From IMG/VR virus record IMGVR_UViG_3300009034_000093, positions 1 through 41,792 of that record: a stretch of 41,792 nt of DNA, one strand, 5' to 3'. This DNA is from a virus. A program made the translations under genes and the position numbers. The notes under the pieces were generated by a model. It worked only from the letters and a program-made list of their open reading frames with translations, had not been told where the DNA came from and searched no databases. This document shows positions 1-41,792 of this stretch, piece after piece. The first letter of the stretch is position 1, and each line of letters begins with the position of its first letter.

Positions 1-16
1 GGCTTTCCCCCCCGCC
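1..16. repeat. direct terminal repeat, left copy
   Basis: The first 16 bases, GGCTTTCCCCCCCGCC, are identical to the last 16 bases of the window (41777-41792). Merging the two copies gives a 41,776-bp circle in which a gene reads through the junction in frame. This points to an overlap at the ends of a circular or circularly permuted molecule rather than to a true linear end. The copy forms the loop and right arm of a perfect GC hairpin seen in full at 41769-41792. Confidence 0.9.
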
Positions 17-64
17 ACTCACGGGTTCAATATCAGCGTTGTTCACGGGTGCGGTGCTTTCCAT
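1..64 (-). CDS. start of the gene that spans the contig junction (N-terminal 21 codons)
   Basis: An ATG at 64-62 begins a reading frame that stays open to base 1 and encodes M-E-S-T-A-P-V-N-N-A-D-I-E-P-V-S-G-G-G-E-S. Its codons within the 16-bp terminal repeat are in the same frame as the gene at 41298-41792, so the full product is 180 aa once the ends are joined. The frame begins 15 bases after the TAA of the major capsid gene (80-82), with an AAGG-type ribosome site overlapping that stop. It is therefore the next gene downstream of the capsid gene in the head operon. The N-terminal part is low-complexity and rich in Pro, Ala and Glu. Function unknown; see the entry at 41298-41792. Confidence 0.75.
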   Translation of the reverse strand, partial: MESTAPVNNADIEPVSGGGES

Positions 65-79
65 GACTGTCCCGTTACC

Positions 80-1279
80 TTACGGCTGACTCAGAGACGC
101 GGAACCGTCGTTGCCAAGATATGCGAACCGCGGGTCAATCCAATCCTGCTCCCACCGTGTCCGCGTCCGGAACCGCATGGTGTCCGTGTCAAAGCTTGCG
201 CCCGTCTGCGGTTGTTCCTGCACGATCTCCATTGGATCCCGGCGTTGCAGAACATATCCACGATGCGCTTCAACCAGCGCCCACACACCCGGCCGCAAGT
301 GAATGTTGACCACGGGTTGGACCATTCCCACCAGCGGGTTTTCCGCATACGCGCCACGCGCCAATCCTTGTCCCGCGCCGCCCGTAGCAGGTGGAACATA
401 AGGTGCCGTTGCGCTGGACACCAGCATCTTGGCGTTGATTTCGTCGAACGTCGAAACCAATAGGCGGTTGGGGTTGGTCACGATGGGAACGCCAAGAGGG
501 TCCAACGCTTGCCGCAACCGCTGGAACGCGGTAAGCAGAACACCATAGCCAAGTTGGACGTATGCCGCCGGACGGTTGCCAATCGCCGTGGTGTACATGT
601 TCACAGAGAACGGCGTGGTGATAGCAGTTCCAACCGCATTCACGCCACTCCATCCGGATGCTTCGATTGCTTCCGGATAGGACGTGGCATCCGCCGCACC
701 GATGAACCGCCGGGAGAAGTATGCGTCTTCCCATCCCGCCGTGGCTTCACCCATGTGCCGCGCACGGTCCTGAATCTGCCCGGTTTGGTCATCGTCGAAA
801 AGTTCCCGCGTGAAGGCTTCGATCTGTCCCCATTTCACGTTGATCAACTCAAGGTCCTGGCCCTTGATCTCTTGTTCCGGGAACCGGGTTCCGGCTTCAA
901 TCTTCCGCGGCCAGTTGGATCCAAACAATGGCGCGTACCACTCTTGCCTCTTGTCGCTTGACGTTTCTTGCGCGATCTTCAAGCAAGAATTGTCATAGCG
1001 GTTATACCACGTGTTGGCCATCATCTGAATTCCGGCACGCATGAGCGAACCCCACGCGGCAGAACCGTGCGCTTCCATCAAGGAACCCGGATCCTCCGTG
1101 CACTTCTCCTCTAGCTTGTGCCACGGGATATCCGGAGAGAGCCAACCGTCATTGGCACCCGCCTTGCTTTCGTACTTCTTGGCAATGGCTTCCACCACAT
1201 TCCGGATGGCGGGATTGATCCGCAATGCCGCCTTCCGGTGTTTGGAAAGATAGTCAAGCGTTGCTTCTCGAAGTATCAT
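80..1279 (-). CDS. probable major capsid protein (HK97-like fold)
   Basis: This 399-aa protein is the best candidate for the major head subunit. It lies directly after the protease-scaffold gene and a small decoration-type gene, the usual order in tailed phages. The composition is typical of a capsid protein: an acidic, helical N-terminal third, a middle rich in aromatic and small residues, and a C-terminal stretch (about 340-390) with repeated Arg and Trp ending in a WIDPRFAYLG-type segment seen in HK97-fold subunits. The start ATG follows a strong AAGGGGGAAAGGGGAC ribosome site, which suits high expression. There is no delta domain of its own, consistent with a separate scaffold in the preceding protease gene. 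The assignment rests mainly on position, size and general features, not on a diagnostic motif. Confidence 0.75.
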   Translation of the reverse strand: MILREATLDYLSKHRKAALRINPAIRNVVEAIAKKYESKAGANDGWLSPDIPWHKLEEKCTEDPGSLMEAHGSAAWGSLMRAGIQMMANTWYNRYDNSCLKIAQETSSDKRQEWYAPLFGSNWPRKIEAGTRFPEQEIKGQDLELINVKWGQIEAFTRELFDDDQTGQIQDRARHMGEATAGWEDAYFSRRFIGAADATSYPEAIEASGWSGVNAVGTAITTPFSVNMYTTAIGNRPAAYVQLGYGVLLTAFQRLRQALDPLGVPIVTNPNRLLVSTFDEINAKMLVSSATAPYVPPATGGAGQGLARGAYAENPLVGMVQPVVNIHLRPGVWALVEAHRGYVLQRRDPMEIVQEQPQTGASFDTDTMRFRTRTRWEQDWIDPRFAYLGNDGSASLSQP

Positions 1280-1293
1280 GTCCCCTTTCCCCC

Positions 1294-1764
1294 TTAACCC
1301 AAGATTCCGGCGGCTGGGTAGTTGGCTTGGATGACAAACTCGCGCAGTTCACCCGTCGCCGCAACCGCCGCGGAAGCTTCTGGATTCCAGAAGTACGCGA
1401 TGATTTCCGTTACCGCTTCCCCAGTCCGCTTCAACAGCGTTTGGGAATCGGCGCCAATCACCATGGCATCACCATGGACAAGGCTATCCCCGGAAGTGGT
1501 GTTGAACTGGAAAATTCCACTGTGTTTCACCGGCGCATTCTTGATCCGATTTGCCGTGATGTCCACATTGGATGCAGGGGTTGGCCCACGGTCCAATGCA
1601 ACACCTAAGAACTTGGCACCCTGTCCCGTCACCATCGGCTTCAAGTAGAAGTTTCCGGTGTCGAGTATCACCAAGTCACCCGTGTAAATCGGATTGCTTC
1701 CGGATGGATCAAGGCGGTATGCCGTGGGATCCGGTTGTTTCTTGTAGTTGTAGAAATCAGCCAT
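1294..1764 (-). CDS. probable capsid decoration or stabilisation protein
   Basis: A 156-aa protein between the protease-scaffold and major capsid genes, the position of head decoration proteins (lambda gpD-like or DUF2190-like) in many siphoviruses. It is rich in Gly, Ala, Thr and Val with alternating hydrophobic residues, suggesting a small beta-structured protein; motifs such as GDLVILDTGNFYLKPM and GDAMVIGADSQTLLKR resemble beta-hairpin segments. It has no signal peptide or membrane segment. The ATG is preceded by AAGGGGGTAAGCC, a strong ribosome site. The gap to the upstream gene is 11 nt, so the genes are likely co-transcribed. The role is inferred from position and composition. Confidence 0.55.
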   Translation of the reverse strand: MADFYNYKKQPDPTAYRLDPSGSNPIYTGDLVILDTGNFYLKPMVTGQGAKFLGVALDRGPTPASNVDITANRIKNAPVKHSGIFQFNTTSGDSLVHGDAMVIGADSQTLLKRTGEAVTEIIAYFWNPEASAAVAATGELREFVIQANYPAAGILG

Positions 1765-1775
1765 GGCTTACCCCC

Positions 1776-3263
1776 TTAACCGTTGAGAGATTCAAGGAAG
1801 CTGTCACCCGGCTTCCCGCCGCGCTTGCCCTGTCCACGCTGCGTGGTGCCTATCGGGGTAACAGTGGATTCCTTGACGTTTTTCATGAAACCGATCATGA
1901 CTTTCTGTTGCTCCGGAGAGAAGGAAGACAGCGCCTTGGCGTCCGTCATGTCGCCAACACCGGCTTCCGTGATCCGTGCCGCGGTGTCTTCTTCGGACAC
2001 CTTGGATTCAAGGGACTTGTTCTTCCGGCGCAACTCTTCGTTGTCTTTCCGAAGGTCCGCCATGGCCTTGGATTCCTTTTTGGTTTCCTTGCCCTTGCCC
2101 TCTTCCACTTCATCATCCTTTTTCTTTTTCTCGTCTTCCGGCGGCACTTCTTCTTCTTCCGTGTCATCCTTTTTCTTTTTCTCGTCTTCCGGCGGCACTT
2201 CCTCTTCCTTGCTGCCTTCCGCCACTTTCACTTCCTTGCCATTGGCCTTGGCAAGCGTGCAAACTTGTTTGGCAGATTCCACAAGCATGTTGTAGACCGC
2301 TTGCGCGTCCGCATCCTTGGATTCCGCCAGCCCTTTGCACCGTTCGCCCATCTTGGCCAACGCCGCTTTCAATGCTTCGTCCATGATCTTGGTTCCTCCC
2401 GTTGGGTCAGACTTGATTGATTCAACTAATGCCATCATCTTTCCACCACGTGCCGGTTGCGTTACCACATCGGCACCCGGTTTTGGACTCTCTGAAACTC
2501 GCGTCACATAGTTTACTTCCACTTCTTCACCATCAATGGTCATGGTCCGCGCCTCTGTGTCACCATCAGCGTTCACAGAGATACCGGCATACACTTCCCG
2601 CATTTCAGGAAATTCCTTGGCCATCTTGATGGCGTGCTTGGCCTTGGCCATTGCCTCATCACCGGCCGCGCTGGTATCCAAGCACAACGTTCCAACCACG
2701 GTGTCCCTTTCCCTGATACTTTCAACGGTCATATCTTTCCAGAAGCCAGCTTGCTTGAAGACATCCCCTTCCGGCCGGTCCGCTTCCTCTTTGGAACTTG
2801 GGTGGTTCACATAGGCACGTCCGCCATTCAAATATTCCGCAAAGTCTCGGATGGATTCCTTACCATAGTAGTGCCGGTCTTTCTCGTTCCCCATTCCTTC
2901 ACTGATGATGTGACACCGAATCTCTCGCTTCTCCTCATCAATACTAATTGCTTCAACAAGCGGGTGGAAAGAACGCATCTTCCAAGATTCACGGGGACGC
3001 ATCAACGCACCGTGTGCACCAGTGCCTTGCGCTTCTTCGGATCCAGCAAGCATGGATTCATATTTGCGGTTGAACTTCTGAATAATCTCTTCCATCTCTG
3101 TTTCACTCGGTGTGGCGGACGCAAAGAACCCATATCCTTTCCGTTCCATATCCGCACACAACGCTTCCGGATCCATTGCCGTGCCGGACACACGCGCCAC
3201 GCAATCTTCAAAGCCGGGTTCACTCAGCTTTCGTTCCGTTACCGCCGCACCCTTCTTCTTCAC
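1776..3263 (-). CDS. prohead protease fused to scaffold-like domain
   Basis: A 495-aa protein with two parts. Residues about 95-275 look like a phage prohead serine protease: a His in YVNHPSS (H154), a Ser in VYAGISVN (S229) and a conserved-looking ADVVTQPARGG segment at 264-274. Residues about 290-495 are highly charged, Lys/Glu-rich and probably coiled-coil, as expected for an internal scaffold or delta-type region that is removed during maturation. That region carries an exact tandem duplication of 17 residues. The start is GTG at 3263, preceded by GGAGG, and the SD directly abuts the U-tract of a predicted terminator. It is the first gene of the head operon and is followed by decoration and capsid genes. 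The protease class is inferred from motif layout and context. Confidence 0.7.
   Translation of the reverse strand: MKKKGAAVTERKLSEPGFEDCVARVSGTAMDPEALCADMERKGYGFFASATPSETEMEEIIQKFNRKYESMLAGSEEAQGTGAHGALMRPRESWKMRSFHPLVEAISIDEEKREIRCHIISEGMGNEKDRHYYGKESIRDFAEYLNGGRAYVNHPSSKEEADRPEGDVFKQAGFWKDMTVESIRERDTVVGTLCLDTSAAGDEAMAKAKHAIKMAKEFPEMREVYAGISVNADGDTEARTMTIDGEEVEVNYVTRVSESPKPGADVVTQPARGGKMMALVESIKSDPTGGTKIMDEALKAALAKMGERCKGLAESKDADAQAVYNMLVESAKQVCTLAKANGKEVKVAEGSKEEEVPPEDEKKKKDDTEEEEVPPEDEKKKKDDEVEEGKGKETKKESKAMADLRKDNEELRRKNKSLESKVSEEDTAARITEAGVGDMTDAKALSSFSPEQQKVMIGFMKNVKESTVTPIGTTQRGQGKRGGKPGDSFLESLNG
2113..2201. repeat. 51-bp tandem duplication inside the protease-scaffold gene
   Basis: A 38-bp segment at 2113-2150 recurs without change at 2164-2201, a period of 51 bp. 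On the coding (minus) strand it encodes two adjacent 17-residue units whose core is EEEVPPEDEKKKKDD. The period is a multiple of three and the frame is kept, so the duplication lengthens the charged scaffold linker by 17 residues. The near identity suggests a recent duplication. Confidence 0.9.
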
Positions 3264-3272
3264 GCTTCCTCC

Positions 3273-3306
3273 AAAAAAATAAGGCGCCCGGTTGCTTTGG
3301 GCGCCT
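3273..3306 (-). terminator. rho-independent terminator immediately before the protease-scaffold gene
   Basis: On the minus strand the 8-bp arms AGGCGCCC and GGGCGCCT (plus coordinates 3299-3306 and 3282-3289) enclose a 9-nt loop and are followed by TATTTTTTT. This is a textbook intrinsic terminator. The U-tract touches the GGAGG ribosome site (3268-3272) of the gene that starts at 3263, so it may act as an attenuator or as a boundary between packaging and head transcription units. Confidence 0.85.
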
Positions 3307-3315
3307 CACCTTCCG

Positions 3316-3326
3316 GCACGGCCGTG
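3316..3326. promoter_or_regulatory. palindromic element GCACGGCCGTG, copy 1
   Basis: The 10-bp perfect palindrome CACGGCCGTG lies in the non-coding leader between a candidate promoter (3342-3370) and the terminator (3273-3306). The same 11 bases occur at 25165-25175, overlapping the -35 hexamer of the early promoter. Both copies are outside genes, which makes a shared operator plausible; this is inference from position. Confidence 0.4.
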
Positions 3327-3341
3327 GCCTTGTAAGTCTAG

Positions 3342-3370
3342 AGATACCACCCCCCTCTAAGGGGTGTCAA
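3342..3370 (-). promoter_or_regulatory. candidate promoter upstream of the head operon
   Basis: On the minus strand a perfect TTGACA (3370-3365) is followed after 17 bp by GTATCT (3347-3342), a weak -10; shifting by one base gives TATCTC with an 18-bp spacer. The -35 lies in the last codons of the preceding 67-aa gene. The spacer also forms a small hairpin (CACCCC/GGGGTG), so the match could be incidental. If active it would drive the protease, decoration and capsid genes through the terminator at 3273-3306. Confidence 0.35.
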
Positions 3371-3560
3371 TCCCCCCTTCCCGCGGCAAGTTTTCCTTCC
3401 TGAATTCCTTGATATATTTGACGTTCTTTTCCGCTTTCACCACCACGCCGTCCCGCCTACACACAAAGAAGTCTACGTCCGGCGCAGATTCCTCCCGCAT
3501 CAACCGAATGACCGTCAGTTCATACGGGGTCAAGGTGGTGGCTATTTCCCGGCCGTTCAT
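3357..3560 (-). CDS. hypothetical protein, 67 aa
   Basis: A short basic and acidic protein of unknown function, MNGREIATTLTPYELTVIRL at its start. Its ATG overlaps the TGA of the upstream 176-aa gene (ATGA at 3560-3557), the translational-coupling arrangement used throughout this genome, which supports it as a real gene. No membrane segment, signal or cysteine motif is seen apart from one Cys in FFVCRRDG. It closes the portal-side operon just before a terminator. Its position between portal and protease suggests a minor head-assembly role, but nothing in the sequence shows this. Confidence 0.6.
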   Translation of the reverse strand: MNGREIATTLTPYELTVIRLMREESAPDVDFFVCRRDGVVVKAEKNVKYIKEFRKENLPREGGIDTP

Positions 3561-4087
3561 AAGACATCATGCCGGTAGTGCGTCATGTACCGGCGCGTTC
3601 CCGGTGGGATGAAAGAGGGAATCAGCTTCATCACCACCCGGCCGTTGGACGCCCACCGCGTTGCCACTTCCATGGTTTCTAGATTCACTCCCCACTTCCC
3701 TCCCCACGTCCGCACGTTGTTATCTACCCGGCACATGATCTGATAGAACCAATCCGCACGGCGCAAGAACTCCATGACCCGTCCATGTCGCCACTTCAAC
3801 GCATTGGGACCTTCCGGCAATCGCACGTCATACCGTACCGGGGACAAGGCGTGACGGGACCACGTGCGTTCACTCACGCGGAAGGTGAGGATAAAGTCAT
3901 TCATCCACCCCAAGTCATCCGCCATGATGTCTTGAACACGGAAGTGGTACCTTGATGTCCATAACGAAAGGTAGTCCGCCAACCCGTAAAACAGTTTGAC
4001 CATATCCGGAATTCCGGCGAAAGGATCAACACTCAGCCCGACAAACTCTAGACGCCGGATGGACGGTGCGGATGCAGCGATATCCAA
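3557..4087 (-). CDS. hypothetical protein between portal and protease, 176 aa
   Basis: Function not recognised. The protein is rich in aromatic residues and Arg (for example WTSRYHFRV, WMNDFILTFRV, RRADWFYQIMCRV), is soluble in appearance, and has no clear membrane segment. The frame opens with a TTG at 4087, three bases after the TAA of the portal gene; no ATG lies nearby, and the ribosome site is weak (AAGAAG). It overlaps the next gene by 4 nt. Lying between portal and protease-scaffold it is likely a minor head or head-assembly protein. Confidence 0.6.
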   Translation of the reverse strand: MDIAASAPSIRRLEFVGLSVDPFAGIPDMVKLFYGLADYLSLWTSRYHFRVQDIMADDLGWMNDFILTFRVSERTWSRHALSPVRYDVRLPEGPNALKWRHGRVMEFLRRADWFYQIMCRVDNNVRTWGGKWGVNLETMEVATRWASNGRVVMKLIPSFIPPGTRRYMTHYRHDVL

Positions 4088-4089
4088 AG

Positions 4090-6072
4090 TTACTTCTTGG
4101 GTGCGCGTGCCATGTCTCTGTTGTCCCGTCTATACTCGTCAGCGTCTTCCGGATCACCCGGCCGCTTTTTGTCACCATTACCAGAAGACGGAAGTTGTGT
4201 CACCGGGGATATCATAATTCCTCGCGCCTTCTCATCTGCAAGGCGTTCTTGCTCATCATCAAAATCATAGTCCTTGATTCCAGCCGTTTCCGCCGCTTGC
4301 GTGGCCATTGTTTCTTTACTCAGAACGCCTTGAGTGTGAAGCACGCCAAGATCACGCAACCTATTCCCACGGTCTTCCGGCACCAAGCTTGGCATCACCA
4401 CCACGCAACCGGTGTCCAACTTCTGTTGATACTTGGCTTTTTTCCCAACCAACGCGGCTAACTGTTGAGCACGCTTATAATCCCCGGCACGCATGGCAAA
4501 GATGACCTCACGCATTGCCGCCTTCTTGGGTTCATACAGTGGAATCTCTCCACGTGCCTGTGCATGTGCAATGACACGGTAGTATTGCCACATCACAACT
4601 TCCCGGACCAACTGTTGACGTTGGACAAAGAACTTGTGCGCCGGTTCGCCGCGTACCAATGCGGTGGCGCGTGTGGATGTTCCGGCCACACCCAAGTATT
4701 CCGGTGGAAGGTTCAGAGACACCGCAATGATGGACAACAATTGTTCCCCGGTCTTGTCATTCGCTTGAAGTCCACCTTGTGGCCGCAACAGTGTTGGCGT
4801 CACTTGCTCGTTGGTGAACCACGCGGAACCCGGCGGTGGCACCTTAGAGAAGTCATCGTTGTTCCGCATGTTGTCCACATCCTGCGGACTGCCGTTGATC
4901 CTCCACCATAGAATGAAAGCGTTGCTGATCTGTCCATTGACCACCGCGGCATCAAACCAGTCTTTGAACCGCTTGCCCCATCCCAACACACTGAACAAAT
5001 CGGAACGTCCCCGCTTCTCTCCTATCGTGGCGTTGATCTTCACATGCAACCACTTGGACGGTGGCACTTGTTCAATGACGTACTCTTGCATTGGCGGCAT
5101 CTTGGTTCCGGGTTTGGCGCTGTAGGGAACTTGGTATTGGGTAGGAAACTGGCGGTAAGCATAGAACACATTTTCAATGTCCCGCGGATCCGTGATGATT
5201 TCCCACACGGTAGTGGCATCCCACGGCTTCATGGTTGGCCCTTCGCCGAAGTCCGGATCAGTCAAGAACGATTCCCCACCAACTGAAATGTCCTGCACAA
5301 ACATCCGTAACTTGTCTTGGTATGAAATTCCTTGGCGCCCTACCCGTTCTACAAACGCATCCCATTTCATTTGACACAACGGGTTGGCGGCAACCACCTT
5401 GGGACCATCACCCAAGACGAATTGCACAATACTCTTTACTCCCGCTTTCAAAACCGGGTTGTGATGAAACCCTTCATATGCTTTTGAGAATTGGTCCAAG
5501 AAGTCAAAAAGATACAAGTTACGGTTGTAAGGTCCAAGCAACAGCGGGTGGTATTCATCGTTAGGTCTGGATGTTCCGGGAGAGTCCGCGCGATCACCGC
5601 CAAGTGAGTACGCATCCGGGAACGCTTCCTTCAACTTGTTCCCACTCAGCTTCACGCCATGCGTTTCCCGCATCTTCATTCCGCGGTACTCAAGAGAACC
5701 GCGCATCTGGTCAATGTCCGGCCAACCTTCCGCGAACACTTCCCGGATCCCGCGTCCGTCCATACGTTGCACCACAAACGTGCCACTTATTTTCGTCGCC
5801 TCATCCTTATGGTCCCCTTCCTGTACCGTCCGCGGGATTACCGCACGCTTGGCAAGCTCTTCACTGGAAATGAGAACGGGTTTGCAATCGGGGTCTTCGT
5901 CCGGATTGTACATTGCGCGAATCTTCTTGAAGTAGTCGCCACCCGCTTCCAACGCACGCATGCCCGGTTCCACCTTGTCCGCTTCTTGACTCACACCACT
6001 TCCCGTCACCACCACCTTCCCCGGCTCTGACGGGGACCGCTTCCACTTGGCAAGGAAAGCCGGAAGTCTCAT
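4090..6072 (-). CDS. portal protein
   Basis: A 660-aa protein with the layout of phage portal proteins, the dodecameric ring at the packaging vertex through which DNA enters and leaves. Characteristic segments include FSKAYEGFHHNPVLKAGVKS in the first half and a late region, SLNLPPEYLGVAG followed by RGEPAHKFFVQRQQ, that closely resembles the clip and stem segments of known portals (NLPPEYLG and related). An N-terminal extension of about 150 residues precedes the core, and a charged, low-complexity C-terminus (GDKKRPGDPEDADEYRRD) follows. The ATG at 6072 lies 15 nt after the stop of the MuF-like gene. Order here is terminase, MuF-like, portal, so the usual portal-then-MuF order is reversed. 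Confidence 0.85.
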   Translation of the reverse strand: MRLPAFLAKWKRSPSEPGKVVVTGSGVSQEADKVEPGMRALEAGGDYFKKIRAMYNPDEDPDCKPVLISSEELAKRAVIPRTVQEGDHKDEATKISGTFVVQRMDGRGIREVFAEGWPDIDQMRGSLEYRGMKMRETHGVKLSGNKLKEAFPDAYSLGGDRADSPGTSRPNDEYHPLLLGPYNRNLYLFDFLDQFSKAYEGFHHNPVLKAGVKSIVQFVLGDGPKVVAANPLCQMKWDAFVERVGRQGISYQDKLRMFVQDISVGGESFLTDPDFGEGPTMKPWDATTVWEIITDPRDIENVFYAYRQFPTQYQVPYSAKPGTKMPPMQEYVIEQVPPSKWLHVKINATIGEKRGRSDLFSVLGWGKRFKDWFDAAVVNGQISNAFILWWRINGSPQDVDNMRNNDDFSKVPPPGSAWFTNEQVTPTLLRPQGGLQANDKTGEQLLSIIAVSLNLPPEYLGVAGTSTRATALVRGEPAHKFFVQRQQLVREVVMWQYYRVIAHAQARGEIPLYEPKKAAMREVIFAMRAGDYKRAQQLAALVGKKAKYQQKLDTGCVVVMPSLVPEDRGNRLRDLGVLHTQGVLSKETMATQAAETAGIKDYDFDDEQERLADEKARGIMISPVTQLPSSGNGDKKRPGDPEDADEYRRDNRDMARAPKK

Positions 6073-6087
6073 TGGCCTAATATACCA

Positions 6088-7137
6088 TCACCGTAAAGCT
6101 TGCGCCCATGCATCAAACCGGACTACCGCAGAACCCAACGTTTCTCCCGTTCTAGGATCACGGATGGCCATGGCCCTGCTATCCAAACCTGGCACCGCGT
6201 TTGGTCCGGCCAACCGCTTGAACTCCACCGGCCGCTTGGCCCAATAGCATCTGCACCGTGGATGCGCTGGCATGTTGTGCGTAGCCTTCTCCGGTGTCTT
6301 CCCTTCGTTGTGCTCGCAGATAGGACAGACTCGTTCATCTTCCATAGTCTTCCAGAAAGATTCTTGCACTAGGTTGCTATGATCCCGCATGAACGCATCA
6401 TCCGCGTCACCCACACTGACTTGAACTTCCGTTTGCACCATGCGGCCTAGTACATCTTCCATTTGGTTGCCGTCTGCACGCGCACCCAAGATGCGTCCGT
6501 CTATATCATCCGGACTATCACCTTGAAGGCCACCGATGGCCAACCCGGACCATGCGGCGATTTCCCACGCCTTCATGTATCCATCCGTGCGTTGCTCATA
6601 ACTCGCCTGTGGTTCTTCCGTCACCGGATCCGTATTGGCGGTTCCCTGTATGGGTTCATCAAACCACGCTTCCTTGGACTTCACTCCGGGAATAGGCCAT
6701 TGCTTCCCCGGCCGCTTTCCCACCTGCCGATGAACGCCACCCGTCGGCGTGTATGATTCCGGTTCACGCTTCAACTTCACTTCAATGTTAGGCGGTGTGA
6801 CCTGATCCATGATCCAGTGGTTGACCAAGAATTGTTGGCGGAACGCTTGCCGCTTGGCGTCGTTCAGGAATCGCACCACATCCCCGCGGAAGCCACGCAA
6901 CTTGTCGTCCATGTACGTGGTGATGCGTTGCTTGGCTACCTCTGCCGTGGTCGGACTGTCTTGTGCGCCAAGTTGCCGCCACACGCCGGTGGCATATGCC
7001 CGGATGTCATCACGCACCGGCGCCCATGCGTCTTGCAACATTTCCGCCGCGGGTAGCTCAACACGATCACGCAACATCCGCTTGGACTCATCCGTTAGCT
7101 TGTCCATCACGGTGTCTTGATTCAGGTAGCGCGGCAT
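6088..7137 (-). CDS. MuF-like minor head protein
   Basis: A 349-aa protein whose C-terminal third carries the hallmark of the phage Mu gpF / SPP1 gp7 family: MEDERVCPICEHNEG (C271, C274) followed by MPAHPRCRCYW (H292, C295, C297), a predicted zinc-binding arrangement. The middle segment FMRDHSNLVQESFWKTM is also typical. These proteins are minor head components associated with the portal and injected or retained with DNA. The gene starts with ATG at 7137, just after the TAA of a 77-aa gene, and is followed by the portal gene. The N-terminal 150 residues are helical and charged. Confidence 0.8.
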   Translation of the reverse strand: MPRYLNQDTVMDKLTDESKRMLRDRVELPAAEMLQDAWAPVRDDIRAYATGVWRQLGAQDSPTTAEVAKQRITTYMDDKLRGFRGDVVRFLNDAKRQAFRQQFLVNHWIMDQVTPPNIEVKLKREPESYTPTGGVHRQVGKRPGKQWPIPGVKSKEAWFDEPIQGTANTDPVTEEPQASYEQRTDGYMKAWEIAAWSGLAIGGLQGDSPDDIDGRILGARADGNQMEDVLGRMVQTEVQVSVGDADDAFMRDHSNLVQESFWKTMEDERVCPICEHNEGKTPEKATHNMPAHPRCRCYWAKRPVEFKRLAGPNAVPGLDSRAMAIRDPRTGETLGSAVVRFDAWAQALR

Positions 7138-7139
7138 GG

Positions 7140-7373
7140 TTAGTCCGTTGGCCTTCTATGGTAGCGTGCGGCACGCTGTTGGATATCTTCTTGAAATTCC
7201 GATGTCACGATATGCGGAAGCTTGTTCCGGTTCATAGACACGTGCACGCGGTCCAACAGTTCACCCGTATTGGTGTGAATGAGGATGTCCACCACACGGA
7301 AGAATTGGTCCCCCGTGTCTAGAATTTGAACCTTTACCGGTTCCATGTCGGGGATATGAATGGTGATGATCAC
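7140..7373 (-). CDS. hypothetical protein, 77 aa, coupled to terminase
   Basis: A small beta-rich protein (IITIHIPDMEPVKVQILDTG, then FRVVDILIHTNTGELLDRV) of unknown function. I place the start at GTG 7373-7371, which overlaps the TGA of the large terminase gene as GTGA and has AGGA about 10 nt upstream; a longer frame starting with TTG at 7397 is possible. A basic C-terminus ends in RRPTD. It sits between terminase and the MuF-like gene, so a minor packaging or head role is possible but not shown. Confidence 0.6.
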   Translation of the reverse strand: MIITIHIPDMEPVKVQILDTGDQFFRVVDILIHTNTGELLDRVHVSMNRNKLPHIVTSEFQEDIQQRAARYHRRPTD

Positions 7374-8884
7374 CGGTCCCAATTCCTGTGAATCCAATCT
7401 GATCCACGTTGCATCCAGCTTTTTGCATTTTGAACCACATTCTTGGAAGCGGGTACCGCGTACACTGGGTTGGTCATAATGTTACGGTACATGTGTTCAG
7501 CCGCATCACACAAGTCCAAAGTCTCTCCCGGATACTCCATGAATTCACGTATGCACTCGCGCATGCCATCGTCTTGTCCGGGTTCATCGGGAAACTTGAT
7601 CTTGTGGTTGGACATGGGCGGGTTCAACGTGCCGGTAATCCGTGCTTGCTTGTCACCCTTGGCCGGGGACGGACGAATTGGAATGGGACCCTCCCCAATC
7701 AACATGGCACGATAGATGGTGCCGAAACTTATTTCTTCCATGAACATGGATTTTGGATGCCAACGTTGATGAGTTGCTTTCACTTCTTCCATGACCTTGT
7801 TTGGTCCCCACCGTCCACATTTGGCCCCTACAAAGAAAGCATCATGGTTGGGGAATATGGCCGCGGTTACTATCGCCGTTCGGGATCCACCCTTCAATTT
7901 CTTTTCACTGGTAGCCGGGTCAATGCCGGTGGCCATCGTCACGGGATATCCCATGATCGTGAATTGTCCCGCTATATAGTCCAACGTCTTATATGTGTAA
8001 TATTCCGGCATTGGCAACATGCGGTCTTCATCCATTACGTCTCTCAATTGATACTGCCGCGCAAATACCAGCGGTGCCCGTTTCTTTTCCAGCACACGGC
8101 GCCATGGCCACGCTTCCGGCCATTGTACCTTCCGGTTTTCCTCATCAATGACCAGTGGCCACCGCTTGGACATGAAGCGTGAATCTTTCCGCAACCGGTT
8201 GGGTAGATCGTCGTTGTGGTAAGTCGTGTGAACGGCCACTACCGCCGCGTTGTCTTTCAATGCCGGTTCCACCACATGGTTGAAGGCGTCCGCTTGTCTG
8301 TCCCGTTGCAACCTACTGGTTACATACAGGGGTGACGTGGTGTCGTTCAAGATTACAAACGTTAACCGTGCACCCGGCTTGAATGATGTCAGGCTACTTG
8401 CTTGAAGAGTGGGGTTAACCACGTCTGTGGCACCGTCTAAGATGATTCGGTCCGCATCCCACACCGCACCCTTTTTAGGGTTGAAGTCTTGTTTGATCAA
8501 GGCGTTACGGGTTAGCTCGTATTTGATCTGTCGTAAGTTGGCACGTGCTTCTTCATCCGTCACACCAAGCACCGCGCCGTGCTCGTCTTCACCCGGCTGA
8601 CCTTGAGTCTGCATCCACAACCACAAACATATCCGCCACAGCGGATAGCCTTCCGCCCATATGGTAGACTTGGCGCTTTCCCGGTGCGCTTGAAAATTGA
8701 AGAAGCGTTGCACGGCGGGGTCCATCACGGCTACCTCATCCCATTCTTTGTGCATGGATGCATAGGGCAGCGGCACGCGGTGTGGCTGGTATCGCTTCAT
8801 GAAAGCAAGTAGGCTGGAAATGCCTTCTTCGAAAGAAGGAATACTGGAATTTGATTCAACCTTTCGTTCAATCTTCTTCGACAA
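7370..8884 (-). CDS. terminase large subunit
   Basis: A 504-aa packaging motor with an N-terminal ATPase and C-terminal nuclease. A Walker A-like motif, HRESAKST, lies at 67-74 and is preceded by the adenine-binding-like FNFQ. The Walker B strand is FVILND (176-181), where Asn replaces the first Asp usually seen, and VHTTYHN (219-224) resembles the coupling motif. The nuclease half has GIDPA (D322), FMEEISFG (about 381-388) and an Asp-rich PGQDDGMRE segment, matching the RNase H-like fold. The gene starts with TTG at 8884, overlapping the small subunit gene by 17 bp, with GAAGGG upstream. It is followed with GTGA overlap by a 77-aa gene. Confidence 0.9.
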   Translation of the reverse strand: MSKKIERKVESNSSIPSFEEGISSLLAFMKRYQPHRVPLPYASMHKEWDEVAVMDPAVQRFFNFQAHRESAKSTIWAEGYPLWRICLWLWMQTQGQPGEDEHGAVLGVTDEEARANLRQIKYELTRNALIKQDFNPKKGAVWDADRIILDGATDVVNPTLQASSLTSFKPGARLTFVILNDTTSPLYVTSRLQRDRQADAFNHVVEPALKDNAAVVAVHTTYHNDDLPNRLRKDSRFMSKRWPLVIDEENRKVQWPEAWPWRRVLEKKRAPLVFARQYQLRDVMDEDRMLPMPEYYTYKTLDYIAGQFTIMGYPVTMATGIDPATSEKKLKGGSRTAIVTAAIFPNHDAFFVGAKCGRWGPNKVMEEVKATHQRWHPKSMFMEEISFGTIYRAMLIGEGPIPIRPSPAKGDKQARITGTLNPPMSNHKIKFPDEPGQDDGMRECIREFMEYPGETLDLCDAAEHMYRNIMTNPVYAVPASKNVVQNAKSWMQRGSDWIHRNWDR

Positions 8885-9392
8885 GACCCTTCACCCCACG
8901 TTTCTTTCCGATGAACGCCAATAGTTGTTGAACACTGACAACCGTGGCATTGGGCGCGTGAATGTGTAAATTGGATTCTGATTTGTCCGCGTTGATCTTG
9001 CCACTTGCTTCCGCGGCACGGATCACGGGATCCGACAGTCTGGCCGCGGCCAACAAGAATGAGGGGATGTCCGCGGTAGCGATACCCGGCTTCTTCTTTA
9101 GCTCGTCATGCGCACGGCGCAACACGTTTAGGGATATGTCCGTGCGGTCTTTGAATAGTCGTGCTAGCTTGTCAACGTCTTCTTCTTTGAGGGATGCCAA
9201 CGCGGAATCCAACACATTGTCATCCTGTGCTACTCGTAGCCTGAACCACCCTTCACGATGTGGCGCGGCACGTTCTTCAATGCGCTTGACGTTTACGCCA
9301 AAGGCTTGTGCAACTTCTGCGTAGGTATCGCAACGACCAGACACGTAGGCGGTACGCATCAGGTCCCACGGATATTTGGTGCGTCGTCCCAA
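8868..9392 (-). CDS. terminase small subunit (probable)
   Basis: A 174-aa protein directly upstream of and overlapping the large terminase gene. The N-terminus (MGRRTKYPWDLMRTAYV, then TYAEVAQAFGVNVKRIEERA) reads as a helix-turn-helix for DNA recognition, followed by a helical, charged middle and a short C-terminal tail, the layout of small terminases that recognise the packaging site. The start is a TTG at 9392 with a good AAAGGAG ribosome site, one base after the TGA of the preceding gene. Assignment rests on position plus the HTH; the packaging site itself was not identified, though the iteron array lies 470 bp upstream. Confidence 0.75.
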   Translation of the reverse strand: MGRRTKYPWDLMRTAYVSGRCDTYAEVAQAFGVNVKRIEERAAPHREGWFRLRVAQDDNVLDSALASLKEEDVDKLARLFKDRTDISLNVLRRAHDELKKKPGIATADIPSFLLAAARLSDPVIRAAEASGKINADKSESNLHIHAPNATVVSVQQLLAFIGKKRGVKGLVEED

Positions 9393-9393
9393 G

Positions 9394-9615
9394 TCAGTTT
9401 CTCCTTTCTACTTTTTCCGGCTTCACGGTTGTGTCTCGTCCCACCAACACCCAGTCCACAACCCGCCGTCGAAGCTGTCGAGAAACCCGTTGAAGAAATT
9501 GTTTGTTCCGCGCCCGTCGTTCCAAATCTACCACATAGTCACGACACCATTTCAGAGCGGGATCTAGTCGATCTTCTATTTCACACACTGTGATTCTTTC
9601 TCCAATTACGCCCAT
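9394..9615 (-). CDS. hypothetical protein, 73 aa, first gene of the packaging operon
   Basis: A strongly basic, Arg-rich helical protein (DLERRARNKQFLQRVSRQLR) of unknown function; the charge suggests nucleic acid binding. A TATAAT at 9637-9632 lies 16 bp before the ATG at 9615, but no ribosome site lies between. A GTG at 9588 (residue 10) has GGAG 11 nt upstream and could be the true start. Its TGA is followed after one base by the TTG of the small terminase, so the two are translated together. Confidence 0.55.
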   Translation of the reverse strand: MGVIGERITVCEIEDRLDPALKWCRDYVVDLERRARNKQFLQRVSRQLRRRVVDWVLVGRDTTVKPEKVERRN

Positions 9616-9856
9616 CGTGCGTGAGTATGTAATTATAAGAGGGTCGTCGCACAGAATAGGGTACCCCCTCCGACGCGGAGGAATATGCGGTTTGCCGCAG
9701 CCGACTTAACATAATGTGTCTTATAAGCACTCATGTTGGCCGGTATTCATGTATCGTTCACCCTGTCCCTCCCCTCTATTTATTTTTTCTGAAAGACCTA
9801 ATTCTAAAGGTTTCTTATTATATAACATCTTCTCATTTTCGTAGTTCTTACCCCTA
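9616..9856. other. non-coding AT-rich block between iterons and packaging operon
   Basis: No convincing gene is present. From about 9770 to 9850 the sequence is markedly AT-rich (runs such as TATTTATTTTTTCTGAAAG) in contrast to the GC-rich genome. GC hairpins occur at 9667-9682 (CCTCCG/CGGAGG) and around 9689-9700 (GCGG/CCGC), neither with a U-tract on the minus strand. TATAAT-like hexamers on the minus strand occur at 9637-9632 and near 9820. A 35-codon frame (9828-9721) exists but lacks a good ribosome site. Together with the adjacent iterons this looks like a replication origin or other protein-binding control region. Confidence 0.5.
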
Positions 9857-10129
9857 CAATATGGTTGAAACCTAATATGGTTGAAACCTAATACGGTTGA
9901 AAATCTAATATGGTTGAGAAATCTAATATGGTTGAGAATCTAATACGGTTGAGAAATCTAATATGGTTGAAAATCTAATACGGTTGAGAAATCTAATATG
10001 GTTGAAAATCTAATACGGTTGAGAAATCTAATATGGTTGAGAAATCTAATACGGTCAAAATCTAATATGGTTGAAATTCTAATACGGTTGAGAAATCTAA
10101 TACGGTTAAAATCTAATACGGTCATATTT
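9857..10129. repeat. array of 16 tandem iterons, 16-18 bp each
   Basis: Sixteen head-to-tail copies of CTAATAYGGTTGARAAAT (written on the plus strand) fill 273 bp. Cores begin near 9858, 9873, 9889, 9906, 9924, 9941, 9959, 9976, 9994, 10011, 10029, 10047, 10063, 10080, 10098 and 10114. Eight copies have TATGG and eight TACGG, and from 9941 to 10080 the two types alternate, giving a higher-order unit of about 35 bp. Spacings vary between 15 and 18 bp, so the block is not a coding repeat. It borders an AT-rich tract and separates the early region from the packaging operon. An iteron origin, a partition-type or a packaging-protein site are the main possibilities; which one cannot be decided from sequence. 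Confidence 0.9.
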
Positions 10130-10468
10130 AAGATCCAATTCCAAAGGTTCTCCACCCCACATCCTTTCCGCAATATTGCGATTCTCGTCTCTATTGTTAT
10201 AGGAATAGGTAGTAACTTCTAGGTGCTTTCGATTCATACAAAGACGCATGCCACAATTATGATGAACCATCATTCCGGCTGGAATCACAGTACCATCTAA
10301 AACAACAGCAACTTGATGAGCGTATAGGATAGGTGAACCGCGACCGGCAGATCGAATGGTGCCATATCCCTTCTTGTTAACTGCACCAAGCCATGGCCAA
10401 CATTCATCCGGTCCACGCTTGTCCACCTTGGACCAAAAGCGGGTGGTGAAGGTTTCGCTTACGTTCAT
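10106..10468 (-). CDS. HNH endonuclease
   Basis: A 120-aa homing-type HNH nuclease. The N-terminus FWSKVDKRGPDECWPWLGA and GYGTIR are typical of the phage HNH family that has an AP2/NUMOD-like recognition part; the catalytic region reads YAHQVA (H51), VHHNCG (H69-H70, N71, C72) and CMNRKHL (C77, N79, H82), giving the His-Asn-His set with a Cys pair for zinc. The start is ATG 10468, overlapping the upstream TGA as ATGA. The last codons (from about residue 113) are formed by the final two iterons of the adjacent array, so the C-terminus DLKYDRIRF is repeat-derived. Such genes are often mobile; its position at the array edge is suggestive. Confidence 0.85.
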   Translation of the reverse strand: MNVSETFTTRFWSKVDKRGPDECWPWLGAVNKKGYGTIRSAGRGSPILYAHQVAVVLDGTVIPAGMMVHHNCGMRLCMNRKHLEVTTYSYNNRDENRNIAERMWGGEPLELDLKYDRIRF

Positions 10469-10833
10469 TTCCCTTCCATTAGTCGGCGCACCATTGCACG
10501 CACCATGATTGCCGCCTTCTGGTAAGCTTCCATCTTTCCCCACGCATCACGGCAAACAACCCAATTACCGCGTCTTGCGTTGTGACACCACACACCTTCC
10601 CAATGGCTAGCGGCCTTGTCGAATGAGTCGGCCATCTTTGCCGCCTTCTCCAACACTCGTTCCCGCTCGTCGGCCTTGCCTTGTGCCACTTCTTCAATCT
10701 CGCCTTTGCACACCCCCTGCGGCGAATCGGCATGGTCGCATCGGTCGTTCTCGTCATCGCCCACCAGTTCACTACAATGCCGACACACCATTTCATGCGC
10801 CCTCCCTCTGTCGTCATCAGTCGGTGTTGCCAT
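10465..10833 (-). CDS. hypothetical zinc-ribbon-like protein, 122 aa
   Basis: Starts at ATG 10833, which overlaps the TGA of the previous gene (TGATG) and follows GGGGGAG. The N-terminal part has cysteine and histidine pairs, MVCRHCSEL and RCDHADSPQGVC, that could bind zinc. Then comes an acidic helical segment (EEVAQGKADERERVLEKAAK) and a Trp-rich part (HWEGVWCHNARRGNWVVC). Function unknown. It belongs to a run of small early-region genes that overlap each other end to end, downstream of the primase-helicase gene. Confidence 0.6.
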   Translation of the reverse strand: MATPTDDDRGRAHEMVCRHCSELVGDDENDRCDHADSPQGVCKGEIEEVAQGKADERERVLEKAAKMADSFDKAASHWEGVWCHNARRGNWVVCRDAWGKMEAYQKAAIMVRAMVRRLMEGK

Positions 10834-11102
10834 CACTCCCCCTTTACCCCTTTCCTCTGGGTTGGCTTCTCTTTCGGCGTATCCTTCACGTCCCATTCCA
10901 TGCGCCGAATCTCTGCACAGAACATTTTCCCGGTAGAACACATATGCTTGTTAGAATTCTCATGGAGACAGTTGCCACAGCCAACTTCCGTGAGACATTC
11001 ACAGAAGCACTCCGGACAGCCCATGACGTGCAGGTACATAGCCCACAGGTATTCGTTCCGTGTGACGGCACGGGTTAGGTGTGGGCCAAGTGGTTCACCC
11101 AT
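10833..11102 (-). CDS. hypothetical cysteine-rich protein, 89 aa
   Basis: Contains an unusual cysteine cluster, MGCPECFCECLTEVGCGNC, followed by HENSNKHMC and MFCAEI, which suggests one or two small zinc-binding knuckles. The C-terminus is basic and lysine-rich. The ATG at 11102 overlaps the upstream gene by 8 bp and the TGA overlaps the next ATG. Function not recognised; a nucleic-acid or protein-binding adaptor is plausible for a phage early protein. Confidence 0.6.
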   Translation of the reverse strand: MGEPLGPHLTRAVTRNEYLWAMYLHVMGCPECFCECLTEVGCGNCLHENSNKHMCSTGKMFCAEIRRMEWDVKDTPKEKPTQRKGVKGE

Positions 11103-11382
11103 TGTTCCGTAACCGTTCTATTTCCTTAACACACCACTTCAACCATTTCATCTCAACTGAGTAGAAGATGTCTTTGCCCTCATTTATGGCTAGATCGTTT
11201 TTGATTTGCGGCAACAGGTCTTCACCAACAGAGTACACCGCCTTCTTTGCGTGGTGCCACGCCTTTGAAAAGCCTTCGTGCATTTCATCCCATTCATGTG
11301 GTATGGCTTTTTGAACTTCTGCCAATACTTCGTCTATTGAATCCAATGCTTCTTTTACTACCAGTTCTCGTTCAGTTGCCAT
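11095..11382 (-). CDS. hypothetical helical protein, 95 aa
   Basis: An acidic, mostly helical protein (VVKEALDSIDEVLAEVQKAI, then FYSVEMKWLKWCVKEIERLR) of unknown function. The ATG at 11382 has a good GGGGAGG ribosome site and overlaps the stop of the SpoVG-like gene by 11 bp. It overlaps the next gene by 8 bp. No cysteine motif, signal or membrane segment. Confidence 0.6.
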   Translation of the reverse strand: MATERELVVKEALDSIDEVLAEVQKAIPHEWDEMHEGFSKAWHHAKKAVYSVGEDLLPQIKNDLAINEGKDIFYSVEMKWLKWCVKEIERLRNNG

Positions 11383-11665
11383 TACGGTGTACCTCCCCTA
11401 TGTGTTCAAGGATGGCCTTGTCTAGCGCCTCCTGTGTTTCCCGGTTAACCGGGTTGAAGTAGAAGTGAGTCCGTTGGTTACTACCGCGGATGTACCTTGG
11501 ATAGGCAATGACAATCCTTCCGGTTGGCAATCGCTTCACCATCATGTTGTTGAGGTACAGTCCATTGAAGACGCAAGACACCCAACCAACGATGTCCGTC
11601 CGTGGTGCCATCTGTGACGCCGGGTTGTATGGTCTGAATTGGATATCTGTTATCTGATGATCCAT
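11372..11665 (-). CDS. SpoVG-like protein
   Basis: A 97-aa protein resembling the bacterial SpoVG family, small site-specific DNA/RNA-binding regulators. It starts ITDIQFRPYN like SpoVG's conserved VTDVRLR strand. The middle FNGLYLNNMMVKRLPTGRIV parallels the family's ...[20 protein letters not shown] region, followed by AYPRYI, then FYFNPVNRETQEALDKAILE matching HPIN...R..IQDAVL. ATG 11665 was chosen because AAGGA lies 9 nt upstream; an ATG at 11674 is too close to that site. The gene overlaps its neighbour's stop by 16 bp. A role in regulating host or phage expression is inference from the family. Confidence 0.6.
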   Translation of the reverse strand: MDHQITDIQFRPYNPASQMAPRTDIVGWVSCVFNGLYLNNMMVKRLPTGRIVIAYPRYIRGSNQRTHFYFNPVNRETQEALDKAILEHIGEVHRNGN

Positions 11666-12033
11666 GCTTTCCATTCCTTCTTGGCACGGTGGATAGCTCT
11701 GATATCATCGTCACTCCCCTTGAACCGTTCTAGGTTCTTGACCTCCTGTGGAAAGTAGATGGCAAGAGCAGGGTTAGCCTTCCGTGCTTCCGGTAGCCAC
11801 TTCTTGTTCCACAGAAGTATGATAGGTTCCCCAACCACCGTAGAGTCCAAGACGGTCCACTTGTCTGATGTGGTTGGTGGTGGCGAGGGGGTAGGATCCT
11901 TGATGGCTAGGTTTCGCATCTTCATGGGGTTAGGAACCTTCCCATGCATATAGCATAAGCGTTTCAGTCCAAAATGGGGGGTAGGTTCCGACAGAGAATG
12001 GGGTATCTGCACTTGCTGTGGAAACAAGCACAT
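11650..12033 (-). CDS. hypothetical protein, about 127 aa
   Basis: Function unknown. The N-terminal part is irregular and proline-rich (DPTPSPPPTTSDKW), while the C-terminal 70 residues look globular (TVVGEPIILLWNKKWLPEAR, IYFPQEVKNLERF) and end in a basic helix. The start is uncertain: the frame is open from TTG 12060, with ATG codons at 12033, 11949 and 11925; none has a strong ribosome site. It follows the primase-helicase gene. Confidence 0.5.
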   Translation of the reverse strand: MCLFPQQVQIPHSLSEPTPHFGLKRLCYMHGKVPNPMKMRNLAIKDPTPSPPPTTSDKWTVLDSTVVGEPIILLWNKKWLPEARKANPALAIYFPQEVKNLERFKGSDDDIRAIHRAKKEWKAWIIR

Positions 12034-12087
12034 GTCTCGCTTTGGGGGTATCCCCTTCAAAGGCGTTTTGCGTCGGAACCTTCCGGG

Positions 12088-15000
12088 TCATTTGTCGAAT
12101 TCCTCCGGTATATCAAGCGTTTCAGCTTGAGTTGAGGTTCCTAACCCCCCCGGCGCAACCCCCCGGAAGAACTCCGGGTGCGCCCGGACAAACCGGCGTA
12201 GAAACTTGTTGAACTTGGGTTTCTTCACATACCCCCGGATGTCCGTGGCCACCATGTTAAACCGCTTCAAAAATCGAATGATGGTGGACGTAGTGTCCAA
12301 AGAGCATCCCACTTGTTCCGCAAGGTCTTCCCGGCGGATGAACTCAGCCACCCGCAGAACCATGACCGCTTTTGGAAAGTTGTTTTTCTCCTCACCGCCC
12401 GGAGTATACGCACGTTCATTCTTCCATTTCTCCAAGAATTCCCTTTCGATTTCCTCATAGTCTAATAGCTGACTTCCAAGCTTCTGAATTTCAGAGTAAT
12501 CATCAAGGCCACAATTGTCATGCCGGTAGATGGCATCCAAGAACTTTGCGGCCATGTCCACGTGCATCGTCTTCACAATCAACAGGGTGAAAGCGTCATC
12601 CGTGGAAACCTGTAGCGCGGCAATGGACGCGGCAATCCGGGCAAGCTTCTTCCGGAAGTCCGATAGCGTGATCAACGGAATGTCCACGGCATAGCCAAAG
12701 AATTCCGTCATTTCCTTGGCCTTGTTCAGGCATGCATCTTCCGCGCCATCACTGAACACCACCTGTTCCGGTCGGAGGTTCCACACCCAGAATACGAGGG
12801 ACCGCAACATCACCGGCGTGATTTTGGGGTGCGCGTCTGCATCGGATTTCCGGTTGATGAAAGAAAGGTCTTTCAAGTCACCCACGTTGGCAAACACCGC
12901 AAAGTCCGTCCGACGGATGATGGTTGGCGGAAACAACCTCTTCATGGACTCGCACCCGAAGGAAAACGTATCCATGACCTGATCCTTCCGCGGGTTGGCT
13001 ATCATCAGTAGGCGCGTTTGACTTTCGTACCCGCGGGACTGCACGCGGTCAATTTGCAAGAAGCCTTCTTCCATGGCCTTGGAAATGGTACGCATGTCCC
13101 ACTCCGGAAGGTATTGCGCTTCATCCACCGTCAGAATCTTCCGGGAATTTGCAGGGTAGCGGCCAACGCGGACTTGCCAACCCTTCTGTTGATGCTCCAC
13201 CAAGGCATAGGCTAGGCCGGTACGGGATCCCGTTAGACCGGAAAGAATGTCCCCGATGTTCACAAACTCAGAGAACCTTTGGTATGTCTGTGTCTTGCCG
13301 GATCCTGAATCCCCGATGACCAACGCCACAATCCACCCGCGGATGATCTCGCCGTTAAACCGGATCCACCGCGGGGACAGGTAGGTAAACAAGACCGCCA
13401 ACAGAATTTCATCACGTTCATAAACGCGGGTAACGTTCCGGGTAAGGTCATCCAACATGGCGTTCCATCCGATAGCCTTGAAGTCCCGCAGATGTGGCAA
13501 CGCTTCCTTCAACTGGAACCCTTCATAGTCATCCTCTAGCGGTTCCATTTCCTCTATGAGCATAGTTACCTGCTGCGTCTTGGGATGGCTCTTGATCCAT
13601 CCAGTAGCCATGTAGTTCCCCGGCTTGGGATGCTCTGATGAAAGATGATAGACTCGCTTCTCCATCAACTCTTGCTTTTTGCCATCAATCACTTGGTTGA
13701 TATTGCCGTCATCGTCCCGGATTTGAGTTAGACGGTTCACCCGCTGGTGACAGAAGAACTCTTTGATGGTGGTACGCTTCAAGATTTCAATAGCTGGTTT
13801 CTGTCCGTGCTTGCATGCAAAATCCCGAATCATTCCCTTCACCTGAACGTTGGATGACATGCACGACCCTATGAACTCCTGTGCGCCACGCGGCAAGGCG
13901 TAGTCACCAGACATGTTCTTGCAATCGAAGCATGACCCTTTGGCCATCCGTTGACATGACGTAACCTTGAACTCTTCCACGGCATGGAAAGCTTCCGATG
14001 TTTCCCCGCACACCGTGATAGGAACACGCACGCGCCGGTCTATCAAATCCTTCCGTTCAACCTCCGTGAACGATTCAAGCTCAATGGCCTCTTCCTCTTG
14101 CTTCTTGGCCTTGTAGTCATGTGGGGGTGTGTCTTCAATCAGCTTTTGGAAGTTGGCCACGGACAACCCACGCTTGTGGAAATAGTCCGTGATGTCTTTG
14201 TCATCCTTAGCCCCACGCAATGGCAACCGAATGTTCCGGATGGATTCTGTTTCCGCGCCACGGAAACCTTCAACAAGGGATGCGGCTGCTTTCTGCCCTT
14301 CTTGGTCACAGTCGAGAACCACCACCACGTTCTTGCCCTTGAAGAATCGGAACCATTCCGGCCGAAAGACTGAACACCCGTGCGTCCCGGTGACGGCCGT
14401 GTATCCCTCTTGCTGTAGCAACATACGGTCCCACTCGCCTTCACAGACAACCACCCACTTGCCAAGGTGTTTAACTAGCTCATCCACGCCATACAGCCGC
14501 GCCGGGGATCCGTACTTATGGACGCCTTCCGTGTAGTTGATCATCTTGGCGTCTTTCCTTGCGTTGTACAACCGGACGTTCACGATGTTGCCGCGTTCAT
14601 CCCGAATGGGAATGGTGTTGCGTTGCCGCTTGGCGTCCCACCCCACTTGGTACTTCTTCAAGGTCATGTCCGTGAAGCCACGCTTTTCCCGTAGCCACCG
14701 CAAGGCAGGTTCATTGGTCCACAGCGCGGTTTCCCAACCCTTCACCAAGTCTTCCCGGATGGGTGGGCGCTGTGGCTTGTCGGCCGCGGCCGGACGGGGG
14801 ACGCCGTACTTGTCACCAAGGTCAAGAAGAACATCCTTGAAACTTTGGCCGGTGGTCTGCATGATGAAGTCCAGCGGACCGCCCTTGCCGCATCCGGCAA
14901 AGCAGCGCCACCGGCCGGTTTTCCGATTGAAGCCAAAGGATGGTTCCTTGTCCGCATGCAACGGACACAAAGCCACCATCCAATCATCCCCGGACGGTTT

Positions 15001-15102
15001 GGGATCCTTGAGGTATTCCCCAAAGACCGCCGCAAAGTCTGTGACTTTACCTAGGACGGTTTCTTTGTAGAATTTCCATGCATTGTTGTCATCATTGGCC
15101 AT
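12088..15102 (-). CDS. primase fused to MCM-type AAA+ helicase
   Basis: A 1004-aa multidomain replication protein. Residues about 1-100 form a CHC2 zinc-binding primase domain (CPLH at 46-49, C67 and C71 in RCFAGCGKGG). A Toprim domain follows with CEGEWD (E221) and VVVLDCDQEG (D264, D266). Residues about 350-530 contain a Cys/His cluster (C383, C391, C394, C414, C430, C451, H452) that may bind zinc. The C-terminal AAA+ module has Walker A GDSGSGKT (597-604), Walker B ILTVDEAQ (656-663), an MCM-like insert EEGFLQIDRVQSRGYES, sensor IANP (701-704) and arginine pair IIRRTDF (730-731). This pattern is MCM, not the DnaB/gp4 RecA-like fold usual in phages. A winged-helix-like tail ends near 985. 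ATG 15102 overlaps the upstream TGA. It likely primes and unwinds DNA at the phage fork. Confidence 0.85.
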   Translation of the reverse strand: MANDDNNAWKFYKETVLGKVTDFAAVFGEYLKDPKPSGDDWMVALCPLHADKEPSFGFNRKTGRWRCFAGCGKGGPLDFIMQTTGQSFKDVLLDLGDKYGVPRPAAADKPQRPPIREDLVKGWETALWTNEPALRWLREKRGFTDMTLKKYQVGWDAKRQRNTIPIRDERGNIVNVRLYNARKDAKMINYTEGVHKYGSPARLYGVDELVKHLGKWVVVCEGEWDRMLLQQEGYTAVTGTHGCSVFRPEWFRFFKGKNVVVVLDCDQEGQKAAASLVEGFRGAETESIRNIRLPLRGAKDDKDITDYFHKRGLSVANFQKLIEDTPPHDYKAKKQEEEAIELESFTEVERKDLIDRRVRVPITVCGETSEAFHAVEEFKVTSCQRMAKGSCFDCKNMSGDYALPRGAQEFIGSCMSSNVQVKGMIRDFACKHGQKPAIEILKRTTIKEFFCHQRVNRLTQIRDDDGNINQVIDGKKQELMEKRVYHLSSEHPKPGNYMATGWIKSHPKTQQVTMLIEEMEPLEDDYEGFQLKEALPHLRDFKAIGWNAMLDDLTRNVTRVYERDEILLAVLFTYLSPRWIRFNGEIIRGWIVALVIGDSGSGKTQTYQRFSEFVNIGDILSGLTGSRTGLAYALVEHQQKGWQVRVGRYPANSRKILTVDEAQYLPEWDMRTISKAMEEGFLQIDRVQSRGYESQTRLLMIANPRKDQVMDTFSFGCESMKRLFPPTIIRRTDFAVFANVGDLKDLSFINRKSDADAHPKITPVMLRSLVFWVWNLRPEQVVFSDGAEDACLNKAKEMTEFFGYAVDIPLITLSDFRKKLARIAASIAALQVSTDDAFTLLIVKTMHVDMAAKFLDAIYRHDNCGLDDYSEIQKLGSQLLDYEEIEREFLEKWKNERAYTPGGEEKNNFPKAVMVLRVAEFIRREDLAEQVGCSLDTTSTIIRFLKRFNMVATDIRGYVKKPKFNKFLRRFVRAHPEFFRGVAPGGLGTSTQAETLDIPEEFDK

Positions 15103-15350
15103 CAACCACTAACCTTGGGATAGTCTGGCTTAGGATCACCACACAACATAGTGTCCATATTGCGTATAGGGCTATCCCACATCTTCAACATTTCTCCAAA
15201 GTGAACGCTCATAGTTCCGGCCATTGTTTTCATGTGCCTTACCCATTCCAGTGCTTGGCCTTTGTCCCGCGTGGTGGTAATACTCATTTCTTGGCGTCCA
15301 CTCTCACGCCACACGCGCACAACAAGCCACCACCGTTCACGCTTCTTCAT
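15102..15350 (-). CDS. hypothetical protein, 82 aa
   Basis: A small basic protein starting MKKRERWWLVVRVWRESGR, with alternating hydrophobic residues suggestive of a beta-sheet and an amphipathic helix after it. The ATG at 15350 has GGAAGG 9 nt upstream and overlaps the stop of the upstream zinc-finger gene by 14 bp; its own TGA overlaps the primase-helicase ATG. Function unknown; tight coupling to the helicase gene suggests a replication accessory but nothing more specific can be said. Confidence 0.6.
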   Translation of the reverse strand: MKKRERWWLVVRVWRESGRQEMSITTTRDKGQALEWVRHMKTMAGTMSVHFGEMLKMWDSPIRNMDTMLCGDPKPDYPKVSG

Positions 15351-15504
15351 GTTTCACCACCTTCCCCTCCCCCTTGCACTTGGGACACAGAACCCACCGG
15401 CGGTCAAAGATGCATCCATCTTTCACCACGCCGGTGCCATCACAAGCGGTACACTTCTCCATCTTGGGCGGTGGTGGAACTTCGGGTTCACGTAACTTGA
15501 CCAT
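15337..15504 (-). CDS. small zinc-finger protein with DnaJ-like CxxCxGxG motifs, 55 aa
   Basis: Two copies of the DnaJ-type motif are present: CTACDGTG (C18, C21) and CPKCKGEG (C40, C43), which would fold one zinc site. The N-terminus is proline-rich. ATG 15504 was chosen because GGGAGGGAAAAT precedes it and it overlaps the upstream gene by 17 bp; a longer in-frame start lacks such a site. There is no J domain. Small proteins of this type are common in phage early regions; the partner is unknown. Confidence 0.6.
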   Translation of the reverse strand: MVKLREPEVPPPPKMEKCTACDGTGVVKDGCIFDRRWVLCPKCKGEGKVVKHEEA

Positions 15505-15739
15505 ATTTTCCCTCCCGGATTTCCCGTTGCGCTTGATCCCACGCAGCCCAAGCTTCATTCACCCCATCATGTTTCAGGTACGAACACTGACAAGATATTT
15601 TGGTGGTCAATGATAACCCCTGTCCAATCACCAAGCTTATCAATGGCATGTCGCCACATCGTTGACAAGCTTCATGCCCAAAGTCCTCCCACTCCTCATC
15701 AGTCAATGTAATGCCCGCTGGCTTTGGACATGTTGTCAT
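15488..15739 (-). CDS. hypothetical protein, 83 aa
   Basis: Contains HEACQRCGDMP and SCQCSYL cysteine pairs that could form a zinc site, followed by a helical tail (NEAWAAWDQAQREIREGK). ATG 15739 overlaps the TGA of the deoxyribosyltransferase-like gene by 4 nt. It overlaps the next gene by 17 bp. Function unknown; one of several cysteine-pair proteins in this early cluster. Confidence 0.6.
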   Translation of the reverse strand: MTTCPKPAGITLTDEEWEDFGHEACQRCGDMPLISLVIGQGLSLTTKISCQCSYLKHDGVNEAWAAWDQAQREIREGKYGQVT

Positions 15740-16194
15740 GATTGATCCTGATCTTCTTTTGCCAACTGTTGTTCCAACTCCTCATCCACGATGGCCGCAC
15801 GCAACTGACACGCGCTAGTCACCAACGTTCCCATTTTGTACATGACATCCGGCCGCTGTGGATCCTGCTGGTAGATGATCAATTCCTTCCCGGCGCCAAC
15901 ACCCCATCCCGCTTCCATGTGTGCGCTACTCCCGCACGGACAAACCATCACCACCATGTCCGCTTCTCTTAATGCAGTCATGTCCGCGGCATAGGCGGCA
16001 ACAGTTGGCTTCTCTCCTAGAAGTTTTTGATGAACGGCCGGGTGAATGGTATCCACGTGGTGTCCCGGCAAAAGGTCTTCCCATTTGAAACTATTTTTCC
16101 GGAAGTCATACACATCATGGCCCATGTCCCGGAGTAACGCCAACACGGATGGGAAGTGTTTGTTGTTCCATCGGCTAGCCACATATATTTTCAT
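15736..16194 (-). CDS. nucleoside 2-deoxyribosyltransferase-like protein
   Basis: A 152-aa protein with the Rossmann-like layout of the nucleoside 2-deoxyribosyltransferase / DUF4406 group. It begins MKIYVASRWNNKHFPSVLA, the typical first strand and helix, and has ADMVVMVCPCGSSAHMEAGW, where Asp, Ser and Glu of the D...S...E signature are visible, then GKELIIY. Such enzymes exchange or hydrolyse the base of deoxynucleosides and may feed nucleotide salvage or base modification. ATG 16194 follows AAAAAGGAGAACGC, a strong ribosome site. It is the first gene after a 93-bp gap. Confidence 0.7.
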   Translation of the reverse strand: MKIYVASRWNNKHFPSVLALLRDMGHDVYDFRKNSFKWEDLLPGHHVDTIHPAVHQKLLGEKPTVAAYAADMTALREADMVVMVCPCGSSAHMEAGWGVGAGKELIIYQQDPQRPDVMYKMGTLVTSACQLRAAIVDEELEQQLAKEDQDQS

Positions 16195-16224
16195 GCGTTC
16201 TCCTTTTTCAAAGCTTGAAACCTA

Positions 16225-16236
16225 CGTGTGCACACG
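16225..16236. promoter_or_regulatory. perfect palindrome in the gap before the deoxyribosyltransferase-like gene
   Basis: CGTGTGCACACG is a 12-bp perfect palindrome in the 93-bp gap 16195-16287, which has no gene. Its core TGTGCACA also overlaps the start codon of the first early gene (25140-25147). A dimeric regulator could bind both, but the core also occurs once inside the RecD2-like gene, so the link is tentative. Confidence 0.3.
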
Positions 16237-16287
16237 GCAAAGCCAAGGGGTAGACCATGGCAAAAGTATGGACTCCCCCACATTTCC

Positions 16288-16560
16288 CTATCTCCGATAA
16301 CGGTACTGTGCCGCTGCCTCTGGAAATATTAACGCCGCTTCTTCCGCGCCGATCTTGTCACCCTGTGTGCGAACTTCCCACCAATCCGGTCCGGGTCCGG
16401 TGTACACCGCCCAATCCCTAACCGGCTTGTTGATGGACGCTACAAAGACCCTTCCCAAAGAAAACCGCGCCACCAAAAATTCATGGTTGGGTTCTTCCGT
16501 GGTTGTCATCAACTCCACCGCGCACACCAACTGCCCTAGATAAACTAGTCTGTCATCCAT
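16288..16560 (-). CDS. hypothetical protein, 90 aa
   Basis: A small acidic-to-neutral protein, MDDRLVYLGQLVCAVELMTT at its start, with alternating hydrophobic residues and a Trp-rich centre (YTGPGPDWWEVRT). Unknown function. ATG 16560 follows AAGGGGAATACCA, a good ribosome site. It is the gene directly downstream of the two tRNA genes and would share their transcript. Confidence 0.6.
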   Translation of the reverse strand: MDDRLVYLGQLVCAVELMTTTEEPNHEFLVARFSLGRVFVASINKPVRDWAVYTGPGPDWWEVRTQGDKIGAEEAALIFPEAAAQYRYRR

Positions 16561-16591
16561 TGGTATTCCCCTTGATTTGAAATTTGAAACC

Positions 16592-16663
16592 CACGGGTGG
16601 CGGGAATTGAACCCGCATTGCCGGATTGAAGGTCCGGAAGCCTAACCATTAGCTGACACCCGC
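16592..16663 (-). tRNA. tRNA-Glu-like (anticodon UUC), C at position 33
   Basis: The 72-nt minus-strand sequence folds as a full cloverleaf: acceptor GCGGGTG/CACCCGT, D-arm AGCT/GGCT with a GGTTA loop, anticodon stem CCGGA/TCCGG, T-arm GCGGG/CCCGC with loop TTCAATT. The seven-base anticodon loop is CCTTCAA, so the anticodon is UUC (Glu) and position 33 is C, where nearly all elongator tRNAs have U. No shifted stem restores U33. The acceptor and T stem look like tRNA-Gly, so this may be a diverged tRNA-Gly. The 3' CCA is not encoded. It lies 78 bp after the tRNA-Gln gene. Confidence 0.75.
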
Positions 16664-16741
16664 AGTTGGTTTCTTACATATAGGTATCCCCCCCCATTGT
16701 GTCGGACCAACCTTTTCGTTGGACCGCTTCAACCAAAGCCA

Positions 16742-16812
16742 CTCCCCCGGATGGAATCGAACCACCACGCACAGGTTCAAAGCCTGTTGGCCTACCGTTA
16801 GCCTACGGGGGA
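16742..16812 (-). tRNA. tRNA-Gln (anticodon UUG)
   Basis: The 71-nt minus-strand sequence folds well: acceptor TCCCCCG/CGGGGGA, D-arm GGCT/GGCC, anticodon stem ACAGG/CCTGT with loop CTTTGAA (U33 present, anticodon UUG, Gln), T-arm GGTGG/CCATC with loop TTCGATT. CCA is not encoded. The 5' end touches the TGA of the HerA-like gene (16813-16815), so it must be processed from the operon transcript. It probably helps translate CAA codons in phage mRNAs. Confidence 0.85.
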
Positions 16813-18534
16813 TCACTTGAATGAAACCATGTTCATGATGTCTGCTAACTTCACCATGGTGCCATCCATGATAGCCAACCCATTCCGGCGTAACGTCCCA
16901 AGGTAATTCCGAAAGCTTCCGGATGGGTAAGCCATTCCTGATTCTGTCCCCAAGCCTTCTTGTGAAATGCTCTTACCGTGTAGTCCAAGAAGCACGTCAA
17001 ACATTCGACGTTCTCCCGCTTGCAACTTATCCTTCCACGCGGCAATAACTTCATCATGATTCAATGGCATGTTGTCTATGCCGAATGGAATTGAATTCAA
17101 ATGTACACGTCCACCCGCCACCATTGTCACGTACTTCAACCGGCGCAGCTTGCCAAAGTAGTTCCGCGTGGTTCCACTGTTGGGCGCCAATCCTGATAAG
17201 GTGGCCAACTGGGTGGTGTCCAAGGAATCCGGTTGGACCTTGGCCAACACTTCCACCATGCGCCGTTCACCGGCCATCAGCTTGTCTGCATCATCTACAG
17301 CCACAACCGGATCCCTCTTCACCTTCACCGGCACCGTTGGCGTCACCATTGTTTCCTTTGCGGCCGGTTTGAGTTCTTCAAACTCCTCCCGCGGCTTCAT
17401 GGCATCCGTCAACTTAGCCAACGTAGGCAACAACGTGTCCATGGTTACACCCAACCACTTGATACTCTTTCGCGCATCCGCAATGCCCTTGATCAACTTG
17501 CCTAGCTCACGCTTCCCCATGACCGGAATTTCTTTGTACACCGTTTTGATCTTTCCCATAGCCACCGGCCGGGTTGCTTTGGCCAACTTCCCTTGTAGTT
17601 CCATCACCTGCCGCTTCAATTCCCGCGGGTCATCCTGCTTGGCCCGTTCAATGGTGTCCGCTATCCTTGCCCGGATCCTGTCAAGATCCACAGCCGCCAA
17701 CCGCTTGGGTTCCCGGATACGACCACCAAACTTGGGTGTGGCGCTGGAATCGAAAGTCTCCCGCTTGTCCACCTTGATCCGCTTGAACACATCCAACCAA
17801 CCGGGGGACCAAAACCACGCTTCCCCAATGTCCAACGATGCCAACGAATCCATCATTTGCTTTCGCTTGTCCTTGTCCCCGTGAACATCAATCCAAGAAT
17901 CAATGGCGTCCCGGTCCTGTGAGGCAATGGTCCGGAGAACAATCAACACTTCCGCTTGAGTCAACACGTTCTTGTTCAATACGGCACTACGCTGTGTCAC
18001 CATCGTGATCCCAAGACCACGTGCACGACCACGGCGCACGATGTCTTCAAAGGCACCAAGCATCCTTTCCTCCCCATGGTGGGGACGTTGGGGTGCGAAA
18101 CTGTCCGCTTCATCCATGACCACGTGCAGCGGCTTCCGGTTCTTGTGATACAGACGTTCAGCCAACGCAGTCACAAACCGCATTTGTTCCGCCTTTCGGA
18201 AACGGGAGAGATCAAGCACGGCGCTGATGCGCTCATCCACCACAAGGTTGGCAATCGTTTCCCCGGCCGTGGATTCAAGGGGAACGTCTGCGTGGTCCCC
18301 GCCAAAGATGGTGATAGGAAGTCCGGCACGTTTCCCGTTGGCGCTAGACCGCAACCCCCACCACACGCCGATGGGATCCAAAATCACAACGGGGATTCCC
18401 ACCTTTAACATTTGTTCAGTGATGACCGCGGAAGTGTAAGTCTTCCCCACACCCCGCTTGGCTAGGATGGCAAAGGTTTGGGTGGCCGCTTCCAAGGGAA
18501 GCGATAGGCCACCCGCAATGTGAATCCGTTTCAT
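16813..18534 (-). CDS. HerA/FtsK-like ATPase with tandem winged-helix tail
   Basis: A 573-aa protein with a RecA-like motor of the HerA/FtsK (DUF87) group: AKRGVGKT (25-32), ILDPIGVWWG, and Walker B HVVMDEAD (137-144), then VRRGRARGLGITMVTQRSAV with the sensor region. A helical linker (about 290-430) follows. The C-terminus has two copies of an approximately 60-residue unit, AGERRMVEVL...FGKLRRLKYV and AGERRMFDVL...LGTLRRNGLA, that read as winged helices. HerA-type ATPases translocate DNA with a nuclease partner or segregate it; an ERCC4-type nuclease is encoded four genes upstream. ATG 18534 follows GGGGGGAACTAGT, one base after the preceding TAG. Confidence 0.8.
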   Translation of the reverse strand: MKRIHIAGGLSLPLEAATQTFAILAKRGVGKTYTSAVITEQMLKVGIPVVILDPIGVWWGLRSSANGKRAGLPITIFGGDHADVPLESTAGETIANLVVDERISAVLDLSRFRKAEQMRFVTALAERLYHKNRKPLHVVMDEADSFAPQRPHHGEERMLGAFEDIVRRGRARGLGITMVTQRSAVLNKNVLTQAEVLIVLRTIASQDRDAIDSWIDVHGDKDKRKQMMDSLASLDIGEAWFWSPGWLDVFKRIKVDKRETFDSSATPKFGGRIREPKRLAAVDLDRIRARIADTIERAKQDDPRELKRQVMELQGKLAKATRPVAMGKIKTVYKEIPVMGKRELGKLIKGIADARKSIKWLGVTMDTLLPTLAKLTDAMKPREEFEELKPAAKETMVTPTVPVKVKRDPVVAVDDADKLMAGERRMVEVLAKVQPDSLDTTQLATLSGLAPNSGTTRNYFGKLRRLKYVTMVAGGRVHLNSIPFGIDNMPLNHDEVIAAWKDKLQAGERRMFDVLLGLHGKSISQEGLGTESGMAYPSGSFRNYLGTLRRNGLAIMDGTMVKLADIMNMVSFK

Positions 18535-18535
18535 A

Positions 18536-18709
18536 CTAGTTCCCCCCTTTCGGAATCCCGGTTAGATCCTCTTTCAAGTTCCGGACTCGTTCCGCAATCA
18601 CTTGCTTGCGTCCTTCCTGGCATCCAGAAGACCACCCGGCAAGCCATCCCATTAGGAAGCCAAGAGACACACCCGCAAGAACTGATCCGGCAATCATCAA
18701 GGTAGTCAT
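18536..18709 (-). CDS. small membrane protein, 57 aa
   Basis: A short gene supported by its context: the ATG (18709-18707) overlaps the TGA of the gene above as ATGA, and the TAG lies one base before the HerA-like ATG. It encodes MTTLMIAGSVLAGVSLGFLM followed by GWLAGWSSG, a single hydrophobic helix, then a basic tail (CQEGRKQVIAERVRNLKED). Expected topology is N-out or N-in with a short charged tail; no lipobox. Function unknown; coupling to the ATPase gene may mean it anchors or assists that protein. Confidence 0.7.
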   Translation of the reverse strand: MTTLMIAGSVLAGVSLGFLMGWLAGWSSGCQEGRKQVIAERVRNLKEDLTGIPKGGN

Positions 18710-18987
18710 TGCTTCTTTCTCCCGGCACGCACCACCGTATCATTCAAGTTTTCAGCCGCCGTTTCTACAAACTTCACCCATGCCACCAAGTCCCCATCAA
18801 ACCCCGCTTCCTTAGCTTTCAGGTAAGTGTCCGCGGCCGCATCAAACCGCGCCTTTTCAATTTGTTTCGACGTAGCGTTAGGATGCTTGTTGACCCACCG
18901 CGTGAATCGTTCCGCGGTCTTCTCTATAGCCAAGTGGTGAAGGCGCCGGGCAAACCCTTCCGTATTCACCCGCCGATTCACTATCAC
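18706..18987 (-). CDS. hypothetical helical protein, 93 aa
   Basis: A charged helical protein (RRLHHLAIEKTAERFTRWV, DAAADTYLKAKEAGFDGDLV) of unknown function with a basic C-terminus RAGRKKQ. The start is taken as GTG 18987, which overlaps the upstream TGA as GTGA with AAGG 10 nt before it; in-frame ATGs at 19017 and 19038 are alternatives. It overlaps the 57-aa membrane protein gene by 4 nt. No known motif. Confidence 0.5.
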   Translation of the reverse strand: MIVNRRVNTEGFARRLHHLAIEKTAERFTRWVNKHPNATSKQIEKARFDAAADTYLKAKEAGFDGDLVAWVKFVETAAENLNDTVVRAGRKKQ

Positions 18988-19661
18988 GACCGCGGCACCT
19001 TCAACAACGTAGGACATTGACCATCCGTGGAAAACCACCGCTTGGCCTTCCCATGATAAACCAACCCCAACCGCCGTCCACCATTGCGTAGATATTCCAA
19101 ATCATCCCCTGTGGAAGCATTGAAGAAGCCGGTGCCAAGCATGGCCACCGACGTGGGGAAGATCCGCGTGAACCGGTCATGTTCCGTGATCAAGTGATCC
19201 CACCGGCCACCTTCCGAAAACACCAACTTCATGTTGTCCGGGATCATCCCCTTGGCCTGAAACCTCCGCACCGTGGGAATCACCTTGGTGTAAGCAAAGA
19301 AGATGATCCATGGATGCTTCCGCGCCAAGGCCAACCATTTCTTGAAGTAGGCATCCGAAAAGAAGTCACCACTATCATGGATCCGGATGAACCGTATGGA
19401 AGTGGCGCGTCTAATCTCCCGGTCCAACGTTGGCACAAAACGGGTGGTCATAGCCAATTCCAAGTTGCGTTCCCGTACCACGGCCACTTGCTTGATCTGC
19501 CTGTACCACCCTTGCCGGGCATAGCATCCATGCACACATTCCCCGGATCCCCGGCACACAAGCTTCCCAGCCGTGGACCTGTAAGCGGGAAGACCAAAAA
19601 TCCGCAAGGCGTTTCCGTATCGTGCGCGGTACTTCTCATTGGCGCCACCAAGGTAGTTCAT
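18984..19661 (-). CDS. Gp88-family protein
   Basis: A 225-aa protein resembling the phage Gene product 88 family. It begins MNYLGGANEKYRARYGNALR and has the cysteine segment VCRGSGECVHGCYARQGWY, then IRFIRIHDSGDFFSDAYF and IIFFAYTKV, the hallmark segments as I recall them. Members occur in many phages and their biochemical role is not established. ATG 19661 overlaps the upstream TGA (ATGA); a longer frame with an earlier ATG lacks this coupling. It sits between the ERCC4-type nuclease and the HerA-side genes, so a DNA-processing role is possible but unproven. Confidence 0.6.
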   Translation of the reverse strand: MNYLGGANEKYRARYGNALRIFGLPAYRSTAGKLVCRGSGECVHGCYARQGWYRQIKQVAVVRERNLELAMTTRFVPTLDREIRRATSIRFIRIHDSGDFFSDAYFKKWLALARKHPWIIFFAYTKVIPTVRRFQAKGMIPDNMKLVFSEGGRWDHLITEHDRFTRIFPTSVAMLGTGFFNASTGDDLEYLRNGGRRLGLVYHGKAKRWFSTDGQCPTLLKVPRS

Positions 19662-20104
19662 GAATCCACCTTGGCTTGCCACGCCTTTTCCAATAGCCGA
19701 TATGTCAACCGTGCGGCAAGCAACCGGTTCCCGGCCATCCACACATGCACCTTGTACTTGATGGACCATGACACCAACGTGTTGATCACCACCTTGGGAT
19801 TCACGTGCGAGAATCCCGGCGCCACCAACAACCCTTCAAGGGAAGCTTCCACCACAATGGCCGCGTACCGGATTCCCTGTAGCCGGATCATTTCCCGTTC
19901 AAACCGGTCCCGGCCGCGGGTGACGGATCCAAACACATCTTCTTTGGTCTTCCGTTCAATGGCCACGTCCACTTCCATCCCCTTGATGGAGTAGTCCCCG
20001 GCGTCCAAGGTTTCCACCACCGTGGCGCAATCGAAGTGATACGGGTGTTGTTCCCGCGTATCAATCACCACGGTGCCGGTGAATCTACTTCTTTTCTTGG
20101 CCAT
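19658..20104 (-). CDS. ERCC4/XPF-type nuclease
   Basis: A 148-aa stand-alone nuclease domain. The ERCC4 signature is visible: VIDTREQHPY (D15, R17, E18), LDAGDYSIKG, VAIERKTKED (E49-R50-K51 and D56 of the ERKxxxD motif), then a helix with RFEREMIRLQ and IVVEASLEGLL. Such nucleases cut branched or junction DNA. The protein lacks the HhH DNA-binding tail found in XPF. ATG 20104 has GAGGGAATT upstream and overlaps the RecD2-like gene by 20 bp; its TGA overlaps the next ATG. Likely acts on recombination intermediates formed by the neighbouring Sak4-like and RecD2-like proteins. Confidence 0.8.
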   Translation of the reverse strand: MAKKRSRFTGTVVIDTREQHPYHFDCATVVETLDAGDYSIKGMEVDVAIERKTKEDVFGSVTRGRDRFEREMIRLQGIRYAAIVVEASLEGLLVAPGFSHVNPKVVINTLVSWSIKYKVHVWMAGNRLLAARLTYRLLEKAWQAKVDS

Positions 20105-22241
20105 TCAGGAATTCCCTCAACAGAGTGAACCGCTTTTGTTGTTGGTTTCGGGCAATCGTCTTGACCACTTCCGCACGATCACCAACCACCACGCACACCC
20201 GCTTAGCCCTGCTCACAGCCGTGTATAGCCAATTGCGCTGCATCAGCAACGGGCCAAAGGAACGGTGCACCGGCACGATCACCACGGGCGCTTCACTTCC
20301 TTGGTACTTGTGGCACGTCACCACATAGGCAAGTTCAAGGTGGTTGTCATACATGTGGACTTCCACTTGACGTTCCGGGTTTTCAAAGGTAACGTGAATC
20401 TGCCGCGCCTTCAAGTTGATGTCTGTGACGTAACCAATATCCCCGTTGATGATGTCTCGGTCATAATCATTTTTCAACTGGATAACTTTGTCCCCTACAC
20501 GGAACCGACTTTCCTTCATGGCTGGGTTAGGGTTCATCAACGCTTGAAGCACCACGTTCATGTTCTTGCATGATAGCGGCGTCTTCTCCCGTAGAGGGGA
20601 CAACACTTGGATGTCCCGTAGCGGATCCACTTGGTACTTGGTGGGAAGGCGCGTCTTGACCAACCCCTTGATGGTGTCCACCATGTCCGCTTCCGTCCGT
20701 TCCCGCAGGAAGAAGAAGTCCGTGGACTTCTCATTGTCTACTTCAATGTCTTCCCCGTTCTTGATCTTGTGACAGTTGCGAATGATCAACCCGGCGTCCT
20801 GCCGCTTGATGATCGTTAGTTCCGTAGTGGGGATCAGCTTGGATGCTATGCAGTCACGCAACACATTCCCGGCGCCCACGGCCGGAAGTTGGTGTGTGTC
20901 CCCTACCAAGACCAACCGGGTGGTTGGCTTCAACGCGGAAAGAAACTTGGCCATCAAGGGAACGTCAACCATGCTGACTTCATCCAACACGATCAAGTCC
21001 GCGTCCACCGGGAACTTGGGACCACGGGCAAATTCAAACTTGCCATCCTTCCCCATTTGTGGCTCTAGCAGTTTGTGAATGGTGGTGGCCTTCATCCCGG
21101 ATTGTTCAAACATCCGCTTGGCCGCTTTCCCGGTAGGCGCGGCAAGCTTCACCTGTAGGTCCGGGAACATCCCAATGATGGTTTTGATAGTGTAGGTCTT
21201 CCCGGTGCCGGGTGCGCCCGTGAGAATGAAGACACCGTTGGACGAAGCGTTCCGGATGGCTTCCCACTGATCATCAAACAACTTGGTTCCGTCAAAGGCG
21301 GGAAGCGCAAGACCTTGCTTCTTGCTTTGTTCCCGCTTGACCGCTTGCATTTCCTTCAACGTCTTCCCAATGGCTTGTTCATCATCAAAGTAGGACTTCA
21401 AACACACCCGGCCATTGTGCACAACCACGGCACCATCCTTGACCAAGGCATCAACTTGAGCCTTGACCAACTGGGGGCCACGGTCTTCATCACCACTGTC
21501 AAACCTCAACAGTTCATCCACCGTCAAGATGAACAAGTCTTTTGGCATGGCGGTGTGTCCCCGTAACGCCGCTTGCTCGTTCAGCGTGTGCAGGATTCCT
21601 GCCCGGATTCGCGGTGGACCTTCCCGGTGGAAACCCACCTTGACGGCCACATTATCCGCAGTTAGGAACCCCACACCACGCACCGCGGTGATAAGGTCAA
21701 ACGGGTTCTCCCGGATTTTCTTTGGCGCATCCACTCCCCACAGGTCAAGGATTTCCGTGGTCACGCGCTTGGGAATCCGGATGCCTTCAAAGATGCCGTT
21801 TAGTTCAATCTGCAATTGCTCGTTGGCTTCGTTGGCCAACAACATGCGGGACACTTGTTCCGCACGTTCCATGGTGATACCCTTCACTTCCTTGGCCACC
21901 CGCTTTGGGTCTGTCTTGCAGATGGTCAAGGAATCCTTCCCATACTTGTTCACTAGCTCCTTGGATACCTCTGGACCAATCCACTTGCAATTCTCCATGA
22001 GGTACACCCGTATGGAAAGGGAATCCGTTGGAAGCGTTGCTTGATAGTCGGTGAACACAAACGTGTCACCAAACTTGGGGTGGTGTTCCATCCTTCCGCG
22101 GAACTTGTATTCCATCCCAATTTGTGGAGACAGCATGTTGCCTTTAACGCCGGTGCCGCTGTCCAATTTCCCAATCATGAAACTCTCTTTGCGGAAACGG
22201 ATAGCTTGAAGGACTCCGGAGTATGTCTCCACGGGTGCCAT
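20085..22241 (-). CDS. RecD2-like superfamily 1 DNA helicase
   Basis: A 718-aa protein with RecD2 architecture. N-terminal residues (1-210) carry an OB-like part and helix-hairpin-helix segments (DLITAVRGVGFLTADNVA). The motor has TGAPGTGKT (341-349), LAAPTGKAAKRM, LDEVSMVDV (419-427), LVGDTHQLPAVGAGN (445-459), and the late motifs VTCHKYQGSEAPVVIVP and YTAVSRAKRV. It is a 5'-3' helicase by analogy to RecD2, useful in replication restart and recombination. There is no RecB/C nuclease here; separate nuclease genes flank it. ATG 22241 overlaps the upstream TGA (TGATG) and the gene overlaps the ERCC4 gene by 20 bp. Confidence 0.85.
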   Translation of the reverse strand: MAPVETYSGVLQAIRFRKESFMIGKLDSGTGVKGNMLSPQIGMEYKFRGRMEHHPKFGDTFVFTDYQATLPTDSLSIRVYLMENCKWIGPEVSKELVNKYGKDSLTICKTDPKRVAKEVKGITMERAEQVSRMLLANEANEQLQIELNGIFEGIRIPKRVTTEILDLWGVDAPKKIRENPFDLITAVRGVGFLTADNVAVKVGFHREGPPRIRAGILHTLNEQAALRGHTAMPKDLFILTVDELLRFDSGDEDRGPQLVKAQVDALVKDGAVVVHNGRVCLKSYFDDEQAIGKTLKEMQAVKREQSKKQGLALPAFDGTKLFDDQWEAIRNASSNGVFILTGAPGTGKTYTIKTIIGMFPDLQVKLAAPTGKAAKRMFEQSGMKATTIHKLLEPQMGKDGKFEFARGPKFPVDADLIVLDEVSMVDVPLMAKFLSALKPTTRLVLVGDTHQLPAVGAGNVLRDCIASKLIPTTELTIIKRQDAGLIIRNCHKIKNGEDIEVDNEKSTDFFFLRERTEADMVDTIKGLVKTRLPTKYQVDPLRDIQVLSPLREKTPLSCKNMNVVLQALMNPNPAMKESRFRVGDKVIQLKNDYDRDIINGDIGYVTDINLKARQIHVTFENPERQVEVHMYDNHLELAYVVTCHKYQGSEAPVVIVPVHRSFGPLLMQRNWLYTAVSRAKRVCVVVGDRAEVVKTIARNQQQKRFTLLREFLNGQEKK

Positions 22242-22690
22242 CAGAATGGCACCGCCTCACCAGCCTGTGAACCATCCGGGGAAACGCCACCTTCCACACG
22301 TTCAAACCCGGCATACGGAATTGAATTCCGCTTCTTCTTTGTGCCACCTTCGGCTTCGTACTCCTCCGTGATGACCGTGATTTTCACTTGCTTGTCCTGA
22401 ATCATGGCCGGTAGCCACTCCGCTTCCTGATCCTGTGTCACGTCCAGCCCAAGGCGCGAAAAGACAAGCTTGACTCGTTTCAACGCCTTGGCAGAAAACA
22501 CAAGGTTGTCAAAGATGTAGCGTCCAGCGTACTCGCCTTCCAAAATCTCATACCGGATCCGCCACATTTCATCATTGGCTTGGGTTGGCTTGGTGTCATC
22601 CACTTCCGCCACCCGTGCAAGATACTCCCCGTCCGGAATCGGTGTGAAGTCTTGCGCATCTTCCACCTTTCCCATGTTGACCTTAGCCAT
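22241..22690 (-). CDS. DUF669-family protein, possible ssDNA-binding or recombination accessory
   Basis: A 149-aa protein beginning MAKVNMGKVEDAQDFTPIPD and continuing GEYLARVAEVDDTKPTQAND, EMWRIRYEILEGEYAGRYIF, the pattern of the DUF669 family often found beside phage recombinase genes. The acidic, Gly/Pro-rich C-terminus (GGVSPDGSQAGEAVPF) resembles the tails of single-strand DNA-binding proteins. ATG 22690 follows GGGGGAAAAGAGCA and overlaps the Sak4-like stop by 8 bp. A role in coating DNA for the recombinase is inference from neighbours. Confidence 0.65.
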   Translation of the reverse strand: MAKVNMGKVEDAQDFTPIPDGEYLARVAEVDDTKPTQANDEMWRIRYEILEGEYAGRYIFDNLVFSAKALKRVKLVFSRLGLDVTQDQEAEWLPAMIQDKQVKITVITEEYEAEGGTKKKRNSIPYAGFERVEGGVSPDGSQAGEAVPF

Positions 22691-23684
22691 TGCTCTTTTC
22701 CCCCTTCGCCTTGGCCGCGGTTTCCAGCTTTTCAAGGATGGTGGCCGCGGCTTCCGCGGTCAACTCATCCACGCTTCCCGCCTCATAAGCGGCAAGACGT
22801 TGCTTTACCAGATCACCGGACAAGCCAAGTGTCTTGATCAACTCGCCAATTCGCTTCTTGACGTTCGCGGAAACCATGTCCACAGGCTTGGACTCCCGCT
22901 TGATGGCATCGGCACCGAAGATTTTCTCGAACATCTTATATTGCATTGGGAAGTCCACACCCTTGGGAAAGACACCCTTGGCGTCTTTGGGTGAACGTTC
23001 CTTCACGCAATTGGCCATGAACTCCCCTTTGGGTCCACGGACCATCCGCAACACCACGTCAAAGAAGTAAGGCATGCTGCGTTCCACATCGAACACTTCA
23101 CCCGCCTTCTTCATCATCTCGCCTTCTTCGTACTTGGTTTTTTCCCGTGCGGTCACAACCACGTTCATGTCAAGGCGGATTAACTTTCGCATCAACTCTT
23201 TCAGTTCCGCCTTAATCACAATCCAGTCCCCCGGTTGAAACTGGTAGAACTCGAATTTGAACCCCGCGGACCGCTTGTTCCGGTTCAGGAAGATTTCCCT
23301 GTACTTGGCTTGCAGGGATTCCCAATAGATGGTGATAGGGTCAATCACCAACGTCCGGAAACTGTGGTTGTTCTTCAAGAGCCAATCCACCGCGGCCATC
23401 ACTTCATCCGCTTCCGTGGCCGGGAATCTCTTGAACTTGAACGCCTTGTCATACAGGCGCGTTCCCCCTTCCATGTCAATCACCGCCACGCCGGGAAACT
23501 GCAATGCCGTGGTGGTCTTCGCTGTGCCGGAATCTCCCCACAGAAACGCCTTCACCCGTTTGGGTGCGGCGGCTGTGTCTTGAAACGGGCATCCGCCTTT
23601 CAGCAAGCTTGCAAGGTTGGCTTTCGGGCCACCCTTGGTGCCGCCTTCCGGCAACGCCACGTCCGTGCTTGGTTTCTCGCTCAT
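22683..23684 (-). CDS. Sak4-like RecA-fold recombinase/ATPase
   Basis: A 333-aa AAA/RecA-like ATPase. Walker A is GDSGTAKT (50-57), preceded by AFLW, and a strand TLVIDPIT (about 104-111) forms Walker B. MDMNVVV-type strands and a Lys-rich tail (KAKGEKSNG) follow. The size, single RecA domain and genome position (nuclease, DUF669 protein, helicase) match phage Sak4 single-strand annealing proteins. ATG 23684 overlaps the upstream TGA (ATGA) and follows GGAGGGAAAAAGAC. It probably pairs and anneals DNA during recombination-dependent replication; the alternative is a generic AAA_24 ATPase. Confidence 0.7.
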   Translation of the reverse strand: MSEKPSTDVALPEGGTKGGPKANLASLLKGGCPFQDTAAAPKRVKAFLWGDSGTAKTTTALQFPGVAVIDMEGGTRLYDKAFKFKRFPATEADEVMAAVDWLLKNNHSFRTLVIDPITIYWESLQAKYREIFLNRNKRSAGFKFEFYQFQPGDWIVIKAELKELMRKLIRLDMNVVVTAREKTKYEEGEMMKKAGEVFDVERSMPYFFDVVLRMVRGPKGEFMANCVKERSPKDAKGVFPKGVDFPMQYKMFEKIFGADAIKRESKPVDMVSANVKKRIGELIKTLGLSGDLVKQRLAAYEAGSVDELTAEAAATILEKLETAAKAKGEKSNG

Positions 23685-24487
23685 GTCTTTTTCCCTCCGT
23701 GAAACATTGATCCACCACGGCAAAGTTCCCACTGATTGCACATCTTGGGACCACACCACCACCCGTTAGGGTTAGGAAAGTCGCAACCTCTCCCAATGTC
23801 TTTGGCGGCAGACTCGATCAGTCCTAGCGCCCATTGGCAATCATCCTTGGTGCGTGTCGTGGGGAATGACTCATACTTCAAAGTTTTGTTCTTGATCACC
23901 GCATCAATCTGTAATCCACCTTCTGGTTCCTTGTAGGAGATACGATAACCCAAGGCGTACCAAGTCAACTGCAAATCCTTGGCAATATCGCCTTCACTTG
24001 GCGTCTTCCCGTATGCCTTCAAATCCCGGATGCGGTTCTCCACATCAATCAAGTCCCATATCCCGGAAAGGTCAAAAGGGAAGGCATTCCCCAAGGAAAC
24101 GCGGAAGTACCTTTCTACAAGCAATGGTTGGATAGTGTGTGCCACCTGTGTGTGAAAGAATTCTGTGATGGCTACACCTTGTGCTTCCAATACCGGACGG
24201 CTTTCATTCTCTTTCAACTTCACGTTCTCAATCTTGAATTTCTCGTTTAGGCGGTCCATGAAGATTGCCACAACGTTCTTCACCGGCATGTCTTCTTTAG
24301 ATTTCACCTTCTGCATGAAGTTCTTGGCCGCGGCCGCGTGCCACGCGCTAGACTGGATCATGGCACCGTTGGCAAATGTTTCCACGCCCTTCACGTGTTC
24401 CAAGTAGTACAGTCGCGGACACTTTAAGAACGTGGACACGGCCGAAAAGCTTAGTGTTGGTTTCGTCTTCTTGTTCTCCTCACTCAT
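23681..24487 (-). CDS. PD-(D/E)XK nuclease, Cas4/AddB-like, with Cys cluster
   Basis: A 268-aa nuclease. The N-terminus has SFSAVSTFLKCPRLYYLEHV, the SxSxxxxFxxCPRxY motif of the PDDEXK_1/AddB family, and WHAAAAKNF follows. The core motif reads FDLSGIWDLIDVENRIRDLK, with the D and the RDLK lysine. LQLTWYALGY is the QLxxY helix. The C-terminus has Cys residues in WWCGPKMCNQWELC that with the N-terminal Cys could hold an Fe-S cluster as in Cas4. ATG 24487 overlaps the previous TGA (TGATG). No CRISPR array or cas1 is present, so this is a phage recombination nuclease, not adaptation. Confidence 0.8.
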   Translation of the reverse strand: MSEENKKTKPTLSFSAVSTFLKCPRLYYLEHVKGVETFANGAMIQSSAWHAAAAKNFMQKVKSKEDMPVKNVVAIFMDRLNEKFKIENVKLKENESRPVLEAQGVAITEFFHTQVAHTIQPLLVERYFRVSLGNAFPFDLSGIWDLIDVENRIRDLKAYGKTPSEGDIAKDLQLTWYALGYRISYKEPEGGLQIDAVIKNKTLKYESFPTTRTKDDCQWALGLIESAAKDIGRGCDFPNPNGWWCGPKMCNQWELCRGGSMFHGGKKT

Positions 24488-24936
24488 CAATTCACCCCCG
24501 TTTCCGGTTGAAGCGTAGCGTGGCTCAATCGTTCAATCATGTCTTCCCAAGACAGGCACAACATGGAACTTACCCCATCCGGGGAAAATTCCATGCCATC
24601 CGGCGCGAACACTTCCAGCTTGGGGTTGGGACAATCCGGATAAGGGGAACGCGGCTCATTGAGCGTTTCCACCGCGCACCCTAGTTCTTTGGCTTTGGCC
24701 AATGCGCGTTGTTTGACGGTCAACGGCATCACGCCACCCCCCACTTCTTCCACAACCAACTTGTCCATCTTGGCGCCACCGGTAACGGCTTTGTTGGCTA
24801 TCTTTGCTTGCGAGATTGCAGACTTGCGCGTGTATGCGTCAATGTCCAAGTTGAACGGAACCGACATGCTCAAGGCGGGTGAAAACACTTCAAACTTCAC
24901 ATGAAACTTCTTCTTGCCTACCTCAGTTTTTGGCAT
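24487..24936 (-). CDS. hypothetical early protein, 149 aa
   Basis: Unknown function. The first half looks like a small globular domain (KKFHVKFEVFSPALSMSVPF, SAISQAKIANKAVTGGAKMD); the second contains CPNPKLEVFAPDG and a WEDMIERLSHATL helix. ATG 24936 has CGGGGGTACGTT as ribosome site, 15 nt after the HTH gene's stop. It is the second gene of the early operon and its stop overlaps the nuclease ATG. Regulation or a host-takeover role is possible, not shown. Confidence 0.55.
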   Translation of the reverse strand: MPKTEVGKKKFHVKFEVFSPALSMSVPFNLDIDAYTRKSAISQAKIANKAVTGGAKMDKLVVEEVGGGVMPLTVKQRALAKAKELGCAVETLNEPRSPYPDCPNPKLEVFAPDGMEFSPDGVSSMLCLSWEDMIERLSHATLQPETGVN

Positions 24937-24951
24937 AACGTACCCCCGTAG

Positions 24952-25140
24952 CTAGTTGGTTTTCAAAATCTTCCGCAGTTTCCCCACTTGATCCGGCGTG
25001 TAGAGATTCATGCGCCGTCCATGGCGAACTTCTTGTTTCGGGTGAATCCCCATGTGGCGGATAAGGTGTTGAAGAAACGCCCGGTCAACTTCGAACGTCC
25101 TGCATACCCTGTCCGTGGTCCAAGCACCCGCGGTCTTCAT
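24952..25140 (-). CDS. small MerR/excisionase-like HTH protein, 62 aa
   Basis: The protein reads as a minimal winged HTH: WTTDRVCRTFEVDRAFLQHL forms the helix-turn-helix, IRHMGIHPKQEVRHGRR a wing, and MNLYTPDQVGKLRKILK the helix typical of MerR or Xis-type proteins. ATG 25140 lies 8 bp after a TATAAT box with no ribosome site, so the mRNA is probably leaderless; a GTG at 25146 would fall inside the promoter. As the first gene of the early operon it could be an autoregulator. There is no integrase nearby, which argues against an excisionase. Confidence 0.65.
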   Translation of the reverse strand: MKTAGAWTTDRVCRTFEVDRAFLQHLIRHMGIHPKQEVRHGRRMNLYTPDQVGKLRKILKTN

Positions 25141-25148
25141 GTGCACAT

Positions 25149-25179
25149 ATTATATGCACATCAAGCACGGCCGTGTCAA
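25149..25179 (-). promoter_or_regulatory. candidate early promoter, leaderless
   Basis: On the minus strand TTGACA (25179-25174) and TATAAT (25154-25149), both perfect sigma70 consensus, are 19 bp apart; that spacing is longer than the usual 17. The ATG of the HTH gene lies only 8 nt downstream, matching a leaderless transcript. The -35 overlaps the palindrome CACGGCCGTG (25166-25175) and ATGTGCACAT (25139-25148) covers the start codon, both plausible operators. Confidence 0.7.
25165..25175. promoter_or_regulatory. palindromic element GCACGGCCGTG, copy 2
   Basis: The same 11 bases as at 3316-3326, here overlapping the end of the -35 hexamer and the spacer of the early promoter. A repressor bound here would block RNA polymerase. 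Shared presence in only the two major non-coding promoter regions is what I see; operator function is inference. Confidence 0.45.
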
Positions 25180-25200
25180 GTCCCCTATCCCCACGGCGCC

Positions 25201-25277
25201 GGGATCCCGGCCGGAAGGATCCCCGCGGGGAAAGTATGATCTAGGTCATGTTCCGGCCGGATCGATCGATCCCGGCC
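25201..25277. other. palindrome-dense intergenic block upstream of the early promoter
   Basis: No gene lies between 25180 and 25282. Perfect palindromes occur at 25201-25208 (GGGATCCC), 25207-25214 (CCGGCCGG), 25221-25230 (CCCCGCGGGG), 25253-25260 (CCGGCCGG) and 25261-25270 (ATCGATCGAT), with an imperfect one at 25236-25249. Larger inverted arms CCGGCCGGAA (25207-25216) and TTCCGGCCGG (25251-25260) could form a cruciform. The hairpin 25255-25277 follows the tail gene stop at 25283 but lacks a U-tract, so it is not a standard terminator. Confidence 0.6.
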
Positions 25278-25282
25278 GAGGA

Positions 25283-26473
25283 CTAGCTGGCGGGTGCCTT
25301 CACCACGATCAAGAACACCGGGGAATCCACTTCCACTTCCTGTACCGTGTCCGGTTGGTCTTCTTCCGATTCCTCAGAATCCCACATGGTGGCCAACCAC
25401 ATGTGCAAGTGGGCGGTGTACCAACCCGGCGCAAACTCGCCGGGAGAAGTGATGTACCGGGCCAACCCGTCATTGGCGTCTTCAATGACACATTCCTTTT
25501 CCGCCAACCCGGTGATCCGCAACGTAACACGGTTGAACCCGCCAAGGTCCACACGCTTTGGCCGGTTCAACTCCTGTAGCACCCACAGCATCTTGAATTC
25601 CGATTCACTAGAGAAGTAGAACAAGACTTGCGGAACGGCAATAGGCAGGTAGGCGTCCCCTTGAGGGAACACCGGCATGCACTCAAGGCCACTCGTTGCC
25701 GCCATGGTGACAAACCCAAGGCGCACACGGGCGCCGGAAACCGATATGAAACCTTGTGCATTGATAGTCAACTTCCCGGCAAATTTGGCAGACCCATACG
25801 GAGTCATGACGCTAACCGCGTCCATGTCCATTTCCCCTTCCACTACGGGGAGAATTTCCAGTGCCGCTATTGCCCACTGTCGGGTTTGATCTAATGTCCA
25901 ACTCATAACCGTAGACACTACCCCGCCGGTTTCAACGGATCCAGCACCAATAATGTTGCTGATTGGCGGTGCGCCTGTGGTCCTATCTTGAAACTGTTGT
26001 ACCTGCCCTGCTCCCACGGTTACAACCACGTTCGTTGGACCTTCCTGAACAGCCAACCCGTCCATGACTTTGTGCTCAACTGTCGTTCCTGGTACGGTTA
26101 CGCTCGGTGTCGTGCTGTTCCCGCTAGCTCCGGAGAAGTTGCGATATGGCGTTGTCTGGTTGATGCCACTCATTCCGGTTGCTGCGACTACGTGCTTGTC
26201 ACTTGCGCTCAGGGTCCATGCGAATGTATTTGATCCGCTTGCCGGATTCTTCAAACCCCAGAACTCAACAACGCCGACAGTCGGATTGGCAATACGCCCA
26301 ATGAATGTCAATGCAACTGCGTTGTATGTGGTCGATGACACGCTAACGGCAGGAGTGTAAAGCTGAAAGCGTGCAAGAAAGAACCGTTCACCATTCGCGT
26401 TGACCGTGTAAGCAAATGAACCGGAAGCGGCATTATAGTCATTTGCTACGGTGGCATCTTCCTGGTAGGCCAT
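25283..26473 (-). CDS. tail fibre or receptor-binding structural protein
   Basis: A 396-aa protein at the distal end of the tail gene cluster. The N-terminal half is Gly/Ser/Thr-rich with repeated beta segments (SFAYTVNANGERFFLARF, TVPGTTVEHKVMDGLAVQEG), as in phage adhesins. The C-terminal part has a segment ARYITSPGEFAPGWYTAHLH resembling BppU-like beta-sandwiches that present receptor-binding domains. It ends in an acidic stretch (WDSEESEEDQPDTVQEVEV). ATG 26473 overlaps the upstream TGA (TGATG), so it is coupled to the preceding fibre gene. Precise ligand unknown; role inferred from position and composition. Confidence 0.55.
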   Translation of the reverse strand: MAYQEDATVANDYNAASGSFAYTVNANGERFFLARFQLYTPAVSVSSTTYNAVALTFIGRIANPTVGVVEFWGLKNPASGSNTFAWTLSASDKHVVAATGMSGINQTTPYRNFSGASGNSTTPSVTVPGTTVEHKVMDGLAVQEGPTNVVVTVGAGQVQQFQDRTTGAPPISNIIGAGSVETGGVVSTVMSWTLDQTRQWAIAALEILPVVEGEMDMDAVSVMTPYGSAKFAGKLTINAQGFISVSGARVRLGFVTMAATSGLECMPVFPQGDAYLPIAVPQVLFYFSSESEFKMLWVLQELNRPKRVDLGGFNRVTLRITGLAEKECVIEDANDGLARYITSPGEFAPGWYTAHLHMWLATMWDSEESEEDQPDTVQEVEVDSPVFLIVVKAPAS

Positions 26474-27240
26474 CAGACCTTTACCATCACGGCGCAAGCC
26501 TCAACGTTCCCGATTGCAGCGGTCACATCGGGGACATGCTGGATGTTCACCGGGCAGGGCGTCGTTCCGTTCGATGTAATGTCAGTGGACCATGACGCGC
26601 CCTCAACGTCAGACAACAAATGGAATACAAAGTCGATGTAGAGTTGACTTACCCACACTGAACCATTGTACTGACAGAAAGTGCCACCAGCGTATGTCGG
26701 GGATGTGTTATCCGCTCCCCATCGTATGTAATTTGAAGAGCTAATGGGGTAGTCACCTTGAAGCACAACTGCGTATTGGGTTACTCCGTCAACGCTATAT
26801 GGAGTCAGCCAGTTCCACCATTCGACTTGCGGTCCCCCAACACCGAGAACGTCAGCAGCGGCCTTGACCTCGCTCGTTGCGTGGACCGTTGAACCCGGCA
26901 ACCCTGAAACTACGTTTCGCAATTCAAGCCATATGTCGCCAACGGGAGAACCTATTTTCCACATCTTAAGAACGGCCCAATCCAAAGCACCGGCGGCGGG
27001 GGTTACGGTTTGAGCAAGCGCCGTGTTGTTGGTGTTGTATCTTAGGTTGCCCTGTATGTTTGCATTCGGAAACGGATAACCATCAAGGTGTTTTTTCTGT
27101 TCGCTTGCCTCAATCACACACTTGCAGCCACCGGGCATTCCTGCCGTGATTATCTTTTTCACCTTCCATGTCTGGTTATCGTAGTAGTAATCGAGCGTAC
27201 ATGCTTCACTCTTATACTTTGTGGTAGCAATGTCCGCCAT
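26473..27240 (-). CDS. tail fibre-like structural protein, 255 aa
   Basis: Rich in Gly, Asn, Thr and Trp with beta-type segments (ALDWAVLKMWKIGSPVGDIW, VDGVTQYAVVLQGDYP, QYNGSVWVSQLYIDFVF). The first 50 residues contain cysteines (EACTL, GGCKCVIEA). The middle resembles carbohydrate-binding beta-sandwiches seen in choice-of-anchor type proteins (GDIWLELRNVVSGLPGS and YAVVLQGD). Likely a distal tail or fibre protein. ATG 27240 overlaps the upstream TAA (TAATG). Its local sequence shows fewer of the CCGGA-type words common elsewhere, which may mark a horizontally acquired module. Confidence 0.55.
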   Translation of the reverse strand: MADIATTKYKSEACTLDYYYDNQTWKVKKIITAGMPGGCKCVIEASEQKKHLDGYPFPNANIQGNLRYNTNNTALAQTVTPAAGALDWAVLKMWKIGSPVGDIWLELRNVVSGLPGSTVHATSEVKAAADVLGVGGPQVEWWNWLTPYSVDGVTQYAVVLQGDYPISSSNYIRWGADNTSPTYAGGTFCQYNGSVWVSQLYIDFVFHLLSDVEGASWSTDITSNGTTPCPVNIQHVPDVTAAIGNVEACAVMVKV

Positions 27241-27638
27241 TAATCAAGTGTGCAGGTTAAATCCCCCGCAAGCACGCGGAAGATATCATCTGTGTCAATC
27301 GTCTTGGCATTGGTCAATGGCCCCCACATGATAGGGTTTCCAGCCCCCGCCGCTGCGTTGTCAAGAATCATGGCATAGTCCACGGTGCCATATGCCGCGG
27401 TAGCCTGTGGAAAGTTGATGTCCACAGTGGTGGTTTTGACGCCACCGGATGACGCGCCAAACGTTGGCGCTTGCCGTGCGTATGCCGTTCCCACGGTGGA
27501 CACTTCCGCGCCACCGGTTCCCGGTTCTCCCGGACTTCCAATCCACAATGCCAACCATGGCGTAGGTTGTGGAAATACCGCACCGCCTAGAACGTGATCA
27601 AGGATTTTGTCTTCTGCGTAGTCGTTGAATCCGGGCAT
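27240..27638 (-). CDS. phage tail fibre protein, small type
   Basis: A 132-aa protein starting MPGFNDYAEDKILDHVLGG, the common opening of small phage tail fibre proteins (YAENKILDHVLGG type), followed by WLALWIGSPGEPGTGG, GTAYARQAPTFGASSGG and YAMILDNAAAGAG, all matching that family's pattern. These are structural proteins at the tail tip. ATG 27638 follows AGGGGGACAAC. Good family resemblance, but the position of the protein in the tail is not known. Confidence 0.75.
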   Translation of the reverse strand: MPGFNDYAEDKILDHVLGGAVFPQPTPWLALWIGSPGEPGTGGAEVSTVGTAYARQAPTFGASSGGVKTTTVDINFPQATAAYGTVDYAMILDNAAAGAGNPIMWGPLTNAKTIDTDDIFRVLAGDLTCTLD

Positions 27639-27647
27639 GTTGTCCCC

Positions 27648-28190
27648 CTAGAAAGTTATTGATACCCCAATCCCATATAGCTCCGGGATCCATGTAGTGG
27701 TGGGGAAGATGACGCGGCCACCAACCCCGATATCCACGCGCCATAACAACACATTGATTTGTCCAACATTCCAATCCGCTTCCAGTTGCTTGCGGAATTC
27801 TCCCACTTTGAACAGCGGTGGAATCAACAGGGATGCACCAACCCGCCCGGTCCATACGCTAGGTGTTGTTGTTTTGGACGTGTGACCTTCGGATGTGGTG
27901 CTATCCTTGCCGGTTTCACTCCGGGTAGTCTTCAACGTGAAGCCACCTTCAATGGTAACGTTGCCATTCTTGTCCACGGTGGCCTTGGCATCCGGATCCG
28001 CCTTCAACGTGCTATCCATGATGACCTTGGTTTCCACCACCTTCTTCACCTTCCATTCCGTCTTCTCAACCACCTTCACCCGTGGTCTTGCCATCCATAG
28101 GGCCAAGAAGACCGCGGCCAACACCCAACCGATCACGGCCACGCGGTTACGCTTCAACCATTTGCGCTTGTCATCTTTCTTCTTTCTCAT
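27648..28190 (-). CDS. membrane-anchored spanin-like protein with outer-membrane-type C-terminus
   Basis: A 180-aa protein. A very basic start (MRKKKDDKRKWLKRNR) is followed by a hydrophobic helix, VAVIGWVLAAVFLALWMA, that fits an inner-membrane anchor. A charged, Thr/Ser/Lys-rich periplasmic-looking middle follows. The last 70 residues have alternating hydrophobic strands and end YGIGVSITF with a terminal Phe, like an outer-membrane strand. A protein linking both membranes next to the endolysin and holin-like genes would be a unimolecular spanin candidate. This is inference; a virion tail component cannot be excluded. Its ATG overlaps the 44-aa gene's stop as ATGA. Confidence 0.5.
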   Translation of the reverse strand: MRKKKDDKRKWLKRNRVAVIGWVLAAVFLALWMARPRVKVVEKTEWKVKKVVETKVIMDSTLKADPDAKATVDKNGNVTIEGGFTLKTTRSETGKDSTTSEGHTSKTTTPSVWTGRVGASLLIPPLFKVGEFRKQLEADWNVGQINVLLWRVDIGVGGRVIFPTTTWIPELYGIGVSITF

Positions 28191-28321
28191 GTCTGTATCC
28201 TCAGACTAACATAGATAGAACGCCAAGGGCGGTGGTCACCTTCTCGCACATGAAAGCTTTCCCTGCCACCGCTGTACAAGGTACACACATCCACGGCAAT
28301 AGTGGCAACCACGCGCCACAT
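28187..28321 (-). CDS. 44-aa protein in the lysis cassette
   Basis: A tiny gene shown by its junctions: the ATG (28321-28319) overlaps the endolysin TGA as TGATG, and its TGA (28189-28187) overlaps the next ATG as ATGA. It encodes MWRVVATIAVDVCTLYSGGR followed by a basic tail (EGDHRPWRSIYVSLRIQT). The hydrophobic start and Cys13 suggest a short signal or lipoprotein-like segment, but VDVC is not a good lipobox. It may be a small lysis accessory; function not shown. Confidence 0.6.
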   Translation of the reverse strand: MWRVVATIAVDVCTLYSGGRESFHVREGDHRPWRSIYVSLRIQT

Positions 28322-28905
28322 CAAGTCTTCACACCACAGCGTGCACGCACCCAACCCGGTAAGTTGGCTTCCTGCGTTTCATCCTTATCACAAATCTCCA
28401 TGTATCGGACACACTGTTGCGAATCCTGCATCTTCAAAATACATGAACCCATATACCGCTTAGATCTCAATGCCGTTTTCAAAATGCGGATGGTCATTGG
28501 TCCAATTTTGCCGTCCACCTTCAAATCCGGCCACCGCTTCCCGCGGTTGTTCAGCTTGTTCAACGCTCTTTGCAGGAATCTTCCCGCCCACCGGGGACCA
28601 CAGTTCACCGCGGTATCAAATGCTTCCGCGGCAATGGCTTGGTGCGGCATGTCTGAACACCGTAAGACATTCCAGAAGTCCCGGCGGTAGATGTTCATAA
28701 CCAATTCAAAGGGAATCTTCCGCATGGGTCCACGATATCCATTGTCCCGTGCCGTCCTGATGGTGATTCCGTAGTTGGTTTTGCCACCCTTGTCCGTCTT
28801 CACATCGGAATATCCGGTGCGTCCGGGAATGGGTTGGCCATTGGATCCAAGGCGGACACCTTCATGTGCTAAAGTTTTGGCTATGGCCGGTTCAAATTTT
28901 GCCAT
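28321..28905 (-). CDS. endolysin, GH108-like muramidase
   Basis: A 194-aa lytic enzyme. The start has TLAHEGVRLG (Glu15, the predicted catalytic acid) and then GYSDVKTDKGGKTNYGIT, the EGG...DPGGxTnyGIT signature of the glycoside hydrolase 108 family that cleaves the peptidoglycan sugar backbone. VDGKIGPMTIRIL matches the peptidoglycan-binding tail motif. There is no signal peptide, so release depends on a holin. It overlaps the holin-like gene by 14 bp and has GGGGGAATAACGATC before the ATG at 28905. Confidence 0.85.
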   Translation of the reverse strand: MAKFEPAIAKTLAHEGVRLGSNGQPIPGRTGYSDVKTDKGGKTNYGITIRTARDNGYRGPMRKIPFELVMNIYRRDFWNVLRCSDMPHQAIAAEAFDTAVNCGPRWAGRFLQRALNKLNNRGKRWPDLKVDGKIGPMTIRILKTALRSKRYMGSCILKMQDSQQCVRYMEICDKDETQEANLPGWVRARCGVKT

Positions 28906-29116
28906 GATCGTTATTCCCCCTTCCGACTTTGATTTGAATATCAGTAAGCTTCTTATCCATGGCGTCTAATTTGTCCCACAACTTCCCAATACCCTTGTCT
29001 TGATCTATTTGGTGTTGTTGAACTACGGCAAGCACAGTGCCATGACGGTAGAACGTTCCAATGACACCCAAGACACCGGCTACAATCAATCCCCACGTTG
29101 GTTCTATCATTTTCAT
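28892..29116 (-). CDS. holin-like small membrane protein, 74 aa
   Basis: Residues about 7-32 (WGLIVAGVLGVIGTFYRHGT and following) form one hydrophobic segment, followed by a charged coiled-coil helix (QDKGIGKLWDKLDAMDKKLT). Size and position just before the endolysin are as expected for a phage holin or antiholin. ATG 29116 overlaps the TGA of the large tail gene as ATGA. Only one membrane span is visible, so pinholin-like behaviour is possible; the role rests on context. Confidence 0.6.
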   Translation of the reverse strand: MKMIEPTWGLIVAGVLGVIGTFYRHGTVLAVVQQHQIDQDKGIGKLWDKLDAMDKKLTDIQIKVGRGNNDHGKI

Positions 29117-32100
29117 ATGTCTTGCTCCACAAACTCAATGCTACTCCGGAAAGTAGCAGATGATGCATCCACCCGGCATGAGTGAGTCAACGTCTTGACT
29201 ATATACACCTGATTGATTCCGCGCCGGTCAAACTGCACCCGGTAGATGTCCCCTAATTCCACATGCGGGGACGTTGGCCATTCCGCTTCCGCCCAATTCA
29301 ACCCTTTCTTCATCTTGGCTATCTTGGCTTCCGCAATGGCAATGGCTAACGCCTTGGTGAACACGTAGTCATTGGACACGCTTTGTTTCACTATCTGGTT
29401 TGGATCATCCGTGATGATGGCCGGATCTACCGTCAATTCTTTGGTCCGGGTTGTCTGTAGGATGTTCCCCGTGATGACACCACCCGCCGCGGTGTTGGCA
29501 ATCTTGGGAAACAACGGGTGCGCCCGTGTAATCTGCAAAGGGGAAAGCTGATTGTATAGGGAATTCGGGTCTGCCGGTTGCGCCAAGGAAATAGTGCGTT
29601 CCGCGGCACCGGCCGTAGACGCCAGTTCCGTAAATAGCAATTGGCTCAACGCTGTGATTTGTGCCACTACATCCACTTCCACCGCGTGAATAGCACTAGG
29701 TTGTCCAGCGAGTTCCCGCGCTACGTGTTCAACGAATCGTTGCGCGAAACCTTCCCGCGTGATGGTGTCCAAGACCGTGGGAACAAGTGGCGCGGAATCT
29801 CTCAAGACTCCATCCCCATCAAAGTAGATGCCTTCATCCAACATGGCCACCTTAAGGTCTGATATTTCATCCCACCCGGTCCGGATAGGCGCAAATGTTG
29901 GAAGGTTGGTAGCGTTCCAACGTAGCATGTAGAACCCTTCCGGCACATTGCATAGAGACATTTCATAGGCCACGATGGTTTGATAAGAACCGCCCTTCCA
30001 CGCTGCAGGTTGCCTGTCTGACAACAATTTCTCATGGCGTCCCCGGCATTGAAGGTTCAACTTGGTTTCATCATGGCTGATGCCCGGATCATCCACGGAC
30101 AACCACGCCAGCTGCTTCCACTCACCTTCTATCTTTTGGCGGATCACCACTTCCGCGGTGCCATCCAACGACGTTTGACCGGTGGGCGCTTTCTGAAACA
30201 TGGCCTTGTTGAACAAGAAGGTGCCGTCCAGCTTTCGGGGATTCCTGAATTCAAGTTGCGCCATCCGTGCGTCAATCCGTTCAAAGGTGACATCTGCCGC
30301 GTGCGTCACATCATATGAAGAAGTCCAAGGTGTCACATCATAGCGTGCATACAATTCCACTTCCGTGCAACGCGGCAAGTCATCCGCCGTCCCCGCATCC
30401 GTTATCAGCACACGCACAAAGTTGGTGACGGGGTTGGTGGAATTGTCGAAATTCCGTTTTAGGTCCACTACGATGACAGATGGGTACTCAAGTGGAACAA
30501 GGGACCACACATCTATTTCCCCAGTAGCATCCCATTGAACGGCGGTTCCCGTCCCCGCCCCCTTTTGGTAAGCCACCACGCGGTGAATGTCTGATCCCAC
30601 AATGTCCGCATATGTTCCGCCGGATGTGTCATTGACTTGAAGCTTGAACGACCCCACACCACCCTTGTCCGGATCCGTATAGATGATGATGCGGCCAAAG
30701 GGTTCTCCATTGGTCCCCAAGGTCAATCCCGTGGCCAAGGTACCAAACTTCAATTCCATGTTGATCAACCCGGCACTTCCAAGACATGCGCCACCATCCG
30801 CGTTGTGCTGTGCTATCACCTTGATGTAGGGAGAACCCAGCGGATCAAAGACCACACCGGTAGCGGAAGACACCTTACCCGGATTAGGGAAGATGGGATC
30901 CAATGGGGACCATGGACCGGTTGGACTATCCCCGTATTGAAGCGAGAATGACCAATATGGCGTGTACGTGAATGGCGGGTCCGATATGGTCACACTCTCC
31001 GCAAGGAACGAGAAATCCGCTAGGCCAATTGGGAAGCCACCCAATTCTAACACCGCTTCATAAGTGGCCGGATCCGCAAAGCATCCGGACCCAATCCGCA
31101 AGTCATCAAGGTAGTACACCACCGTTCCGTAGAAATCAACTTGCAGTATCCACGCCGCCCAATTGGGCAAGAAGAATTCCGGTGGCAAGCGGTCATCAGC
31201 CTTGTGCCATATCCGTGTGTATTGAATTCCAGTGGTCAAAGATAGTCCGGCAATTTGCGCTATCACCGTTCCATCTACACTCAACTTGACCAATCCGGCG
31301 GTCACGTTAAATTCCACGCTTATGGTGTACCAAGTATCATAGGCCCACGGCACACCGGAGTTCACACCATCCCCGGCATAGATGTGCGTGAAGTAGTTGT
31401 GATCCAACGTGGGATCCGCGTTCAAGGATATGTGGAAGTTGTGCGTGGCCTCACTCAAGATAACTTTGAATCCATTGCCCGTAGCGGGAAGGGCGCCTTC
31501 CCAAAACTCCACCATCAAATGACCCTTGCCCGGATTCACACCCTGTTGATGGACCATGGTTTCAAACGTCACCTTCCCACTTACCACCGGTGTAGGAAGG
31601 ACGCGTTGCCAATTGGCGGCAAACATGTAGTTGTTTCCAGGACCTTGCGGAGAATTCAATGCGTATCCCTGAACCCACGGTGCGGGTTTACAAAACAGCT
31701 TCACGGATTTCCCCGTAGAATCCGGTGGCAACACGTCATCTTGTGCAATCATGAATTGGGACGTATCAAACCTAGGGTATGAAAACCAATCACCAAACGG
31801 AATCTTTGTCCATGCCGTGTCAAACAACTGGTATTGTTGGGGATCATACGCTTCATCAAACCCGGCGGAATACGATGAACCACCGGCAAAGTCCGCTTCC
31901 AATTTGTCCCCAACCACAATGGTGCCATTGAACACAGGTGCAACCCCTAACGCCGGGTGAAAGATTCCGTTGGCGCCTTGCTCATACATATATTTGACTT
32001 GGTTGTAAACCACGCGGCCGGGTGCGTAGTCAGGTTGTTCCGCGCCGTACCACGGCCAATTGTGCCATGTGGTGTCCTGCATTTGACCGTTGAGATTATA

Positions 32101-33156
32101 GTAGACACCCCGCGGATTCTGTCCAATCCATAGCAACGCATCAGCATCTATTGATCCACCGCCGGATGCAAGAACGTTGTATGCAACAAGGTCACCGTCT
32201 ACGTATATCTCACCAGCCCAATAGCCACCAACTTGTTTCCCGCGGGTTATTGTGATCATGTGTGGTAATCCGTCATGCAAGTTAAACACCTTTCCCAATC
32301 CGCCTTGGGTGGGTACGGCAGAATTTGCACTTGGGAATCTGACATAGGTGGGACCAATCTCGATATAGAAAAATGTTCTTCCCGGCTTGGCAATGGCAAG
32401 CAATTCCGCATCACCAACCGGTGTCACGGCAACTTGAATCCAAAAGTTGAAAGTGAAACGACCAAGGTTGTAGTCCGGATGTATGAAACACGTTCCCTTG
32501 TTGGGTTGGGCCAAGTCTAGAAATGGTTTAACCTTCCAGTTTCCCCGGAACAATGATGCGGACGCGGTGTCTTCACCCTTCAACAATCCGCCATAACCTA
32601 GATGGTGGTTGGCCCAATTGGAAGTGGTTTCAAAGAAAATCCACGTACCCATTTCCCACACGCCATGGTTGGCCCTTGCCGTGCGTTCAAGCATCACGTC
32701 CCACGTGCCACCCGCGGATGCCGTGGGCGCCGTATCCTTATGGTGATCATCGTGGCGCCAATAGGCCAATAGCTCCGGACTAGGATACGCACCAACCGGG
32801 TCCGTGATGTTTGCAAGTTCTTGGTGGTAGATGCTCGAATACCATGCGTTACCTTGCCACGCTTCGTAACTGTCGAAGATGAACACGGGGTTGTGGGACA
32901 CGTGCTTTCCCATCCACAATCCCTTCCCAATCAGATTGTCCGCCGGTCCGTAGCCTTGTTCTACCCGGTCAAACGGTCCCGCGTTCAGGTGTGTACGGTC
33001 CCCATCCTTGACCGCCGCGGCCGGGAAGTTGGATGAAAATTCCGATGACCCCACCGCAGAAACCACCGGTGTGGGAATGTACAAAGAGACTTCATTGGTT
33101 ACGGGAAACACTCCCGACTTCCAAGCTAGTTCGTAACCTTCCCCGTATGGAATCAC
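29113..33156 (-). CDS. large tail tip/hub protein with LamG-type domains
   Basis: A 1347-aa protein, the largest structural gene. The N-terminal half contains beta-sandwich segments typical of LamG/concanavalin-like domains: RFTFNFWIQVAV... with HMITITRG and GEIYVDGDLVAYNVL (about 230-380), and a second, WYTISVEFNVTAGLVKLSVD, near 600-650. The C-terminal half is less repetitive; WAEAEWPTSPHVELGDIYRV near the end resembles tail-hub proteins. It probably attaches to the tape measure and distal tail proteins and may bind host polysaccharide. It starts with GTG 33156 right after the TGA of the upstream gene. Domain limits are approximate. Confidence 0.6.
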   Translation of the reverse strand: MIPYGEGYELAWKSGVFPVTNEVSLYIPTPVVSAVGSSEFSSNFPAAAVKDGDRTHLNAGPFDRVEQGYGPADNLIGKGLWMGKHVSHNPVFIFDSYEAWQGNAWYSSIYHQELANITDPVGAYPSPELLAYWRHDDHHKDTAPTASAGGTWDVMLERTARANHGVWEMGTWIFFETTSNWANHHLGYGGLLKGEDTASASLFRGNWKVKPFLDLAQPNKGTCFIHPDYNLGRFTFNFWIQVAVTPVGDAELLAIAKPGRTFFYIEIGPTYVRFPSANSAVPTQGGLGKVFNLHDGLPHMITITRGKQVGGYWAGEIYVDGDLVAYNVLASGGGSIDADALLWIGQNPRGVYYNLNGQMQDTTWHNWPWYGAEQPDYAPGRVVYNQVKYMYEQGANGIFHPALGVAPVFNGTIVVGDKLEADFAGGSSYSAGFDEAYDPQQYQLFDTAWTKIPFGDWFSYPRFDTSQFMIAQDDVLPPDSTGKSVKLFCKPAPWVQGYALNSPQGPGNNYMFAANWQRVLPTPVVSGKVTFETMVHQQGVNPGKGHLMVEFWEGALPATGNGFKVILSEATHNFHISLNADPTLDHNYFTHIYAGDGVNSGVPWAYDTWYTISVEFNVTAGLVKLSVDGTVIAQIAGLSLTTGIQYTRIWHKADDRLPPEFFLPNWAAWILQVDFYGTVVYYLDDLRIGSGCFADPATYEAVLELGGFPIGLADFSFLAESVTISDPPFTYTPYWSFSLQYGDSPTGPWSPLDPIFPNPGKVSSATGVVFDPLGSPYIKVIAQHNADGGACLGSAGLINMELKFGTLATGLTLGTNGEPFGRIIIYTDPDKGGVGSFKLQVNDTSGGTYADIVGSDIHRVVAYQKGAGTGTAVQWDATGEIDVWSLVPLEYPSVIVVDLKRNFDNSTNPVTNFVRVLITDAGTADDLPRCTEVELYARYDVTPWTSSYDVTHAADVTFERIDARMAQLEFRNPRKLDGTFLFNKAMFQKAPTGQTSLDGTAEVVIRQKIEGEWKQLAWLSVDDPGISHDETKLNLQCRGRHEKLLSDRQPAAWKGGSYQTIVAYEMSLCNVPEGFYMLRWNATNLPTFAPIRTGWDEISDLKVAMLDEGIYFDGDGVLRDSAPLVPTVLDTITREGFAQRFVEHVARELAGQPSAIHAVEVDVVAQITALSQLLFTELASTAGAAERTISLAQPADPNSLYNQLSPLQITRAHPLFPKIANTAAGGVITGNILQTTRTKELTVDPAIITDDPNQIVKQSVSNDYVFTKALAIAIAEAKIAKMKKGLNWAEAEWPTSPHVELGDIYRVQFDRRGINQVYIVKTLTHSCRVDASSATFRSSIEFVEQDI

Positions 33157-34446
33157 TCAGGCACCCAACAGATCAAAGTCATACTTTTCAAAGTTCACCC
33201 ATCCGCCTTCCACACGGTTATCCATGGCGTCAAAATGAACGGCAATGGCGTTGTATTGAAAAGTGAAGAAGTATGGCTTGCCAATCGTAAGAGGAGCACT
33301 AACCACGATGTCAAACAACCCTGTAGCCGGGTTGTATCCATCTCCATCATAGATATCAATGGCATCAACCCTCACGATGTCTTCCGCGGTGAATCCTTGA
33401 CCATAAAAGCTAAACGTGTTCCACGGCAAGAGGGTTGCTGGTTGGTTGTAGATTTCCGTTACGTCAACATACGCCTTGATGTTGGTTCCGTCGTACTCCA
33501 CACGGTAGTCATGTGAAAGAAACGGATTTGGCAATGTTGCCGGTGCCACAACCTGAACACCGTTCACCCAAAATTCATAGGTAGCCGTGGTTGCGGATGT
33601 TACGGTCAAGGCTAATCCCCATTGGCTTGGACCGGTATGCCCGGAAGTATAGAAGGATGCGTGGTTGGATACACCCGTCCCAATCAATTGAGCTTTCCAC
33701 TTGGCGGTATGTTGCAGAGCATCATACCCGCGTTGAGCATATACGCTATTCGGATCCCACAAGCCACCATTTGCCCGATGGCAAAAGACATAGATGCCGC
33801 TACCATCACTATTGATTAGTGCACTCTTGGTTCCCTCAATCGGAGACACGGTAGACACAAATGCATCCCGCGTGGTTCCGTTTCCGTTCAGCACTTGCCA
33901 ATTCTTCCCTGTATCCGCCAACAAACCTGTAGGCAACGAATTGAAATCTTCCAAAAGGATGTGTCCCCATATTCCCGGCAAGATCAAGTTTGCAGCCGGA
34001 CCTATCCGTCCATGCGCCCGGTCCATATCCGCCCACAAGCCTACCGGCACAATTGCATGTGTACCTCCGTTCAGTTGCTTCCACTTGGCCGCTTCTGTCA
34101 TGGATGTTTTCATGAGAGGGAATGACAAAGTGGTTTCCGGGATCACCCGTTCTTGCCAACTTTCCCACACGTTGCTTCCACTAAAGTTCATCGGTTCAAA
34201 GACCAATGGTTCATACCCTAACGTCATCAGGGAAATAAATTGGTTTCTCTGTGCCGGTGTGATGTAGTTGCCATTAATCCGGACGGATGGCCGGTTAGGT
34301 GATGCAGTAACATCAATCCCCGTCCCGTCAAGTCCGCGTGAGAAGTCCGCTATCCGTTGTGGTCTGTAGGATACCGCGGACGGATTGACTTGGAACAAAC
34401 TTTCATATGCGGCACGTCCAAGCTTGAACTGTGGAATGACCGCCAT
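33157..34446 (-). CDS. distal tail-like protein with a LamG-type domain
   Basis: A 429-aa protein immediately after the tape measure gene, the usual place of distal tail protein (Dit). The middle carries a concanavalin-like segment: ENFNSLPTGLLADTGKNWQV-type start with DYRVEYDGTNIKAYVDV and a SFYGQGF strand. The first 120 residues (PSVRINGNYITPAQRNQFIS) could be the tail-binding part. ATG 34446 follows the TMP gene after 9 nt. Likely structural and possibly carbohydrate binding; assigned by position and beta composition. Confidence 0.55.
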   Translation of the reverse strand: MAVIPQFKLGRAAYESLFQVNPSAVSYRPQRIADFSRGLDGTGIDVTASPNRPSVRINGNYITPAQRNQFISLMTLGYEPLVFEPMNFSGSNVWESWQERVIPETTLSFPLMKTSMTEAAKWKQLNGGTHAIVPVGLWADMDRAHGRIGPAANLILPGIWGHILLEDFNSLPTGLLADTGKNWQVLNGNGTTRDAFVSTVSPIEGTKSALINSDGSGIYVFCHRANGGLWDPNSVYAQRGYDALQHTAKWKAQLIGTGVSNHASFYTSGHTGPSQWGLALTVTSATTATYEFWVNGVQVVAPATLPNPFLSHDYRVEYDGTNIKAYVDVTEIYNQPATLLPWNTFSFYGQGFTAEDIVRVDAIDIYDGDGYNPATGLFDIVVSAPLTIGKPYFFTFQYNAIAVHFDAMDNRVEGGWVNFEKYDFDLLGA

Positions 34447-34455
34447 TGATTCCCC

Positions 34456-36024
34456 CTAGCGACGAACCGGGAAGGTACGTTCCCCGGCACCGCGTTGTGA
34501 TCTGCTTACCGTGCGAATGACAGCACGGGCGGATTCTGGCGTCAAGATTCCTTGTTTGTAAGTGATGTTGTATGTTGCGCCACCGCCACCAACACCAACA
34601 CCGGCACCACGGCCGGTTGGCGTCACGATGTCTTCACCACCGTGAACTATTGCCATTCGCGGTTGTCCCCGTGGTGCGGGAACGCGGCCACCGTGTTGAA
34701 AACGCTGTGTACCGCCACCCCCCATCACAGAAGAAAAGACGGTAGAAACAAGACTCAATACCGTTCCAGTAAGACCGCCACCGCCGCCAAGGCCACCGCC
34801 AACGCCACCGCCACCACGTCCTTGTTGTTGCATCAATGACATGACAGTGTTAGCCACAGCATCCCCCAACGCTTCAAATAACTTGGACGCCTTCACGGTG
34901 CCTTCCCGCGTGTCTTTCACAAGTTGACCCATCACCGTGGATATGATGGACTGCATGGACTGTCCCGTTTGACTCCAAGCCTGTTGCGTTTGCTTGGCGG
35001 CTTCCTTCTGTGTGGCTGCAATCCGTTTGGCCTCACGCTCCCATGCCAAGGCTGATTCATTGGCGGCAATGGCATTGGCCTTTATCATCATGTCATTCTT
35101 TTCTTGCTCCCCCGTCTTGATCTTGTCAATTGCATCCAAGCGTGCTTTCAAATTGCGTTTGATTGCCGCCAACTCCACGTCAAATGTCTTGGATGGATCC
35201 ATGGCCACGGCTAATTCCGCGCTACTCTTGGCAAGTTCTTTGCTCAACCCTTCTTGCGCCTTGGTCAATGCAATGGTGTCTTTGGTGATCCCCACCACAT
35301 GCTCTTTCCACGTGGCAAACCCGGCGCCAGCCGCTTCCATGTTGGCGCGTGTTTCCGCCACCTTGACGGATTGTTCTGCCAGTTCCTTGCGCCACTTCTT
35401 CATGCTTTCGGAACCAAAGTCAAAACCACCTTTCAGCATTGCCACACTTTCTTTAGCCCGGATCCGCTGTTCTTCCGCTTCCTCTTCCGCCAACTGCAAC
35501 TTCAAAAGTTCTGCACGTTGAGCGTTCAGTTCCCTAGTCAACCCTTTATTGTGTGCGGACAACATCAACAAAGAGAATCCCAAATCAACGTTGGCATCTT
35601 TCGCCGCCGTGAAGGCGGTTTCCATGTCCAACGATTTCTTCCGCGTTTCTTCCATTGCCTTGGCCATGTCTGCCGCTTTCTTGTTGAAGGCGGCAACCGC
35701 GGCCATGATTCCGCCGATTGCAGCCGCGGCAATGGACAACGCAATAGCCAACCCACCGGCGCTTGCCATGGCCGCTTTGATAGTAGTGATCAAGCCAACT
35801 ATGCCGGTGGTCATGCTGGTGGACAAGCCAGTTACCAAAGACATTTCCCGCCCCATGGATATTAGGCCGGTAGTTTGGATTCCCCTAGCAAACTCCTTGG
35901 ACATATTGCCGTGTTGCTTCCCCATGGTTTGCATAGCTTGGGTTGGCTTCCGCAATTCCGTGGCGGCTTGGGTTCCCCCATCCGCCCGGATAGCAATTGC
36001 CGCTTCACTAGTGGGAACGGCCAC
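34456..36024 (-). CDS. tape measure protein
   Basis: A 522-aa tail length-determining protein. It has long charged helices (KAMEETRKKSLDMETAFTAA, RMLAEKEAEEQRI-type coils), a hydrophobic stretch near residues 75-110 (IVGLITTIKAAMASAGGLAI, ALSIAAAAIGGIMAAVAAF) and a Gly-rich C-terminus with QHGGRVPAPRGQPRMAIVHG, GGEDIVTPTGRGAG, common at TMP ends. About 520 residues implies a short tail, roughly 80 nm if the usual 0.15 nm per residue holds. It starts with GTG 36024; AAGGGGG lies 9 nt upstream. The start lies inside the frameshifted end of the chaperone gene. Confidence 0.8.
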   Translation of the reverse strand: MAVPTSEAAIAIRADGGTQAATELRKPTQAMQTMGKQHGNMSKEFARGIQTTGLISMGREMSLVTGLSTSMTTGIVGLITTIKAAMASAGGLAIALSIAAAAIGGIMAAVAAFNKKAADMAKAMEETRKKSLDMETAFTAAKDANVDLGFSLLMLSAHNKGLTRELNAQRAELLKLQLAEEEAEEQRIRAKESVAMLKGGFDFGSESMKKWRKELAEQSVKVAETRANMEAAGAGFATWKEHVVGITKDTIALTKAQEGLSKELAKSSAELAVAMDPSKTFDVELAAIKRNLKARLDAIDKIKTGEQEKNDMMIKANAIAANESALAWEREAKRIAATQKEAAKQTQQAWSQTGQSMQSIISTVMGQLVKDTREGTVKASKLFEALGDAVANTVMSLMQQQGRGGGGVGGGLGGGGGLTGTVLSLVSTVFSSVMGGGGTQRFQHGGRVPAPRGQPRMAIVHGGEDIVTPTGRGAGVGVGGGGATYNITYKQGILTPESARAVIRTVSRSQRGAGERTFPVRR

Positions 36025-36280
36025 GCTGCATCCCCCTTATCAATCCCTTCAATCTTTCGCGCACCATATCCGCCTCTTGATCCGCCTCTTGAGTTTTGGA
36101 ATCCATGATAGCAGCATGCAACAACCCTTCCTTCTTGAGATAGGGTAGCTTCTCCACGTCACATGGATCCATATTCAGCCATTGAGAAGTCCGCCAAAGG
36201 TCTAGGTAGTAGCCGCCACGGGCGGTGTCTTCTCCGGTCCGCCGTCCAAGCTGCCCGGATTTGATGGCGGCGGTAATGCT
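36008..36280 (-). CDS. tail chaperone T extension, read by -1 frameshift
   Basis: After the A7 slippery site at 36286-36280, the -1 frame is open for 90 codons to a TAG at 36010-36008. It reads SITAAIKSGQLGRRTGED and then GGYYLDLWRTSQWLNMDPCD, followed by helices (PYLKKEGLLHAAIM). Frameshifting would yield a fusion of 219 aa (129 from the G frame plus 90). The TAG lies inside the tape measure start region. G and GT type chaperones help assemble the tail shaft around the TMP. No start codon is needed in this frame. Confidence 0.8.
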   Translation of the reverse strand, partial: SITAAIKSGQLGRRTGEDTARGGYYLDLWRTSQWLNMDPCDVEKLPYLKKEGLLHAAIMDSKTQEADQEADMVRERLKGLIRGMQRGRSH

Positions 36281-36666
36281 TTTTTTACTTCTTCCGCTTC
36301 CTCAATACTTTTCCGCAACACCTTCCGGTTGATGTCCAATGACGCCATAACGGTCCATCCACCTTCCGCGTGGATCCCCGTAATGGACTGTAAAGAATCC
36401 CACGTGAAAGGTTCAATGATGCGCTCCACCTTCCCGGATTCATCCAACAGTTCAACCTTGGTGCAGAACGTTTCAAGACAGAACCGCGCCAACACTTTGG
36501 GATCTACCGTGATGGTCTTTCCATCTTCGGAGATGAATTGGTTTTCCATGAAGGCGCGGTTGAAGTCATCATCCGCCGTCATGTTGGTGCGATAGATCAC
36601 GCGCACTCGCTTGTTGTCAGACGTGAAAATCCCCACTTGCCCGTTAGTCTGTGCGGTGATGTCCAT
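36202..36666 (-). CDS. tail assembly chaperone, G-like
   Basis: A 154-aa protein between the major tail protein and the tape measure, the position of lambda gpG. It starts MDITAQTNGQVGIFTSDNKR with a good match to small chaperone folds (VRVIYRTNMTADDDFN) and has helices VKKALPPPSNPG at the end. ATG 36666 was chosen because it follows the TAG of the major tail protein gene (36671-36669); the frame is open further upstream but that part is within the tail protein gene. An A7 run near residue 129 shifts ribosomes to the T frame. Confidence 0.75.
   Translation of the reverse strand: MDITAQTNGQVGIFTSDNKRVRVIYRTNMTADDDFNRAFMENQFISEDGKTITVDPKVLARFCLETFCTKVELLDESGKVERIIEPFTWDSLQSITGIHAEGGWTVMASLDINRKVLRKSIEEAEEVKKALPPPSNPGSLDGGPEKTPPVAATT
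36280..36286 (-). other. slippery heptamer for -1 programmed frameshift
   Basis: The minus strand reads GTA AAA AAA GCA in the G frame, giving the slippery heptamer A AAA AAA at 36286-36280. A -1 slip leads into an open 90-codon frame. This is the classic arrangement for the G/GT tail chaperones of siphoviruses. Confidence 0.85.
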
Positions 36667-36668
36667 GA

Positions 36669-37736
36669 CTAGTAGGGAGCAACCACGCCGTTGACAAAGT
36701 GGACAACGGCAGACCGTGGCGTGGTCCACGTGTAAGCATTGCCACCGGCACCAATGCTTCCCGTTGCAGGAATGGCGCCATAGGCCATGACCGCCCGAAT
36801 CACTCCGGTTGGATACTGAATCTCACCGGTGCGGTAGAACGCAGACGGAACTTGCACGCGGAACTTGTATGCTTCCGGAGGCAACCCGCCTTCAATGAAG
36901 GTTTCCCCGGAAGTCACACGCGCTTCCATCTTGGTGTATTGCAGCGTGGTGACACCCGCGGCAAGAAACTTGTTGTATTCCGCCACGTCCGTCAAGATCG
37001 TTTCCATAGTGCCACTCACCAATTGTTGTTCACTCCATATGTGGAATGGGAAATTGGTGTCATCCCGGTTCACATGATCCGCCATCACCGCGTTCTCTAC
37101 CCGCATGGTGAATACTTGGTTGTCATCCTGTTGCACATCATCCAACCAAAATTGGCTTTGTGCAAAGTGTAGCGGCCGCTCTGCATCGTAGGCCACAACG
37201 GGTGAAAGGGCCAAATCGTCTATACGGTATAGACCATTCCATTCCGTATCCAAGACAATCCACAGGCCCTTGTTCATCTGGAATTCCAAGGCGTGCATCA
37301 TCATGGCTGCAAAGCCATTCTGTTGTCCGGCCGGTGCCGTTCCGCCACTGTCCCAAAAGTCATAGACAGGAAGTTGCGGTTGGTCAAGGGATTCAAAGTT
37401 ATGCGCGTGTACCACCGTGGTGCCATCCCCGGTAACGGTGTCCAATCCCAACCCGGCCGTGAACAAGTTGCCAAACACGTCCGTAGGTTCTAACTCACAC
37501 GTCAACTTCTTCCCATTGAGGGAAGCCGGACCCTTATCAGCTTTCACGGGATTTTCCCGCTGTGCGCTGTGCGCCGGTGATTCCAACGGCGGTTGATCCG
37601 GATTCCAGTTCCAAGGTGGTACGTACCGCGGAAACAACGTGGGCGAAATGAATGTTCCTGGAACGATCACCGCACCCGGAACCGCTCCACGCTTTGCAAA
37701 CCCTACCGGCCGAAGTCTTCCAACGTTTAGTGCCAT
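36669..37736 (-). CDS. major tail protein (tail tube)
   Basis: A 355-aa protein upstream of the tail chaperone genes, where the tail tube subunit is expected. It is rich in beta-type segments (TKMEARVTSGETFIEGGLPP, YKFRVQVPSAFYRTG, TVTGDGTTVVHAHNF) and ends GNAYTWTTPRSAVVHFVNGV. ATG 37736 follows AAGGGGGAAACC, a strong ribosome site in keeping with an abundant virion protein. There is a 25-bp gap from the neck gene. Size is larger than the common 150-250 aa, suggesting an extra surface domain. Confidence 0.65.
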   Translation of the reverse strand: MALNVGRLRPVGFAKRGAVPGAVIVPGTFISPTLFPRYVPPWNWNPDQPPLESPAHSAQRENPVKADKGPASLNGKKLTCELEPTDVFGNLFTAGLGLDTVTGDGTTVVHAHNFESLDQPQLPVYDFWDSGGTAPAGQQNGFAAMMMHALEFQMNKGLWIVLDTEWNGLYRIDDLALSPVVAYDAERPLHFAQSQFWLDDVQQDDNQVFTMRVENAVMADHVNRDDTNFPFHIWSEQQLVSGTMETILTDVAEYNKFLAAGVTTLQYTKMEARVTSGETFIEGGLPPEAYKFRVQVPSAFYRTGEIQYPTGVIRAVMAYGAIPATGSIGAGGNAYTWTTPRSAVVHFVNGVVAPY

Positions 37737-37761
37737 GGTTTCCCCCTTAGTTTAAGATACC

Positions 37762-38283
37762 TCATGGCGTCAACACGTCTTGAAACCTGAATCCGCCACG
37801 TGCACCCACCATGTAAAGTTGTTCATTCCCGCGGCTGAACTGCAACGCAGGTGTTTCCGTGAATACGTCTAGTTCACTCTCAATCCAAAACGGCACGTTA
37901 GACAAGAAGTTGTGGGTTGGCGCAGCAGTTATAAGATCGCCGCGTGCATTATCGCTGAACAACTTATCTATCATGTCTAGTCCGGCCATCATGTCTTCAC
38001 CCGCCCGTTCCGCAACATTCCCAACGTGGTAAATGTAAATCAGAACTTGGCCCGTGTATTCATATTTCCCGGTAGCGGTCTTGACGGGATGCCACGTGTT
38101 GGGTTGGACTTCCGCCATCGGAAACTTAGATTGCTTGATACGTTCCGCCGTCATTGCCCGGTGGAACTTATCCACTTGAAGATATCCGCACCACTCCCGC
38201 AACAGGCGCATGATTTCATTCACTCGCTTGTTCTGCCGGTCTTCCAACCCGGTCAACTTGGTATTGATGGGAAGTTTGGTCAT
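37762..38283 (-). CDS. tail terminator or neck protein (probable)
   Basis: A 173-aa protein between the gpG/Mu-like neck gene and the major tail protein, the place of tail terminators. It starts MTKLPINTKLTGLEDRQNKR and has beta-type segments (EYTGQVLIYIYHVGNVAERA, NVPFWIESELDVFTETPALQ). ATG 38283 overlaps the upstream TGA (ATGA). The fold fits small tail completion proteins, but there is no unambiguous motif; assignment is by position. Confidence 0.6.
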   Translation of the reverse strand: MTKLPINTKLTGLEDRQNKRVNEIMRLLREWCGYLQVDKFHRAMTAERIKQSKFPMAEVQPNTWHPVKTATGKYEYTGQVLIYIYHVGNVAERAGEDMMAGLDMIDKLFSDNARGDLITAAPTHNFLSNVPFWIESELDVFTETPALQFSRGNEQLYMVGARGGFRFQDVLTP

Positions 38284-38849
38284 GCCGGTAACGCCGGAAG
38301 CTTCAATCCGCCAAACTGTGAACGGAACTCCGCATCCATGCGCTTCACTTCTTGGCCGGTCCACGGGCGGAACGGTGGTTCAAAGTTCAGATATGCACCC
38401 ACCATGTCCCGGATCATCTGCCGGTCCATCACATCCAAGAACATGGTTGGCCGCTTCTCCCAATTCCAAAACGCCTTCTTGTTCATGGTGCCAAACCTCA
38501 CGGCCAATGGTTCTTGTTCTTCCCACCAATCCACGGTGTGCCGTTCCGTCAAGCTAGTCTTCAACTCGCCCGTGCGGACCATCAACCAGTTTTCAAAACC
38601 TGTCCGCGTCTTTTCGGCCGCGTATTCATCCGTAACCCCCATCCACATGACCGGTTCTGATTCCATGTCGAAGTCTACCCCGGACAGTTGAGCGCCACGA
38701 CCTTCCGCAAACTTATCTTCATTGTGGGATAGCCACCGCGTGATGACCTCCTCCCATACCGGGCGGAAGTCCTGCACCTTCTTCCCCAAGCGTTCAAAGG
38801 CGCTCTGATTCTTGAGCGTGAGTCTTACATTGAAACTTCCAATTGGCAT
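38280..38849 (-). CDS. virion morphogenesis / tail completion protein
   Basis: A 189-aa protein resembling the phage virion morphogenesis (Mu gpG, HK97 gp10) family. It begins MPIGSFNVRLTLKNQSAFER and has DYRPVWEEVITRWLSHNEDK-like and EYAAEKTRTGFENWLMVRTG, GELKTSLTERHTVDWWEEQE, where the conserved ...L..TG.L..S... pattern is visible. Proteins of this family join head and tail. ATG 38849 lies two bases after the TAG of the connector gene; the stop overlaps the next ATG. Confidence 0.7.
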   Translation of the reverse strand: MPIGSFNVRLTLKNQSAFERLGKKVQDFRPVWEEVITRWLSHNEDKFAEGRGAQLSGVDFDMESEPVMWMGVTDEYAAEKTRTGFENWLMVRTGELKTSLTERHTVDWWEEQEPLAVRFGTMNKKAFWNWEKRPTMFLDVMDRQMIRDMVGAYLNFEPPFRPWTGQEVKRMDAEFRSQFGGLKLPALPA

Positions 38850-38851
38850 GT

Positions 38852-39541
38852 CTACCGCCTTGGCTGGTAGCGCCCTACACCGCTAAAATTGCGAATGTCG
38901 GCGGCTGGCTGATCACGCTTGCCGTGATCCTTGTAACAGTCATCACGCATTTGGATCCCACGATCAAAGAACGCCTTGGCCAAATCCCGGAAGTTCTTGG
39001 TGACTACATCCACATTCACAGACACGCCACCGGCAGACGCGGTGAACTTGTCTGCATACTCTTCCGCCCTCCGGATGTTGAAGTGGTACGCGGCAAACTG
39101 CCGGATGGCATCAAGTAGGCAATCCGTTGATTGCGCGATGGTGCTTTGTGCACGTTCCGTTGGGGTTACACCACTCCCCGTAAGTCCCACGTGTCCACCT
39201 GCGGCATAGATGAATTCATAGTAATCACTATCCGGAAACCAGTAGAACCGGTAATCAGCTTCAAGTCTATCCGTGTTGAAGTTTGGTGCGACCACCATGA
39301 TGATGGTCCCCGTAGACAAGTCAACGGTGTAGTCCGCAGGATCCGCAATCACCACTTGGTTCTTGTACAAGACAAAGGTTGCGGTAACGATAGGGTAGAA
39401 CTGAACGCGCAACCGCTTGTTGACTGCATCCATGATTCCGGATGGCGTTTCCCCCCGGACGGTTGCGGACCGGGATGTGCCAAGATCCGCCACCAATGCC
39501 CGAATGGTGGTGATGTAGTGCGCCAAGCTTATGGTGGCCAT
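38852..39541 (-). CDS. head-tail connector (adaptor) protein
   Basis: A 229-aa protein in the connector position. Segments such as LAHYITTIRALVADLGTSRS, DAVNKRLRVQFYPIVTATFV and DCLLDAIRQFAAYHFNIRRA are helical with long loops, the layout of gp6-like connector proteins. ATG 39541 follows directly after the TAG of the LamG-like gene. It probably sits on the portal ring. Assigned by position and helical pattern; no catalytic features. Confidence 0.55.
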   Translation of the reverse strand: MATISLAHYITTIRALVADLGTSRSATVRGETPSGIMDAVNKRLRVQFYPIVTATFVLYKNQVVIADPADYTVDLSTGTIIMVVAPNFNTDRLEADYRFYWFPDSDYYEFIYAAGGHVGLTGSGVTPTERAQSTIAQSTDCLLDAIRQFAAYHFNIRRAEEYADKFTASAGGVSVNVDVVTKNFRDLAKAFFDRGIQMRDDCYKDHGKRDQPAADIRNFSGVGRYQPRR

Positions 39542-40819
39542 CTACAGAACCCTCCGGATTTCCCATATCTTCACGTCCCACAGCCAACCCCAAAACCAGT
39601 TGCCACCGGTTCCCGCAGCACCTATGGTGATGGAATTGTGATACGGAAGATTGCTATTCGTGTTGGACGTGCCGACAAGGGCAGAATCAAGATACAAGCC
39701 ACCACTAAAGGGTCTGAACGCCCACACCCCGTGATAGCTGATGTCCCCGCCCGTGACCCCATCCGTGGCTTGCATTTGTGTGCTGTTGCTAACCACGTTT
39801 GCCGTCAACGTGTTGGATGCACCAAAGAGAATTTCAGCGCCGTATTGGCCAATACCATCCTTTGTTGCAAGAGCAGTTACACCCGGTTCACCGCTAGGAT
39901 GAACGCGGGTATGTCGAAACCTACATTCAATAGTTCCAATCGGACCAAGTGGCGTATTTCCTAATGCCAAATATGTCAACTGATCCTGTGCTCGTAGTAC
40001 GGTAAGATTCGTTGTGGGAATGTAACTTGACGAAAACCACGCATCGGCTTCCGCTTGACCGCCAATGGCGTAGATGCCCCAACCCGTCGTACCAGTGAAT
40101 GAAGCTACGTTGTCGGCTTGAGCTGTTCCTATATCAATTGCCCTTGCCGTTTGCGTTGAAGTTTGAACGGTAACAGACAAACGCCACCAACCACCAGTGA
40201 GTTGTTCCACGAATGGACCTTCATAGATACTGATGCCCGTCCCCACAATGTTGGTAGTGCCAAATGCACCGGTAGCCGTGTTGAAGAAGATTTCAACGTA
40301 CTTGCCGTCACTGTCCCACCATTCAAACCAGCACCACGTACGTTCCTCGCCGTGAACATACATGCTGATACTGTCTTTCTGGTTGGCAATGCCGGTATAC
40401 GGTTGCGCAGCATCATGGTAGCCATTGGCGTTGTTCTCTTGTATCTTGTCAGCTATGACCGGTGCACCCACATACGGAGACGCAAAAGCGTTACCGGCAA
40501 TGGTCACATTGGTTTTCACCCACACAGCATTAGTGAAATCCTCCGACCAGCGCGTAAGGTTGGTTCGGCTTCCCTCTGTGAAATAACCCCACTTTCCGAA
40601 ACGCGGCACACCACTAACCACACTGACAATCTCGCCGGAACCGTTGTGGTAAGTGGCAACGCTAGCCCGTGTGAAAGAAGGGGTTACATCCCCGCCACCG
40701 ATTGCCGACAGATTGAGCGCAAGAGGAGCATAGAAAAGTTGCCCTTCCGCTAGCCGTGGTGGAAGTATCCTGTCCGTTCCGGCCGGGAGGATCCCGGCGC
40801 GATAGGCTTGAACGGACAT
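39542..40819 (-). CDS. LamG-like virion protein in the head-connector region (possible head fibre)
   Basis: A 425-aa protein with a clear concanavalin/LamG-type pattern: an N-terminal GYFTEGSRTNLTRWSEDFTN segment and QTGRWRLSVTVQTSTQTARA-like strands, as in phage fibres (..EARTNLLLQSEDFSNAAWTK..), then IGTIECRFRHTRVHPSGEPG, SLYLDSALVGTSNTNSNLPY and WFWGWLWDVKIWEIRR. Such domains bind sugars. It lies among the head-to-tail connector genes, not the tail fibre cluster, so a head fibre or head-surface adhesin is likely. ATG 40819 overlaps the upstream TAA (TAATG). Confidence 0.6.
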   Translation of the reverse strand: MSVQAYRAGILPAGTDRILPPRLAEGQLFYAPLALNLSAIGGGDVTPSFTRASVATYHNGSGEIVSVVSGVPRFGKWGYFTEGSRTNLTRWSEDFTNAVWVKTNVTIAGNAFASPYVGAPVIADKIQENNANGYHDAAQPYTGIANQKDSISMYVHGEERTWCWFEWWDSDGKYVEIFFNTATGAFGTTNIVGTGISIYEGPFVEQLTGGWWRLSVTVQTSTQTARAIDIGTAQADNVASFTGTTGWGIYAIGGQAEADAWFSSSYIPTTNLTVLRAQDQLTYLALGNTPLGPIGTIECRFRHTRVHPSGEPGVTALATKDGIGQYGAEILFGASNTLTANVVSNSTQMQATDGVTGGDISYHGVWAFRPFSGGLYLDSALVGTSNTNSNLPYHNSITIGAAGTGGNWFWGWLWDVKIWEIRRVL

Positions 40820-41298
40820 TAGGTGATGATTCCGGAGACTGCCCCCTTGATCCCGTTTGGCGTTACAGTGGTGATGGCATCAACGGCCACAAGCTGTGCA
40901 TACCACACACCACCAATGACTTTTGCAGCCATGCCAAACGCACTAACGGTGGCATATCCCACATTTCCCAACGTCAACCAATCCGTTGGTTCAACCACAG
41001 CCATGCCAACATAGTTGGCTTCCGCACCAGCACCGGGCGCAAAGGCGTTGTCATCACCAGCGTCCGTAAAGTCCGTGTGGTAGACCATCAACGCAATGCG
41101 GCCGTCCAAGTGGTCCACATCCGTCAAGGTGACAGTCTGCACGATTCCAACCGGTCCCGGAGAACCGCTTGACACCGGACACGGTGCGGCCAACTGGAAC
41201 TTGTTTCCGAGACAGTCCCCGGCCGCATGTGCGCTGGCGGCAATGGTTGGCGCAAATGACGCTACCAACGGTGGTGAGACTACAACGTTTGGTCCCAT
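40819..41298 (-). CDS. hypothetical virion-associated protein, 159 aa
   Basis: Ala/Gly/Val-rich with beta-type segments (GRIALMVYHTDFTDAGDDNA, YATVSAFGMAAKVIGGVW). Unknown function. ATG 41298 overlaps the TGA of the junction-spanning gene (TGATG), and its TAA overlaps the next ATG. Its composition resembles the decoration protein at 1294-1764, and its location upstream of a LamG-like gene suggests a head-surface role, which is inference. Confidence 0.55.
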   Translation of the reverse strand: MGPNVVVSPPLVASFAPTIAASAHAAGDCLGNKFQLAAPCPVSSGSPGPVGIVQTVTLTDVDHLDGRIALMVYHTDFTDAGDDNAFAPGAGAEANYVGMAVVEPTDWLTLGNVGYATVSAFGMAAKVIGGVWYAQLVAVDAITTVTPNGIKGAVSGIIT

Positions 41299-41792
41299 CA
41301 GTTGTCTCCCTTCCCTTCCAGCGCCTTGCGTTCTTCCGCCACTCGCTTCAAGAGTTCTTCTTGGGTCAATCCCTCATTGGGTGCCACAACTACATAGGCA
41401 ATGCCAAAGCTGTGCAGAACTTCTCGCTTCAAGGGAATGTCACCTTCCATTTCCGCCTTGGTTGCAGGTTTGTCAATGGCCACCTTCTGGTGCATGTAGA
41501 ACCGCCACACGGAAAACGTGCGCCGTGTCCGTGGGTAAAGCCATCCGGATCCGCTGTAGCTCTGTCCAAACATCGTGGCGTCCAACGCGCCACTTATCGG
41601 ATCATCTTTCCGGATGGGTTTCTTTTCGGCCGCTTCTTCCGCGGCTTCCGCCTTCTCATCGTGAAACTTGGGACCACTGGCGCGTGTCCCCTCCGGATCC
41701 CCAAACTTGGCTTCCGGCACGATGTTGACCGCGGCCGCGGGTGCTTCCGGGTTGTTATTCCCCAATGCGGCGGGGGGGCTTTCCCCCCCGCC
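41298..41792 (-). CDS. hypothetical head-region protein spanning the contig junction (C-terminal part)
   Basis: The frame is open from the window end to the TGA at 41300-41298. Joined to bases 64-1 across the terminal overlap, it gives a 180-aa protein beginning MESTAPVNNADIEPVSGGGE and continuing SPPAALGNNNPEAPAAA. The N-terminal 70 residues are disordered-looking and rich in Pro, Ala, Glu and Lys; the C-terminal half has TRRTFSVWRFYMHQKVAIDK and a helix LTQEELLKRVAEERKALEGK. An internal TTG at 41765 could be mistaken for its start. It follows the capsid gene. Function unknown. Confidence 0.7.
   Translation of the reverse strand, partial: GGGESPPAALGNNNPEAPAAAVNIVPEAKFGDPEGTRASGPKFHDEKAEAAEEAAEKKPIRKDDPISGALDATMFGQSYSGSGWLYPRTRRTFSVWRFYMHQKVAIDKPATKAEMEGDIPLKREVLHSFGIAYVVVAPNEGLTQEELLKRVAEERKALEGKGDN
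41769..41792. repeat. perfect GC hairpin at the junction
   Basis: The arms GGCGGGGGGG (41769-41778) and CCCCCCCGCC (41783-41792) pair perfectly around CTTT, giving a 10-bp GC stem. It is inside a gene (codons about 17-24 of the junction-spanning gene) and not followed by a U-tract. A stem of this strength can stop polymerases and assemblies and probably explains why the contig breaks here. Confidence 0.85.
41777..41792. repeat. direct terminal repeat, right copy
   Basis: Identical to bases 1-16. See the left copy for its meaning. It includes the loop and the right arm of the junction hairpin. Confidence 0.9.

Follow-up and report, generated by a model that had tools for sequence, protein, structure and literature searches.

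The window, a 41.8 kb IMG/VR virus contig that was analysed over its whole length of 41,792 nucleotides, encodes a CHC2-Toprim primase of the DnaG type joined in one chain to an MCM-type helicase. This protein most likely serves a tailed phage as its replicative primase-helicase, in which an MCM ring works together with a DnaG-type primase. The fusion had been predicted from the sequence, and Pfam, the PDB search and structural models now agree on it. In cells, DnaG is paired with DnaB and the archaeo-eukaryotic primase (AEP) with MCM, which is a classic mark separating the bacterial from the archaeal/eukaryotic replisome.

The open reading frame spans 12088-15105 on the minus strand, begins with TTG-ATG and overlaps with its start the stop of the upstream gene. 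The likely start is the ATG at 15102, giving 1004 aa, with the in-frame TTG at 15105 as an alternative; all residue positions follow the ATG numbering. Conservation is given for a family alignment of 84 rows, 62 of them Toprim and the others including AEP fusions. The following features were assigned:

12088..15102, minus strand: Toprim primase-MCM helicase fusion, whole ORF, 1004 aa (ATG at 15102)
14800..15048, minus strand: DnaG-type CHC2 zinc ribbon, residues ~19-101, with C46, H49, C67 and C71 (Pfam and 1d0q)
14194..14451, minus strand: Toprim catalytic domain, residues ~218-303, with E223, D264, D266 and D303, and D306 just past it (Pfam, conserved residues, DnaG cores)
13531..14091, minus strand: MCM N-tier, OB-fold part and four-cysteine site C383/C391/C394/C430, residues 338-524 (structural alignment, cysteine conservation)
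12823..13530, minus strand: MCM AAA+ motor, residues 525-760 (Pfam, fold, PDB profile, hhalign)
13291..13314, minus strand: Walker A GDSGSGKT, 597-604, K603 in 84/84 rows (family alignment)
13153..13218, minus strand: helix-2 insert region GLAYALVEHQQKGWQVRVGRYP, ~629-650, modelled as two short strands (model, hhalign, alignment)
13120..13134, minus strand: Walker B LTVDE, 657-661, E661 in 83/84 rows (family alignment)
13012..13071, minus strand: pre-sensor-1 hairpin region EEGFLQIDRVQSRGYESQTR, 678-697 (PDB sequence and hhalign alignments)
12994..12996, minus strand: sensor 1 asparagine N703, 84/84 rows (family alignment)
12910..12912, minus strand: arginine finger candidate R731 in IIRRTDF, 84/84 rows, aligned with MCM SRFDL (hhalign, alignment)
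12178..12390, minus strand: C-terminal winged-helix-like domain, residues ~905-975 (model secondary structure, hhalign to the archaeal MCM C-terminus)

The record carries terminase, portal, head, tail and endolysin genes as well as a recombination/replication block with SSB, a Sak4-like recombinase, a RecD-like helicase and nucleases including an exonuclease; ERCC4 and RecB/Cas4-like nuclease genes are also found near the fusion gene. PolA and Pol III alpha are both missing on the window record, which may be a fragment, or the phage may use the host polymerase. Directly upstream of the primase-helicase lies a nucleoside deoxyribosyltransferase-like gene (15736-16194, minus strand). Furthermore, the early region encodes a HerA/FtsK-like ATPase of 573 aa (16813-18534, minus strand), which is not the terminase (7370-8884).

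With the window protein alone as query, no close relatives were detected in viral or genome contigs; alignment queries recovered the family. At least 84 Toprim-MCM genes and 40 AEP-MCM genes were found, the latter with the architecture of BcMCM and a PriS-type primase verified by Pfam. A motor half of approximately 620 residues is common to both sets, and none of the 84 plus 40 genes contains both primases. The closest relatives of the window protein (50-70% identical) are metagenomic, one of them in an Acidobacteriota MAG, and since they retain the entire architecture, chance can be excluded as the source of the fusion. Approximately 45 sequenced phage records give a full-length match, many of them deposited as 'DNA primase/helicase', and Microbacterium phage Krampus, Arthrobacter phage Wollypog, Bacillus phage BSTP8 and Weizmannia phage Youna2 are cultured Toprim-MCM carriers. 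Hence, the fusion that the original prediction called unusual is real, but with these numbers of loci and phages it is not rare in phages. Two loci deviate from the single chain. In L073:5983-9501 (IMGVR_UViG_3300003582_000012), the Toprim-MCM gene is broken between OB tier and AAA+ motor by approximately 0.6 kb with two small ORFs in another frame, after which the motor resumes as a separate ORF, so that at this locus the motor may be a protein separate from the primase/N-tier. In L085:5920-9006, stop codons lie between the Toprim ORF and the MCM ORF, which points to a fusion that is split or has decayed.

A DnaB_C motor was found in none of the 39 records carrying a Toprim-MCM or AEP-MCM gene, and none is present on the window record; because no IMG/VR carrier is rated at least 90% complete, this absence is firm only for complete isolates such as Youna2, Krampus, Wollypog and BSTP8. 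In contrast, DnaB_C was present in all three control phages, whose Toprim primase stands alone. On the simplest reading, DnaB is replaced as fork motor by the MCM half. The C-terminal two thirds (OB/zinc N-tier, AAA+ and winged helix) would then represent a full MCM subunit, most likely of a hexameric ring, which would encircle the leading-strand template and travel 3'-5', while the N-terminal third, the zinc-ribbon/Toprim primase tethered at the fork-facing N-tier, would provide the displaced lagging strand with RNA primers. Hexamer, polarity, RNA priming and fork position are what we infer by analogy; the 3'-5' polarity is expected because BcMCM and MCMs in general have it, and from this polarity the ring should sit on the leading-strand template with the N-tier primase beside the displaced lagging strand.

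It could be argued that host DnaB drives the fork and that the fusion protein acts as a helicase-primase in recombination or fork restart, or as an origin-melting initiator. Such a role would fit the recombination genes near the fusion gene (Sak4-like, RecD-like, ERCC4 and RecB/Cas4-like nucleases), the missing polymerase on the window record and the special circumstances, e.g. restart, proposed for the related AEP-MCM BcMCM (PMC4538821). Nevertheless, we consider it unlikely, since no phage DnaB motor was found in any of the 39 carrier records, lagging-strand priming suits a dedicated fused primase, and PolA or DnaE is encoded near the fusion gene in several relatives. Of 41 virus records searched, 16 encode a family A polymerase. 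In Youna2 (OM293949.1, 50062-51780) and BSTP8 (MW354676.1, 5704-7092) this polymerase occurs in two pieces, with the break falling near the same point of the profile (217/220), possibly as a split polymerase or through an intron/homing insertion.

The N-terminal half shows the features of a DnaG-type primase, a CHC2 zinc ribbon and a Toprim core with E..D.D. Both domains exceed the Pfam gathering cut-offs (CHC2 zinc ribbon, E 5e-13, residues 20-102; Toprim_2, E 4e-5, residues 219-304); NCBIfam dnaG matches at 7.5e-29, yet below the full-length cut-off of that model. The PDB sequence search with the N half matched DnaG. The AlphaFold model of the primase half alone (pLDDT 91.8) superimposes on Aquifex DnaG 2au3 (Z 21.9, 215 residues, rmsd 3.2) and on the DnaG zinc domain 1d0q (Z 13.7, 101 residues), and residues 111-340 match DnaG cores with Z of approximately 19-22. 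The C-terminal DnaB-binding domain of DnaG is missing; from residue 338 on the chain is MCM, i.e. the helicase is part of the same protein. An AEP (PriS-like) primase domain has no match in the window protein, which has Toprim in its place. In the family alignment, every one of the 62 Toprim rows has E223, D264 and G269, and 59 have D266. That the CHC2 zinc ligands and the Toprim acidic residues are kept across approximately 60 diverged Toprim rows implies selection for catalysis, which makes it very improbable that the primase half has lost catalysis and acts as no more than a loading or DNA-binding domain, even though the first report on BcMCM found no primase activity (PMC4538821).

For the motor half, the Pfam evidence needs caution. 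The MCM P-loop profile PF00493 matches residues 559-714 over the gathering cut-off (E 2.8e-10), but it also scores over cut-off in 14 of 14 control genomes, E. coli and B. subtilis included, so this match alone would not prove an MCM. Bacterial MCM annotations that rest on PF00493 alone are, by the same token, overstated. The MCM identity is instead proven by fold and profile comparisons. In the PDB sequence search, the chains matching the C half at E below 1 were exclusively MCMs, and with a profile of nine relatives the best 60 matches were all MCM. In the AlphaFold model of the whole fusion protein (84 aligned sequences as input, pLDDT 89.2), residues 338-873 correspond to MCM 103-607 in the VIA alignment, which covers both the N-terminal OB tier and the motor. 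The same residues match SsoMCM 6mii (Z 29.0, 462 residues, rmsd 6.3) and 8x7u (Z 28.7, 461 residues, rmsd 4.0), and all 50 top entries listed are MCM. Moreover, hhalign of the family profile to MCMs of archaeal viruses and archaeal plasmids gave 99.6% probability over 465 columns, running from the OB part through to the helix-turn-helix at the C-terminus and leaving the cysteine site itself unaligned. PHROG 18685 (BcMCM-type) matches residues 332-971 (E 6e-66). Among the 50 entries listed in the structure comparison, the motor-half model had no match to RecA-fold DnaB, and the motor is thus MCM AAA+ and not of the T7 gp4/DnaB type; the MCM-like motor of the original prediction held, structure prediction having yielded neither a DnaB-like RecA fold nor a non-MCM AAA+ fold. 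A non-MCM AAA+ motor (Mg-chelatase, DUF927/Cch or SF3 type) that merely cross-matches the MCM profile could appeal to the positive control genomes and to known phage DnaG-DUF927 fusions such as FP_Epona gp22, but is hardly credible given the exclusively MCM chains in the PDB sequence search, the fold match that takes in N-tier and helicase core with the whole module best matching MCM in the Foldseek ranking, the high hhalign probability, and the lack of any Pfam match to DUF927 in the window protein at E up to 1.

The motor carries the parts expected of an MCM, i.e. AAA+ with Walker A/B, sensor 1, arginine finger, helix-2 insert and pre-sensor-1 hairpin, and before it an N-terminal OB tier with zinc site. 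Pfam MCM_OB does not match the window protein, therefore the OB assignment rests on the modelled structure. GDSGSGKT, IANP (701-704) and IIRR (728-731) had been named correctly as MCM-like motifs, and their K603, N703 and R731 are invariant. In contrast, EEGFLQID (678-685), taken for the helix-2 insert, aligns with the strand that runs into the MCM pre-sensor-1 hairpin, and the true insert lies at ~629-650; the hairpin region has a basic residue where the MCM hairpin lysine sits. The four cysteines (spacing CX7CX2CX35C) are kept in 83 of the 84 rows, AEP fusions included. Hence, the site belongs to the motor half, as the earlier suggestion that the central cluster is the MCM zinc/OB part had it.

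Across this phage family the motor is constant, and what has been exchanged is the primase ahead of it, Toprim type against the unrelated AEP type. Such an exchange within the phage primase-MCM family is well supported by sequence trees. In the motor-half tree, the well-supported branches require that the primase type changed three times or more, and separate trees of OB/Zn, AAA+ and lid/WH gave three changes each with weaker support. A tree in which the AEPs form one clade is rejected (dlnL 112, p 1.2e-6). The clearest single case of a change is the Toprim-MCM L100:4936-7911, whose motor half adjoins the AEP-MCMs L099/L101/L107 (95/80). For the lineage of the window itself an exchange is possible: its clade sits with AEP-MCMs at 100/100, apart from most Toprim-MCMs, whereas a topology grouping AEPs and L100 with the window clade outside fits without rejection (p 0.155); grouping the BcMCM-side AEPs without the window clade and L100 is weakly rejected (p 0.023). 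In the Toprim-half tree, the fused Toprims all fall together, opposite five stand-alone DnaGs (100/100), and the window clade is near-basal (83/83), and its joining with the stand-alone DnaGs also fits without rejection (p 0.378). Regarding the mode, the AEP halves find their best matches in other AEP halves, and the window Toprim is nearest to fused Toprims (143 bits; among the sampled rows, the best stand-alone primase reaches 87), which argues for exchange between already fused genes rather than for repeated new fusions. As a tentative scenario, to which we give somewhat less than even chances, the MCM motor would be a constant chassis on which Toprim and AEP were swapped in both directions by recombination between fused genes, and the window lineage would have reverted from AEP to Toprim. 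If true, an MCM fork could be primed by either of two unrelated primase superfamilies.

A widespread phage family with a DnaG-type primase-MCM, whose same motor also occurs with AEP, means that the pairing of primase and helicase is not mechanistically fixed. The family offers a means to ask which primase type a fork actually requires, and the window protein a single-chain, presumably homomeric system to test a 3'-5' fork motor with a bacterial primase. AEP-MCM fusions in bacterial elements have already been described (PMC5862659). The DnaG-type version is deposited in databases; in a partial literature search we found no paper that describes Toprim-MCM or names its motor as MCM. FP_Epona gp22, deposited as 'DnaG primase - MCM-like helicase', was considered as an earlier description and rejected, because its motor is DUF927 (7.5e-55).

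Compared with known systems, archaeal/eukaryotic MCM shares N-tier and motor fold, Walker A/B, sensor 1, arginine finger and pre-sensor-1 hairpin with the window protein, but has no fused primase and a different spacing of the zinc-site cysteines. T7 gp4 likewise fuses a CHC2 zinc ribbon and Toprim primase (Z 18.6 to the window N half) to a ring helicase; however, the motor of T7 gp4/Twinkle is RecA-fold, DnaB-type and 5'-3', whereas the AAA+ MCM of the window is expected to have the opposite polarity. Faecalibacterium phage FP_Epona gp22 (L140:2492-5248) also joins a DnaG-type zinc ribbon/primase to an AAA+ motor, but one from another AAA+ family, DUF927 with Cch HTH. The genes of Krampus (gp47), Wollypog (gp50), BSTP8 and Youna2, labelled 'DNA primase/helicase' or 'DNA primase' by their depositors with MCM unnamed, have the domain order of the window protein end to end at 25-27% identity, yet their motor half falls in another tree branch. 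The BcMCM-type AEP-MCM (Bacillus cereus prophage; PHROG 18685; Bacillus phage vB_BboS-125) has the same motor half of ~620 residues in the order OB/zinc, AAA+ and winged helix, with the primase on the N-side (~25-30% identical). BcMCM itself has 3'-5' helicase activity, and a later study found that it also acts as a primase and a polymerase (PMC4538821). Its primase, in contrast to that of the window, is an archaeo-eukaryotic one with a PriL-like helper domain, unrelated to Toprim.
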